The notes beneath the pieces were generated by a model that did no database searches, was not told where the DNA came from, and was given only the letters and a program-made list of their open reading frames with translations. From Chloroflexota bacterium (GTDB taxonomy: Bacteria > Chloroflexota > UBA6077 > SHYK01): a DNA stretch of 41,256 nt. The stretch covers positions 1-41,256 of the forward strand of contig WHTR01000001.1 of the NCBI GenBank assembly GCA_009377635.1, read 5' to 3'. Below, one piece after another: positions 1 to 41,256 of the stretch. Each line of letters starts with the position of its first letter. Within the stretch, counting starts at the first letter, position 1. Made by a program: the position numbers and the translations under genes.

Positions 1-401
1 AGGTCGACGCCATCTTCGACGAGGCAGTCGACAACTGGCTGCCGGCCGCGCTCGACGCCGGCATGCACGTGCTGCCGATCGACGGCCCGCTGGCCGAGAG
101 GCTCGAGGCGATCGGGTTTCGGCGCGCGACGCTGAAGCAGGCCGACTATCCGAAGCTTCCCGTAGACATCCCGACCCTCGACTTCAGCGGCTGGCCCGTC
201 TACACGCGCGCCGACGCTCCGGACGCGGTCGTCCGTGCCTGCTGTGCCGCGCTGGAGGCCTGCAAGGATCGGGTTCCCTGGCAGGGCGAGGGACCGCTGC
301 CTCTCGAGCGGATGTGCATCGACGCACCGGACACACCCATGACGGTACCCCTCCATCCAGCGGCAGAGCGATTTTGGCGGGAGCGCGGCTATCTGCACTG
401 A
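1..401 (+). CDS. TAXI-family TRAP transporter solute-binding protein, C-terminal part
   Basis: The window opens inside this gene. The frame is open from base 3 and ends at a TGA at 399-401, giving about 132 residues. The stretch LDFSGWPVYTRADAPDAVV followed by an ALEACKD helix and a late PLHPAAERFWRERGYL tail resembles the C-terminal lobe of TAXI (TRAP-associated extracytoplasmic immunogenic) binding proteins, which deliver carboxylates to a membrane TRAP permease. The signal peptide and N-terminal lobe lie outside the window, so the start and ligand cannot be judged. No TRAP permease follows. The next gene starts 77 bases downstream on the same strand and could be co-transcribed. The family call rests on pattern memory of the C-terminal lobe only. 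Confidence 0.7.
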   Translation, partial: VDAIFDEAVDNWLPAALDAGMHVLPIDGPLAERLEAIGFRRATLKQADYPKLPVDIPTLDFSGWPVYTRADAPDAVVRACCAALEACKDRVPWQGEGPLPLERMCIDAPDTPMTVPLHPAAERFWRERGYLH

Positions 402-478
402 CCGATCGGAATCGACCACGCGCCGGCGCGCTGGTCCGGACGGTCGTATGATGAACGAGCTGCACGAACGGGGGATGC

Positions 479-1342
479 ATGCGAAGCGCGACTGAGAAGC
501 GCAGACTGCTTCGGGAGCTCCTGGACGGGCCGGAGATGCATCTCGCCCCTGCCTGCGGCACGCCCATAGAGGCACGTCTCGTACAAGACGTGGGCTTTCC
601 CGCGATCCATGGGGCCGGCAGTGTCGCCCACCAGATCTGCTGCTACGCCGACGCCGGCCTGCTTACCATGACCGAGATGGTCGGGCGCATTCTCGCCCTG
701 GCGGACGCTGTCGACATTCCGGTCATCGCTGATGCTGACACCGGGTTTGGCAATGTGGCGAACGTCATCCGCACGGTCAAAGAGTACGAGCGAGCCGGCG
801 CGGCCGCCATCCACATCGAAGACACGGCATCCAAAGTGGCCTACGGAGTGGACAGCGCCCCTGCGGTCATTTCACGCCGCGAGATGGTGAACAAGATCCG
901 CGCCGCCGTCGACACGCGTGCGGACGAGTCGATGATCATCATCGCGCGCAGCGAGAACCGCACGGACCGGTACGAGTTTATCGACCGGATGGCGGAATAC
1001 ATCGAAGCGGGGGCAGACGCCTGCTGGACGAGTGGAACGCTTGGGGAGGACGGCATTCAGGCCCTGCGCAAGGTCGTATCCCAGCCGTTTCTCGGGGTAC
1101 TCCCGCGGGGACTCACGAGCGATCAGTTCCACGCCTGGGGAGTGAGCTGCGCCGTCATCCCGGGCGCGCTCGAGCTGGCAGCGCTGCACGCCCAGCGGCA
1201 ACTGCTCAGGGAGCTGGTGCTGAACGGGACGCCAACCGGCTACTTCGACAAGCTGGAGGGAATCGAGGAGAGCCGGCGCTTTGCCGCTCGTCAAGGCAGG
1301 GCGGAGTACGACTCGATCATGGAGCGATTTGGCGGCGCCTGA
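479..1342 (+). CDS. PEP mutase / isocitrate lyase superfamily protein (oxaloacetate-decarboxylase-like)
   Basis: This 287-residue protein has the usual length for single-domain (beta/alpha)8 enzymes of the PEP mutase/isocitrate lyase superfamily. Seen: the Mg-binding stretch VIADADTGFGN near residues 81-91 and AAAIHIEDTASK near 111-122. In methylisocitrate and isocitrate lyases the segment after the ED pair reads KRCGH and carries the catalytic Cys. Here it reads KVAYG, so a C-C lyase using that Cys is unlikely. The EDT form recalls oxaloacetate decarboxylases of the same superfamily; that assignment is inference. ATG 479 is chosen because a G-run at 470-474 precedes it and an ATG four bases earlier is closed by a stop after six codons. 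The gene lies between two binding-protein genes on the same strand, consistent with a catabolic operon whose end product is an oxo-acid. Confidence 0.82.
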   Translation: MRSATEKRRLLRELLDGPEMHLAPACGTPIEARLVQDVGFPAIHGAGSVAHQICCYADAGLLTMTEMVGRILALADAVDIPVIADADTGFGNVANVIRTVKEYERAGAAAIHIEDTASKVAYGVDSAPAVISRREMVNKIRAAVDTRADESMIIIARSENRTDRYEFIDRMAEYIEAGADACWTSGTLGEDGIQALRKVVSQPFLGVLPRGLTSDQFHAWGVSCAVIPGALELAALHAQRQLLRELVLNGTPTGYFDKLEGIEESRRFAARQGRAEYDSIMERFGGA

Positions 1343-1405
1343 TCCGGCGCGGCTCTGATCGGATGGAACGAACCGTCATCCTCTGCACAGAAAGGGAGAT
1401 TGGAT

Positions 1406-2452
1406 ATGCAGGATTACCCAACCTGTGAGCTGCGGGCGATGTTTCGGGCCGGACACTCCCAGTTCTGGGAGGTGGCCGAGAAGGCTGGCATCCTGCCCGG
1501 AATGGGCCTGAAGCTCACCTACCTGGAGGGGACCGACGATCCTCGGGAGGCAGAGGATGCGCTATTCTCGGGGAAGATCGACATGATCTGCGGCAACCAC
1601 ATCACCCCGTACATCTGGGTGGCACGGGGGAAGCCAATCGTCTGCCTGGCGTCCCCGAGCAATGCCGTCCAGAACCGGGTCGTCACCCGTGAGCCGGTGA
1701 GCTCTCTGGCCGAGTTCAAGGCCAAGGGACTCCGCATCGCCGATACCAGCCTGATTTCCAGCAAGGGGATTGCCGGCCACGACCGGCTCAACCACATCCT
1801 TGACGTCATGCGGCAGGGCTATGCCGAAGGCGAGGCCGAATGGATCGAGGTCGGAGCAGCAGGCGAGCGGGGGGCAGGCCCGGAGCTCCAGGCCAGGCTG
1901 TTCGACGCGGTGAGGACGGGAAAGGCTGACGCGGCGTTCGCCGGCCGAGCGCGTCGGGAAGAGGTCCAGGACCTCCACGTGCTCGAGCTGCCGGAGCTAC
2001 CGATGATCAACGGCACCACCATTACGGCCAGCTACGAGGCGCTCCATAAGAAGGAAGGTCTGGCCGAGCGGCTGGTCCGCGCGATGGTGGAAACGATCCA
2101 CTTTACGCGCGTGCACCCCGACGAGGCGCAGCGCTTGCTCGACGTGAAGGATACGAGGCCGTACAGCCAGCACGGTGAGAGGATCGAGTCGATCACACGC
2201 TCCCCGATCAAGCCATACCCCTCGCCGGAGGGCGTGCTGAACGCCTGGGAGCTGAGCCGCATGCGGTACGAAGACGCTCAGGCTGCCAACCCATTCGCCC
2301 TCTGGGACATGCACTACCTGAGGGAGCTGGACCTGTCGGGCTTCATTGATGAGCTGCTCCAGGAAGAGCCGGCGAGCGTGCAGGAGCAGTGCGCGAGGGG
2401 CTTCAGGCGCGTCGGCGGGGCGCACCTGTTTGCCCACAACTCGACCTGCTGA
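1406..2452 (+). CDS. Periplasmic-binding-fold protein without signal peptide (NMT1/THI5- or dihydroxyphthalate-decarboxylase-like)
   Basis: This 348-residue protein has the type-2 periplasmic-binding fold signature: KIDMICGNHITPYIWVARGK near residues 50-70, a GLRIADTSLI segment near 110, and GKADAAFAGR near 175. It ends with NPFALWDMHYLREL, also present as NPMELWDVHFLREA in the minus-strand protein at 27149-28069, so the two are paralogues. ATG 1406 is preferred over a TTG two codons earlier because AAAGGGAG at 1391-1398 sits seven bases upstream. No signal peptide or lipobox is visible, which is odd for a transporter subunit. Known cytosolic relatives of this fold include thiamine-precursor proteins and 4,5-dihydroxyphthalate decarboxylase, so an enzymatic role near UbiD and Rieske genes is possible. 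The gene is 63 bases downstream of the PEP-mutase-like gene. Confidence 0.75.
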   Translation: MQDYPTCELRAMFRAGHSQFWEVAEKAGILPGMGLKLTYLEGTDDPREAEDALFSGKIDMICGNHITPYIWVARGKPIVCLASPSNAVQNRVVTREPVSSLAEFKAKGLRIADTSLISSKGIAGHDRLNHILDVMRQGYAEGEAEWIEVGAAGERGAGPELQARLFDAVRTGKADAAFAGRARREEVQDLHVLELPELPMINGTTITASYEALHKKEGLAERLVRAMVETIHFTRVHPDEAQRLLDVKDTRPYSQHGERIESITRSPIKPYPSPEGVLNAWELSRMRYEDAQAANPFALWDMHYLRELDLSGFIDELLQEEPASVQEQCARGFRRVGGAHLFAHNSTC

Positions 2453-2456
2453 GCAG

Positions 2457-2471
2457 CAGCCAACGTGGCTG
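2457..2471 (+). terminator. Weak hairpin after the binding-fold gene
   Basis: CAGCCA and TGGCTG form a six-base-pair stem with a three-base loop, five bases past the stop at 2452 and inside the convergent gap before the minus-strand bicupin. No T-run follows, so a Rho-independent terminator is only weakly supported. Confidence 0.25.
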
Positions 2472-2554
2472 TAACATGGTTCCCTCGCTGAGTCGACCAG
2501 TGCGGCCCTGGGCGAGGATGCCGCGGTTCCCCGGCTCCGATGCTGCGCCCCGTG

Positions 2555-3706
2555 CTACGCCCCGATGATCTGGTGCATCCGCGGATGTACCGGTGTGCCC
2601 TTCCGGGCACACTCATCTTCGAATACCTGTCTCAGCTCCGCCAGGAGGTCCGGCGCGAGATCGGCGAAGGACGTCGACTGGCCACCGGGGTGTTCCCGCG
2701 TGCTCGTCATCGTGAGCTCGTGCGTCCGGCTGACCATGTTCTTCCGACTGCTGAGCTTGAGGGCGATGTAGCGGGCGGATTCCCGGCTGGTGACGTTGTG
2801 GCCGTGCCACCACCAGTTCGGCGGCACGATCAGGGTGCCTGGACCCCAGTCTTCCTTGATCTTGTTGGCTTCGCCGCCATCCGGCCAAAGGATGGAGTAC
2901 CCCTCCCCCTTGAGCCACAGCACGTGGGCAGCCGGCCCGTGACGGTGCACGCTCGTGAAGGTTCCGCCTGGCGACTCGAAGATATGCGAGCCAAGTACCC
3001 CATTGGCAAGCTCGAACGAGTAGCCACCGCCCCCCTCATTGAGGTTCTTGTCGATCGTGGGGTCGAATGCCGGTCGGGACTCCCGAGGGCGCTCGAATAC
3101 GTTATTGACGCTCGGCCACAGGTTGCTGAAATGCACGTTCTGTTGTCGGCCGCCCTTGACCCGGGACATGGTGCGTGACCTGACTTCCGCGTTGTAGTAG
3201 TCCTGCTCCTGATCGAAGCGGTCCTTGAATCGATAGGGGTTGTTGAAGATGAAATCGTCGTCGCGGATGAAGTTCATCATGGTCGGTGCCGTAGTCAGGG
3301 CGATGTAGCGGGCGGGCTCACTACCGGACACGTTGAAGTGCTGGTACCAGGCGTTGATGGGGATGGCGAACAGGCTGCTGGGCCCCCACTCGAAGAACCG
3401 CTTTCTATCCTCGTCGTACCAGACGCTCGTGCTGCCTCGACCGGTAAGCACGTAGACCAGCTCCTCGTAGACGTGCCGCATGGGATTCGTCTTGCGCGTC
3501 GGAGCGATCTCCTGGACGTACGCGGCCGCCTGCTCGCTGGCGCCGTCCAGCTCGATCTGCACTGCATCGGCGTCGGTTCGCGCCCAGTGGCGCAGCGGAA
3601 CGGTGAAGACGTTCTCCACGCGATGGCCCCGAATGAGCTCGAGTGCCTCGCGCGCAACCCAGTCCTCATAGTGGAAGCGATGCCACCAGCGCTCCGGATC
3701 CTCCAT
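2555..3706 (-). CDS. Bicupin protein, subfamily A (gentisate-dioxygenase-sized)
   Basis: This 383-residue protein carries two cupin barrels. The first has PMRHVYEELVYVLTGRG near residues 75-91 and INAWYQHFNVSGSEPARY near 116-133. The second has TSVHRHGPAAHVLWLKGEGY near residues 255-275 and VPPNWWWHGHNVTS near 297-310. The second barrel keeps the HxH metal motif. The first has only RHxxEE, so one usual His ligand is absent. Length and bicupin layout match gentisate 1,2-dioxygenase-type ring-cleavage enzymes, but nothing visible proves the substrate. The closest paralogue is at 36260-37387, and an N-terminal copy lies at 5894-6076. The start is ATG 3706, with GGAGAGGGAG just upstream on the minus strand. 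It diverges from the SBP at 4011, the first of four cupin-SBP adjacencies here. Confidence 0.85.
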   Translation of the reverse strand: MEDPERWWHRFHYEDWVAREALELIRGHRVENVFTVPLRHWARTDADAVQIELDGASEQAAAYVQEIAPTRKTNPMRHVYEELVYVLTGRGSTSVWYDEDRKRFFEWGPSSLFAIPINAWYQHFNVSGSEPARYIALTTAPTMMNFIRDDDFIFNNPYRFKDRFDQEQDYYNAEVRSRTMSRVKGGRQQNVHFSNLWPSVNNVFERPRESRPAFDPTIDKNLNEGGGGYSFELANGVLGSHIFESPGGTFTSVHRHGPAAHVLWLKGEGYSILWPDGGEANKIKEDWGPGTLIVPPNWWWHGHNVTSRESARYIALKLSSRKNMVSRTHELTMTSTREHPGGQSTSFADLAPDLLAELRQVFEDECARKGTPVHPRMHQIIGA

Positions 3707-4010
3707 TGGACTCCCTCTCCTTGATCGACCCGACTATGCGCTTCGACGGCTCCAGTGTCGAAGCGCGGTGGGGCGAAGGCAGAGACACGGACGCCCCGGT
3801 GGCAAGTGTATCGTGTCGCCCTGCTGCGTACCACCCGAATTGGATGAGCGTGAGCAATCGGACTCAAGGGCGAGGAGTTGCGTGGTGAGACTCGCAGGCG
3901 GGCGAGTGGCTTCGCCGCCTTGCAGAAGGCAGTACCATGTGGTAGATACCCAACACGGTCGATCAGTGGCCGTGGCAGCACACTCGATGAGGCTCGGAGG
4001 AGGGTTCCCT
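3707..4010. promoter_or_regulatory. Divergent intergenic region, bicupin / SBP
   Basis: These 304 bases separate two divergently transcribed genes and must hold both promoters. A ribosome-binding stretch GGAGGAGGG lies just before ATG 4011, and an equivalent precedes ATG 3706 on the other strand. I see no convincing -35/-10 pair, long palindrome or RNA gene. Confidence 0.4.
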
Positions 4011-5822
4011 ATGTGGCTTCGCCGTTCGCGGGCACTGCCCGGTAGGACATCGTGCAACTGGCCGCGGCCTGCTCATGGCGATCGTCGGAAGGGCCCTGGC
4101 TCCCGCATCGCGCTCACCCTGTTCGCGGTCCTCTCGGTCGTCACTGTGGCGTGTGCTCCCACGGACGGAACTGGCGGCGGCGCCGGGACAGGCGATCAGG
4201 GTAGTCGGACGAAGACGCTGAATATCGGAATCACAACCGGTGTCAACACGCTGGGGGCGATTACGGAGGGGACCCCAACCGGCGGATGGGGATCCCTTGA
4301 GGAGATCTACAATGACGCGCTCATCAGTTCGGGTACGTCGTTCACGTTAGCTGGGCGACTCGCGGAGCGAGTCCCCACGGTCGAAGACGGCACGGTGACC
4401 GTCCTGCCGGACGGCCGTATGCAGGTCACGTTCCAGTTGCGGCAGGGGGTCACGTGGCACGACGGTGCACCGTTTACTGCGCATGACCTCGCCTTCTCGC
4501 TGAATCCACTCAAGGAGTATGCGGCCTCTGGGAACGATGCAGTAGAGACGATGGAATCAGTGGTCGCCACGGATGACTACACGGCCGTGTTCACATACGA
4601 AGGACCCCACTACCTGGGGAATGCGTTGGTCATCCGCAGGTACTTGCCGCTGCCGCGCCACATTCTGGAGGCCGCCTTCAAGAGCGCTTCCGCGTCCGGA
4701 GACTCAAGCGAGTTCGTCAACCATCCGTACTGGACGAGTGAATACGTCCACCTCGGTCCGTTCCAGCTCGCTTCGATCGAGCCGGGGACCGGTATCCAGT
4801 TGACGGCGTATGAGCAGTACTTTCTGGGGCGCCCGAAGATTGACGTCATCAATGTGCGGGCGTTCTCCGATGAGCAGGCGACGTTCGCGGAGATGCTGTC
4901 TGGTACTGTGGACATGTTCTTCGATGGCGCTGTAAGCGCCGAGCTAGCGCTGCAGCTTAAGGAGAGGTGGGATCGTGACGGTGCTGGCACGGTCTACGTT
5001 CGACCGGGCGGGCTTCGGACCCTCTACCCGCAGCACCGGCCGGAGTACCAGCGCGAGCCTGCGAACCTGGACCCCAGGGTGAGGGACGCGCTGTACCGGG
5101 CCATCGATCGTGATAACCTCGTCGGGGCGAGCGCCGGGACAACCACCGGTGCGTGGTCGCTGTTCGGCCCGCAGCACGTGCTCTATGACGCAGTGAGAGA
5201 CGGGCTGCGTCAGTACGCCTACGATCCAGACCGGACGAAGGCGATCCTGCGTGACGCTGGGTGGACCGCGGGACCTGATGGCCCGCTTCGCAACAGTGCG
5301 GACAGTCGGGCGTTCCGGACTGGGCTCTCGGTCACGACGGGTGACAACCTGTGGGAACTGCCAGTCTATGCGGATTTCTGGCGGCGGATCGGCATTGAGG
5401 TGGAGGAGATTCCGATTCCGGCCGCACTGCAGCGGGACGGCGAGTATCGGGCGACGTACCCAGGCTACGAGGCGAGCTCGGGGGGGCCGAGTGGGTACAA
5501 CGGGCTCCGCGTCCTGAAGGGGGAGCCCGCGAGTGCCGACAACCGCTGGGCGGGCAATCGGTGCTCGTGTGCAACCGCCGAATCCAAAGCGCTCGTGCAG
5601 CGATACGAGATGGCCCTCTCGCCCCGGGACCAGTTTGATTCGCTCAAGCGCGTGAGCGACTACGTGGCCGAGTATCTCCCCATGATGCCCATCTACTTCT
5701 CAACGGACTTCCTCGCTCGAGCCGGCCGGGTCGTCGCGCTCGACGATGTTGAAGGGTCAATGTCGAGCCCTCAGCAGTCCGGTACATACAGCCGCCATGC
5801 GTACCTTTGGGACATGCAGTAG
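4011..5822 (+). CDS. Family-5 (Opp/Dpp-type) ABC solute-binding lipoprotein
   Basis: This 603-residue extracytoplasmic protein belongs to the SBP_bac_5 family, which binds peptides, nickel chelates or varied small organics for an ABC importer. Seen: a long basic N-region, a hydrophobic stretch near residues 33-47 and Cys48 in TVAC, an imperfect lipobox; then a Gly/Thr-rich linker; the family hallmark VTWHDGAPFTAHDLAFSL near 147-164; HLGPFQLASIEPG near 246; and a C-terminal YSRHAYLWDMQ. ATG 4011 is chosen because GGAGGAGGG lies just upstream and the frame before it lacks features. It groups by eye with the SBPs at 15266 and 28558 (shared WTS-YVHLGPF and YxRxAxLWD). No permease or ATPase genes accompany it. 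A truncated cupin follows 71 bases downstream. Confidence 0.9.
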   Translation: MWLRRSRALPGRTSCNWPRPAHGDRRKGPGSRIALTLFAVLSVVTVACAPTDGTGGGAGTGDQGSRTKTLNIGITTGVNTLGAITEGTPTGGWGSLEEIYNDALISSGTSFTLAGRLAERVPTVEDGTVTVLPDGRMQVTFQLRQGVTWHDGAPFTAHDLAFSLNPLKEYAASGNDAVETMESVVATDDYTAVFTYEGPHYLGNALVIRRYLPLPRHILEAAFKSASASGDSSEFVNHPYWTSEYVHLGPFQLASIEPGTGIQLTAYEQYFLGRPKIDVINVRAFSDEQATFAEMLSGTVDMFFDGAVSAELALQLKERWDRDGAGTVYVRPGGLRTLYPQHRPEYQREPANLDPRVRDALYRAIDRDNLVGASAGTTTGAWSLFGPQHVLYDAVRDGLRQYAYDPDRTKAILRDAGWTAGPDGPLRNSADSRAFRTGLSVTTGDNLWELPVYADFWRRIGIEVEEIPIPAALQRDGEYRATYPGYEASSGGPSGYNGLRVLKGEPASADNRWAGNRCSCATAESKALVQRYEMALSPRDQFDSLKRVSDYVAEYLPMMPIYFSTDFLARAGRVVALDDVEGSMSSPQQSGTYSRHAYLWDMQ

Positions 5823-5893
5823 TCGTGGTGGTTGAGGCGCTCTTCCTGTGCGCGCCCCCTGCAGTCGACACGTGCTGATGAGAGAGGGAGACG

Positions 5894-6076
5894 ATGAAAG
5901 ATCCGGATCGTTGGTGGCACCGATTTCACTACGAGGACTGGGTGGCCCGCGAAGGATTGGAGCTCATTCGCGGGCATCGAGTCGACAACGTGTACACGGT
6001 TCCGCTGCGCCACTGGCCCCGGACAGACGGTCACGCGGTCCAGATCGAGCTCGATGGGGCGAGCGAATCGGACTGA
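5894..6076 (+). pseudogene. N-terminal stub of a subfamily-A bicupin
   Basis: The frame gives about 58 residues starting MKDPDRWWHRFHYEDWVARE, nearly matching the N-terminus of the bicupin at 2555-3706 through IELDGASE. It then stops (TGA 6074-6076). Both metal-binding barrels are missing, so no catalytic function is possible. A strong GAGAGGGAG ribosome site precedes the ATG, so the stub may still be translated. The sequence passes directly into a [2Fe-2S] subunit in another frame at about 6060, which marks a recombination joint rather than simple erosion. The stub follows an intact SBP, preserving the cupin-SBP adjacency. Confidence 0.85.
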
Positions 6077-6458
6077 CGGGAACGAAGCGATCGTGTGAGT
6101 CCGAGGTGTGGGGGGCGTGCACCGTACTCGTCGACGGGGAGCCGATGAGCTCGTGCTCGTATCTGGCCTTCGAGGCGAACGGCCGGTGCGTGACGACCGT
6201 CGAAGGCCCCCCTCTGGCGATCACCTGTCTCCCGTGCAGGAGGCGTTCGTTCGCCGCGTGGCCTCGCAATGCGGCTACTGCACCCCCGTCCAGCTCATGG
6301 CGGCGAGCGCGCTCCTGGCCCGGAATCGGACGCCGACCTTGGCCGACATTCGGCACTGGATGAGCGGGAACATCTGTCGCTGTGGTTGCTACCCAGCGAT
6401 TGCGGCAGCGATCCAGGACGCAGCGGCCGAGCTCCGTGCACGAGATCCGTCAGCATGA
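6061..6458 (+). pseudogene. Broken [2Fe-2S] small subunit of a molybdenum hydroxylase
   Basis: The remnant begins inside the N-terminal ferredoxin domain (ERIGLTGTKRSCESEVWGAC) and lacks roughly the first 30 residues. The four-Cys motif normally reads C-x4-CG-x-C; here the second Cys is Trp (TGG 6109-6111), so the first cluster is missing a ligand. Around 6205-6225, in a C-rich run, the frame shifts by the equivalent of one lost base. The C-terminal domain then continues with PVQEAFVRRVASQCGYCTP and GNICRCGCYPAI up to TGA 6456-6458. Intact relatives pass electrons from the Mo centre to FAD. The complete copy in this window is at 31563-32054. The joint with the cupin stub, the lost ligand and the frameshift together mark it as non-functional. 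Confidence 0.85.
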
Positions 6459-6529
6459 ATCACGCATTCTTCGCATGGGGGTGACACGGGCGAGCCACTG
6501 AGGTCAGTGATGCGCGTGAGGAGAGGGTA

Positions 6530-8739
6530 ATGAAGGGCCCATCGGATGAAATGCCCGGTACGAGGGACTGGCAGGACCAGCCTCGGGTAGACATCGTCGA
6601 CAAGGTGACAGGTCGCTCCGCCTACGTCGAGGACATGCCCGAACCGACCGGCACGCTGCACGCGGACGCCATCCGCAGCGCTTATTCGCACGCGAAGATC
6701 AACGCCATCGATTCGTCCCGGGCGGAACGGCTTCCCGGCGTCGCCGCGATCTTGCACCACGGAAATGCCCACGAGTTCCAGATCACGGGTGCGTCGTCGA
6801 GCTGGAGGCAGCAGTTCATCGCGGCCGACCACGTGCGTTTCGACGGAGATCTCGTTTGGATGGTCCTCGCCGAGGGTGAGCGGACCGCGCGGCAAGCGGT
6901 GGAGCTTGTCGAGATCGAGTATGAGATCCTGTCGCCGCTCTTCGATGCGTCGGAGGCGCTGCGACCGGAGGCCCAGCTGATCCATGAGGATCTTGACAGC
7001 AATCTCGCGCTGTCGGACCTGTGGGAGTGGGGCGACATCGCAGCAGGACTGCGACAAGCGGACGTCGTACTCACGGAGACCTATTCATGCACAATGATCT
7101 ATCAGCACCCGATGGAACCAGCGTCGTCCTTCATCGTCGACTTCTCCGGCGATATCCTCGACGTGTGGGCCCCGACAAACACGCCCTTTGAGATCACCGA
7201 GACGGCCAACGCCGTGTTCGGCTGGCCAAAGGAAAGGTTCCGGATCGTCCTCTCCCGTAGGGTCAGACGACCGGTGAAGCTCCGCGTGTCCGGCGTCGAG
7301 TCCTTTCGGACGACCGCGCGCCACGCGTTCGATATCACCATCACCCTCGGGCTGAAGGCCGACGGCACGATCACGGCCCTGGATGAGTATTTCGAGATCA
7401 ACACCGGTGCCTACTTCACGGGCGCCCGGATCGCAACCGGCAACGCGGAAACTGCGGCATGGGGTGCCTACCGGGTCCCGCATTTCCGCGTCCGCGCGCA
7501 TACCGCCTACACAAACCGAGTTCCCGCCGGGGGCTTTCGGAATACCGGCAAGAACCAGCCGAGCTTCGCAGTCGACTCGATGCTCGACGACGCGGCTCGC
7601 CGGATCGGGATGCGTCCACTCGACCTGCAATTGAAGAATCTGCTCGATCGTGGGGAGGGACTTCCGACGGACACGTGGAAGCGCAACGGGCGCATGGCGC
7701 CCGCGCGCGTGCTGCCGATGGACAGCGATGTGCCGGAGCTGATCAAGCGAGCCATGGAGGCGATCGGGTGGGACGGGCCGACCCCGAGGGCGTACGAGCC
7801 CGGCGAGCGCGTGTCTCGCGGGCGGGGCCTCGCCATCTCCAGGCGCCGTGGCTCTGGAATGGGAAACGCGACGGCTCTCGCCTCGGTAGACCAGCAGGGC
7901 GTTGTGACGATCTCGCATTAACGCTCCGGAAGTCGGGGCCGGCGAGTACACCATGATCGGCGTCGTCGCCGCCCGGACGCTCGAGATGCCGCAGAGCCAC
8001 ATCGTTGTCGGCGCACCGGACACGGCGAATGAGCTGGCGTTCCCGGGGACGAGCTCCCAGCGGACGACGGTCCAGATGGGCACCGCGGTGCACAACCCCT
8101 GCCTGCAGCTCAAGCGCGAGCTGGCATCGGCGGCCACGCGGGCGCACGGCGGGGCTCCCGAAGAGTGGCGCGTAACTGAGGGACTGGTGACGCGCGGTGA
8201 GCAGCGCTACACGTTTGGGGAGATCGTGCAGGCAACGGGCGCGACGGACGTTCGGCGCGAGGGTGCCAACGTGCGGGCCGAGCCTTGTGAAAACGAATAC
8301 GGGGCCCACGACCACTGGTCGCCGGCCGTCGCAGCCGTCGAGATCGAGGTTGACCGCGAGACCGGCGAGATCAGGCTGATCCAGGTGGGGATTGCCGTTG
8401 ATGCCGGCTAGGTCCTCAGCCACCGGTCGGCGGCCGGCCAGCTAGAGAGCGGTGTGATCATCGGGATCGGCGCTGCCCTGACGGAGGAGCTGCACCACGA
8501 GGACGGGCAGCTCCTCAACGCGGATGCGTTTCAGTACCGGCTGCCGCTGATGGGCGACATCCCCGAAGCGTTCGCCTCCGGCATGATCGAGAATGAAGAC
8601 GGCCCAGGGCCCTTCGGATCCAAAGGGATCGCCAATTTCGGTCCGCCTGTCACTCCGCCGGCCATCGGCGTACGCATCATGTCCAATCCCGTTCACGCCG
8701 GAGAAGGTGTTCCGCGCGCTCGGAACGGTCGCGGACTGA
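6530..8739 (+). pseudogene. Broken Mo-cofactor-binding large subunit of a xanthine-dehydrogenase-type hydroxylase
   Basis: Homology runs for about 735 codons after a good GAGGAGAGGG ribosome site, but the gene is damaged at least four times. (1) Near 7249 the protein reads RFRIV-LSRRVRRPVK; the paralogue at 32059 has about 22 extra residues here, including VGGSFGVK, a cofactor-binding loop. (2) At 7919 one extra T in CATTAAC creates TAA; removing it restores ISHNAPEVGAGEYT. (3) TAG at 8409-8411 interrupts VDAG-VLSHRSAAGQ. (4) Near 8680 a frame change and small deletion precede the tail FTPEKVFRALGTVAD, which ends in TGA 8737-8739. The catalytic-Glu region reads GSKGIANFG, where the normal G-x-GE is lost. 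It was the partner of the broken small subunit just upstream. Confidence 0.88.
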
Positions 8740-8968
8740 GACGCCCCCATGCGGGAACTCGGCGAGCCCAGTAAGAGCGCCGGCCGCGGAGTGTCCCCGC
8801 CGGACCCGCGGCTTCCTGCTTTCCGGAACTCCGGCTCAATCCTCGTTCAGCCCCTGGACGCGGCCGGTCCCGTTCGCGGTGCTCACAGCGGCGTGACGGG
8901 CTCATGCTCCACAGCTTCCTGCCACGGGACATCCAGGAGGAGAACCATCTCGGACGGGCCTTGAAAGC

Positions 8969-10234
8969 CTAACTCCATGCGACAGCAGGGGTCGGCTCCG
9001 AGTCGGCGTTGAAGCACTCCTGCGGGTCATCGCCCCGGACGTACACGATCTGGTTCTCCGCCGGGTCCCGAATGACATGCTTCGGGTCCAGTCCTTTCTG
9101 TACGTCGGCGATCGCCTTGAGGATGATCATGCGGGTCATCGTGAGCGGTCGGTCGTGGGCTCCCAGGTGCTCCATCCTCCGATCCATGTACGGCAGCCCC
9201 TGGGTCTCGTTCGCCATGGTGTCCTGCGACCGGAACGTTGCCCCCACGGTCGGGTCGATTCCGGAGATCGAGTCGATGTTGTCATAGTCCCGCCCGTAGT
9301 CGTCACCCCTCCGGGAATGAACGAGTTCCGCGTCCGGCCGGAGGCTGGCGGGGGTCCGGTCTGGATTCAACGGCGAGAAGTTCACGCGGAATCTGAGGCA
9401 GTGCGCGTCGTCGACCGGAACGTACCAGCTCTGGTTCTTGGAAATATCGTGCTGCGGCTGCGCCGGTTGGTCAGTTCGCTGCCTGGGACGATTCTCGTAG
9501 TCCCGTCCGTTCTGGAGGAGAAACCCCCCCGGCATGACGAAATGGGAGAAGATGGTACCCATGACAGCGCCAGGATGCGACTTGTAGATCCGCGACCACA
9601 TTCCGTAGCTGAGCTCGGCGGAGTCGATCTTGGGCTTTGGCTGCGACGCCACCTCGTACTTCTTGACCGACCAATTGGCCATATGCAGGTACTGGGCATG
9701 TACGGTGTCCAGCGCCCCCTCGAGGTGCTGGAGATAGCCACCGTCGATGAAGTACCACTCTCGCGTTCGCGTCCCGTCCTCGCGCACCAGCACCTCATAT
9801 CTCGGCAACAGTGGCTTCTTCTCAGGAGGGCCCATGTACGTGAATATGAGGCCTCCCAGCTCCTCGCACGGATAGGCCGGGTGCTGGATCCGGTCCCTGA
9901 ACGAGTCGTCCGGCTCAGCCGGCTGCTCGAGGCATCGGCCATCGACGTCGTACACCCAGCCGTGCATCGCGCAGCGGATCCCACCGTCTTCGACGCGACC
10001 GTATGCCAACGAAACGCATCGGTGCGAGCAGTGGAGGCCGAGGACGCCGGCGCGGCCATCCTGGTCGCGGAACAGCACCAGATCTTCGCCGAGGACTCGA
10101 ATCTGCTTGGGCTGGCCGCCTGGTGCGACGCGTGCCGACAGCTCGACCGGGTGCCAGTAACGGCGTATGTAGTCCCCGCCGGGCGTCCCGGGACCGACTC
10201 TGTTGATGAGATCGTTCAGCTCTTCGCTCAGCAT
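8969..10234 (-). CDS. Rieske non-heme iron oxygenase, alpha subunit (phthalate-dioxygenase type)
   Basis: This 421-residue protein has an N-terminal Rieske domain and a C-terminal catalytic domain. Rieske ligands are Cys69 and His71 (HCSHR) and Cys88 and His91 (RCAMHGW). The mononuclear-iron motif is visible as EGALDTVHAQYLH near residues 172-184. Enzymes of this type dihydroxylate or O-demethylate aromatic acids with electrons from a reductase, which is not encoded in the window. ATG 10234 is preferred over one six codons upstream because AGGAGGGG directly precedes it and the paralogue at 39363 begins MLSKEHNE in the same register as MLSEELND here. It is convergent with the broken large subunit and intact amid pseudogenes, which suggests it is under selection or arrived later. 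Confidence 0.92.
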   Translation of the reverse strand: MLSEELNDLINRVGPGTPGGDYIRRYWHPVELSARVAPGGQPKQIRVLGEDLVLFRDQDGRAGVLGLHCSHRCVSLAYGRVEDGGIRCAMHGWVYDVDGRCLEQPAEPDDSFRDRIQHPAYPCEELGGLIFTYMGPPEKKPLLPRYEVLVREDGTRTREWYFIDGGYLQHLEGALDTVHAQYLHMANWSVKKYEVASQPKPKIDSAELSYGMWSRIYKSHPGAVMGTIFSHFVMPGGFLLQNGRDYENRPRQRTDQPAQPQHDISKNQSWYVPVDDAHCLRFRVNFSPLNPDRTPASLRPDAELVHSRRGDDYGRDYDNIDSISGIDPTVGATFRSQDTMANETQGLPYMDRRMEHLGAHDRPLTMTRMIILKAIADVQKGLDPKHVIRDPAENQIVYVRGDDPQECFNADSEPTPAVAWS

Positions 10235-10608
10235 CGACCCCTCCTGCCGCATCCGCGGTGCTTGCCCCGATAGTGTACATCAGGCTCGATGCATGTCTGG
10301 GAGCCCGCATCGTTCCCCGTGGAACGCAACGCCGCGAATCTTCCGCGCTCGCGTCCAGTGCGGCGCTCTGGCGGCGATGCGTGTGAGCGACATCGCCGCC
10401 ATCGGGATTCTGCGCGGGGCGCAGCCAGCTCCCTGACACCGCGATCGCCTGCCGCACGGCAGTTGCCCAGGTGCATTCGAACGGATACGCTGGGGCGCAG
10501 CTACCGCTCGGCTGAACATCTGGCATACGCTGGCCCATGTCTACACGCAATCCACGGCGAAACCCGCAGGGTCGTGTGCCTCCGGAACGTAGGTCTCACG
10601 GTGGAATG
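10235..10608. other. Intergenic region, divergent Rieske / cupin remnant
   Basis: These 374 bases hold the Rieske gene's ribosome site and presumably its promoter. A short inverted repeat, CTGCCG-CA-CGGCAG, lies at 10449-10462. Short open stretches show no family resemblance. I see no RNA gene or recognisable remnant of the missing cupin N-terminal half. Confidence 0.3.
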
Positions 10609-11157
10609 AGAATAGTGGGAGTGCGGACATGGAAAACCCGGAGCGGCGGTGGCACGAGTATCCAGTTTGAGCTCGGCAACTCCACACTCATCGCGCACGT
10701 GTCGGAGTTTCCTGTTGGCACGTACAAGAAGGCGCACCGGCACGGGCCTGGGGCCAGCGTGGTCATCGTGACCGGCACCGGGTATTCGCTCCACTGGCAC
10801 GCGAGCGACGCCTACGAGAAGATTCCTGGGAGCCGGCCACAACCTTCGTTCCCCAGGACATGGCATTCCACCAACACTTCAACACCGGACAGGCGCCCGC
10901 TCGGTACCTGGCGATTCGGTGGGGAGCGGGCAAGTTTCGGTTCTTTCGACCTGTGGACTAACGGCTCCTCGCGGGAGATGAACGAGGGAGGGAATCAGAT
11001 CGAGTACCAGGACGAGGACCCGTGGATCTATCGAACGTACGTGGAGGAATGTGCGAAGCACGGCGTGACGCCTGACATGGAACGGCTGTTTGCCCGCGCG
11101 GGACGCAGGGGTGCCGTGAGTAGAGGTTGTGACGGGCACATGGAAACATGGATGTGA
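10609..11157 (+). pseudogene. C-terminal remnant of a subfamily-B bicupin
   Basis: The stretch from [20 protein letters not shown] through [20 protein letters not shown] matches the second barrel of the bicupin at 23709-24857. The whole first barrel is missing. Near 10829 the frame slips by one lost base; in the other frame the expected [20 protein letters not shown] appears. A compensating slip near 10950 returns to the original frame for EGGNQIEYQDEDPW and the C-terminal helix. The two slips leave one continuous reading frame but scramble about 40 residues, including the second metal-site strand. The tail overlaps the first bases of the SBP pseudogene, again a cupin-SBP neighbour pair. The N-terminal stub at 5894 belongs to the other cupin subfamily, so the two are not halves of one gene. 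Confidence 0.8.
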
Positions 11158-12868
11158 GCGGTCGCGTGGCAGCAGCCATGTCTCGAAGGCTCGGGGTAGG
11201 GTGGCATCTTTGTCTCATGGCGCTCGCCACCTCGATCGTGCTGGCGTGCGGGCCCACGACCCCCGCGGGGGAACGCGCGCCCAAGCCCAGAGGCACCCTC
11301 AGGATCGCCTATCCGCTTGAGCCCGAGAACTCGAATCCCAAGTTCATCACTGGATCGGGCGTTGGCGAGTTCATATGGAACTTCAACTCGTAATTGACCT
11401 ACTACGATTTCAGCGGAGTCGTATGCCCAATGTTGGCCCGCGAGATTCCCCGCCAGGGGTGCAGCGGCTGGGTCGTCGACCCGGATGGCATGATGGTAAC
11501 GACGTATCGTCTCCATGGGGAAGCGCGGTGGCACGACGGCGTCCCGATCACCCGAAGGACTTCGTCTTCGCGTTCGAGGTGTCCACGGACGACGAGCTGG
11601 CCGTCCTGCACCGTGAGGTCGAAGATCTCATGTCGGCGGTGTAGGCTCTGGACGATCGGACTGTCGCGATCTCCTGGAAGAGCCCGTACTCCCGCGCCAA
11701 CGTGCTGGGCTACCGCGACCTCAATCCGCTGCTGCGGCACCTGCTGCCGGAGTCGTATCGGGCGAGCAAGGTCAGCTTCCTCGTCGGCGAGGAGTGGACG
11801 ACCGGCTACGTGTCCAGTTGGCCGTTGCCGCTTGAACAGTGGGAACGCGGCTCCCACATGGTGGCCCAGGCGAACCCCGACAGGTTCCTGGGGGTGCCCG
11901 GGCTCGACGCCCTGGAGATCCTCTTTGTCGCAGACTCCGACGTGATCCTGGCGAACCTGCTGTCGGGCGCTGTAGACTACGTCAGCTCGGCTGGCGTCCG
12001 GGCGTCGGAGGCGGTCGTTGCGCGCGACCAGTGGGTGGCGGGCGGACAGGGTTACCTCAAGAGCTGAGAGACCCGGCTGAGCTTCTCCGACGTTCAGTTC
12101 CGCGACGTGCCGAACTGGCAGCCGGCGCTCACGGACCTTCGGACCCGGCAGGGGCTGATCTACGCCATCGACCGCGTGGGGATGGGGGATGCCATTACGC
12201 TCGGTCTGGCTCCAGCGGCCGACACGTTCGTCGCGCCTCCCGATCCGCTGTTCCCCGAGATTGATCGGGTTATTACGAAATATCCGTACGACCCCGACCG
12301 CGCCCAGGCCCGATTCGCGGAGGACGGCTGGCATCTTCAACCCTCGGGGCGCTTGACCGACGCGAATGGGCAAACCCTGAACATGGACATCATGGGGAGC
12401 AGCGGGGATGCCCAGGCCGCGAGCATCGTCGGCGACAGCTGGAAGGCGGTCGGCATCAACGCGAGCCAGACGATCATCTCCGCGCAGCGCGAGCGTGACC
12501 GAGAGTATCGTGCGAGCTGCCCGGGTATTCAGTTCAACGGACGGAGCATCTCCGTGGAGAACTTTCACTTCGTCGCGGCGGAGATGCCCCGTCCCGAGAT
12601 CGGGTACGTGGAGCTCAACCGTGGGAGCTTCCAGGACGACGAGGTCGATCGGCTCTATCAGCTCGCCCTGACCTCGCTCGACACGGGAGAGCGTGACCGT
12701 GCGTGGATCGCCGTCCAGCAACGCATGGCTGCGCTCGCCCCCTACATCCCACTCCATTACTCGGTCGAGGTGATCCTCGCCAGGAACGGCCTTCGCGGTC
12801 TCGTCGGCAACTACGGCCCGCAGATTGGCGCGACCTGGAACGTGTTCGAGCGGGAGCTCGTTCAGTAG
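11148..12868 (+). pseudogene. Family-5 solute-binding lipoprotein pseudogene
   Basis: This is a recognisable copy of the SBP at 37522-39258. The N-terminus has a signal with the lipobox SIVLAC, then PRGTLRIAYPLEPEN. Damage: TAA at 11391-11393 (FNS-stop-LTYYDFSG against FNSTLTFYDFNG in the paralogue); a one-base loss near 11550 after RWHDGVPIT; TAG at 11642-11644 where the paralogue has Glu; and TGA at 12065-12067 where it has Trp (YLKS-stop-ETRLSF against YLKTWETRLSF). From 12107 to the end the frame is clean and finishes ATWNVFERELVQ. Three different stop codons plus a frameshift rule out simple readthrough. It follows the bicupin remnant and precedes a molybdenum-hydroxylase subunit, as if part of a decayed module. 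Confidence 0.9.
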
Positions 12869-12949
12869 CCATCGGGCATCTGCGCTGAAGCCTCAGTTTT
12901 CCAGCGCGTAGGTGTTCGCGGGGCCTGAGGCCCGCTCGTGGAGGATACC

Positions 12950-15190
12950 GTGGCAGCATCGGCGCCGTCCCAGATCATTGGGAAGTCCATCCTCCGTGTC
13001 GAGGGCGTGGATAAGCTCACCGGACGCGCCATCTTCGCGGCCGACGTGACGCCGCCCGGTACGCTGCTGGCAACTTCGGTTCGGAGTCCCCACGCCCACG
13101 CGCGCATCGCCTCCGTCGATACGTCGCGGGCGCGGCGCGTACCAGGGGTACGCGCCGTGCTCACGGGCGCGGACCTCCCACGCAAGCTAACGGGTCGCTC
13201 GCTGAAGGACATGCCGGTCCTCGCCGCCGACCGGGTGCGCTTCGCAGGGGAGCCGGTGGCCGCCATCGCAGCTGAGACCACTGAGGCGGCTGAGGAGGCC
13301 GCGCTCCTCGTCGAAGTCGAGTACGAGCCGTTGTCCATCCTTCTCGATCCAGTGGCCGCGATGCTGCCGGCCGCCATGCTGATCCACGAGGACGCACCTT
13401 CCTACGCCGGGTTCCATCCGGGCATCCCCCGCGACATCCCGAACCTCTGTGGCTACCGACTGCGTGGCCATGGCGACGTGGAGGTGGGATTTGCTGAATG
13501 TGAACTCATAGTGGAGCGCACGTTCACGACTAGCCTCGGGCACCAGGGGCACATCGAGCCCCACGCCTGCACGGTGGCGATCGACGAGGCCGGCCGCGCA
13601 CAGATCTGGGCCTCTGCCAAGCACCCGTATCTGCTCCGGGAGGCCCTGGCCGACCTCACCGACCGCCCCGAAGCCGACTTCGTGATCCATCCCGTGGCGC
13701 TGGGCGGTGATTTCGGCTCCAAAGGCGCGCCCTTTGATGTCCCGGCGGCCTACCACCTGGCTAAACTTACCGGACGGCCGGTGAAATTCATCACTCCCTC
13801 GACTATTGACCTGACGGCCATGTCGCACCGCCATCCTGCGGTCATCACCCTCCGCATTGGGGTCAAGCGGGACGGGACCCTCCAGGCGTTCTGGGCCAAA
13901 GTCGTCTTCAACACGGGCGCCTATGGCACGCTCAAGCCGGTCCCGGACGGCATGCTCAACGCCGTGGACTACATCGCCGGCCAATACGACATCCCGCACG
14001 TCTTCGTCGAGGGGTTCTGCGTCTACACGAACCAACCACCCGCCGGCTTCTTCCGTGCGCCTGGGCACCCGCAGGTCGCCTTCGCTGTCGAGTCCCAGAT
14101 GGACATAGTTGCGCGTGGGCTGGGTATGGATCCGCTCGCGTTCCGTCTCCGCAACGCGGTGAAGCGCAATCCAGACGGGAGCGGATCGCGATGCGCCGAG
14201 GCGTTGCAGGCGGCTGCCCAAATGATCGGGTGGCGCAGACCAAAGCCGGCCCGCGGGGGCCGCCTCGTCGGACGCGGCCTCGCGATGGCGGGCAGGGGCA
14301 CGGGCAACGGGGTGGGCACTGGAGATGTGACCCTCAACCCCGACGGCACAGTCACGTTGGTCACCGGCATCAACGACAACGGAACTGGCGCGCTCACGGT
14401 CCTCACGCAGGTCGTCGCCGAGGTGTTGGGTCTCCCCGCCGAGCGTGTCCGCCTGGTTCGCGGCAACACCGACATGCTCCCCATCGATATCAGCTCGGCA
14501 TCCGACCGCACGACCAACGTAGCCGGCCACGCCGTCATGGCGGCGGCCGAGCAGCTCATCGCGCAGCTGACGCCGCTCGCCGGGAACCTATTGCACGCTG
14601 ATTCGGTCGAGTGGAACCCAGGGAGCTGGGTCGCGGACGATCGGCGCGTCTCGCTGGAGGAGCTGGCGATGGAGGTTATCTCGGAAGGCGATCCGGTGGC
14701 CCACGCGCAGGTGACGCTGACTCAGCCGGTCAATCACGACCGAGCCTCAGTCGTGCAGGCCGTCGAGGTCGACGTCGATCCGGAGACGGGCGAGGTGAAC
14801 GTATGCACGTGCGCGACCGTGCAGGAGGTCGGGACGATCGTGAATCCACTCGGCTTCCAGGGCCAGATCGACGGTGGCTTTGTTCAGGGCCTCGGCTTTG
14901 CGCTCACTGAAGAACTACAGATCGATGAGGACGGGCGCCTGACCAATGCGAACCTCAGCATGTACAAGTTGCCGACCATCTGCGACGTGCCGCCGCTGGT
15001 GACGGCGAACATCTCGGTGGGAAGCGGGCCTGGACCGTTCAATGCCAAAGGCGTCGGGGAGCTGCCGACGATCCCGGTCGCCGGGGCGATCGCAAACGCG
15101 GTGGCGGATGCGATCGGTGCCCACGCGCTCGAGGCGCCGCTGACTCCGGAGCGCGTGCTTCAGGCGATCGCGGCGAAGATGGACGCGTAA
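12950..15190 (+). CDS. Mo-cofactor-binding large subunit, xanthine dehydrogenase family (orphan)
   Basis: This intact 746-residue protein has the aldehyde-oxidase/xanthine-dehydrogenase fold: the small a/b hammerhead domain (LTGRAIFAADVTPPGTL, then RVRFAGEPVAAIAAET), the cofactor loop HPVALGGDFGSKG, and the catalytic-Glu motif KGVGE with Glu near residue 704. Its active-site loop reads AGFFRAPGHPQ, so it lacks both AYxCSFR (form I CO dehydrogenase) and AYRGAGR (form II); it is another hydroxylase of unknown substrate. GTG 12950 is preferred over GTG 12938 because GGAGG at 12940-12944 sits five bases upstream. No intact FAD or [2Fe-2S] subunit is adjacent; the nearest small-subunit gene is broken, so it must borrow partners, perhaps from 30677-32054. 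It is followed by a hairpin and an SBP. Confidence 0.92.
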   Translation: MAASAPSQIIGKSILRVEGVDKLTGRAIFAADVTPPGTLLATSVRSPHAHARIASVDTSRARRVPGVRAVLTGADLPRKLTGRSLKDMPVLAADRVRFAGEPVAAIAAETTEAAEEAALLVEVEYEPLSILLDPVAAMLPAAMLIHEDAPSYAGFHPGIPRDIPNLCGYRLRGHGDVEVGFAECELIVERTFTTSLGHQGHIEPHACTVAIDEAGRAQIWASAKHPYLLREALADLTDRPEADFVIHPVALGGDFGSKGAPFDVPAAYHLAKLTGRPVKFITPSTIDLTAMSHRHPAVITLRIGVKRDGTLQAFWAKVVFNTGAYGTLKPVPDGMLNAVDYIAGQYDIPHVFVEGFCVYTNQPPAGFFRAPGHPQVAFAVESQMDIVARGLGMDPLAFRLRNAVKRNPDGSGSRCAEALQAAAQMIGWRRPKPARGGRLVGRGLAMAGRGTGNGVGTGDVTLNPDGTVTLVTGINDNGTGALTVLTQVVAEVLGLPAERVRLVRGNTDMLPIDISSASDRTTNVAGHAVMAAAEQLIAQLTPLAGNLLHADSVEWNPGSWVADDRRVSLEELAMEVISEGDPVAHAQVTLTQPVNHDRASVVQAVEVDVDPETGEVNVCTCATVQEVGTIVNPLGFQGQIDGGFVQGLGFALTEELQIDEDGRLTNANLSMYKLPTICDVPPLVTANISVGSGPGPFNAKGVGELPTIPVAGAIANAVADAIGAHALEAPLTPERVLQAIAAKMDA

Positions 15191-15193
15191 GCA

Positions 15194-15235
15194 GCCGAGT
15201 AGACGGAGGGGAGTCGCACCCCCCGGCTACTCGGC
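15194..15235 (+). terminator. Hairpin between hydroxylase subunit and SBP
   Basis: GCCGAGTAG at 15194-15202 pairs perfectly with CTACTCGGC at 15227-15235. The inner G-rich and C-rich runs (GGAGGGG, CCCCCCGG) can extend the stem with mismatches. No T-run follows, so it may act as a terminator, attenuator or mRNA-processing stem between the two genes. Confidence 0.5.
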
Positions 15236-15265
15236 AGAAATTGTGATTGGAGAAAAGCCAAGGGT

Positions 15266-17047
15266 ATGTCGGCCATCGCGAGCCGTCCGTCCTTAACGAG
15301 CGCGGTCCTGATTTTCGCGGTTGCGGCTATGCTCGGAGCGTGTGCCCGGCCGGGGCCAGGGGCGCCGCCTGAGGCACGAGGTCACGACCAGCGGACGCCG
15401 TCGGAAGCGCGACGCGGCGGGGGAGTGACGATTGCCATTTCTAGCACAGTCTCCGGCATTGGCATGGTCGGCGTGGCCAGCACCACGACCGGCGGGTGGT
15501 TCTCGGTTGCCGAGGTTCACTCTAACGGACTCATCACATCGGACCTGCATTCACGGAATCCTGTCGGTCGGCTCGCTGAGAGTGTGCCGTCACTGGAAAC
15601 TGGTGACATCTCGGTGCTGTCGGATGGACGGATGCAGGTCGTCTACCATTTACGCAAGGGCATCACCTGGCACGACGGAGCACCCTTCACTGCTCAGGAC
15701 CTGGTCTTCTCCTATCACTTTAACACTGATCCGGGTATTCCGATCATTCCTCAGGAGTCGCATGGCCTCCTGACGGGGGCCGAGGCACGTGATGACCACA
15801 CACTGGTTCTGTATTTTAGAGAGCCTTATCTTCGGGCGAATCAGCTCGGGCTTCGGCCGTTCTGGCCCCAACCTGAGCATCTCCTCAGGCCAGCCTACGA
15901 GCGGTATTTGGCGACGCGCAATGTTGACGACATCGTCAACCATGCGTATTGGACGTCGGATTATGTACATCTGGGCCCATTCCGCTTGACATCGTTTGAT
16001 CCCGCGGGAACGCTCACATTCCAGGCCTACGATGGTTACTTCCTGGGTACCCCCAAACTAGAGACAGTCCAAGTGCGCGTCTTCACAGATCTCAACACGC
16101 TCTACACGAATCTGCTTGCGGGAACTGTCGACCTGGTGCCGGAGACCGTGATGGAGCCGGAGCTCGGGTTTCAGCTCATGGACCAGTGGGCGCAGAGCGG
16201 GGAGGGGACAGTGTACGTCAAGAAGAGCGCGCAGCGATTCCTCTCGCCTCAGATGAGGCCAGAGGCGCAGACTGAGCCTACCATCATCTCTGACATACGC
16301 GTGCGGGCTGCCCTATACCATGCGCTTGATCGCGAAGCCTTATCCGAGGGGCTGCAGGCGGGCCATCGCGAGCTAGCCGCTTGGGAGCTCCTGTGGCCGG
16401 GCGAGTCCCTACACGATGCCACGAAAGATGCATTCCGTCGCTACGCGTATGATCCCGAGCGGGCGAAAGCGATCCTGCGCGACGCGGGATGGACCCTCGG
16501 TTCGGACGGGATGCTCAGGCACGAGTCGGACGGGAGGCCGTTCCGTACTTCGATCAGTGGTACAGCCGGCCGGATTGAGCGCGAAGTGAGCGCTTACGCC
16601 GACTACTGGCGGCGGATCGGCCTGGATGCCGAGCCACGTGCCATCCCCGCAGCGCAGGTGCGCAACGCAGAGTACCGCGCTTTGTTTCCGAGCTGGGAGG
16701 CCAGCGCGTCGGGCGGCGGCGACGCGATCCTGTCCCGGCTGGAAGGACCAGCGGCCAGTGCGGAGAATCGCTGGACCGGCAACCGCGGCGGGTACGACGA
16801 CCCGAGGGCGCAAGCGCTTGTCGACGCCTATCGCACCAGCGTGTCCGACGACGCACAGTTCCAAACGATGAAGGCGATCAGCGACTTTGTCGTGGCCGAG
16901 CTGCCGTTGCTCGTGCTCTTCAGTACGGCTGAGCATATCGCGGTGCGTACAGGGGTGAAGGCGTTCGATGATCACATGGGCGGAGACAGTGCGGCGCGGC
17001 CTTACGGTACCTACACGCGCAACGCACACCTGTGGGAGGTCAGCTAG
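15266..17047 (+). CDS. Family-5 (Opp/Dpp-type) ABC solute-binding lipoprotein
   Basis: This 593-residue protein has a clean lipoprotein signal (hydrophobic near 13-24, lipobox MLGAC with Cys26). The SBP_bac_5 hallmark GITWHDGAPFTAQDLVFSYH follows at about residues 131-150, then DYVHLGPFRLTSFDPAG and the terminal YTRNAHLWEVS. By eye it is closest to the SBP at 28558-30297, sharing GGW near the N-terminus, the TAQDLVFSY core and the NRWTGNRGGYxDPxAQ segment. It therefore probably binds a similar ligand. ATG 15266 is preceded by GGAGAAAAG and AAGGG. The upstream hairpin suggests expression separate from, or attenuated relative to, the hydroxylase gene. No membrane components of a transporter are near. 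Confidence 0.9.
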   Translation: MSAIASRPSLTSAVLIFAVAAMLGACARPGPGAPPEARGHDQRTPSEARRGGGVTIAISSTVSGIGMVGVASTTTGGWFSVAEVHSNGLITSDLHSRNPVGRLAESVPSLETGDISVLSDGRMQVVYHLRKGITWHDGAPFTAQDLVFSYHFNTDPGIPIIPQESHGLLTGAEARDDHTLVLYFREPYLRANQLGLRPFWPQPEHLLRPAYERYLATRNVDDIVNHAYWTSDYVHLGPFRLTSFDPAGTLTFQAYDGYFLGTPKLETVQVRVFTDLNTLYTNLLAGTVDLVPETVMEPELGFQLMDQWAQSGEGTVYVKKSAQRFLSPQMRPEAQTEPTIISDIRVRAALYHALDREALSEGLQAGHRELAAWELLWPGESLHDATKDAFRRYAYDPERAKAILRDAGWTLGSDGMLRHESDGRPFRTSISGTAGRIEREVSAYADYWRRIGLDAEPRAIPAAQVRNAEYRALFPSWEASASGGGDAILSRLEGPAASAENRWTGNRGGYDDPRAQALVDAYRTSVSDDAQFQTMKAISDFVVAELPLLVLFSTAEHIAVRTGVKAFDDHMGGDSAARPYGTYTRNAHLWEVS

Positions 17048-17087
17048 ACTCAGTACTTTCTATTTGAGGAAGCGCTGGCCAGGCTGA

Positions 17088-17285
17088 CGGCGACGACGCG
17101 CAAACGAAAAGCGCCGGTGCCATACTTCTGTTGCGGATCTCCTTACCGGAGCGGAAGCCATTGCCCAACGCCTTTCGCCTCATGGTAGCAACCGCGTCAG
17201 CGCGGAACAAGTGCGCATGGTGACCGTCCGGCTCCTCGCCGAGACCCTCCCCCTGGCCGACGTTCCGCAGCTGGAACCTACGTGA
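17088..17285 (+). other. Unrecognised open stretch, probable gene fragment
   Basis: Downstream of the SBP the frame is open for about 65 codons to TGA 17283-17285. It reads coherently at its end (DLLTGAEAIAQRLSPHGSNR, then VRLLAETLPLADVPQLEPT), with protein-like composition but no good start codon. I do not recognise the family. It abuts the transposase scrap on the opposite strand and may be the tail of a gene truncated by the same event. Confidence 0.25.
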
Positions 17286-17326
17286 GTATTTATGGACCGG
17301 CTCCGACAGCGAAGCGGGTAGGGGTC

Positions 17327-17600
17327 AGGGTGCGGCCAGCTCGGTGGGTCCAGGTGGACGAAGCGCGGCGGCTCGGCGACGGCGAGGGCCTTGAAGATCG
17401 TCGCTTGACGAGCGGTCGTCTCGGTGCGCTGGTGCACCTCCCCGGCCGGGCCGCTGAAGCGGCCCAGGCGCAGCCTCTCCAGCTCCCAGCGCAGGGTTCG
17501 CCAGGTCTCGCCGGTCGCGTTCTCGGTGATCCGGATCAAGAGCAGGTCGAGCGTGGTCTTCATGTCCCGCCAGGTGCGCTCGACCCCGGTGGCCCACGCC
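17327..17600 (-). pseudogene. Transposase C-terminal scrap (IS1634-like)
   Basis: On the minus strand the frame reads VERTWRDMKTTLDL, then LLIRITENATGETWRTLRWE, then QRTETTARQATIFKALAVAE and PPRFVHLDP. This resembles the C-terminal end of IS1634-type DDE transposases, where the WRDMK segment is normally followed by a YHRLEERIRAHV-like stretch before the LLIRI helix. That stretch, about 20 residues, is missing here, apparently by an in-frame deletion between similar Leu-rich codons. The N-terminal two thirds of a transposase are absent and no terminal inverted repeats are evident. It lies between two convergent SBP genes. The IS family is from pattern memory. Confidence 0.55.
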
Positions 17601-17633
17601 GATGAGGCCTACCCGCAGGCGGTCACGCATGGC

Positions 17634-19367
17634 TCAGCTCCTGAGGTCCCACAGGTGCGAGTTCCAGGTCTTTCCCGCGGCGCCTGACGCCTTCGACGGT
17701 TCCATGCCCTCAACGCGATTGGCGATGAGGGTGAAACTCGGGTCGTAGAAGAGGTTGAGGACCGGGAGCTCCTCGCTGATCGTCCGCATCACGGTCTGAA
17801 GCTCGCCGGTGCGCTCCTGCATCGGTATCGTCACCAGGTACCGGTCAATGGCAGCGTCCAGATCGGGGTTCGTGTAGCGGCTGCGGTTACTGCCGACCCA
17901 TTGGGTCTCAGGACGGGGGTGTTCCGAGCTGTGGTAGTTGGCCAGTCCTGACGAGATCCGCCCAGAGTGACTCCGCAAGTGGAACGCGGGATAGGTGTAG
18001 ATGTACTCGAAGTCGCGGGCCCGTTGCTGGGGAATGACGAGGGACTCGACGGCAACACCGAGCCGTTGCCAGAAGTCGACGACGGCAAACATCGCACGCT
18101 GGGACCCCTCACTCGGGTCCCCGCGCAGCTCGAAGGAGAGGCGCTGGTTGGCGGCGTCGCGGAGTATACCGTCGGGGCCCCGGTTGTAGCCCAGGGCCTC
18201 GATCGCCTCCTGGGCACGGCGTGGATCGTACTCGTGCCGCACCACGCTCTGCTCGATCCCCGGAAATTCGGGCTCTTCGGGGCCGAGGAAGGTGTGAGCC
18301 ACGACCCCGCGCCCCTCCAGCAACTGATCGACCATTTGCTGGCGGTCTATGGCCTGTAACAGCGCACGGCGGAACCGAAGATCCGTGACCAGGGGAGGAT
18401 TCGACCCAACGAACTGGGCAAAGATGACCTGGCTGCCGGAGAAGCGACTGGCGACGCGGCCGTCTTGCCACTGTCTCTCGACGACCACTGCCTGGTCGAA
18501 GTCGAACCCTCTCCCCAGACTCAGGTCGACTGCGCCCGCCATCATGCTGGCCGTCAGCGCATTGGCGTCCGAGAAGACCCGCAGCTCGATCTCGTCGACC
18601 TTCGGGCGACCAAGAGCGTAGCGGTCGTTGGCTCGCAGCAGAACCGGAACGCCGAGTTCGGTCTCGTGCACGCGGAACGGACCGGTCCCAACGAATGCCT
18701 CCGTCCAATACGGATGGTGCTCGAAGTTCGCCTTGTCGTCGGTCGCGGGTTTCTCGAGGATGTGCTTCGGAATAGGCAGCGCCAGCTCCCGGCTGAACAT
18801 CGTATCCGCGTAGATGTACGGCCGCGCCCAACGCACGGTAATTGTGCGCTCATCAGGTACATCGCCACCCTCGATAGAGGCGTACGCGTTCCGTCGGGTG
18901 AGCGGCAATTCGCGGTCCATGACCGCCCGAAGCGTGAATAGGAGGTCAGCGGAGGTATAGGGGGCTCCGTCGTGCCAGACCACGCCGGGTTTGATCCGCC
19001 AGGTAGTCTCCATCCGCCCGTCCGGCAGCACTTTCCACAGACCGTTCTCGACACTGGGGACGTCTTCCGCCAGCACGGGACGGAACGTCCGCCTGTCGTC
19101 CGCCTCGGTCAGGCCTCTATTCACCAGCTCCTCGGCCACGTCATCGGCGCTTTCGGCCCCGACGAGCGAGTTGTAGAGAAGTGGCGGATCGCCGAGGATG
19201 CCAATGTTCATACGCTTTGGGGCCTGCGAACTCGAGTCCTGGGGCTCGGCGGGCCGTTCCGGGGTTGTGCAGCCCACTACTGCCAGGACCAGGATGGGTA
19301 TGATGCCGGCCCGCCACACAGAAAGGGTTCCCGAAGGCGAAGCGTGACTCCTGCGCAAGGCGCGCAT
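17634..19367 (-). CDS. Family-5 (Opp/Dpp-type) ABC solute-binding lipoprotein
   Basis: This 577-residue protein has a lipoprotein signal (hydrophobic near residues 21-32, lipobox AVVGC with Cys33) and the family hallmark GVVWHDGAPYTSADLLFTLR. It also has FVGTGPFRVHETELG and ends with WNSHLWDLRS. It diverges more than the other SBPs here, so its ligand may differ. ATG 19367 is supported by AGGAGGGGG just upstream. It reads towards the transposase scrap and the SBP at 15266, and away from a gene-poor kilobase containing a second transposase scrap. No permease or ATPase genes accompany it. Confidence 0.9.
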   Translation of the reverse strand: MRALRRSHASPSGTLSVWRAGIIPILVLAVVGCTTPERPAEPQDSSSQAPKRMNIGILGDPPLLYNSLVGAESADDVAEELVNRGLTEADDRRTFRPVLAEDVPSVENGLWKVLPDGRMETTWRIKPGVVWHDGAPYTSADLLFTLRAVMDRELPLTRRNAYASIEGGDVPDERTITVRWARPYIYADTMFSRELALPIPKHILEKPATDDKANFEHHPYWTEAFVGTGPFRVHETELGVPVLLRANDRYALGRPKVDEIELRVFSDANALTASMMAGAVDLSLGRGFDFDQAVVVERQWQDGRVASRFSGSQVIFAQFVGSNPPLVTDLRFRRALLQAIDRQQMVDQLLEGRGVVAHTFLGPEEPEFPGIEQSVVRHEYDPRRAQEAIEALGYNRGPDGILRDAANQRLSFELRGDPSEGSQRAMFAVVDFWQRLGVAVESLVIPQQRARDFEYIYTYPAFHLRSHSGRISSGLANYHSSEHPRPETQWVGSNRSRYTNPDLDAAIDRYLVTIPMQERTGELQTVMRTISEELPVLNLFYDPSFTLIANRVEGMEPSKASGAAGKTWNSHLWDLRS

Positions 19368-19883
19368 ATCCCCCTCCTGTCAATCAGCCCGTGCTCACCC
19401 GGTTCGACGGGCCGGGTAGATCGGTGCGATAGAGCCCTGCGTGGTCGACGGCAGCGAAGACCCGTTCTGGGCGTCGCGAGCAGCACGCGAGACGCCAGAA
19501 ATAGCCGGCCGCTACGCCGCGCTGGACCGCGCTCCAGCCGCCGTCCTGCGACTCTCAGACGAACAGCCCACCTTCGCTCCCCGGGTAGAGACGTACCCCG
19601 CGCTTATCACCGCCACCCTCTTTGGAGGAGGCTACCCCTAGTACCACCCCGGTCTACCGTGATCGGGGCGACGGAGTAGGGACGGAGTAAGAATGACCCG
19701 AGTCCATCGGGCAACGTTTCCGGCTGTGACTCGGAGACCACGGCCGGAGGAGAGCTGCGATGGACCTGCGGCGCCAATTCTGCCACAATCTTGCGCTTTG
19801 GAAAAATGAACAGCCCGCGGGGTCGCAGGCTCGCGGTGGGGCGGCGAGAGCAGCATGCATAATGACTCTGCGACACGGCTCTG
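19368..19883. other. Gene-poor stretch upstream of an SBP
   Basis: These 516 bases contain the promoter side of the minus-strand SBP. A GTG-initiated plus-strand frame from 19441 to 19641 (ending TATLFGGGYP) has protein-like stretches, but I recognise no family and see no ribosome site. I count it as unsupported. No RNA gene is seen. Confidence 0.3.
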
Positions 19884-20235
19884 TTGGTCGCCTTTCGCCA
19901 CGATATCTACCAGGGCATCCTCGGCCACCGGAAGGATAGCCAATTCGAGCTGATGGAGGCAGCCCTGGGCTCGTCCCGTCCGGAACCGCTGGGCCGCTTG
20001 AGGCTGGCACCCCAATTCAGCTGGGGCTGGGACAGCACCTGCAACGGGCTGGCCGACGGGTCGCTAGATGGGGAGCACTTGTGCCAGATGTGCGTCCGCT
20101 CGGTCCCCAGACCGGCCTGCGACGCCCGAGCGCCGTGGGTGATCGACGGGACCATCTGGCTGATCGTCGCTGGCCGAGGACCAGGGCGATGTCGGCCCGG
20201 CGCGGCCACGAGCCCGGTCGGGTCCGCCGTGCCTT
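19884..20235 (+). pseudogene. Transposase N-terminal scrap (IS701/IS4-like DDE)
   Basis: The reading frame gives FRHDIYQGILGHRKDSQFEL, then LGRLRLAPQFSWGWDSTCNG and LADGSLDGEHLCQMC, then APWVIDGTIWLIVAG. This resembles the start of a common high-G+C transposase whose N-terminus runs FR-x-Y...LFEL-x-DALL...RGHGALYDAL...VLAVDVSPW. The DGTIW segment sits where the first catalytic Asp would be. After about 20235 the frame loses all resemblance and the rest of the transposase is missing. From here to 20495 I see nothing recognisable. It is evidence of past insertion or rearrangement next to the EutA-like gene. Confidence 0.5.
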
Positions 20236-20495
20236 CCCAGATTTTTGGTGCAGCTGAACACACCTGCCCGGGCACCCAAACCCCGCGGACAAGCGCTCGG
20301 TCGCTCGGTCGGGCAACGGCCGGGCCGCCGGAAACGCCACCCCGTCGCCCGCCGGGGCACCAGACGGGCAGCGTGAATGGGCCTCGCACCCGAATCGCAT
20401 CGGTTGTCCGAGGATTCGTCCGAGCGAGCTGTCCGAAAGAATGCTATCATACGGAGCCTTGATCCCAATCCCCGGCGAGGGGGAGTTCGCCCAGA

Positions 20496-21950
20496 ATGTA
20501 TTCGTTCCGACATCACGAGCATGGCCACGATCACGACCACAATGACAACGCCATGGTCCATACCCACCTGACGAGTGTCGGTGTAGACATTGGATCGTCG
20601 ACTTCTCACCTCATGTTCTCGCGACTTACGGTAGGCTTCCCCTCGGTGCACCAGAGACGACCAGAGGTGTTGGATCGGCAGGTCATAAGTCGCTCGCCGG
20701 TGTCGCTCACCCCATTCGCTGATAGCCGTGACATCGAAGCTGGCCCTCTCGCCGATCTTGTTGGCCGAGCGTTCCGAGATGCGGGGCTCAACCCTGATTC
20801 GGTGGATACTGGGGCCATCATCATTACGGGCGAGGCAGCCCGGCGGAACAACGCTCAGCGCATTGTCGAGCTCCTCTCAGATCAGGCCGGCCGGTTCGTC
20901 TGCGCGACCGCAGGGCCACGCTTGGAGGCAATTCTCGCTGCTCACGGGTCGGGCGCCATCGCCAGGAGTCGTGAAGAAATCTCCCTTCTCCTACACCTCG
21001 ATGTAGGGGGCGGAACCACCAAGGTCAATCTCATCCGACAGGGCTCGATCCTTGGAACGTCAGCTCTAAACATTGGGGCGAGGCTTGTGGCGGTTGATGC
21101 CAATGATCGCCTAGTCCGTATAGAGCCAGCCGGGCACCGCATTCTCAAGGACGCGGGGCTCGACTGCCACGTGGGGGGGGTTCTTGCGCCGGATATTCGG
21201 AAGCTCCTCGCTCGACGGATGGCCAGTGTGCTCTTCGACTCGCTCTCGGGTGCAGATGCACCGTGGGCCGACTACTCTGTAATTCAGCCGTTCAACTTGC
21301 CGGAACGAGTAACCCAGCTCCTATTCTCAGGGGGAGTCGCCGAATACATCTACAATCGAGAAGCGAGAGCATTTGGAGACCTAGGACCCGATCTTGGGGA
21401 GGCCCTGACAGCTGAAGCCGTCAGGCGCGGATACGAGATCCTCGACGCAACGGAGGGGATTCGAGCTACGGTCATCGGAGCTGCGGAATACTCTGTTCAA
21501 ATGAGCGGCGAGACCATCTTCCTTCCCGATCCCGCGAAGCTTCCGATGCGAAACCTCCGCACGTTTGTGATCCCGATTAACCGGTCACCCGCAGTGGCCG
21601 ATGAGGTCGAGCGACGCATCCAGACGGTCGTACGAGAGCGGGACCCAGAAGTAACAGGCGACCCCTTCGCTGTGTTCATTTCCACGCCCCCGTTCTCGGG
21701 CTATGCCCTTGCACATGAGCTGGCCGACGGAATTAATCGGGGGCTGTCGTCGCTCGATCCGGACGAGCGTCCAGACCTTATGGTGTTCGAACAAAATTTC
21801 GGCCAGCTGATAGGCAAGATGCTCTCTCCGGGCATTCCGTGCATCGATGAGGTTCGTCTCTCAGAGCTCGACTTCATCGACGTGGGTGAGTTGGTCCCCG
21901 GCGAGGACTACGTCCCAGTGGTGGTCAAAAGCCTCGCCTTTGGGACCTAA
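20496..21950 (+). CDS. eutA: EutA-like ethanolamine ammonia-lyase reactivase (orphan)
   Basis: This 484-residue protein matches EutA, the ASKHA-fold ATPase that reactivates adenosylcobalamin-dependent ethanolamine ammonia-lyase by exchanging damaged cofactor. Seen: the phosphate-1 loop VGVDIGSSTSHLMFSRL near residues 28-44, DTGAIIITGEAARRNNAQR, the second phosphate loop LDVGGGTTKVNLI, the adenosine-side LFSGGVAEYI, and the C-terminal VVPVVVKSLAFGT-type ending (here VPVVVKSLAFGT). The first 24 residues hold eight His (HHEHGHDHDH then HTH), a possible metal-binding tail not typical of enteric EutA. ATG 20496 has GAGGGGGAG upstream. No eutB, eutC or other eut genes are in the window. The orphan either serves an enzyme elsewhere or a different partner. 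Confidence 0.88.
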   Translation: MYSFRHHEHGHDHDHNDNAMVHTHLTSVGVDIGSSTSHLMFSRLTVGFPSVHQRRPEVLDRQVISRSPVSLTPFADSRDIEAGPLADLVGRAFRDAGLNPDSVDTGAIIITGEAARRNNAQRIVELLSDQAGRFVCATAGPRLEAILAAHGSGAIARSREEISLLLHLDVGGGTTKVNLIRQGSILGTSALNIGARLVAVDANDRLVRIEPAGHRILKDAGLDCHVGGVLAPDIRKLLARRMASVLFDSLSGADAPWADYSVIQPFNLPERVTQLLFSGGVAEYIYNREARAFGDLGPDLGEALTAEAVRRGYEILDATEGIRATVIGAAEYSVQMSGETIFLPDPAKLPMRNLRTFVIPINRSPAVADEVERRIQTVVRERDPEVTGDPFAVFISTPPFSGYALAHELADGINRGLSSLDPDERPDLMVFEQNFGQLIGKMLSPGIPCIDEVRLSELDFIDVGELVPGEDYVPVVVKSLAFGT

Positions 21951-22162
21951 CTCCAGAGCCAACGGGAAACACGCAGAAGCGCTGCCGTCCGCTGGCATGG
22001 AGACTGACTCGTCGCGAGGTCATCTCATGATCGACATGGCAGCATTGCGCCACCACTGGAACCTGGGCATCTTCCTAGGTGCGAGGTGATGTGTCCGGCG
22101 GCACTGGCGCGCGATCGACAACGCGAGCATCCCATATTGCCATGTACGTAGAGGTAGATCGA

Positions 22163-22176
22163 GAGCCAGCTGGCTC
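22163..22176. repeat. Perfect 14-bp palindrome in the eutA / FAH convergent gap
   Basis: GAGCCAGCTGGCTC is identical to its reverse complement. It lies in the 265-base gap between two convergent genes (stops at 21950 and 22216). It could be a bidirectional transcription-stop element or a protein-binding site. Nothing else in this gap is recognisable. Confidence 0.45.
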
Positions 22177-22215
22177 GGACCTTGTCGGCTGGCAGCTGGG
22201 GGGAGGATGGCTGCC

Positions 22216-23151
22216 TTAGTTGTCTAATCCCACGAGGTTTTCCAGCCGGCACACGCCCTCAACCTCGGTGACAATGCGGTCGCCTTCCTTCAGGAAGGTG
22301 CCGCGTGGCCTGCCGACGCCCGCCGGTGTGCCGGTCGATATGCAATCCCCCGGCTCGAGGGTGAACATATCGCTCAGGTACTCGATCAGCTCGTGCAGGC
22401 TGAAGATGAAGTTCTTCGTGTTGCCATCCTGCATCAGTTCGCCGTTTACCGTGCACATCACACGCAGGTTGGACGGATCGGGGATGAACTCGGCGGGAGT
22501 GATGCTGGGACCCATCGGCGCGAAGCTCTCCCAACACTTGCCCGACATCCAGTCGAACGCAAACGGTCCTGCATTCCCCCAGTCGGGGCGACGCTGCGTG
22601 TCACGCGCGGAAACGTCGTTGAGCACCGTGTAACCCGCGACGTAATCGAGCGCGGTCTCCTTTTTGACATGCCTCGCCCGTTTGCCAATGACCGCGACTA
22701 GCTCGGCTTCCCAGTCCGCTTGCTTCACCTGGGCTGGGATCTTCACGGTCTCGCCGGGCCCGATAACTGAGGTGGTCGGTGGCTTCATGAAGAAGTATGG
22801 CTTCCCGCCCTCGTCCTTGTTCGCCGCCTGTCCGCCCATCTCGGCCATGTGATCGGAGTAGTTCGCGCCCGCCATGAGGAGCTTGCGCGGATATCGGATA
22901 GGCGCAAGGAACTTGGCTTTTGCTACCGACGTCGACGGTTGACCGAGCTCGGCAATACGCCTCAATACCGGCTGCCAGTTGCCCCAGTCGTCCAGGATCG
23001 GCAGCACGTCGAGGCGCTCTTCGACCTTCGGGACGCTCGAGTTAATGCCGTGCGCATTGATGGCGTCTTGGATGTCGACGACGCGGTTCTCAACCAGCAG
23101 GACTGGTCGGGCTTCGTCGTTGCGTGAGATTACCGCCAGGCGAAAGACCAT
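22216..23151 (-). CDS. Fumarylacetoacetate hydrolase (FAH) family protein
   Basis: This 311-residue protein has the FAH fold, used for hydrolysis of fumarylacetoacetate or fumarylpyruvate, or for hydration, isomerisation or decarboxylation of 2-oxo acids from aromatic meta/gentisate pathways. Seen: GANYSDHMAEMG near residues 95-106; metal ligands Glu148 and Glu150 in DWEAELVAVIG; the third acidic ligand in VLNDVSARD (Asp179); and the C-terminal STGTPAGVGRPRG. ATG 23151 is preferred over one eight codons upstream because GGGGG lies six bases before it. In the same direction upstream are an M24 stub, a bicupin and a UbiD enzyme. A bicupin dioxygenase followed by an FAH hydrolase is the classical gentisate arrangement, but the substrate is inference. 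Confidence 0.9.
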   Translation of the reverse strand: MVFRLAVISRNDEARPVLLVENRVVDIQDAINAHGINSSVPKVEERLDVLPILDDWGNWQPVLRRIAELGQPSTSVAKAKFLAPIRYPRKLLMAGANYSDHMAEMGGQAANKDEGGKPYFFMKPPTTSVIGPGETVKIPAQVKQADWEAELVAVIGKRARHVKKETALDYVAGYTVLNDVSARDTQRRPDWGNAGPFAFDWMSGKCWESFAPMGPSITPAEFIPDPSNLRVMCTVNGELMQDGNTKNFIFSLHELIEYLSDMFTLEPGDCISTGTPAGVGRPRGTFLKEGDRIVTEVEGVCRLENLVGLDN

Positions 23152-23237
23152 ATTCACCCCCAACATGCTGACCATTGGAACAACTATTCTACGACAACCT
23201 CCGTTGCTCCTGGGAAAGGGACGCCCCGCACATCGGG

Positions 23238-23549
23238 CTACGTGAGCAACCGATCGTCCACGGGGATGGGACCCAGGGGTGGGCGCACCTGGGGATGCCA
23301 GGCCTTGACGTACCCCTCATCCCGCGGCCGGACGAACACGAGTGGATCGCCCGCGACGGGGACGAGCAGCTTCGCCCCGGGCACGTCGAGGTTGAGCACG
23401 TAGCGCCGAAACACGCCGTCGCTGAGAACCAGCGCGCCCACACGTTGGCGCTGCATTTCGGCTTGGACGAGCGCGGTTCGATCGTGGTTGAGGCACTGGT
23501 CATCGCACTTCCCTACTCGGCCTGCCGAGGACGTCGTCATCGTTGGCAC
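23238..23549 (-). pseudogene. N-terminal stub of an M24 (Xaa-Pro peptidase / creatinase-like) protein
   Basis: The frame encodes about 103 residues, including RTALVQAEMQRQRVGALVLS and PGAKLLVPVAGDPLVFVRP followed by DEGYVKAW. This is the pattern of the N-terminal creatinase/prolidase domain of M24 enzymes. It then stops; the roughly 250-residue pita-bread catalytic domain with its metal ligands is absent, so it cannot be an active peptidase. It sits between the bicupin and FAH genes in the same direction. In related clusters M24-type proteins can act as amidohydrolases or lyases. Whether the stub is translated is unknown. Confidence 0.6.
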
Positions 23550-23708
23550 TCAAACAGCCCGTCTCTCTCCCGTCCTCGACCGCCGACAACCCCAGCCGCC
23601 GGATCGGCTCTCCCCAGTTACGGCTCTCTGATATGCGGGCATTCGCGCTCCATGACCGGTTGAGACGAACCTCTGTTGTGCACCGGTCTCCTCAGGGTTC
23701 AGTGCTCG

Positions 23709-24857
23709 TCATACTCCCGTACCTGCCAGCAGACGATTCATGGTGAATTCCAGTCCGTTCTCCTTGAGCTCGCGCATGAAGTCGCGCCGAATCCGAGGAT
23801 CCTCTTCCTCATACTCGATAAGCGTCCCGCCCTCGCTCACGCTCACCTGCTGTCCGGCTCGGCTCGCCGCCGAGTGGAAGACGACGTCGTGGCGATGGCT
23901 GCCGAGGCGGAAGGCCAGCTGTCGGGCGACCGTCTTCCCAGTGTTGAAGTGTTGGTGAAACCAGCCGCTCGCTGGGCTAATCAGGCTGTTATCGGCCCAG
24001 TCAACGCGAATGACCTTATCCTCATTGCCACTCTCATACGGCCGGACTCCCGCCTCCGGCGGCCACATCAGCGAGAAGCCGCTGCAGTCGGACACGTGCA
24101 GGATAATCGCGCCGGCGCCATGCGCATGTGCCTTGTGGTAGCAGCCAGCGGGAAACTCATACAGATGCCCCGCCAGCACATTGCCGCCCATTTGGTAGTG
24201 GGTGCCGCGCCCGCCAGCCGATTTCACGGGATCGTCGATCAGGTCCAGACCGCGAACGTCCGGGATGAGGTTCGTTTCCCAGAGCCACTTCCGGCCTGGC
24301 TCAAAGTAGAACCGTTCCTTCACCTCATACCAACCCGGCTCGCCACTGTAGCGGTCCGTGAACTGATAGTCACAGTTGAAGACGAAATCCTCGTTATGGA
24401 AGAGGTCCAGAACCATCGGGGCGGTCGTCGCGCCCACGACCAGGGCAGGGTCGGACCCCGACAGATTGAACAACTGGTGCCAGGTGTTGTTCGGAGGCGA
24501 GAACATGCTGCCCCGCCGCCACTCAAACACCGAGGGCATCCCAACCGGTGCCTCGCGCGCGCCCGCCCACACCTTGGCGGTGCCATGGCCAGCCATGACG
24601 TACATGGTTTCGTCGTAGAGGTGCCGCTCGGGATTGAGCGATCGTCCCGGCGCGATCTCGGCGATCCAGAAGCCTGTAATGCCCTCCTGGCCGAGCAGAT
24701 CGACGTAGGCGCCGCGCCCGCCCATTCGTGGCCACGGAGCCAACTCGAGTTGCGCAAGATCCGAGATGCCCTGGCCGCGATAGATTGGGATTGTCTCAGA
24801 GCGAATGAACGTCTGATATCCAGAGGTCCTTGGCCGCTGGTTGTTATCCTGCGTCAC
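23709..24857 (-). CDS. Bicupin protein, subfamily B
   Basis: This 382-residue protein contains two cupin barrels. The first has NPERHLYDETMYVMAGHGTA near residues 75-94 and PPNNTWHQLFNLSGSDPALV near 121-140. The second has GCYHKAHAHGAGAIILHVSD near residues 247-266 and [20 protein letters not shown] near 301-320. As in subfamily A, the first barrel has RH-x-Y-x-E rather than a full HxH. The second has HAHG. It ends with VSEGGTLIEYEEEDPRI and a helix. It is distinct by eye from the 2555 and 36260 proteins (FHQHFNTG rather than WWWHxH in barrel two). Remnants of the same subfamily are at 10609 and 24924. It lies downstream of a UbiD decarboxylase on the same strand, as the subfamily-A bicupin does at 36260. 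Confidence 0.87.
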   Translation of the reverse strand: MTQDNNQRPRTSGYQTFIRSETIPIYRGQGISDLAQLELAPWPRMGGRGAYVDLLGQEGITGFWIAEIAPGRSLNPERHLYDETMYVMAGHGTAKVWAGAREAPVGMPSVFEWRRGSMFSPPNNTWHQLFNLSGSDPALVVGATTAPMVLDLFHNEDFVFNCDYQFTDRYSGEPGWYEVKERFYFEPGRKWLWETNLIPDVRGLDLIDDPVKSAGGRGTHYQMGGNVLAGHLYEFPAGCYHKAHAHGAGAIILHVSDCSGFSLMWPPEAGVRPYESGNEDKVIRVDWADNSLISPASGWFHQHFNTGKTVARQLAFRLGSHRHDVVFHSAASRAGQQVSVSEGGTLIEYEEEDPRIRRDFMRELKENGLEFTMNRLLAGTGV

Positions 24858-24923
24858 TTGTGTCTCCTATGCCAATGCCGAATGAGTGGTGCCTGGGGCT
24901 GTTCCGCGCCCCGCGATCACGCC

Positions 24924-25154
24924 TCATGCTGTCGCCGCGGCGCCGGGAACCTGATATTCCGGCATCCGGTAGTCGATGCCGAGCGCCGCTTGCTCGCCCT
25001 GATAAATCTGACAGATCTCGGGCTCTTCGTCCACGTACCTGATCGGTGTGCTGCCTTCACTCACGCTGACCGACGCGCCGCGACCATCGGACGCTGGATG
25101 CCAAGTGACACGGTGGCTGCGGCACCACTGGCATGCAGGGGACGGTCCGGGCAT
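24924..25154 (-). pseudogene. C-terminal stub of a second subfamily-B bicupin
   Basis: The frame reads CRSHRVTWHPASDGRGASVS, then VSEGSTPIRYVDEEPEIC and a terminal helix. It aligns with the last 60-odd residues of the adjacent bicupin (RLGSHRHDVVFHSAASRAG, VSEGGTLIEYEEEDPRI). Everything before the last strand is gone. It lies directly upstream of the intact bicupin in the same direction, so it looks like a relic of tandem duplication followed by deletion, or replacement of one copy by another. Confidence 0.7.
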
Positions 25155-25344
25155 CCCCTGGTTCGCTCAGCATCCGCAGATCCGAACCGGGGACGAGACG
25201 TCTCGCCTCCAGAGCGCCCACGACACACCCCCAGAGGGGATCATCGCCCGCATGCATCCCCAGCGAGAACCTGCGGACAGCGGCGCCACGGAGCTACGTC
25301 CTCTGGAAAGGGCGGTCAGCCGCTTCAGACGGATCAATGCGATG

Positions 25345-26796
25345 CTACTCCCCAGCTGTGCTAATGAAGTCCCTCGTCTGACTGCCAGGCACCCGGTGCG
25401 GCGCATTCGGTATGTAGTCCTCTAGCTGCACCTCAGCCATTACCTCGGGCGGAATGAACGAGCGCTGTTCGTAGAGCGCGGGCGCCGCTGGTTTCGTGCA
25501 ATCCACGCCGGCGCTCGTCCCCAAGCGGGGACCCGTCGCGGTCGGGTCGAGGTCCGTCGTGGGCGAGTTCGGCACGATGATCAGGTCCTTCTCCCAGTCA
25601 GATCGGGACCCAATGGCCCATAGCACCTCCTGCTCGTCGAAGATGTCCACATCTTCATCGAACACGAACACGTGCTTAACTGAGCCACTGGCAGCGGCCA
25701 GCGCCGCCAGGATCGCCATCCGCGGCTGTGCGTCGTTCGTCTTGTGCATCTGAATGTACATATGATTGGGCGATGAGCCGGGCCGGTACACGTTGGTCAC
25801 CTCCGGGGCGACGCGGCTCACAACCTCGTAGACCGCGCCCTCCCGGCGAAGGCCACCAAGGCCAAACCCTTCGTCGGGACCGCCACAAATGAGCGAGAAC
25901 CAAAATGGGTCTTTCCGATGGCTAATACAGGTCACTTCCATATAAGGATTCAGGCGCTGGCCGCCGAAATAGCGAGTGTACTCACCAAACGGACCCTCTG
26001 GCTTCCGTTTCCCTCGTGGCACGATGCCCTCGATGACAAACTCCGCGTCCGCGGGCACCATGAAGTCGTCCCCCAATGTCTCGGACGGCACGAGCCGCAG
26101 TGGCTCCCCGAGAAGACCTCCGGTCGCGTCCCAGTGGCTCTCCGGATAGCGAAGCTTGACGCCTGCTCCGAGGTACACGGCGGGATGGTGGCCCACCCAG
26201 TACGCCACACGCATGTGCTCGCCCCGGTCCTCCCATTTGCGCAGGTTCTGGCCGTTGTGACTCGAATGGTTCGGAAATATCCGGATCTCCTGGCGGTCGA
26301 AGATCCAGCCGCGCTGCAGTGCGCAATTGTCGATTCCGCTCTCAGGGTCGTAGGTGGTCAGGAAGCCGAGCGGGATGTACGGACCGGGGTCCCAGCCGGC
26401 ATGCACTAGTGCCGGCAGCTCCCGCGCATTCACTGCATCCCCTGTTGCCACGACCTCTTTGACGGGGGCCGCTGCGTGATCTACGATTACCGGTGCGACC
26501 CGCTTCGCTCGCCGCTCGTGCATCTCGCAGCCCAAGCGCTCGAAGCTGCCCCCGACCGCGAACGCACAGCGCTGGCGGGACGCGAACAGATTCATCACGA
26601 CCGGCCAGGGCGAGACCTCTCCGTCCACCGTACGCACGCGGTGGAAAACCAGGAGCGGCGCTTCGCGCATAGCCTTCTGGGTCTTGACGGCGATGGCGGC
26701 CGCCTCCCAGCGCGCGCTGACCTCTTTCTCAATGTGCACCACCTGCGCCGGATAATGCTCTTCGAGCCCGCTCAGGAACGTTCGAAAGTCCTTCAC
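25345..26796 (-). CDS. UbiD-family prenylated-FMN decarboxylase
   Basis: This 483-residue protein is of full UbiD length. The catalytic acidic pair is visible in EGPFGEYTRYF (Glu267 and Glu272). Also seen are DNCALQRGWIF with a candidate catalytic Arg near 162, and AYWVGHHPAVYLGAG near 198-212. UbiD enzymes reversibly (de)carboxylate aromatic or unsaturated acids using prenylated FMN made by UbiX, which is not in the window. The start is GTG 26796 with GGAGGAG four bases upstream on the minus strand. Upstream lies the binding-fold protein at 27149-28069, downstream two cupin copies, an M24 stub and an FAH hydrolase, all in one direction. The paralogue at 34818 is clearly diverged (NVGTYR and EGPFGEYTGYY there). 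Confidence 0.93.
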   Translation of the reverse strand: MKDFRTFLSGLEEHYPAQVVHIEKEVSARWEAAAIAVKTQKAMREAPLLVFHRVRTVDGEVSPWPVVMNLFASRQRCAFAVGGSFERLGCEMHERRAKRVAPVIVDHAAAPVKEVVATGDAVNARELPALVHAGWDPGPYIPLGFLTTYDPESGIDNCALQRGWIFDRQEIRIFPNHSSHNGQNLRKWEDRGEHMRVAYWVGHHPAVYLGAGVKLRYPESHWDATGGLLGEPLRLVPSETLGDDFMVPADAEFVIEGIVPRGKRKPEGPFGEYTRYFGGQRLNPYMEVTCISHRKDPFWFSLICGGPDEGFGLGGLRREGAVYEVVSRVAPEVTNVYRPGSSPNHMYIQMHKTNDAQPRMAILAALAAASGSVKHVFVFDEDVDIFDEQEVLWAIGSRSDWEKDLIIVPNSPTTDLDPTATGPRLGTSAGVDCTKPAAPALYEQRSFIPPEVMAEVQLEDYIPNAPHRVPGSQTRDFISTAGE

Positions 26797-27148
26797 TGTG
26801 CTCCTCCAGAAGCAAGAGATGGGCAGATCGCACCGTGAACTCCAGCCGCGTGTAGTGTATGGTCTGCAGGGACGAACTGCTCACCTCCGGCTGACGTCTG
26901 CAGTCGAAAGGTGAGCCAGATCGCTAACCCAGCCAAGGTCATGTACGTGATGTGTCCGACCTGCCAAGACAAGGACGATGTCGAGCGCCTCGACCATGCG
27001 AACACGCCGGAGGTGCCGCGCCTCTCCCCGTTCTCGACCCGTGAGTTCGGCGCTCGTAAGGACAACTGGAGCTCAACCGGGGAGGGACCCGAGGCCCGAC
27101 AAGGGTGAGTCGGCGTCGATCTCTTGTGCCCACTCGGAATGGCAGATG
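26797..27148. other. Intergenic region between UbiD and binding-fold genes
   Basis: These 352 bases hold the GGAGGAG ribosome site of the UbiD gene at their low-coordinate edge. Short open frames on both strands have no family resemblance or ribosome site. The gap is long for an operon, so the UbiD gene may have its own promoter. No RNA gene or clear repeat is seen. Confidence 0.3.
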
Positions 27149-28069
27149 TCACTCTTCGTCCGCCTCTCGGAGGAAGTGGACGTCCCACAGCTCCATGGGG
27201 TTCACGCGGTTTTGTACGTCGGGCTCTTGCATGACGGCAATGCGATAGGCGTTCATGATGGCTTCGGCCCTCGGGTAAAGCCGCCAGTCGAGCAGCTCGC
27301 AGTTACGCTTCCACAGGCTCTGGAGCACGCGCTCGCTCTTGATGCCCAGTTCTGGCCCGACCTTCGTCTCCATCACCTTCCACATGCCTTCGCGCTCGTT
27401 CCTGAAGTAGCTGATGCCTAACCGTACGGCCCGAATGATCGCCCGACACAGCTCCGGCCGCTTCTGTGTTGTCTCCCACATCGTGGTGAGTGTGGTAGCC
27501 TGGACCATCGGGAGCCAGGGCAGTGGCTGGATGTGAAGCCCGAGCTCTCCAGCCGGCACGTCATCTGGGGGCGAGAGGAATGTCGCGTCGGCCTTGCCGT
27601 CCGCAACCAACTGATACATTCGCCCATCGAGTCCCGCGTCCTTGGCGCCCACCCAGTCCACTTCTGTTAGGTCGACTCCACCGCGCTGGAGGTAGACTTT
27701 GTGGTTGCCGAATGGGTGGTTCGTGCGGTCGATGGTCCGCTCGACCAGTACCTTGCCCCGGAGCAGGGTCATGTCCGGCAAGGGGTCGCGCGTTACGAGC
27801 ACGTCATCGCACCAGTTCACGGTTTGCCCGAGGTAAACCATAGGGGTCCCGTTCGCCTTGTGGAGGTAAGGCGAGATATGGCTCCCGAATATGAAGTCGA
27901 CCTCGCCGTTGATCAGCATCGGATCGGACTGGGGCGCGCCTGAGACGAAGGTGAGGTACGTCAAGTCCAAGCCGGCCTTTCCCCAAGCGTCGGTTGCCTC
28001 CATGGCCGCGATCAACGGATACTGAATCGCTTTGGACCGATAGCAGACGCGCACGGGCAGACTAGGCAT
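27149..28069 (-). CDS. Periplasmic-binding-fold protein without signal peptide (NMT1/THI5- or dihydroxyphthalate-decarboxylase-like)
   Basis: This 306-residue protein opens PVRVCYRSKAIQYPLIAAME with no signal peptide. It has the type-2 binding-fold core GEVDFIFGSHISPYLHKANG near residues 59-78, GKADATFLSPPDDVP near 165-180, and the C-terminal NPMELWDVHFLREA shared with the protein at 1406-2452. ATG 28069 is chosen over one 26 codons upstream because GGAGGGACCC lies directly before it and the extra N-terminus has no features. A cytosolic location argues against a conventional transport role. The fold also includes 4,5-dihydroxyphthalate decarboxylase, and it stands at the head of a UbiD-bicupin-FAH run, so a catabolic enzyme or ligand sensor is a fair alternative. 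Confidence 0.75.
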   Translation of the reverse strand: MPSLPVRVCYRSKAIQYPLIAAMEATDAWGKAGLDLTYLTFVSGAPQSDPMLINGEVDFIFGSHISPYLHKANGTPMVYLGQTVNWCDDVLVTRDPLPDMTLLRGKVLVERTIDRTNHPFGNHKVYLQRGGVDLTEVDWVGAKDAGLDGRMYQLVADGKADATFLSPPDDVPAGELGLHIQPLPWLPMVQATTLTTMWETTQKRPELCRAIIRAVRLGISYFRNEREGMWKVMETKVGPELGIKSERVLQSLWKRNCELLDWRLYPRAEAIMNAYRIAVMQEPDVQNRVNPMELWDVHFLREADEE

Positions 28070-28265
28070 TGGGTCCCTCCATCTACGTTGCTGCAGTATG
28101 AGCCTGGACGAAGCCTTATCTCCCCAGCACGCCAGCGTAGCACGCAATCTCAGGCACTGTCAAATGGTCGATGTGCCTTGGCGTGCGACTGGCCATGATG
28201 CGCGCTACCGGTCGACCGAGGTTCGGAGTCGGGCTCAGGCCATTCAGGGCCTGGGGTGAGTCGGC

Positions 28266-28557
28266 GTGGGAACGGAGGCTGGGAACGGGGGATGGCAAGC
28301 CCTGTTGGAGGAGATTTTTGGCGGCCTCTCTGAGTGGCCGGCCGCCCACCCGAAGGCGACTCTTCTGGAAATCGAGCAGGTAATGGAGGAGCGTCTGAGT
28401 GAGGCCCGGGCGAATATCGTAGAGAAGCTTGCGGCACAGTCTCCGGACGAGCAGCGTCGGGGCTGTCCACAGTGTGAAAAGCACCTGGTCTCCCGCGGGC
28501 GATCCAAACGCCAGGTGACGGTCGCCGGGAACCGGAGCATTCAACTCAGACGTGTCC
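28266..28557 (+). pseudogene. Transposase N-terminal stub (ISKra4-like)
   Basis: From GTG 28266 the frame reads GGWQALLEEIFGGLSEWPAA, then HPKATLLEIEQVMEERLSEA, then CPQCEKHLVSRGRSKRQVTV. The HPKATL-x-EIE helix and the CP-x-C zinc-finger half followed by SRG-x-x-KR are typical of the N-terminus of ISKra4-family transposases. The second CP-x-C pair and the whole catalytic core are missing. Homology ends where the minus-strand SBP's stop codon begins (28558-28560), so the element was cut exactly at that gene edge. No inverted repeats were found by eye. Confidence 0.65.
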
Positions 28558-30297
28558 TCATTCGACATCCCACAGGTACGCGTTCCGGCTGTAGCTTCCA
28601 AACGGGGGCGAGGTGATGATCGCGCCTCCCTCTACATCGTCTAGGGCTCGTACGCCGTTGCGGACGCCGATGAGGTCCACAAGATAGTACGCGGGGAGAA
28701 TCGGCAATTCCGCGATGATAAAGTCCGAGAGCGCCCGCATCGCGTCGAATTGGTCGCGCTGCGAAATGGCTGTGTAATAGCGGTTCAGCAGAGTCTGTGC
28801 CTGCGGATCCTCATACCCTCCCCGGTTGCCCGTCCAACGGTTCTCGGCGGTTGCGGCCGGTCCTTCCAGGCGCCCGAGGATGCTGTCGCCTGGGCCAGAG
28901 GAGCTCGCCTCCCAGCCCGGGTATTGCGCGCGCAGCTCGAGGTCCCGAGTCTGCGCCCCTGGGATGATGTGCTCCTCAACCTCAAGCCCGATCCGCCTCC
29001 AGTAGTCGGCGTAGACGGGCACCTCCCAATCGCGCCCCCCCGCGGTTGTCGAAATTACAGTGCGGAACCTCCGGCCGTCCGACGTATGTTGAAGCACGCC
29101 GCCCTGTCCAGACGTCCAGCCGAGATCGCGAAGCGCGGCGCGGGCCCGCTCTGGGTCGTACGGGTAGCGACGAAGGCCATCCTTCGTCGCGTCGTAGAGC
29201 CGGTCACCTGGTGGCAGGATCGACCATGCCGCCTGCTCCCGCTCCGAGAGGCCGTCGCGATCGATCGCCTGATACAAGGCCGCGCGTACGCGCGGGTCAA
29301 GGTTTGCCGGCTCTGTCTGCACCGAGGGTCGCCACTGCGACGCGAGGAATCTCGTGCTGCCGGGACGAGCGTAGACGCTTCCTTCTCCAGTGCTGTCCCA
29401 GCGATCTTTCAGCTGGAAGCCAAGCTCCGTGCTGAGAGCAGTATCCGCAAAGATGTCCACCGCGCCCGCGAGCAGGCTCGCAAAGAGCGCGTTCTCGTCA
29501 GAGAACGTGCGGACTTCCACGCGGTCCACCTTTGGCCGTCCTAGGAAGTAGCCTTCATACGCCTCAAATTGTGCGCCCTGAATTGGATCGAAGGTGGTCA
29601 GACGAAATGGGCCGAGATGGATGTATTCCGAGGTCCAATATGGGAGATTCGCGACCTCGTCCGGGTCTCCGATCGCCAGATAGCGATCGTATGCCGAACC
29701 GAGGATGTGCTGGGGCTGGGGCCAGAACTCACGTGTGCCCAAAAGCCCGCCCAGGTAGTAGCCGCTGCTGTAAGTAATGACGAATGTGTCGTCGTCGGGT
29801 GCCTCCGCAGACGTCATGAGATCAATCACGGGGCGTTGATTCGTGGGAAGGCCTTTGTCGCGGTTGAACTGGTATGAAAAAACGAGGTCCTGGGCAGTAA
29901 AGGGTGCGCCGTCTTGCCAGGTGATGCCCTTTCTCAGGGTGTATTCAACTCGCATCCGGCCGTCGGGGAGGAGTTCGATGCTCCCGTCGTCCAGGGTGGG
30001 CACGCGCTCTGCGAGGCGACCGATGGGCGTTCGGCTGGCGGCCTCGGTGGTAATGAGCCCGTGCGAATGAATGTCTGTTGCAGAGTGCCATCCACCCGAT
30101 GTGGTCGGTGATCCCATAACCCCCATTGCCTGGGCGGTGCCACGGACCCCAAAGACGACCACCTTCGTCCTGCCAGAGTCCTGCTCCGGCGGCGCGCCTT
30201 CCTGATCGATTGGCCCCGACGGTGCGCAAGCAACAACGCTGGTGACCAGCACAAGCGGCAAGACGAGGTTGCCAAGAGTGGACAGATGCCCCGTCAT
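28558..30297 (-). CDS. Family-5 (Opp/Dpp-type) ABC solute-binding lipoprotein
   Basis: This 579-residue protein has the lipoprotein signal LVLPLVLVTSVVAC with Cys24, then TTSGGWHSATDIHSHG. The hallmark is GITWQDGAPFTAQDLVFSYQ, with EYIHLGPFRLTTFDP and the terminal YSRNAYLWDVE. ATG 30297 gives a compact signal peptide; an ATG 22 codons upstream adds an unlikely extra stretch. By eye it is a close relative of the SBP at 15266-17047. It is divergent from the molybdenum-hydroxylase operon starting at 30677 and may be co-regulated with it. Its 3' end abuts a truncated transposase, marking a past rearrangement. No transporter membrane genes are adjacent. Confidence 0.9.
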   Translation of the reverse strand: MTGHLSTLGNLVLPLVLVTSVVACAPSGPIDQEGAPPEQDSGRTKVVVFGVRGTAQAMGVMGSPTTSGGWHSATDIHSHGLITTEAASRTPIGRLAERVPTLDDGSIELLPDGRMRVEYTLRKGITWQDGAPFTAQDLVFSYQFNRDKGLPTNQRPVIDLMTSAEAPDDDTFVITYSSGYYLGGLLGTREFWPQPQHILGSAYDRYLAIGDPDEVANLPYWTSEYIHLGPFRLTTFDPIQGAQFEAYEGYFLGRPKVDRVEVRTFSDENALFASLLAGAVDIFADTALSTELGFQLKDRWDSTGEGSVYARPGSTRFLASQWRPSVQTEPANLDPRVRAALYQAIDRDGLSEREQAAWSILPPGDRLYDATKDGLRRYPYDPERARAALRDLGWTSGQGGVLQHTSDGRRFRTVISTTAGGRDWEVPVYADYWRRIGLEVEEHIIPGAQTRDLELRAQYPGWEASSSGPGDSILGRLEGPAATAENRWTGNRGGYEDPQAQTLLNRYYTAISQRDQFDAMRALSDFIIAELPILPAYYLVDLIGVRNGVRALDDVEGGAIITSPPFGSYSRNAYLWDVE

Positions 30298-30676
30298 ACG
30301 TCGCACGTTCTCCCCTGCCAGCGCGCCGAAACAGATGATAGTCGCCCGCACCCGCGCTGTCAAACAGAATGTCCTTCCCCTCTAGAGACCCTGGCATTGC
30401 GACAGATGCGGTATGATGCCCGGAAGCGAACGGTTAGGGCTCGTGAGGAAATAAGCTTGCCGATCGTGGCGCATCTTGTGATGTTGGGCGATTCGGAATG
30501 TGACGCGTTCGCAGCGCGTGACACCAGCCGAGCCTCCGGATTGTGATCTGGTGCGCGAAATGTTATTCCCTAACGGGCTCTTACCGTGGTTCGGGTTGTT
30601 GTGCCGGCAGGCAGATGGTGATAAGATTGCGCGAGCCCGCGGCTTTGGCCGAGGGACATCGCAGAGTAAGCGTGGG
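30298..30676. promoter_or_regulatory. Divergent intergenic region, SBP / molybdenum-hydroxylase operon
   Basis: These 379 bases separate an SBP (-) from the FAD-subunit gene (+) and should hold the promoter of the eight-gene run downstream. A TATGAT hexamer lies at about 30415 but has no convincing -35 at normal spacing. No RNA gene or long palindrome is seen. The frame before ATG 30677 is open but featureless. Confidence 0.35.
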
Positions 30677-31570
30677 ATGAAGCCAGCACCATTTTGCTAT
30701 CACGCGCCCGCTTCCGTCGCCGAAGCGATCTCGCTCCTCCGCGATCTGCGAGACGAGGACGCGAAGGTCTTGGCGGGTGGCCAGAGCTTGATGCCCATGG
30801 TCAATATGCGGCTCGCGCGGCCGGCGCACCTGGTGGACATCAACGGCATCGACGACCTTGCGCACATCAGCTGTCCCGACGACGGCGGCCTGGCGATCGG
30901 CGCTCTTACCCGCCAGCGGCGCCTCGAGCGCTCGGCCGAGGTGGCTCGCCGCGCTCCCCTTCTGGCAGAGGCCTTGCCACTGATCGGCGATCGCCTCGTT
31001 CGGAGCCGGGGGACCATTGGCGGAAGTCTCGCGCACGCCGACCCGACTGCTGAGCTTCCCGTGGTCGCTGTGGCCCTCGACGCCGAGATCGGCGTGGTCG
31101 GGCCGCAGGGGGCCCGGCCAGTTCCATCTTCGCAATTTTTCGTCAGCGTCCTGACCACCGCCGTTGAGGTCGACGAACTGCTGGTCGAGGTCCGGCTCCC
31201 TCCGGCGACGCCGGGCGAGGGGTATGCTTTCGTTGAGCTGGCCCGACAGCATGGGGCATTCGCCATCGTCGCGGTAGCCGCCAGTGTGGCACTCGACGAT
31301 GGCCATATACGCGAGGCCCGGATCGCTCTCGGTGGCGTCGCGCCGATCCCCGTCCGTGCGTGGGAGGCCGAGGAGGCGCTGCGAGGACAGCCGTTCATCC
31401 CGGAAACGCTTGCCCGAGCCGCCGAGATGACGGCCGCCGCGACTGACCCAATGCCCGACGTCCACGGGAGCCCCGAGTACCGCCGAGCGATGGCCGCAGT
31501 ACACACGCGCCGTGCTCTCCAGCTCGCTGGAGACCGGGCTACATCGACGGGAGGAGCAGCCGGTGCCTAA
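30677..31570 (+). CDS. FAD-binding medium subunit of a molybdenum hydroxylase (CoxM/XdhB-like)
   Basis: This 297-residue protein is the electron-transfer FAD subunit of a three-subunit xanthine-dehydrogenase-family enzyme. Seen: the FAD pyrophosphate motif VLAGGQSLMPMVNMRLARP near residues 32-50, the second FAD motif TIGGSLAHADPTAELP near 112-127, and the C-terminal CODH_FLAV_C-type region with RIALGGVAPIPVRAWEAE. ATG 30677 begins at the conserved start (MKPAPFCYHAPASV); the 59 codons before it are featureless. The stop overlaps the GTG of the next gene by eight bases, so translation is probably coupled. This is the only FAD subunit in the window. Confidence 0.93.
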   Translation: MKPAPFCYHAPASVAEAISLLRDLRDEDAKVLAGGQSLMPMVNMRLARPAHLVDINGIDDLAHISCPDDGGLAIGALTRQRRLERSAEVARRAPLLAEALPLIGDRLVRSRGTIGGSLAHADPTAELPVVAVALDAEIGVVGPQGARPVPSSQFFVSVLTTAVEVDELLVEVRLPPATPGEGYAFVELARQHGAFAIVAVAASVALDDGHIREARIALGGVAPIPVRAWEAEEALRGQPFIPETLARAAEMTAAATDPMPDVHGSPEYRRAMAAVHTRRALQLAGDRATSTGGAAGA

Positions 31571-32054
31571 TGGGCTACCAATCATGCCGATGCCTGTCGC
31601 GATGCGCGTGGACGGGCACCTGTACGAGCGTGCTGTCGAGCCGCGTCGCCTCCTCTGTGACTACATTCGCCAGGATCTCGGCCTCACGGGCACCCATGTC
31701 GGATGCGAGCACGGGATCTGCGGGGCGTGCACCGTTATCGTCAACGGCGAGGCGGTCAAATCGTGCCTGATGCTGGCCGTCCAGGCCAGAGGCGCAGACG
31801 TGCAGACGGTCGAGGCGCTCGCACAGAACGGGCAGCTCCACCCCCTGCAGGAGGCCTTCGCCGAGCACCACGCGCTCCAATGTGGCTTCTGCACTCCGGG
31901 AATGCTGATGGCAGCGCTCACCTTTCTCAATGAGAATTCCGACCCGACCGATGAGCAGATCAAGCTGGGGATGGACGGCAACCTCTGTCGATGTACGGGC
32001 TACTACAACATCGTCGACGCGATCCGCGCCGCCGCGCGCATGATGCGGGTCTAG
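31563..32054 (+). CDS. [2Fe-2S] small subunit of a molybdenum hydroxylase (CoxS-like)
   Basis: This 163-residue protein has two [2Fe-2S] domains. The first, plant-ferredoxin-like, has GCEHGICGACTVIVNG followed by KSCLML. The second, helical, has QCGFCTPGMLMAA and GNLCRCTGYYNIVDA. All eight cluster ligands are present, unlike the broken copy at 6061. GTG 31563 is chosen because GGAGGAG (31550-31556) sits six bases upstream and the GTG overlaps the preceding stop. Later in-frame ATGs at 31584 and 31590 are possible but lack such a site. It carries electrons between the Mo cofactor of the large subunit and FAD of the medium subunit. The large-subunit gene starts four bases after its stop. Confidence 0.94.
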   Translation: MPNGLPIMPMPVAMRVDGHLYERAVEPRRLLCDYIRQDLGLTGTHVGCEHGICGACTVIVNGEAVKSCLMLAVQARGADVQTVEALAQNGQLHPLQEAFAEHHALQCGFCTPGMLMAALTFLNENSDPTDEQIKLGMDGNLCRCTGYYNIVDAIRAAARMMRV

Positions 32055-32058
32055 GGCG

Positions 32059-34530
32059 ATGGCGGAATGGGAACGAGGACCGACTCCTCCTGCGCCGGCG
32101 ACGACCGGAGAGTCCGATCGCGGGTCGAACCCGGGGAAGACCAGTCGGGAGCGACGTCCCTGGTTGGGCCAATCTGTCCGACGCAACGAGGACGGGCGAT
32201 TCCTCACCGGGCGAGCCCAGTACGTCGATGACATCGCAGTGCCAGGGATGTTGCACGCGGCCATGCTGCGGAGTCCGTACGCCCACGCACTGATTCAGCG
32301 AATTGATTACTCCCGCGCTCTGGAGATCCCCGGTGTCCACGGCGTCATCACAGGCGAGGACGTGGCGGCCGTCTGCGAGCCGGAGAAGGGCTCCAACTAC
32401 CCCAGTGGCGGATCCTGGTACTACATCGCCACCGACCGCGCTCGCTTCGCCGGCGAGATCGTCGCCATTGTAGCGGCAGAAGATCGCTACGTCGCAGAGG
32501 ACGCGCTGGACGTGATCGAGGTCGAATACGAGGAACTACCGGTCGTGTCCGACCCCGAGCGCGCGACTGACCCCGACCAGCCGATCCTCCACCCGGATGC
32601 TCCAGGCGGGAATGCTGCCCTGGACCGTGTCTGGGAGGCCGGCGATGTGGATGAGGCCTTCGCCCAGGCGGACGTCGTGGTGTCGGACCGGTTCGTGGTC
32701 CACCGGCACAGTTCGACGCCGCTCGAGGGGCTGGCTGCTATTGCCAGCTACGACACGATGACCAACCAGGTGACGATCTGGGCGAACATCGGGAACCTCG
32801 GCCGCTACACCGCTGCAGGCCAGGCGCTGAAGATGGACTACGCGGACATTCGCCTCATCGTGCCGGATGTCGGCGGGAGCTTCGGCGTGAAGGCGTGGGT
32901 GCATCAGCGTGCGGTGCTGCTGGCCGTGCTCTCCCGCAAGGTCGGCCGGCCCGTGAAGTGGATCGAGGACCGGATCGAGCACCTCCGCGCCAGCCACCAC
33001 GGCCACGGACGCATCAACGACATGGCGATCGCGGCCAAACGGGATGGCACGATCCTCGGCGTGAAAATGCGCTTCACCGACGACCAAGGCGCCTACACGT
33101 GCCTGAACGAGCCGGCCGGGCTCTCCCTGCTCCTGGGCAATGGAGTAGTGAGCGCCTACCGATTTCAAGACGTCCGCGTCGAGGCGAGGTGCGTGCTGAC
33201 CAACAAGTGCCCGGTCGCGTCGAACCGGGGCTACATGCGCGTCCAGCCGGTCTTCGCCATGGAGCGGATCATCGACCGTCTGGCCCGCGCGCTTGGCATG
33301 GATCCGATCGAGCTGCGGATGGCAAACGCCATCCCGCCTCATGCCTACCCCTACCGCACGCCTTCGGGATCGGTATACGACAGCGGTGATCCACCCGCGC
33401 TGCTCCGGAAGACGGCGGAGCTTCTGGAGTACAAGGACCTACGGCGCCTCCAGGCTGAGGCCCGCACCCAGGGGCGACTGCTCGGCATCGGGGTGGGCAT
33501 GGCCGTGGAGCTGGGCGGACCGAACCCTATCGACGTGGGCACGATCCGCCTCGGACCTGACGGGCGCTTGAGTGCGCAGGTGCCGACGCTCGCCCAGGGC
33601 CAAGGGCACGAGACGACCATCGCTCAGATCGTCGCGGATCGCTTCGATGTGGACCCGAAGTCGGTGCACGTCACCGTGGACCTGGACTCGCGGACCATGG
33701 CTTACACGACTGTGTCCGGAACGTACGGGTCGAAGTTCGCCTCGACGGGGGCGCCGGCCGCGCATGGCGCCGCTAAAAAGCTAGCGGATCAGCTGGCGGG
33801 CCTGGCTGCAAATCTGCTGGACGCCGACCCGAAGCGCATCCAGTTCCGCGATGGACAGATCGTGGCCACCGACGGACCGGAGCGCAGCGTCACCCTACGG
33901 GACCTGGCCGACCGAGCGCACCGCGCGCCCGAAAGCTTCGGAGTGCCCGACGTGGACCTACAGGCAACGTTCCTCTGGAGCTGGCCGAATGTGAACCCCG
34001 GCTCCCGAGAGGGCCGGCGCGGGGCAGCGACGTTCACGGGCCTGTGTCACGGCGCCCTGGTCGAGGTGGACCCGGAAACCGGCGGAGTCAAGGTGCTCCG
34101 GTACGTCGCGGTGGAGGATTGCGGCCGCCTGATGAACCCCATGATCGTTCACGGCCAGACGATGGGGGGTGTTATCCACGGGCTCGGGTGGGCACTGACG
34201 GAGGACTTCGTCTACGACGAGAGTGGGCAACTGCTGACCAACTCATTCATGCACTACCTGCTCCCACGCTTTACCGACATCCCGCCCCTGGTGATCGCCC
34301 ACGTCGAGTGTCCGACACCTTTCAGTCCCCTGGGCGCCAAGGGCATGGGTGAAGGTGGCGCCATCCCACCGATGGCCGTCGTGGCAAATGCCGTGGAGGA
34401 TGCCATCTGGCACCTCGGCGGGCGGATTCACGACTCTCACCTGGCACCTGAGACGGTGCTCCGGGCTCTCTCGAGCGCCGGGCGGAGTGGACGACCTGGA
34501 GGAAGCGAGGATGCCATCGGCGAACGGTGA
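32059..34530 (+). CDS. Mo-cofactor-binding large subunit of a molybdenum hydroxylase
   Basis: This 823-residue catalytic subunit has GRFLTGRAQYVDDIAVPGML at the hammerhead start, the cofactor loop VPDVGGSFGVKAWV near residues 270-283, QGQGHETTIAQIVADRF, and the catalytic-base motif KGMGEGG with Glu near residue 765. The loop that classifies CO dehydrogenases reads SNRGYMRVQP here, neither AYxCSFR nor AYRGAGR, so a CO dehydrogenase is unlikely. A hydroxylase of an aromatic, N-heterocyclic or aldehyde substrate fits better. The gene order FAD, Fe-S, Mo is the CoxMSL order. A 287-base gap with palindromes separates it from the UbiD gene. A tail of about 20 residues after LRALSSAG is rich in Gly, Ser and Arg. 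Confidence 0.94.
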   Translation: MAEWERGPTPPAPATTGESDRGSNPGKTSRERRPWLGQSVRRNEDGRFLTGRAQYVDDIAVPGMLHAAMLRSPYAHALIQRIDYSRALEIPGVHGVITGEDVAAVCEPEKGSNYPSGGSWYYIATDRARFAGEIVAIVAAEDRYVAEDALDVIEVEYEELPVVSDPERATDPDQPILHPDAPGGNAALDRVWEAGDVDEAFAQADVVVSDRFVVHRHSSTPLEGLAAIASYDTMTNQVTIWANIGNLGRYTAAGQALKMDYADIRLIVPDVGGSFGVKAWVHQRAVLLAVLSRKVGRPVKWIEDRIEHLRASHHGHGRINDMAIAAKRDGTILGVKMRFTDDQGAYTCLNEPAGLSLLLGNGVVSAYRFQDVRVEARCVLTNKCPVASNRGYMRVQPVFAMERIIDRLARALGMDPIELRMANAIPPHAYPYRTPSGSVYDSGDPPALLRKTAELLEYKDLRRLQAEARTQGRLLGIGVGMAVELGGPNPIDVGTIRLGPDGRLSAQVPTLAQGQGHETTIAQIVADRFDVDPKSVHVTVDLDSRTMAYTTVSGTYGSKFASTGAPAAHGAAKKLADQLAGLAANLLDADPKRIQFRDGQIVATDGPERSVTLRDLADRAHRAPESFGVPDVDLQATFLWSWPNVNPGSREGRRGAATFTGLCHGALVEVDPETGGVKVLRYVAVEDCGRLMNPMIVHGQTMGGVIHGLGWALTEDFVYDESGQLLTNSFMHYLLPRFTDIPPLVIAHVECPTPFSPLGAKGMGEGGAIPPMAVVANAVEDAIWHLGGRIHDSHLAPETVLRALSSAGRSGRPGGSEDAIGER

Positions 34531-34720
34531 GCGCCGCCAGCACGCCAGCGGGCTCGGGAGCGTGACGACCGCCGAGGGGAGATGGAGCGACACCGGCAAT
34601 CACCCGTCCGCGACTCGCAGGGGGGTCGACCCTCCCGCGAGTGCAGCGGATTCTCGCCCACAACACCCGGCCGGGGATGGAGAACGTCGGCCCGTCGGGT
34701 ACCCAGCAGGGCGAAAGCGC

Positions 34721-34751
34721 GGACCTTTAGGTCCAATGCGTGACGCGTCAC
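34721..34751. promoter_or_regulatory. Paired palindromes upstream of the UbiD gene
   Basis: GGACCT-TT-AGGTCC (34721-34734) is followed five bases later by the perfect 12-bp palindrome GTGACGCGTCAC (34740-34751). They lie in the only long gap inside the operon-like run, 67 bases before ATG 34818. This spacing suits an operator pair or an internal promoter; no regulator gene is nearby. Confidence 0.45.
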
Positions 34752-34817
34752 GGGCGACGCGAGCGCGAGCCGTATCCTGAGCAGGACGCATGGCGCAGCA
34801 CCCGGAGGTTTGAGATC

Positions 34818-36260
34818 ATGTGGAGAGACTTTCGCAAGTTTGTCGCGGAGATCGAGCGGCGTGGCGACGCGATGGTGGTCGAGGGCGCGGACTGCGATCT
34901 CGAGATCGGAACCCTCACCGAATTGATGTGCGAGCGCCGGGGCCCGATGCTCCTCTTTGATCGTATCAATGGCCACCCCCCCGGCTACCGCATCGCCGCG
35001 AAGCCGTACTCGACGCCCGCCCGCACTGCCATCGCCCTCGACCTGCCGGTCGAAGCAAGCCCCTTTGAGATGTTCAAGGTGTGGCGCGAGCGGATGCAGG
35101 ACTTTCGACCCGTCCCACCCAGAGAGGTGAGCACGGGGGGCGTCATGGAGAACGTCATGGAGGGCGCCGACGTCGACCTCACCCGCTTCCCCACACCGAA
35201 ATGGCACGAGCGCGATGGCGGTCCGTACATCGGGACCGGCTGCGCCGTGATTACGAGCGATCCGGAGGAACACTGGGTCAATGTCGGCACCTATCGTTCC
35301 ATGATTCATGACCCAAAGACGCTCGGCATGCACATCACCCCCTTCCACCATGGCGCTCTTCACGTGAGAAAGTGGTGGAGCCAGGGGAAACCTGCCCCGA
35401 TGGTGGTCGCGATCGCCACCGAGCCCTACGTATTCCTCGCTTCGACCAATGGGGTCCCGTGGGGGACGAACGAGTATCAGTACGCGGGGTTCGCCAAGGG
35501 GGAGCCGATCGACGTCATCTGCGGTCCGCGGACCGGCCTCCCGATGCCGGCGACAGCAGAGGTTCTGATCGAGGGGGAGATGCCACCTCCCTCCGAGGTG
35601 GCACGGCTGGAGGGGCCGTTCGGCGAGTACACCGGGTACTACGCCGGTGGCGAGCAGATGGCCCCGGTGATGCGCGTGCATGCGATCTACCATCGCAGCG
35701 ATCCCCTGCTGCACGGCGAGCCACCCCTGAAGCCCCCGATCGACACCCTCGCCTGCCCTCCCGCGGGCGCTATTCATGCTGTCTGGGATGGGCTCGAGAA
35801 GTCCGGCATCCCCGGCATCCGGGGGGTCTACGCCCTCAATACCGGCGGGGGCCTCACCACTGTCGTTGCCATCAGGCAGCAGTACGCGGGACATGCCCGA
35901 CAGGCGGCACGGGTCGCATCCGGTCTCATGCACAGCATGTGCCGCATGATGATCGTGGTTGACGACGACATCGACCCCTCCGATCCGGAGGACGTGTTGT
36001 GGGCGATCGCCACCCGCACGGACCCCGAGACCGCCTTCGAGATCCAGCGGGATTGTCCGTCGAGTCCCCTCGATCCGATGATCCGGCCGGAGCGGAAGAA
36101 AGGCGCCACGGTGAGCAGCCGAGCGCTCATCGTCGCCTGTCGACCCTGGGAATGGCGCGACGAGTTTCCGCCCGTGAATCGGTCCAGCGACGAGCAGCGT
36201 CGGCGGGTGCGCGAGAAATGGGCGCCACTGTTTCAGGACCCCGTGGGAAGGAGTGGGTGA
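34818..36260 (+). CDS. UbiD-family prenylated-FMN decarboxylase
   Basis: This 480-residue UbiD-fold protein starts MWRDFRKFVAEIERRGD, has NVGTYRSMIHDPKTLGMH with the conserved Arg near residue 158, and LEGPFGEYTGYYAGGEQM with the catalytic pair Glu265 and Glu270. It should (de)carboxylate an aromatic or unsaturated acid with prenylated FMN; UbiX must be encoded elsewhere. ATG 34818 has GGAGG nine bases upstream, whereas an ATG 26 codons earlier adds an unconserved basic stretch. The stop overlaps the bicupin start (TGATG at 36258-36262), so the two are probably translationally coupled and work in one pathway. A second UbiD-bicupin pair occurs at 26796-23709. Confidence 0.94.
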   Translation: MWRDFRKFVAEIERRGDAMVVEGADCDLEIGTLTELMCERRGPMLLFDRINGHPPGYRIAAKPYSTPARTAIALDLPVEASPFEMFKVWRERMQDFRPVPPREVSTGGVMENVMEGADVDLTRFPTPKWHERDGGPYIGTGCAVITSDPEEHWVNVGTYRSMIHDPKTLGMHITPFHHGALHVRKWWSQGKPAPMVVAIATEPYVFLASTNGVPWGTNEYQYAGFAKGEPIDVICGPRTGLPMPATAEVLIEGEMPPPSEVARLEGPFGEYTGYYAGGEQMAPVMRVHAIYHRSDPLLHGEPPLKPPIDTLACPPAGAIHAVWDGLEKSGIPGIRGVYALNTGGGLTTVVAIRQQYAGHARQAARVASGLMHSMCRMMIVVDDDIDPSDPEDVLWAIATRTDPETAFEIQRDCPSSPLDPMIRPERKKGATVSSRALIVACRPWEWRDEFPPVNRSSDEQRRRVREKWAPLFQDPVGRSG

Positions 36261-37387
36261 TGTCAGAGCGTAGGGCTCCCGACGGGACGGCGGGCCGGGA
36301 AGGAGCCCCGCCACGCTGGAACAGCATTTACTACGATGAGTGGGTAACCCGTGAGGGGCTGGAGCTGATCCGCGGCTATAAGGTCGACGACGTCTACACG
36401 GTGCCGCTTCGGTGGTGGTCCCGTATGGGCGGCGACGCGGTCCATATCCAGCTCGACGGCACCGGCGACATGAACAACGCCTATGTCTGTGAGATCCCGC
36501 CCGGCAAGGCCCTCGAGCCCCAGAGGCATCTGTTCGAGGAGCTGGTCTACGTGCTCGCAGGGCGGGGTGCTACCAGCGTCTGGCACGAGGGAAGGCGCAA
36601 GAACACGTTCGAGTGGCAGACGGGAAGCCTCTTCGCGCTCCCTATCAACGCCTGGTACCAGCACTTTAACGTCTCGGGCGCGGAACCGGTGCGCGTCATC
36701 GCAGTCACCACAGCGCCCATCATGATGAATCTCATCCGCAATGATGACTTCATCTTCGACAACCCGGCGCGCTTCCCTCGTCGGTACGACAGCCAGGAGG
36801 ACTACTTCTCACCGACATACAAGACGGAGGTCTTTACCGGCTGGGACCTCCCCACGGACATCATCTTCACCAACTTCGTGTGGGACATCAATGCGGTTCC
36901 GTTCCACCGGTCGTCGCGGGGTAGCGGAACGCAAGGTGCGAGCTTCGAGGTGGGCGAGGGGGTACTCGGCTCCCACACCCTGGTGCTACCGGGAGGGACG
37001 TTCACCAATATCCACCGCCACGGGCCCGGCGCCCACGTCCTGTGGCTCAACGGCGAGGGGTACAGCCTGATGTGGCCGGACGGGGGCGAGAAGATTCAAG
37101 CGTTCTGGAGGCCGGGGACCGTGCTGGTGCCGCCGAGCTGGTGGTGGCACCAGCACGCCATCGTCAGCTCCGAGCCCGCCCAGTACCTGGCCCTCAAGTT
37201 GAGCAGCAAGCGCTACAAGGTCAATCGTCTCAGCGAGGGCACCATGCGCAGCACGCGCAATGGCGGCAGTATGCTTCTGTTCGAAGACTTCTCACCTGAG
37301 CTGCTGAAAGAGGTTACCGGTCTGTTCGCGGAGGAGTGCGCCAAGCGGGGCACCCCGATTCAGATGGAGCCCATCTCGGGGGTCTGA
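36260..37387 (+). CDS. Bicupin protein, subfamily A (gentisate-dioxygenase-sized)
   Basis: This 375-residue bicupin is a close relative of the protein at 2555-3706: YYDEWVTREGLELIRGYKVD at the start, EPQRHLFEELVYVLAGRGAT and LPINAWYQHFNVSGAEP in barrel one, FTNIHRHGPGAHVLWLNGEG and VPPSWWWHQHAIVSSEPAQY in barrel two. Barrel two keeps a full HxH motif. Barrel one has RH-x-x-EE. ATG 36260 overlaps the UbiD stop by one base and GGAAGGAG lies upstream; the frame is open further upstream but that part is the UbiD gene. It could be a ring-cleaving dioxygenase acting on the UbiD product, which is inference from size and context. A short SBP tail remnant and an intact SBP follow. Confidence 0.9.
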   Translation: MSERRAPDGTAGREGAPPRWNSIYYDEWVTREGLELIRGYKVDDVYTVPLRWWSRMGGDAVHIQLDGTGDMNNAYVCEIPPGKALEPQRHLFEELVYVLAGRGATSVWHEGRRKNTFEWQTGSLFALPINAWYQHFNVSGAEPVRVIAVTTAPIMMNLIRNDDFIFDNPARFPRRYDSQEDYFSPTYKTEVFTGWDLPTDIIFTNFVWDINAVPFHRSSRGSGTQGASFEVGEGVLGSHTLVLPGGTFTNIHRHGPGAHVLWLNGEGYSLMWPDGGEKIQAFWRPGTVLVPPSWWWHQHAIVSSEPAQYLALKLSSKRYKVNRLSEGTMRSTRNGGSMLLFEDFSPELLKEVTGLFAEECAKRGTPIQMEPISGV

Positions 37388-37409
37388 CGATGAGCTGCGC
37401 GCGAACGGG

Positions 37410-37445
37410 ACCGTGAACATCCTCGAGTGGGAAGTGACGGAGTAG
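37410..37445 (+). pseudogene. C-terminal tail relic of a family-5 SBP
   Basis: The last codons read TVNILEWEVTE-stop (TAG 37443-37445), differing from the end of the neighbouring SBP (TWNIFEWEVTE-stop, 39226-39258) at two residues. At base level most positions match, including GAGTGGGAAGTGAC. The rest of that gene copy is absent. The relic shows that an SBP of the same type once ended immediately after the bicupin, or that a duplication or deletion joint lies here. Confidence 0.75.
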
Positions 37446-37521
37446 CCGGCGGCCCGCACGCAGGCCGGCGAATCCGTGGGGCACGGTGCACGGAAAACAG
37501 AAGCGAACACGAGGTGGCCCG

Positions 37522-39258
37522 ATGGCTCGAACAAACATGGTGAGCAGGCTTCTAGGTCGCTCAACGGTGGTTGCTATAATCTTAGTGTTCCTCCTCTCGG
37601 CGTGTGCGAGTCCGTCGGCGCACCAGCCCGCGGCGCCGACCGAACCGAGGGACGCCGGGGAGGCACCTCGCCCGAGGGGCACGCTCCACATGGCCTGGCC
37701 GTTCGAGCCAGAGCACCTCCACCGGAAGTTCCTCACGGGCTCGGGTGTCGCTGAGACCAACTGGGTGTTTAACTCCACCCTCACCTTTTACGATTTCAAC
37801 GGCGCATCTCACCCGCTGATCGCCCTGGAGATCCCGACCCAAGAGAATGGTGACTGGGAAGTGAACCCGGACGGTACGATGGTCACGACCTATCGGCTCC
37901 GAGAGAACGGACGGTGGCACGACGGGGCACCACTCACCGCCCACGACTTCGTGTTCGCCTATGGGGTCTACGTCGACCCGGAGATCCCCGTTCTCGAGCG
38001 CATGCCGGAAGCCTTGATGTCCGCGGTGGAGGCGAGCGATGACTACACGCTGGTCATCACGTGGAGCCAGACATACACTCGTGCAAACCTCCTGGGTGAT
38101 CGGGAGCTCAACCCGCTGCCGCGACACCTGTTGGAAGAGAAGTACCGAACGAATAAGCCGAACTTCGCGGCCGGGGAAGAATGGAGCCGGAGCTACGTGG
38201 GAACCGGGCCTTTTCGGGTGGAGCAGTGGACACCCGGCGCGGGCCTCATCGCCCGCGCGCATCCCGACTGGCTGCTCGGCCCCCCCAAGCTCGATACGCT
38301 TGATATCCGCTTCATTTCCGATTCGAACCTCATGCTGACCAATCTGCTCTCTGGCGAGGTCGACATCATCACCACGCCGGGCATTCGGGCGCCTGAGGCG
38401 GCCATTGCACGCGATCAGTGGGTGGCCAGCGGAGAAGGGTATCTCAAGACGTGGGAGACGCGCCTGAGCTTCGTCGAATTCCAGTATCGTGACGTGCAAG
38501 GATGGCAGCAGGCCGTCTCTGACGTCCGGGTCCGGCAGGCGTTGCTCCACGCGATCGACCGGCAGGGTATCGTCGACGTGGTCAATTATGGGCTGGGCTC
38601 GGTTGCAGACACCTTCGTCCTACGGACGGACCCCGTCTTCCCCGACATCGACCGCACGCTCACCAAGTACCCACCGGACCCGGCCAGGGCAGCAGTGCTG
38701 CTCGCTCAAGCGGGCTGGCAGCAGGCCAGAGATGGAGGGTCCATCGCGAACTCGGCCGGCCAGACGCTCGATCTGGAGGTGCGATCGAGCGCCGGACAGG
38801 AGCGGGAGGCGACGATCGTTGCCGATAATATCAAGGCGATCGGCGTCAACTCGAGCCTGTTCATCGTGCCCGCCGCGCGGGCGCGGGACGCCGAGATGCG
38901 GACCGGATACCCCGGCATGGCGCTCAACGGGCGGAGCATCGCACCCGAGCACTTCCCCTTTACCTCAGCGGACCTCCCGACACCGGAGAATCAGTTCGCC
39001 GGGCTGAACCGCGGCAGCTTTCAGGACCGGGAGGTGGACCGGCTGCATGGCATCATCATGACCGACCTCCAACCGGAGGCGCGTCGTGGTGCGACGATCG
39101 CGCTTCACCGGCGGATGTCAGAACTGGCAGCCTATGGCCCGCTGCTGTATCGGCCGGAGATCATCCTGGCGAAGAACAAGGTGCAGGGGCCGACCGGCAA
39201 CTTCGGTCCGCAGCAAGGGATAACCTGGAACATCTTCGAGTGGGAAGTGACCGAATAG
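37522..39258 (+). CDS. Family-5 (Opp/Dpp-type) ABC solute-binding lipoprotein
   Basis: This 578-residue protein has a clear lipoprotein signal (STVVAIILVFLLSAC, Cys28), then PRGTLHMAWPFEPEHLHRKF. The hallmark is GRWHDGAPLTAHDFVFAYGV, with YVGTGPFRVEQWTPG and the terminal TWNIFEWEVTE. It is the intact counterpart of the pseudogene at 11148-12868; shared segments include NSTLTFYDFNG, APEAAIARDQWVASGEGYLK and LNRGSFQDREVDRL. ATG 37522, with GAGGTGG four bases upstream, gives a normal signal peptide; an upstream GTG at 37486 would add 12 residues. It sits between the bicupin and the Rieske oxygenase. No permease or ATPase genes follow. Confidence 0.92.
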   Translation: MARTNMVSRLLGRSTVVAIILVFLLSACASPSAHQPAAPTEPRDAGEAPRPRGTLHMAWPFEPEHLHRKFLTGSGVAETNWVFNSTLTFYDFNGASHPLIALEIPTQENGDWEVNPDGTMVTTYRLRENGRWHDGAPLTAHDFVFAYGVYVDPEIPVLERMPEALMSAVEASDDYTLVITWSQTYTRANLLGDRELNPLPRHLLEEKYRTNKPNFAAGEEWSRSYVGTGPFRVEQWTPGAGLIARAHPDWLLGPPKLDTLDIRFISDSNLMLTNLLSGEVDIITTPGIRAPEAAIARDQWVASGEGYLKTWETRLSFVEFQYRDVQGWQQAVSDVRVRQALLHAIDRQGIVDVVNYGLGSVADTFVLRTDPVFPDIDRTLTKYPPDPARAAVLLAQAGWQQARDGGSIANSAGQTLDLEVRSSAGQEREATIVADNIKAIGVNSSLFIVPAARARDAEMRTGYPGMALNGRSIAPEHFPFTSADLPTPENQFAGLNRGSFQDREVDRLHGIIMTDLQPEARRGATIALHRRMSELAAYGPLLYRPEIILAKNKVQGPTGNFGPQQGITWNIFEWEVTE

Positions 39259-39362
39259 CGGAGAAAGACCGCTTCGCCCTGAGGCCCGCCGCAGGGAGGG
39301 GACCAGAGGACAACGCGTAGGCGTTGTATTCATCGCGCGGACAGCACTGCAGGGAGAGTTGC

Positions 39363-40568
39363 ATGCTATCAAAGGAGCACAACGAGATCTTCGCAAAGAC
39401 AGACCGGGGTACGCCGATGGGCAGCCTCTTGCGCCGCTACTGGCAGCCCGTTGGCCTCACAGAGGAGATCAAATCTGGGGACAAGCCGAAGCAGGTCCGG
39501 GTCATGGGCGAGGAGCTCGTGCTCTTTCGGGACGATGCCGGTCGGCCGGCGCTGCTGGGCCTACACTGTTCTCACCGCGGCACCTCCCTGGCCTATGGCC
39601 GGGTCGAGGATGGCGGCATCCGTTGCCCATTCCACGGCTGGCTCTATGACTATCGAGGCCGCTGCCTCGAGCAGCCGCCGGAGCCTGAGGAGAGCACATA
39701 CAAAGACAAGATCCGCCACTCAGCGTACACGTGCCAGGAGCTAGGCGGACTCATCTTCGCCTACATGGGACCTACCGACCGAACGCCCCTACTCCCCCGT
39801 TACGAGGTGCTCGTCCGCGACGACGGGAGCCGCAAGGCCGACTCCTACCAGATCAACAGCAACTACCTGCAGAATGTGGAGGGCGCACTGGATACGGCCC
39901 ACTTCTCGTACCTGCATATGGACAACTGGTCGAAGGTGAAGCACCGGCTCGCCGCCATGCCGAAGCCGGAGATCACCTTCGAGGAGACGGTGTACGGCAT
40001 CTGGCAGAAGTCGAACTTGCCGGACGTCACGCTCGGCGTGCTCACGCTCGTCTACACCTATTTCTTCATGCCAGCAGGCTTCCTGCGTGTCCAGGAGAGC
40101 AGTCGGGTTGGGAAGGGCCTGGTCCAGAAGTTCCAGTCCTGGTACGTGCCCATTGACGATACCTCGACGATGCGTTTCCAGGCGGCCTTCTCGCCATCCT
40201 GGTCTGACGGAACGACCTTCCGATGGCCGGAGTCGGAAGCGTATGCGCAGCCGGGGCCAGAGAACGAGTATTTCCGCAACTACGAGCAGGTGGACACCAT
40301 CTCCGGAATCCCGGTGAATGCCCCGGGCACGGCAATTAAGGGCTATCTCTGCCAGGACAACATGGTGAACGAGACGCAGGGGCCGATCGTCGACCGGCAG
40401 CAGGAGCACCTGGCGACCATCGACCGGGTCCTCATAGCCATGCGGAACATCTACTCACAGGCCCTCGAGGACCTGCAGCAGGGTCGAGATCCAAAGCACA
40501 CCATCCGCAACCCGAAGGAGAACGTGGTCGTGTACATCCGCGGGACGGAAGAGCTGGAGCGCGTGTGA
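39363..40568 (+). CDS. Rieske non-heme iron oxygenase, alpha subunit (phthalate-dioxygenase type)
   Basis: This 401-residue paralogue of the protein at 8969-10234 has the Rieske ligands Cys69, His71, Cys88 and His91 (LHCSHRG, RCPFHGW) and the mononuclear-iron motif VEGALDTAHFSYLH near residues 172-185. It should hydroxylate or demethylate an aromatic acid with electrons from a separate reductase not seen here. ATG 39363 follows AGGGAGAG. Between the two paralogues the N-terminal 100 residues are strongly alike (same spacing of all ligands, YGRVEDGGIRC in both), whereas the catalytic domains diverge, suggesting different substrates. It lies 104 bases after the SBP and 50 bases before an SDR gene, with a strong hairpin between. 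Confidence 0.94.
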   Translation: MLSKEHNEIFAKTDRGTPMGSLLRRYWQPVGLTEEIKSGDKPKQVRVMGEELVLFRDDAGRPALLGLHCSHRGTSLAYGRVEDGGIRCPFHGWLYDYRGRCLEQPPEPEESTYKDKIRHSAYTCQELGGLIFAYMGPTDRTPLLPRYEVLVRDDGSRKADSYQINSNYLQNVEGALDTAHFSYLHMDNWSKVKHRLAAMPKPEITFEETVYGIWQKSNLPDVTLGVLTLVYTYFFMPAGFLRVQESSRVGKGLVQKFQSWYVPIDDTSTMRFQAAFSPSWSDGTTFRWPESEAYAQPGPENEYFRNYEQVDTISGIPVNAPGTAIKGYLCQDNMVNETQGPIVDRQQEHLATIDRVLIAMRNIYSQALEDLQQGRDPKHTIRNPKENVVVYIRGTEELERV

Positions 40569-40572
40569 TCTG

Positions 40573-40604
40573 CCTCGCCCGCGCCCCGTTCGGCGCGGGC
40601 GAGG
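40573..40604 (+). terminator. Perfect 13-bp hairpin between Rieske and SDR genes
   Basis: CCTCGCCCGCGCC (40573-40585) pairs without mismatch with GGCGCGGGCGAGG (40592-40604) around a six-base loop, four bases after the Rieske stop. No T-run follows; instead the purine-rich TGAGGGGGTGAGG before the SDR start comes next. It could stop or attenuate transcription or protect the 3' end of the upstream message. Confidence 0.65.
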
Positions 40605-40618
40605 TGAGGGGGTGAGGC

Positions 40619-41256
40619 TTGGTCACTCGGAGCCGGGTTGCCCTTGTGACGGCAGCAGACAGCGAGGTAGGAGCGGCTGTCGCGGCACGGTTCGCCCAGG
40701 AGGGATATCGAGTGGCTGGCTGCTTCGCTCCGCTGCGATATGGCGAGGAAGCAGCGGCAGGTACTGCCCCAGCGAGCAGCGTCGCATTGCCCCTCACCGG
40801 CGACGTGCGGGACGAGGCCGAAGCCGCAACGATGGTGGACGAGGTTATCGCGCGGTTCGGGCGGATCGACGCCCTTGTCAACTACGGAGCTGCGCGCCGG
40901 GTGCTCGGCACTATCCTGGAGATTGCCGACGAGGAGTTCGACGAGGAGATGGCGGCGGACCTCAAGAGCGTCATCGCCCTTTGCCGCGCCGCTATCCCTC
41001 GGATGGCCGACGGGGGCGGCGGTGCAATCGTGAACATCTCGTCGATTGCGGCCCACGGGGTGAAAGGGCGGGCGCTCCGCTCGGCCAGCAAGGCAGCCCT
41101 CGGCGCCCTGACCCGAGCGATGGCCCTCGACCACGCACACCAGAAGATCCGCGTGAACGCCCTGCTCGTCGGGCCGACCCTCACGAGCGACCTCCTCCGA
41201 CGGCCTGAACAGATCGAGCGTCTGAAGGCCGAGGCTCCTCTCGGTGAGCTCCACAC
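40619..41256 (+). CDS. Short-chain dehydrogenase/reductase (SDR) family protein, cut by window end
   Basis: The frame is open from TTG 40619 to the window end, about 212 residues. A stop at 40613-40615 limits the start: TTG 40619 is the only start that keeps the first beta strand (RVALVTAADSEVGAAVAARF). The Rossmann pattern, LTGDVRDEAEAATMVDEVIA, GRIDALVN, AIVNISSIAAHG, SASKAALGALTRAMALDHA and RVNALLVGPTLTS identify the classical SDR fold. Oddities: the TGxxxGxG cofactor motif is TAADSEVG, LVNNAG has become LVNYGA, and the catalytic Tyr of YxxxK is Arg (RSASK). The Ser (NISS) and Lys remain. It may bind a dinucleotide but catalyse poorly or by another mechanism. It ends the operon-like run. 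Confidence 0.85.
   Translation, partial: MVTRSRVALVTAADSEVGAAVAARFAQEGYRVAGCFAPLRYGEEAAAGTAPASSVALPLTGDVRDEAEAATMVDEVIARFGRIDALVNYGAARRVLGTILEIADEEFDEEMAADLKSVIALCRAAIPRMADGGGGAIVNISSIAAHGVKGRALRSASKAALGALTRAMALDHAHQKIRVNALLVGPTLTSDLLRRPEQIERLKAEAPLGELH

Follow-up and report, generated by a model that had tools for sequence, protein, structure and literature searches.

The gene at 20496-21950 (+) of the window, the whole 41,256-nucleotide stretch of Chloroflexota DNA analyzed here, belongs to a distinct EutA-like subfamily that stands apart from the eutBC-linked EutAs, and bicupin genes are recurrent neighbors of this subfamily. The computational evidence covers the identity of the subfamily, its nucleotide motifs, the His-rich tails found family-wide, the way in which its genes pair and co-vary with those of bicupins, and the lack of EutBC. 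On sequence grounds, the chances appear about even that the EutA-like ATPase uses ATP to load or repair the metal centers of bicupins, which are kin of gentisate 1,2-dioxygenase.

The EutA-like gene and its product

The ORF is correctly placed at 20496-21950 (+), starts with ATG and encodes 484 aa. An earlier note on this DNA had described it as a EutA, and its match to PF06277 (Pfam EutA) bears out the family, with 362.5 bits against a cut-off of 27 over profile positions 2-474 of 475. By this full-length match above the Pfam cut-off, the window protein is a EutA at the superfamily level. It scores far below the cut-offs of all four NCBIfam EutA equivalogs (289.7 against 598, 255.9 against 769, 218 against 799 and 182.3 against 952). 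The features of the gene are the following.

20477-20485 (+): Shine-Dalgarno-like GAGGGGGAG, 10 bases 5' of the ATG, purine-rich, read by eye
20496-21950 (+): EutA-like ASKHA ATPase of the cupin-associated subfamily, 484 aa, assigned by PF06277, tree and AF2 model
20511-20567 (+): His-rich N-terminal tail, residues 6-24, in a stretch with 8 His; residues 1-16 predicted disordered; from sequence and pLDDT
20586-20603 (+): phosphate-1 motif DIGSST, residues 31-36, with clade-specific S34, from the alignment column
21000-21023 (+): phosphate-2 motif DVGGGTTK, residues 169-176, with clade-specific K176, from the alignment column
21327-21344 (+): adenosine motif SGGVAE, residues 278-283, with clade-specific E283, from the alignment column

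The names phosphate-1, phosphate-2 and adenosine are those that we take to apply to DIGSST, DVGGGTTK and SGGVAE. The AF2 model of the window protein has an overall pLDDT of 88.6 and an actin-like fold. PPX/GppA, FtsA, PilM and archerase-type ATPases are among its structural matches, with Z of about 13-17 and rmsd of 3.7-6.0 over 217-268 residues for the matches listed, and 2-hydroxyacyl-CoA dehydratase activators and AnmK- and sugar-kinase-like entries are found there too. The two-domain actin-like model and the three nucleotide motifs together indicate that the protein has the ASKHA ATPase fold. A phmmer search of the window protein against the PDB gave no sequence match, and DDR or EutA structures are absent from the 50 matches listed in each of two structure comparisons. 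The DDR/GDR large subunit and the archerase-type activators (HgdC/HadI) belong to the ASKHA ATPases and keep a different enzyme working by repairing or activating it, and the window protein resembles the archerase type in that 2-hydroxyacyl-CoA dehydratase activators are among its structure matches. Archerases carry an Fe-S cluster.

A subfamily apart from the ethanolamine ammonia-lyase partner

Five EutA-family genes, either whole or cut by a contig end, are present in the genome from which the window comes (3.5 Mb in 343 contigs, 84% complete); they lie on C166, C291, C111 (the window gene), C325 and C42. The label "orphan EutA" in the earlier note is therefore misleading, since the gene has four paralogues here and belongs to a distinct subfamily. 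The absence of eutBC, which that note had read from the window, extends to the whole of the 84% complete genome: the EutB profile (PF06751) gives no match there, and the whole-genome search rules out eutBC just outside the window. EutB is also lacking in all 41 genomes made up of this one and 40 relatives, where the E. coli positive control matched and 12 genomes have a full-length EutA-family member. The suggestion that the client is not EutBC is supported. Among the 43 genomes behind 50 of 80 loci from relatives, which were searched for both EutB and NicO, EutB is found in one, Ammoniphilus. By tblastn, neither eutB nor eutC occurs in any of 96 EutA-like loci. The genome has one protein with a B12-binding domain, encoded on C275, and none on the EutA-bearing contigs; the diol dehydratase profile PF02286 matched nothing anywhere, controls included. 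Short EutA-model matches of 20-36 bits in many genomes were rejected as FtsA-type noise, and the example in the window's own genome reads as FtsA by eye.

The loci of relatives are the best 80 of 576 and so lean toward kin of the paralogues in this genome. Their hosts include Chloroflexota, Deltaproteobacteria, Rokubacteria, Alpha- and Betaproteobacteria, Streptomyces and others. The closest relatives in this set are L042-L048, which are 53-58% identical to the window protein and come from sources titled as Deltaproteobacteria, Proteobacteria and Syntrophobacter MAGs.

A quick IQ-TREE tree of 107 rows, with just eight eutBC-linked references, places those eight EutAs in one clade with a support of 100 and the other 99 rows outside it. 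L016 and L017, which lie on the same contigs as L076 and L058, were left out of the tree, the tail counts and the pairing statistics, and the EutA-like rows below 400 aa (L048 and L011) were left out of the tree and the tail counts. The window protein groups with L042-L047 with a support of 100, in a group of seven rows of which four are cupin-linked. Several alignment columns separate the two sides. K176 is found in 96/99 EutA-like rows against N in 8/8 eutBC-linked ones, S34 in 92/99 against T in 8/8, and A149 in 97/99 against G in 8/8; E283 is found in 99/99 against 1/8 and Q335 in 98/99 against 0/8. The window protein carries the full subfamily signature (K176, E283, S34, Q335). It resembles EutA in its full-length Pfam match, its nucleotide-binding motifs and its overall length, but differs in lying outside the eutBC-linked clade, in the residues K176, E283, S34, Q335 and A149, in falling below the equivalog cut-offs, and in having no eutBC nearby and no EutB in its genome. 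It therefore belongs to a distinct EutA-like subfamily.

In the tree, three archaeal loci, L102, L103 and L104 (two Thorarchaeota and one "archaeon"), are the first to branch off among the EutA-like rows. Their EutA-like genes have no cupin in the locus and adjoin genes that by eye are pyridoxamine-oxidase-like and mechanosensitive-channel-like. L103 and L104, where the tails are readable (in L102 they are not), have no His tail.

Bicupins are the recurrent neighbors

The 96 loci gave 994 proteins by simple codon-usage gene calling, with approximate starts. The commonest cluster other than EutA is a bicupin, with 100 copies in 63 of the loci. It lies immediately upstream on the same strand of 43/102 EutA-like genes, nearly always within 210 bases, and immediately downstream of 9/102 (two duplicate loci are included in both counts). 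An adjacent same-strand bicupin within 350 bp accompanies 50/100 EutA-like genes, compared to 57/789 other non-cupin genes in the same loci (Fisher 1.3e-24, with neighboring genes not independent). Within five genes the count is 64/100, and many loci are truncated. In four regions of G040, chosen because searches had already located both genes in or near them, a bicupin is the nearest or second-nearest gene to the EutA-like one. The earlier note had named a cupin pathway as a possible client, and this recurrent neighbor supports it.

The two families also occur together across genomes. Of the 41 genomes, 14 have the bicupin, among them 12/12 that have a full-length EutA; two have the bicupin only (one match each) and 27 have neither (Fisher 1.2e-8). 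For 44 adjacent EutA-bicupin pairs, the distance matrices correlate with r = 0.64, a value reached in 0 of 2000 permutations, although part of it comes from the common ancestry of the hosts. Copy numbers of the two families in the EutA-bearing genomes show no significant correlation (rho 0.40, p 0.20), and the stoichiometry can be uneven, with 44 bicupins and 1 EutA in G001.

The cupins next to EutA-like genes match Cupin_2, and match the gentisate and 5-aminosalicylate dioxygenase models weakly to strongly. The L047 cupin (L047:6848-7864) scores 342 and 311 bits on these two models, below their cut-offs of 650 and 442, and the other scanned cupins are far more distant. Like gentisate 1,2-dioxygenase and 5-aminosalicylate dioxygenase, the partners are bicupins with HxH...H metal-type motifs, and the nearest solved structures to them are gentisate 1,2-dioxygenases. 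In the C-terminal cupin domain, the two His of HxH are kept in 73 and 73 of 76 sequences and those of HQH in 74 and 76 of 76, where 24/100 cupins of 300 aa or less were left out. Judged by these kept motifs, the proposed client family is of a metal-binding type. A structure model of the partner cupin reached a pLDDT of 56 from 11 sequences and was set aside.

Bicupins are numerous in these organisms, with 21 places in the window's own genome (G000), 44 in G001, 37 in G002 and 31 in the more distant G040. G000, G001 and G002 represent the window's own family, which has a large bicupin expansion. In the window, the bicupins stand among UbiD, Rieske, molybdenum hydroxylase and solute-binding genes.

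His-rich tails

The earlier note had counted eight His in the first 24 residues of the window protein, and this is exact. The pLDDT is below 50 at residues 1-16 of the model, and the tail is predicted to be disordered on this basis. Six orthologues with a readable N-terminus among L042-L048 have 5-8 His in tails of 18-29 residues, and in L047 the single Met of the tail stands ahead of the His run. The possibility that the tail is an upstream artifact of start choice was rejected, as the N-terminal His run is kept in the orthologues L042-L047. The Shine-Dalgarno-like stretch read by eye ahead of the ATG also speaks for this start.

Across the EutA-like family, 70/99 rows have at least three His in one tail and 33/99 have at least five. 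His makes up 349/3504 residues (10.0%) of the N-tails and 170/1015 residues (16.7%) of the C-tails in the 99 rows, the N landmark being missing in 7 and the C landmark in 12 of them, compared to 2.0% of the core. The C-terminal tails of L087, L120, L014 and L008, among the longest, contain 13 to 26 His. In the eight eutBC-adjacent EutAs, His accounts for 1/65 N-tail residues and 0/14 C-tail residues, and 0/8 have three or more in a tail. Since tail His are family-wide and absent from these eight, a metal-binding or metallochaperone-like role, as the earlier note had suggested, is plausible from composition and predicted disorder. The tail is inessential to the family, because its position and length differ across the EutA-like rows and 29/99 lack three tail His.

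HypB, UreE, SlyD and CooJ are His-tailed nickel chaperones that are GTPases or small chaperones. Compared by description, they resemble the window protein in having a disordered His-rich tail on a folded domain.

An apparently displaced partner on the contig, and mobile-element debris

The genes that directly flank the window gene lie on the other strand and encode a family-5 solute-binding protein and an FAA hydrolase. The other features that concern the locus are the following.

2555-3706 (-): second bicupin of the partner family, by cluster membership
19891-20376 (no strand assigned): decayed mobile-element remnant of DDE_Tnp_1 type, with copies in the same genome on C284
22216-23175 (-): FAA hydrolase (FAA_hydrolase, 227 bits)
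23709-24857 (-): bicupin of the partner family, 382 aa, Cupin_2 28.7 bits, in the same cluster as the EutA-adjacent cupins
25345-26796 (-): UbiD-family decarboxylase, 166 bits
36260-37387 (+): third bicupin of the window, Cupin_2 44.9 bits, with weak gentisate/5-aminosalicylate dioxygenase matches

The window gene has no adjoining bicupin; the nearest, at 23709-24857, is on the opposite strand three genes off and keeps the C-terminal HxH...HQH metal-type motif. In the orthologous loci L042, L043, L044 and L047, one type of cupin lies directly 5' of the EutA gene. This makes 4/7 orthologous loci with an adjacent cupin, and two of the six with a full EutA call (L045 and L046) lack it. The orthologue of this cupin in the window's own genome is at C111:46980-48029 (-), about 25 kb downstream on the same contig. 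It is intact and 55% identical to the L047-type cupin (410 bits), and the next match in the genome has 88 bits. The earlier note's statement that the gene sits alone is thus true of its immediate neighbors, but not of the contig, which has the partner-cupin orthologue, nor of the genome, which has four further paralogues. The FAA hydrolase of the window is 34-35% identical to proteins of L047 and L044, where the cupin-EutA pair is found.

The EutA gene has a GC content of 59.4% and the partner cupin 59.0%, whereas the window as a whole has 64.3% and the four remaining EutA paralogues 65-68%. Two bicupins next to the partner cupin have 59.1 and 57.2%, and the low GC may therefore mark a longer piece of imported DNA. 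C111:46013-46771, also beside the partner cupin, matches no Pfam family and nothing in the orthologous loci. The EutA-like gene and its partner bicupin appear to have been acquired jointly and later separated by about 25 kb, and the donor was perhaps Deltaproteobacterium-like.

The transposase scrap reported in the earlier note is real. The remnant matches in pieces (19891-20068, 20131-20160 and 20210-20376) with 83-93% identity to an element on C284, the ORF of which is a DDE_Tnp_1 transposase (35.7 bits). The 600 bases upstream of the window gene are partly repeated elsewhere in the genome.

Two further observations concern the surroundings. Part of the remnant is repeated at C111:48210-48320, 181 bp before the start of the partner cupin. 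In L146, an M24 (creatinase-type) peptidase gene stands between the cupin and EutA genes; the 100-aa fragment at 23238-23540 (-), which has no Pfam match alone, looks by eye like the N-terminal portion of this peptidase.

Other gene contexts and metal transport

Some EutA-like genes have other neighbors. Ten Deltaproteobacterial copies precede Lactamase_B_5 or a small-protein/TPR operon, and the paralogue L008 in the window's own genome lies downstream of two Amidohydro_2 genes. L063, L073 and L098 have the EutA-like gene 3' of UbiD and 5' of a NicO transporter. L071:7869-15577, from Caulobacter sp. S45, a possibly culturable host, is an apparent seven-gene operon in the order His-tailed EutA, bicupin, two ChrA-like genes (by eye), NicO, bicupin and a second EutA-like gene. 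In L132, NixA and NikR flank cupin-EutA. Bicupins, MBL-fold proteins, UbiD, amidohydrolases and M24 peptidases are mostly metal-dependent enzyme types, and for this reason the link proposed between them is metal, not B12.

The link to metal transporters covers only five loci in three independent lineages. NicO as a general partner was rejected, since only 4/46 NicO rows in the 43 searched genomes fall in EutA loci, and nickel is kept as a hint only for this reason. No NicO above the cut-off is present in the window's own genome.

A Deltaproteobacterial clade (L053, L061, L062, L065, L069, L074, L081, L085, L088, L089 and L100) has no cupin in its loci, and several members have His-rich C-terminal ends. 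The neighbors are MBL-fold proteins (Lactamase_B_5), or a 61-aa membrane-like protein and a TPR gene, followed in some loci by ferredoxin-like and pyruvate-carboxylase-like genes (by eye). It is possible that this clade has a different client.

Proposed function

Damaged cobalamin is exchanged when EutA or diol dehydratase reactivase opens the enzyme that it serves. By analogy, the EutA-like ATPase would bind its bicupin client, and nucleotide binding or hydrolysis would open the bicupin, so that an oxidized or wrong metal, an empty site or a dead-end ligand could be cleared. The disordered His-rich tail, a plausible metal ligand by its composition, would then offer a divalent metal to the emptied site. 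The metal transferred would be iron by homology of the client to gentisate dioxygenase; nickel or cobalt is hinted at by the NicO transporters beside three independent lineages. The non-cupin partners of some clades (Lactamase_B_5/TPR, UbiD in three loci, amidohydrolases in L008) are points against a service to bicupins. So are the uneven and uncorrelated copy numbers, the rows with few tail His, the narrow NicO link, and the missing adjacent cupin in L045 and L046.

Alternative explanations

Acetone carboxylase and hydantoinase have an ASKHA component that acts on the substrate by phosphorylation or activation. The bicupin and the EutA-like ATPase could similarly be two parts of one ATP-dependent catabolic enzyme, in which the ASKHA part phosphorylates or activates a substrate and the cupin completes the reaction. 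The tight pairing and co-variation, the catabolic enzymes nearby, and a fold common to kinases and other ATP-using enzymes (the AnmK- and sugar-kinase-like structure matches) would suit such an enzyme. It is nevertheless unlikely, because copy numbers are as uneven as 1 EutA to 44 bicupins in G001, the MBL-fold, UbiD or amidohydrolase partners of some EutA-like proteins fit a service role better, and the His tails have no obvious place in it.

The metal-dependent gene types adjacent in different clades (bicupin, MBL-fold, UbiD, amidohydrolase and M24 peptidase), the NicO/NikR neighbors and the long His tails on some copies would also be consistent with a generic metallochaperone, or with an ATPase that buffers metals such as nickel, cobalt or zinc, that serves several metalloenzymes, cupins being merely the commonest. 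This is unlikely, since one type of partner gene tends to hold within a clade, 29/99 rows have few tail His, and the co-variation with the cupin suggests a specific partner.

It is quite unlikely that the window copy is a decaying, non-functional leftover cut from its operon by mobile elements. The transposon debris directly upstream, the partner cupin 25 kb off, a GC3 of 0.65 in a 64% GC window and a long end branch (0.61) point that way, but the frame of 484 codons is intact, the protein has lost neither its His tail nor any nucleotide motif, a Shine-Dalgarno-like site is present, and the partner cupin is likewise undamaged.

The enzymes served by EutA and diol dehydratase reactivases are AdoCbl eliminases, and the earlier note had considered a different B12 enzyme as client. 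Despite PF06277 membership and intact nucleotide motifs, it is very improbable that the protein reactivates some B12 enzyme that is not EutBC, given no EutB in this genome or its 40 relatives, no eutB or eutC beside any of the 96 loci, a lone B12-binding domain for five EutA paralogues and on a contig that has none of them, the separate position in the tree, and the residue changes close to the nucleotide motifs.

Implications

A wider form of the proposed metal-loading and repair role can be stated, with somewhat less than an even chance: widespread actin-fold ATPases annotated as EutA would insert or repair the metal of ring-cleaving or related bicupins, using a tethered His-rich metal store. 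We know of no dedicated ATP-driven maturation and repair system for cupins, and this would be one. By titles and the openings of abstracts, with thin coverage of subscription journals, no literature on a EutA-cupin pair or a His-rich EutA was found; the "EutA" of an ectoine review is probably another protein. At least L132 carries the automatic name "ethanolamine ammonia-lyase reactivating factor", a label that misleads as to both client and cofactor. If the pairing is meaningful, an ATPase family regarded as tied to B12 chemistry has come to serve metal-dependent cupins, and how cupins acquire and regain their metal in vivo becomes testable. The link to the EutA-like proteins would also provide a handle on an expanded and uncharacterized set of bicupins, with 21 to 44 places per genome in the three genomes of the window's own family.
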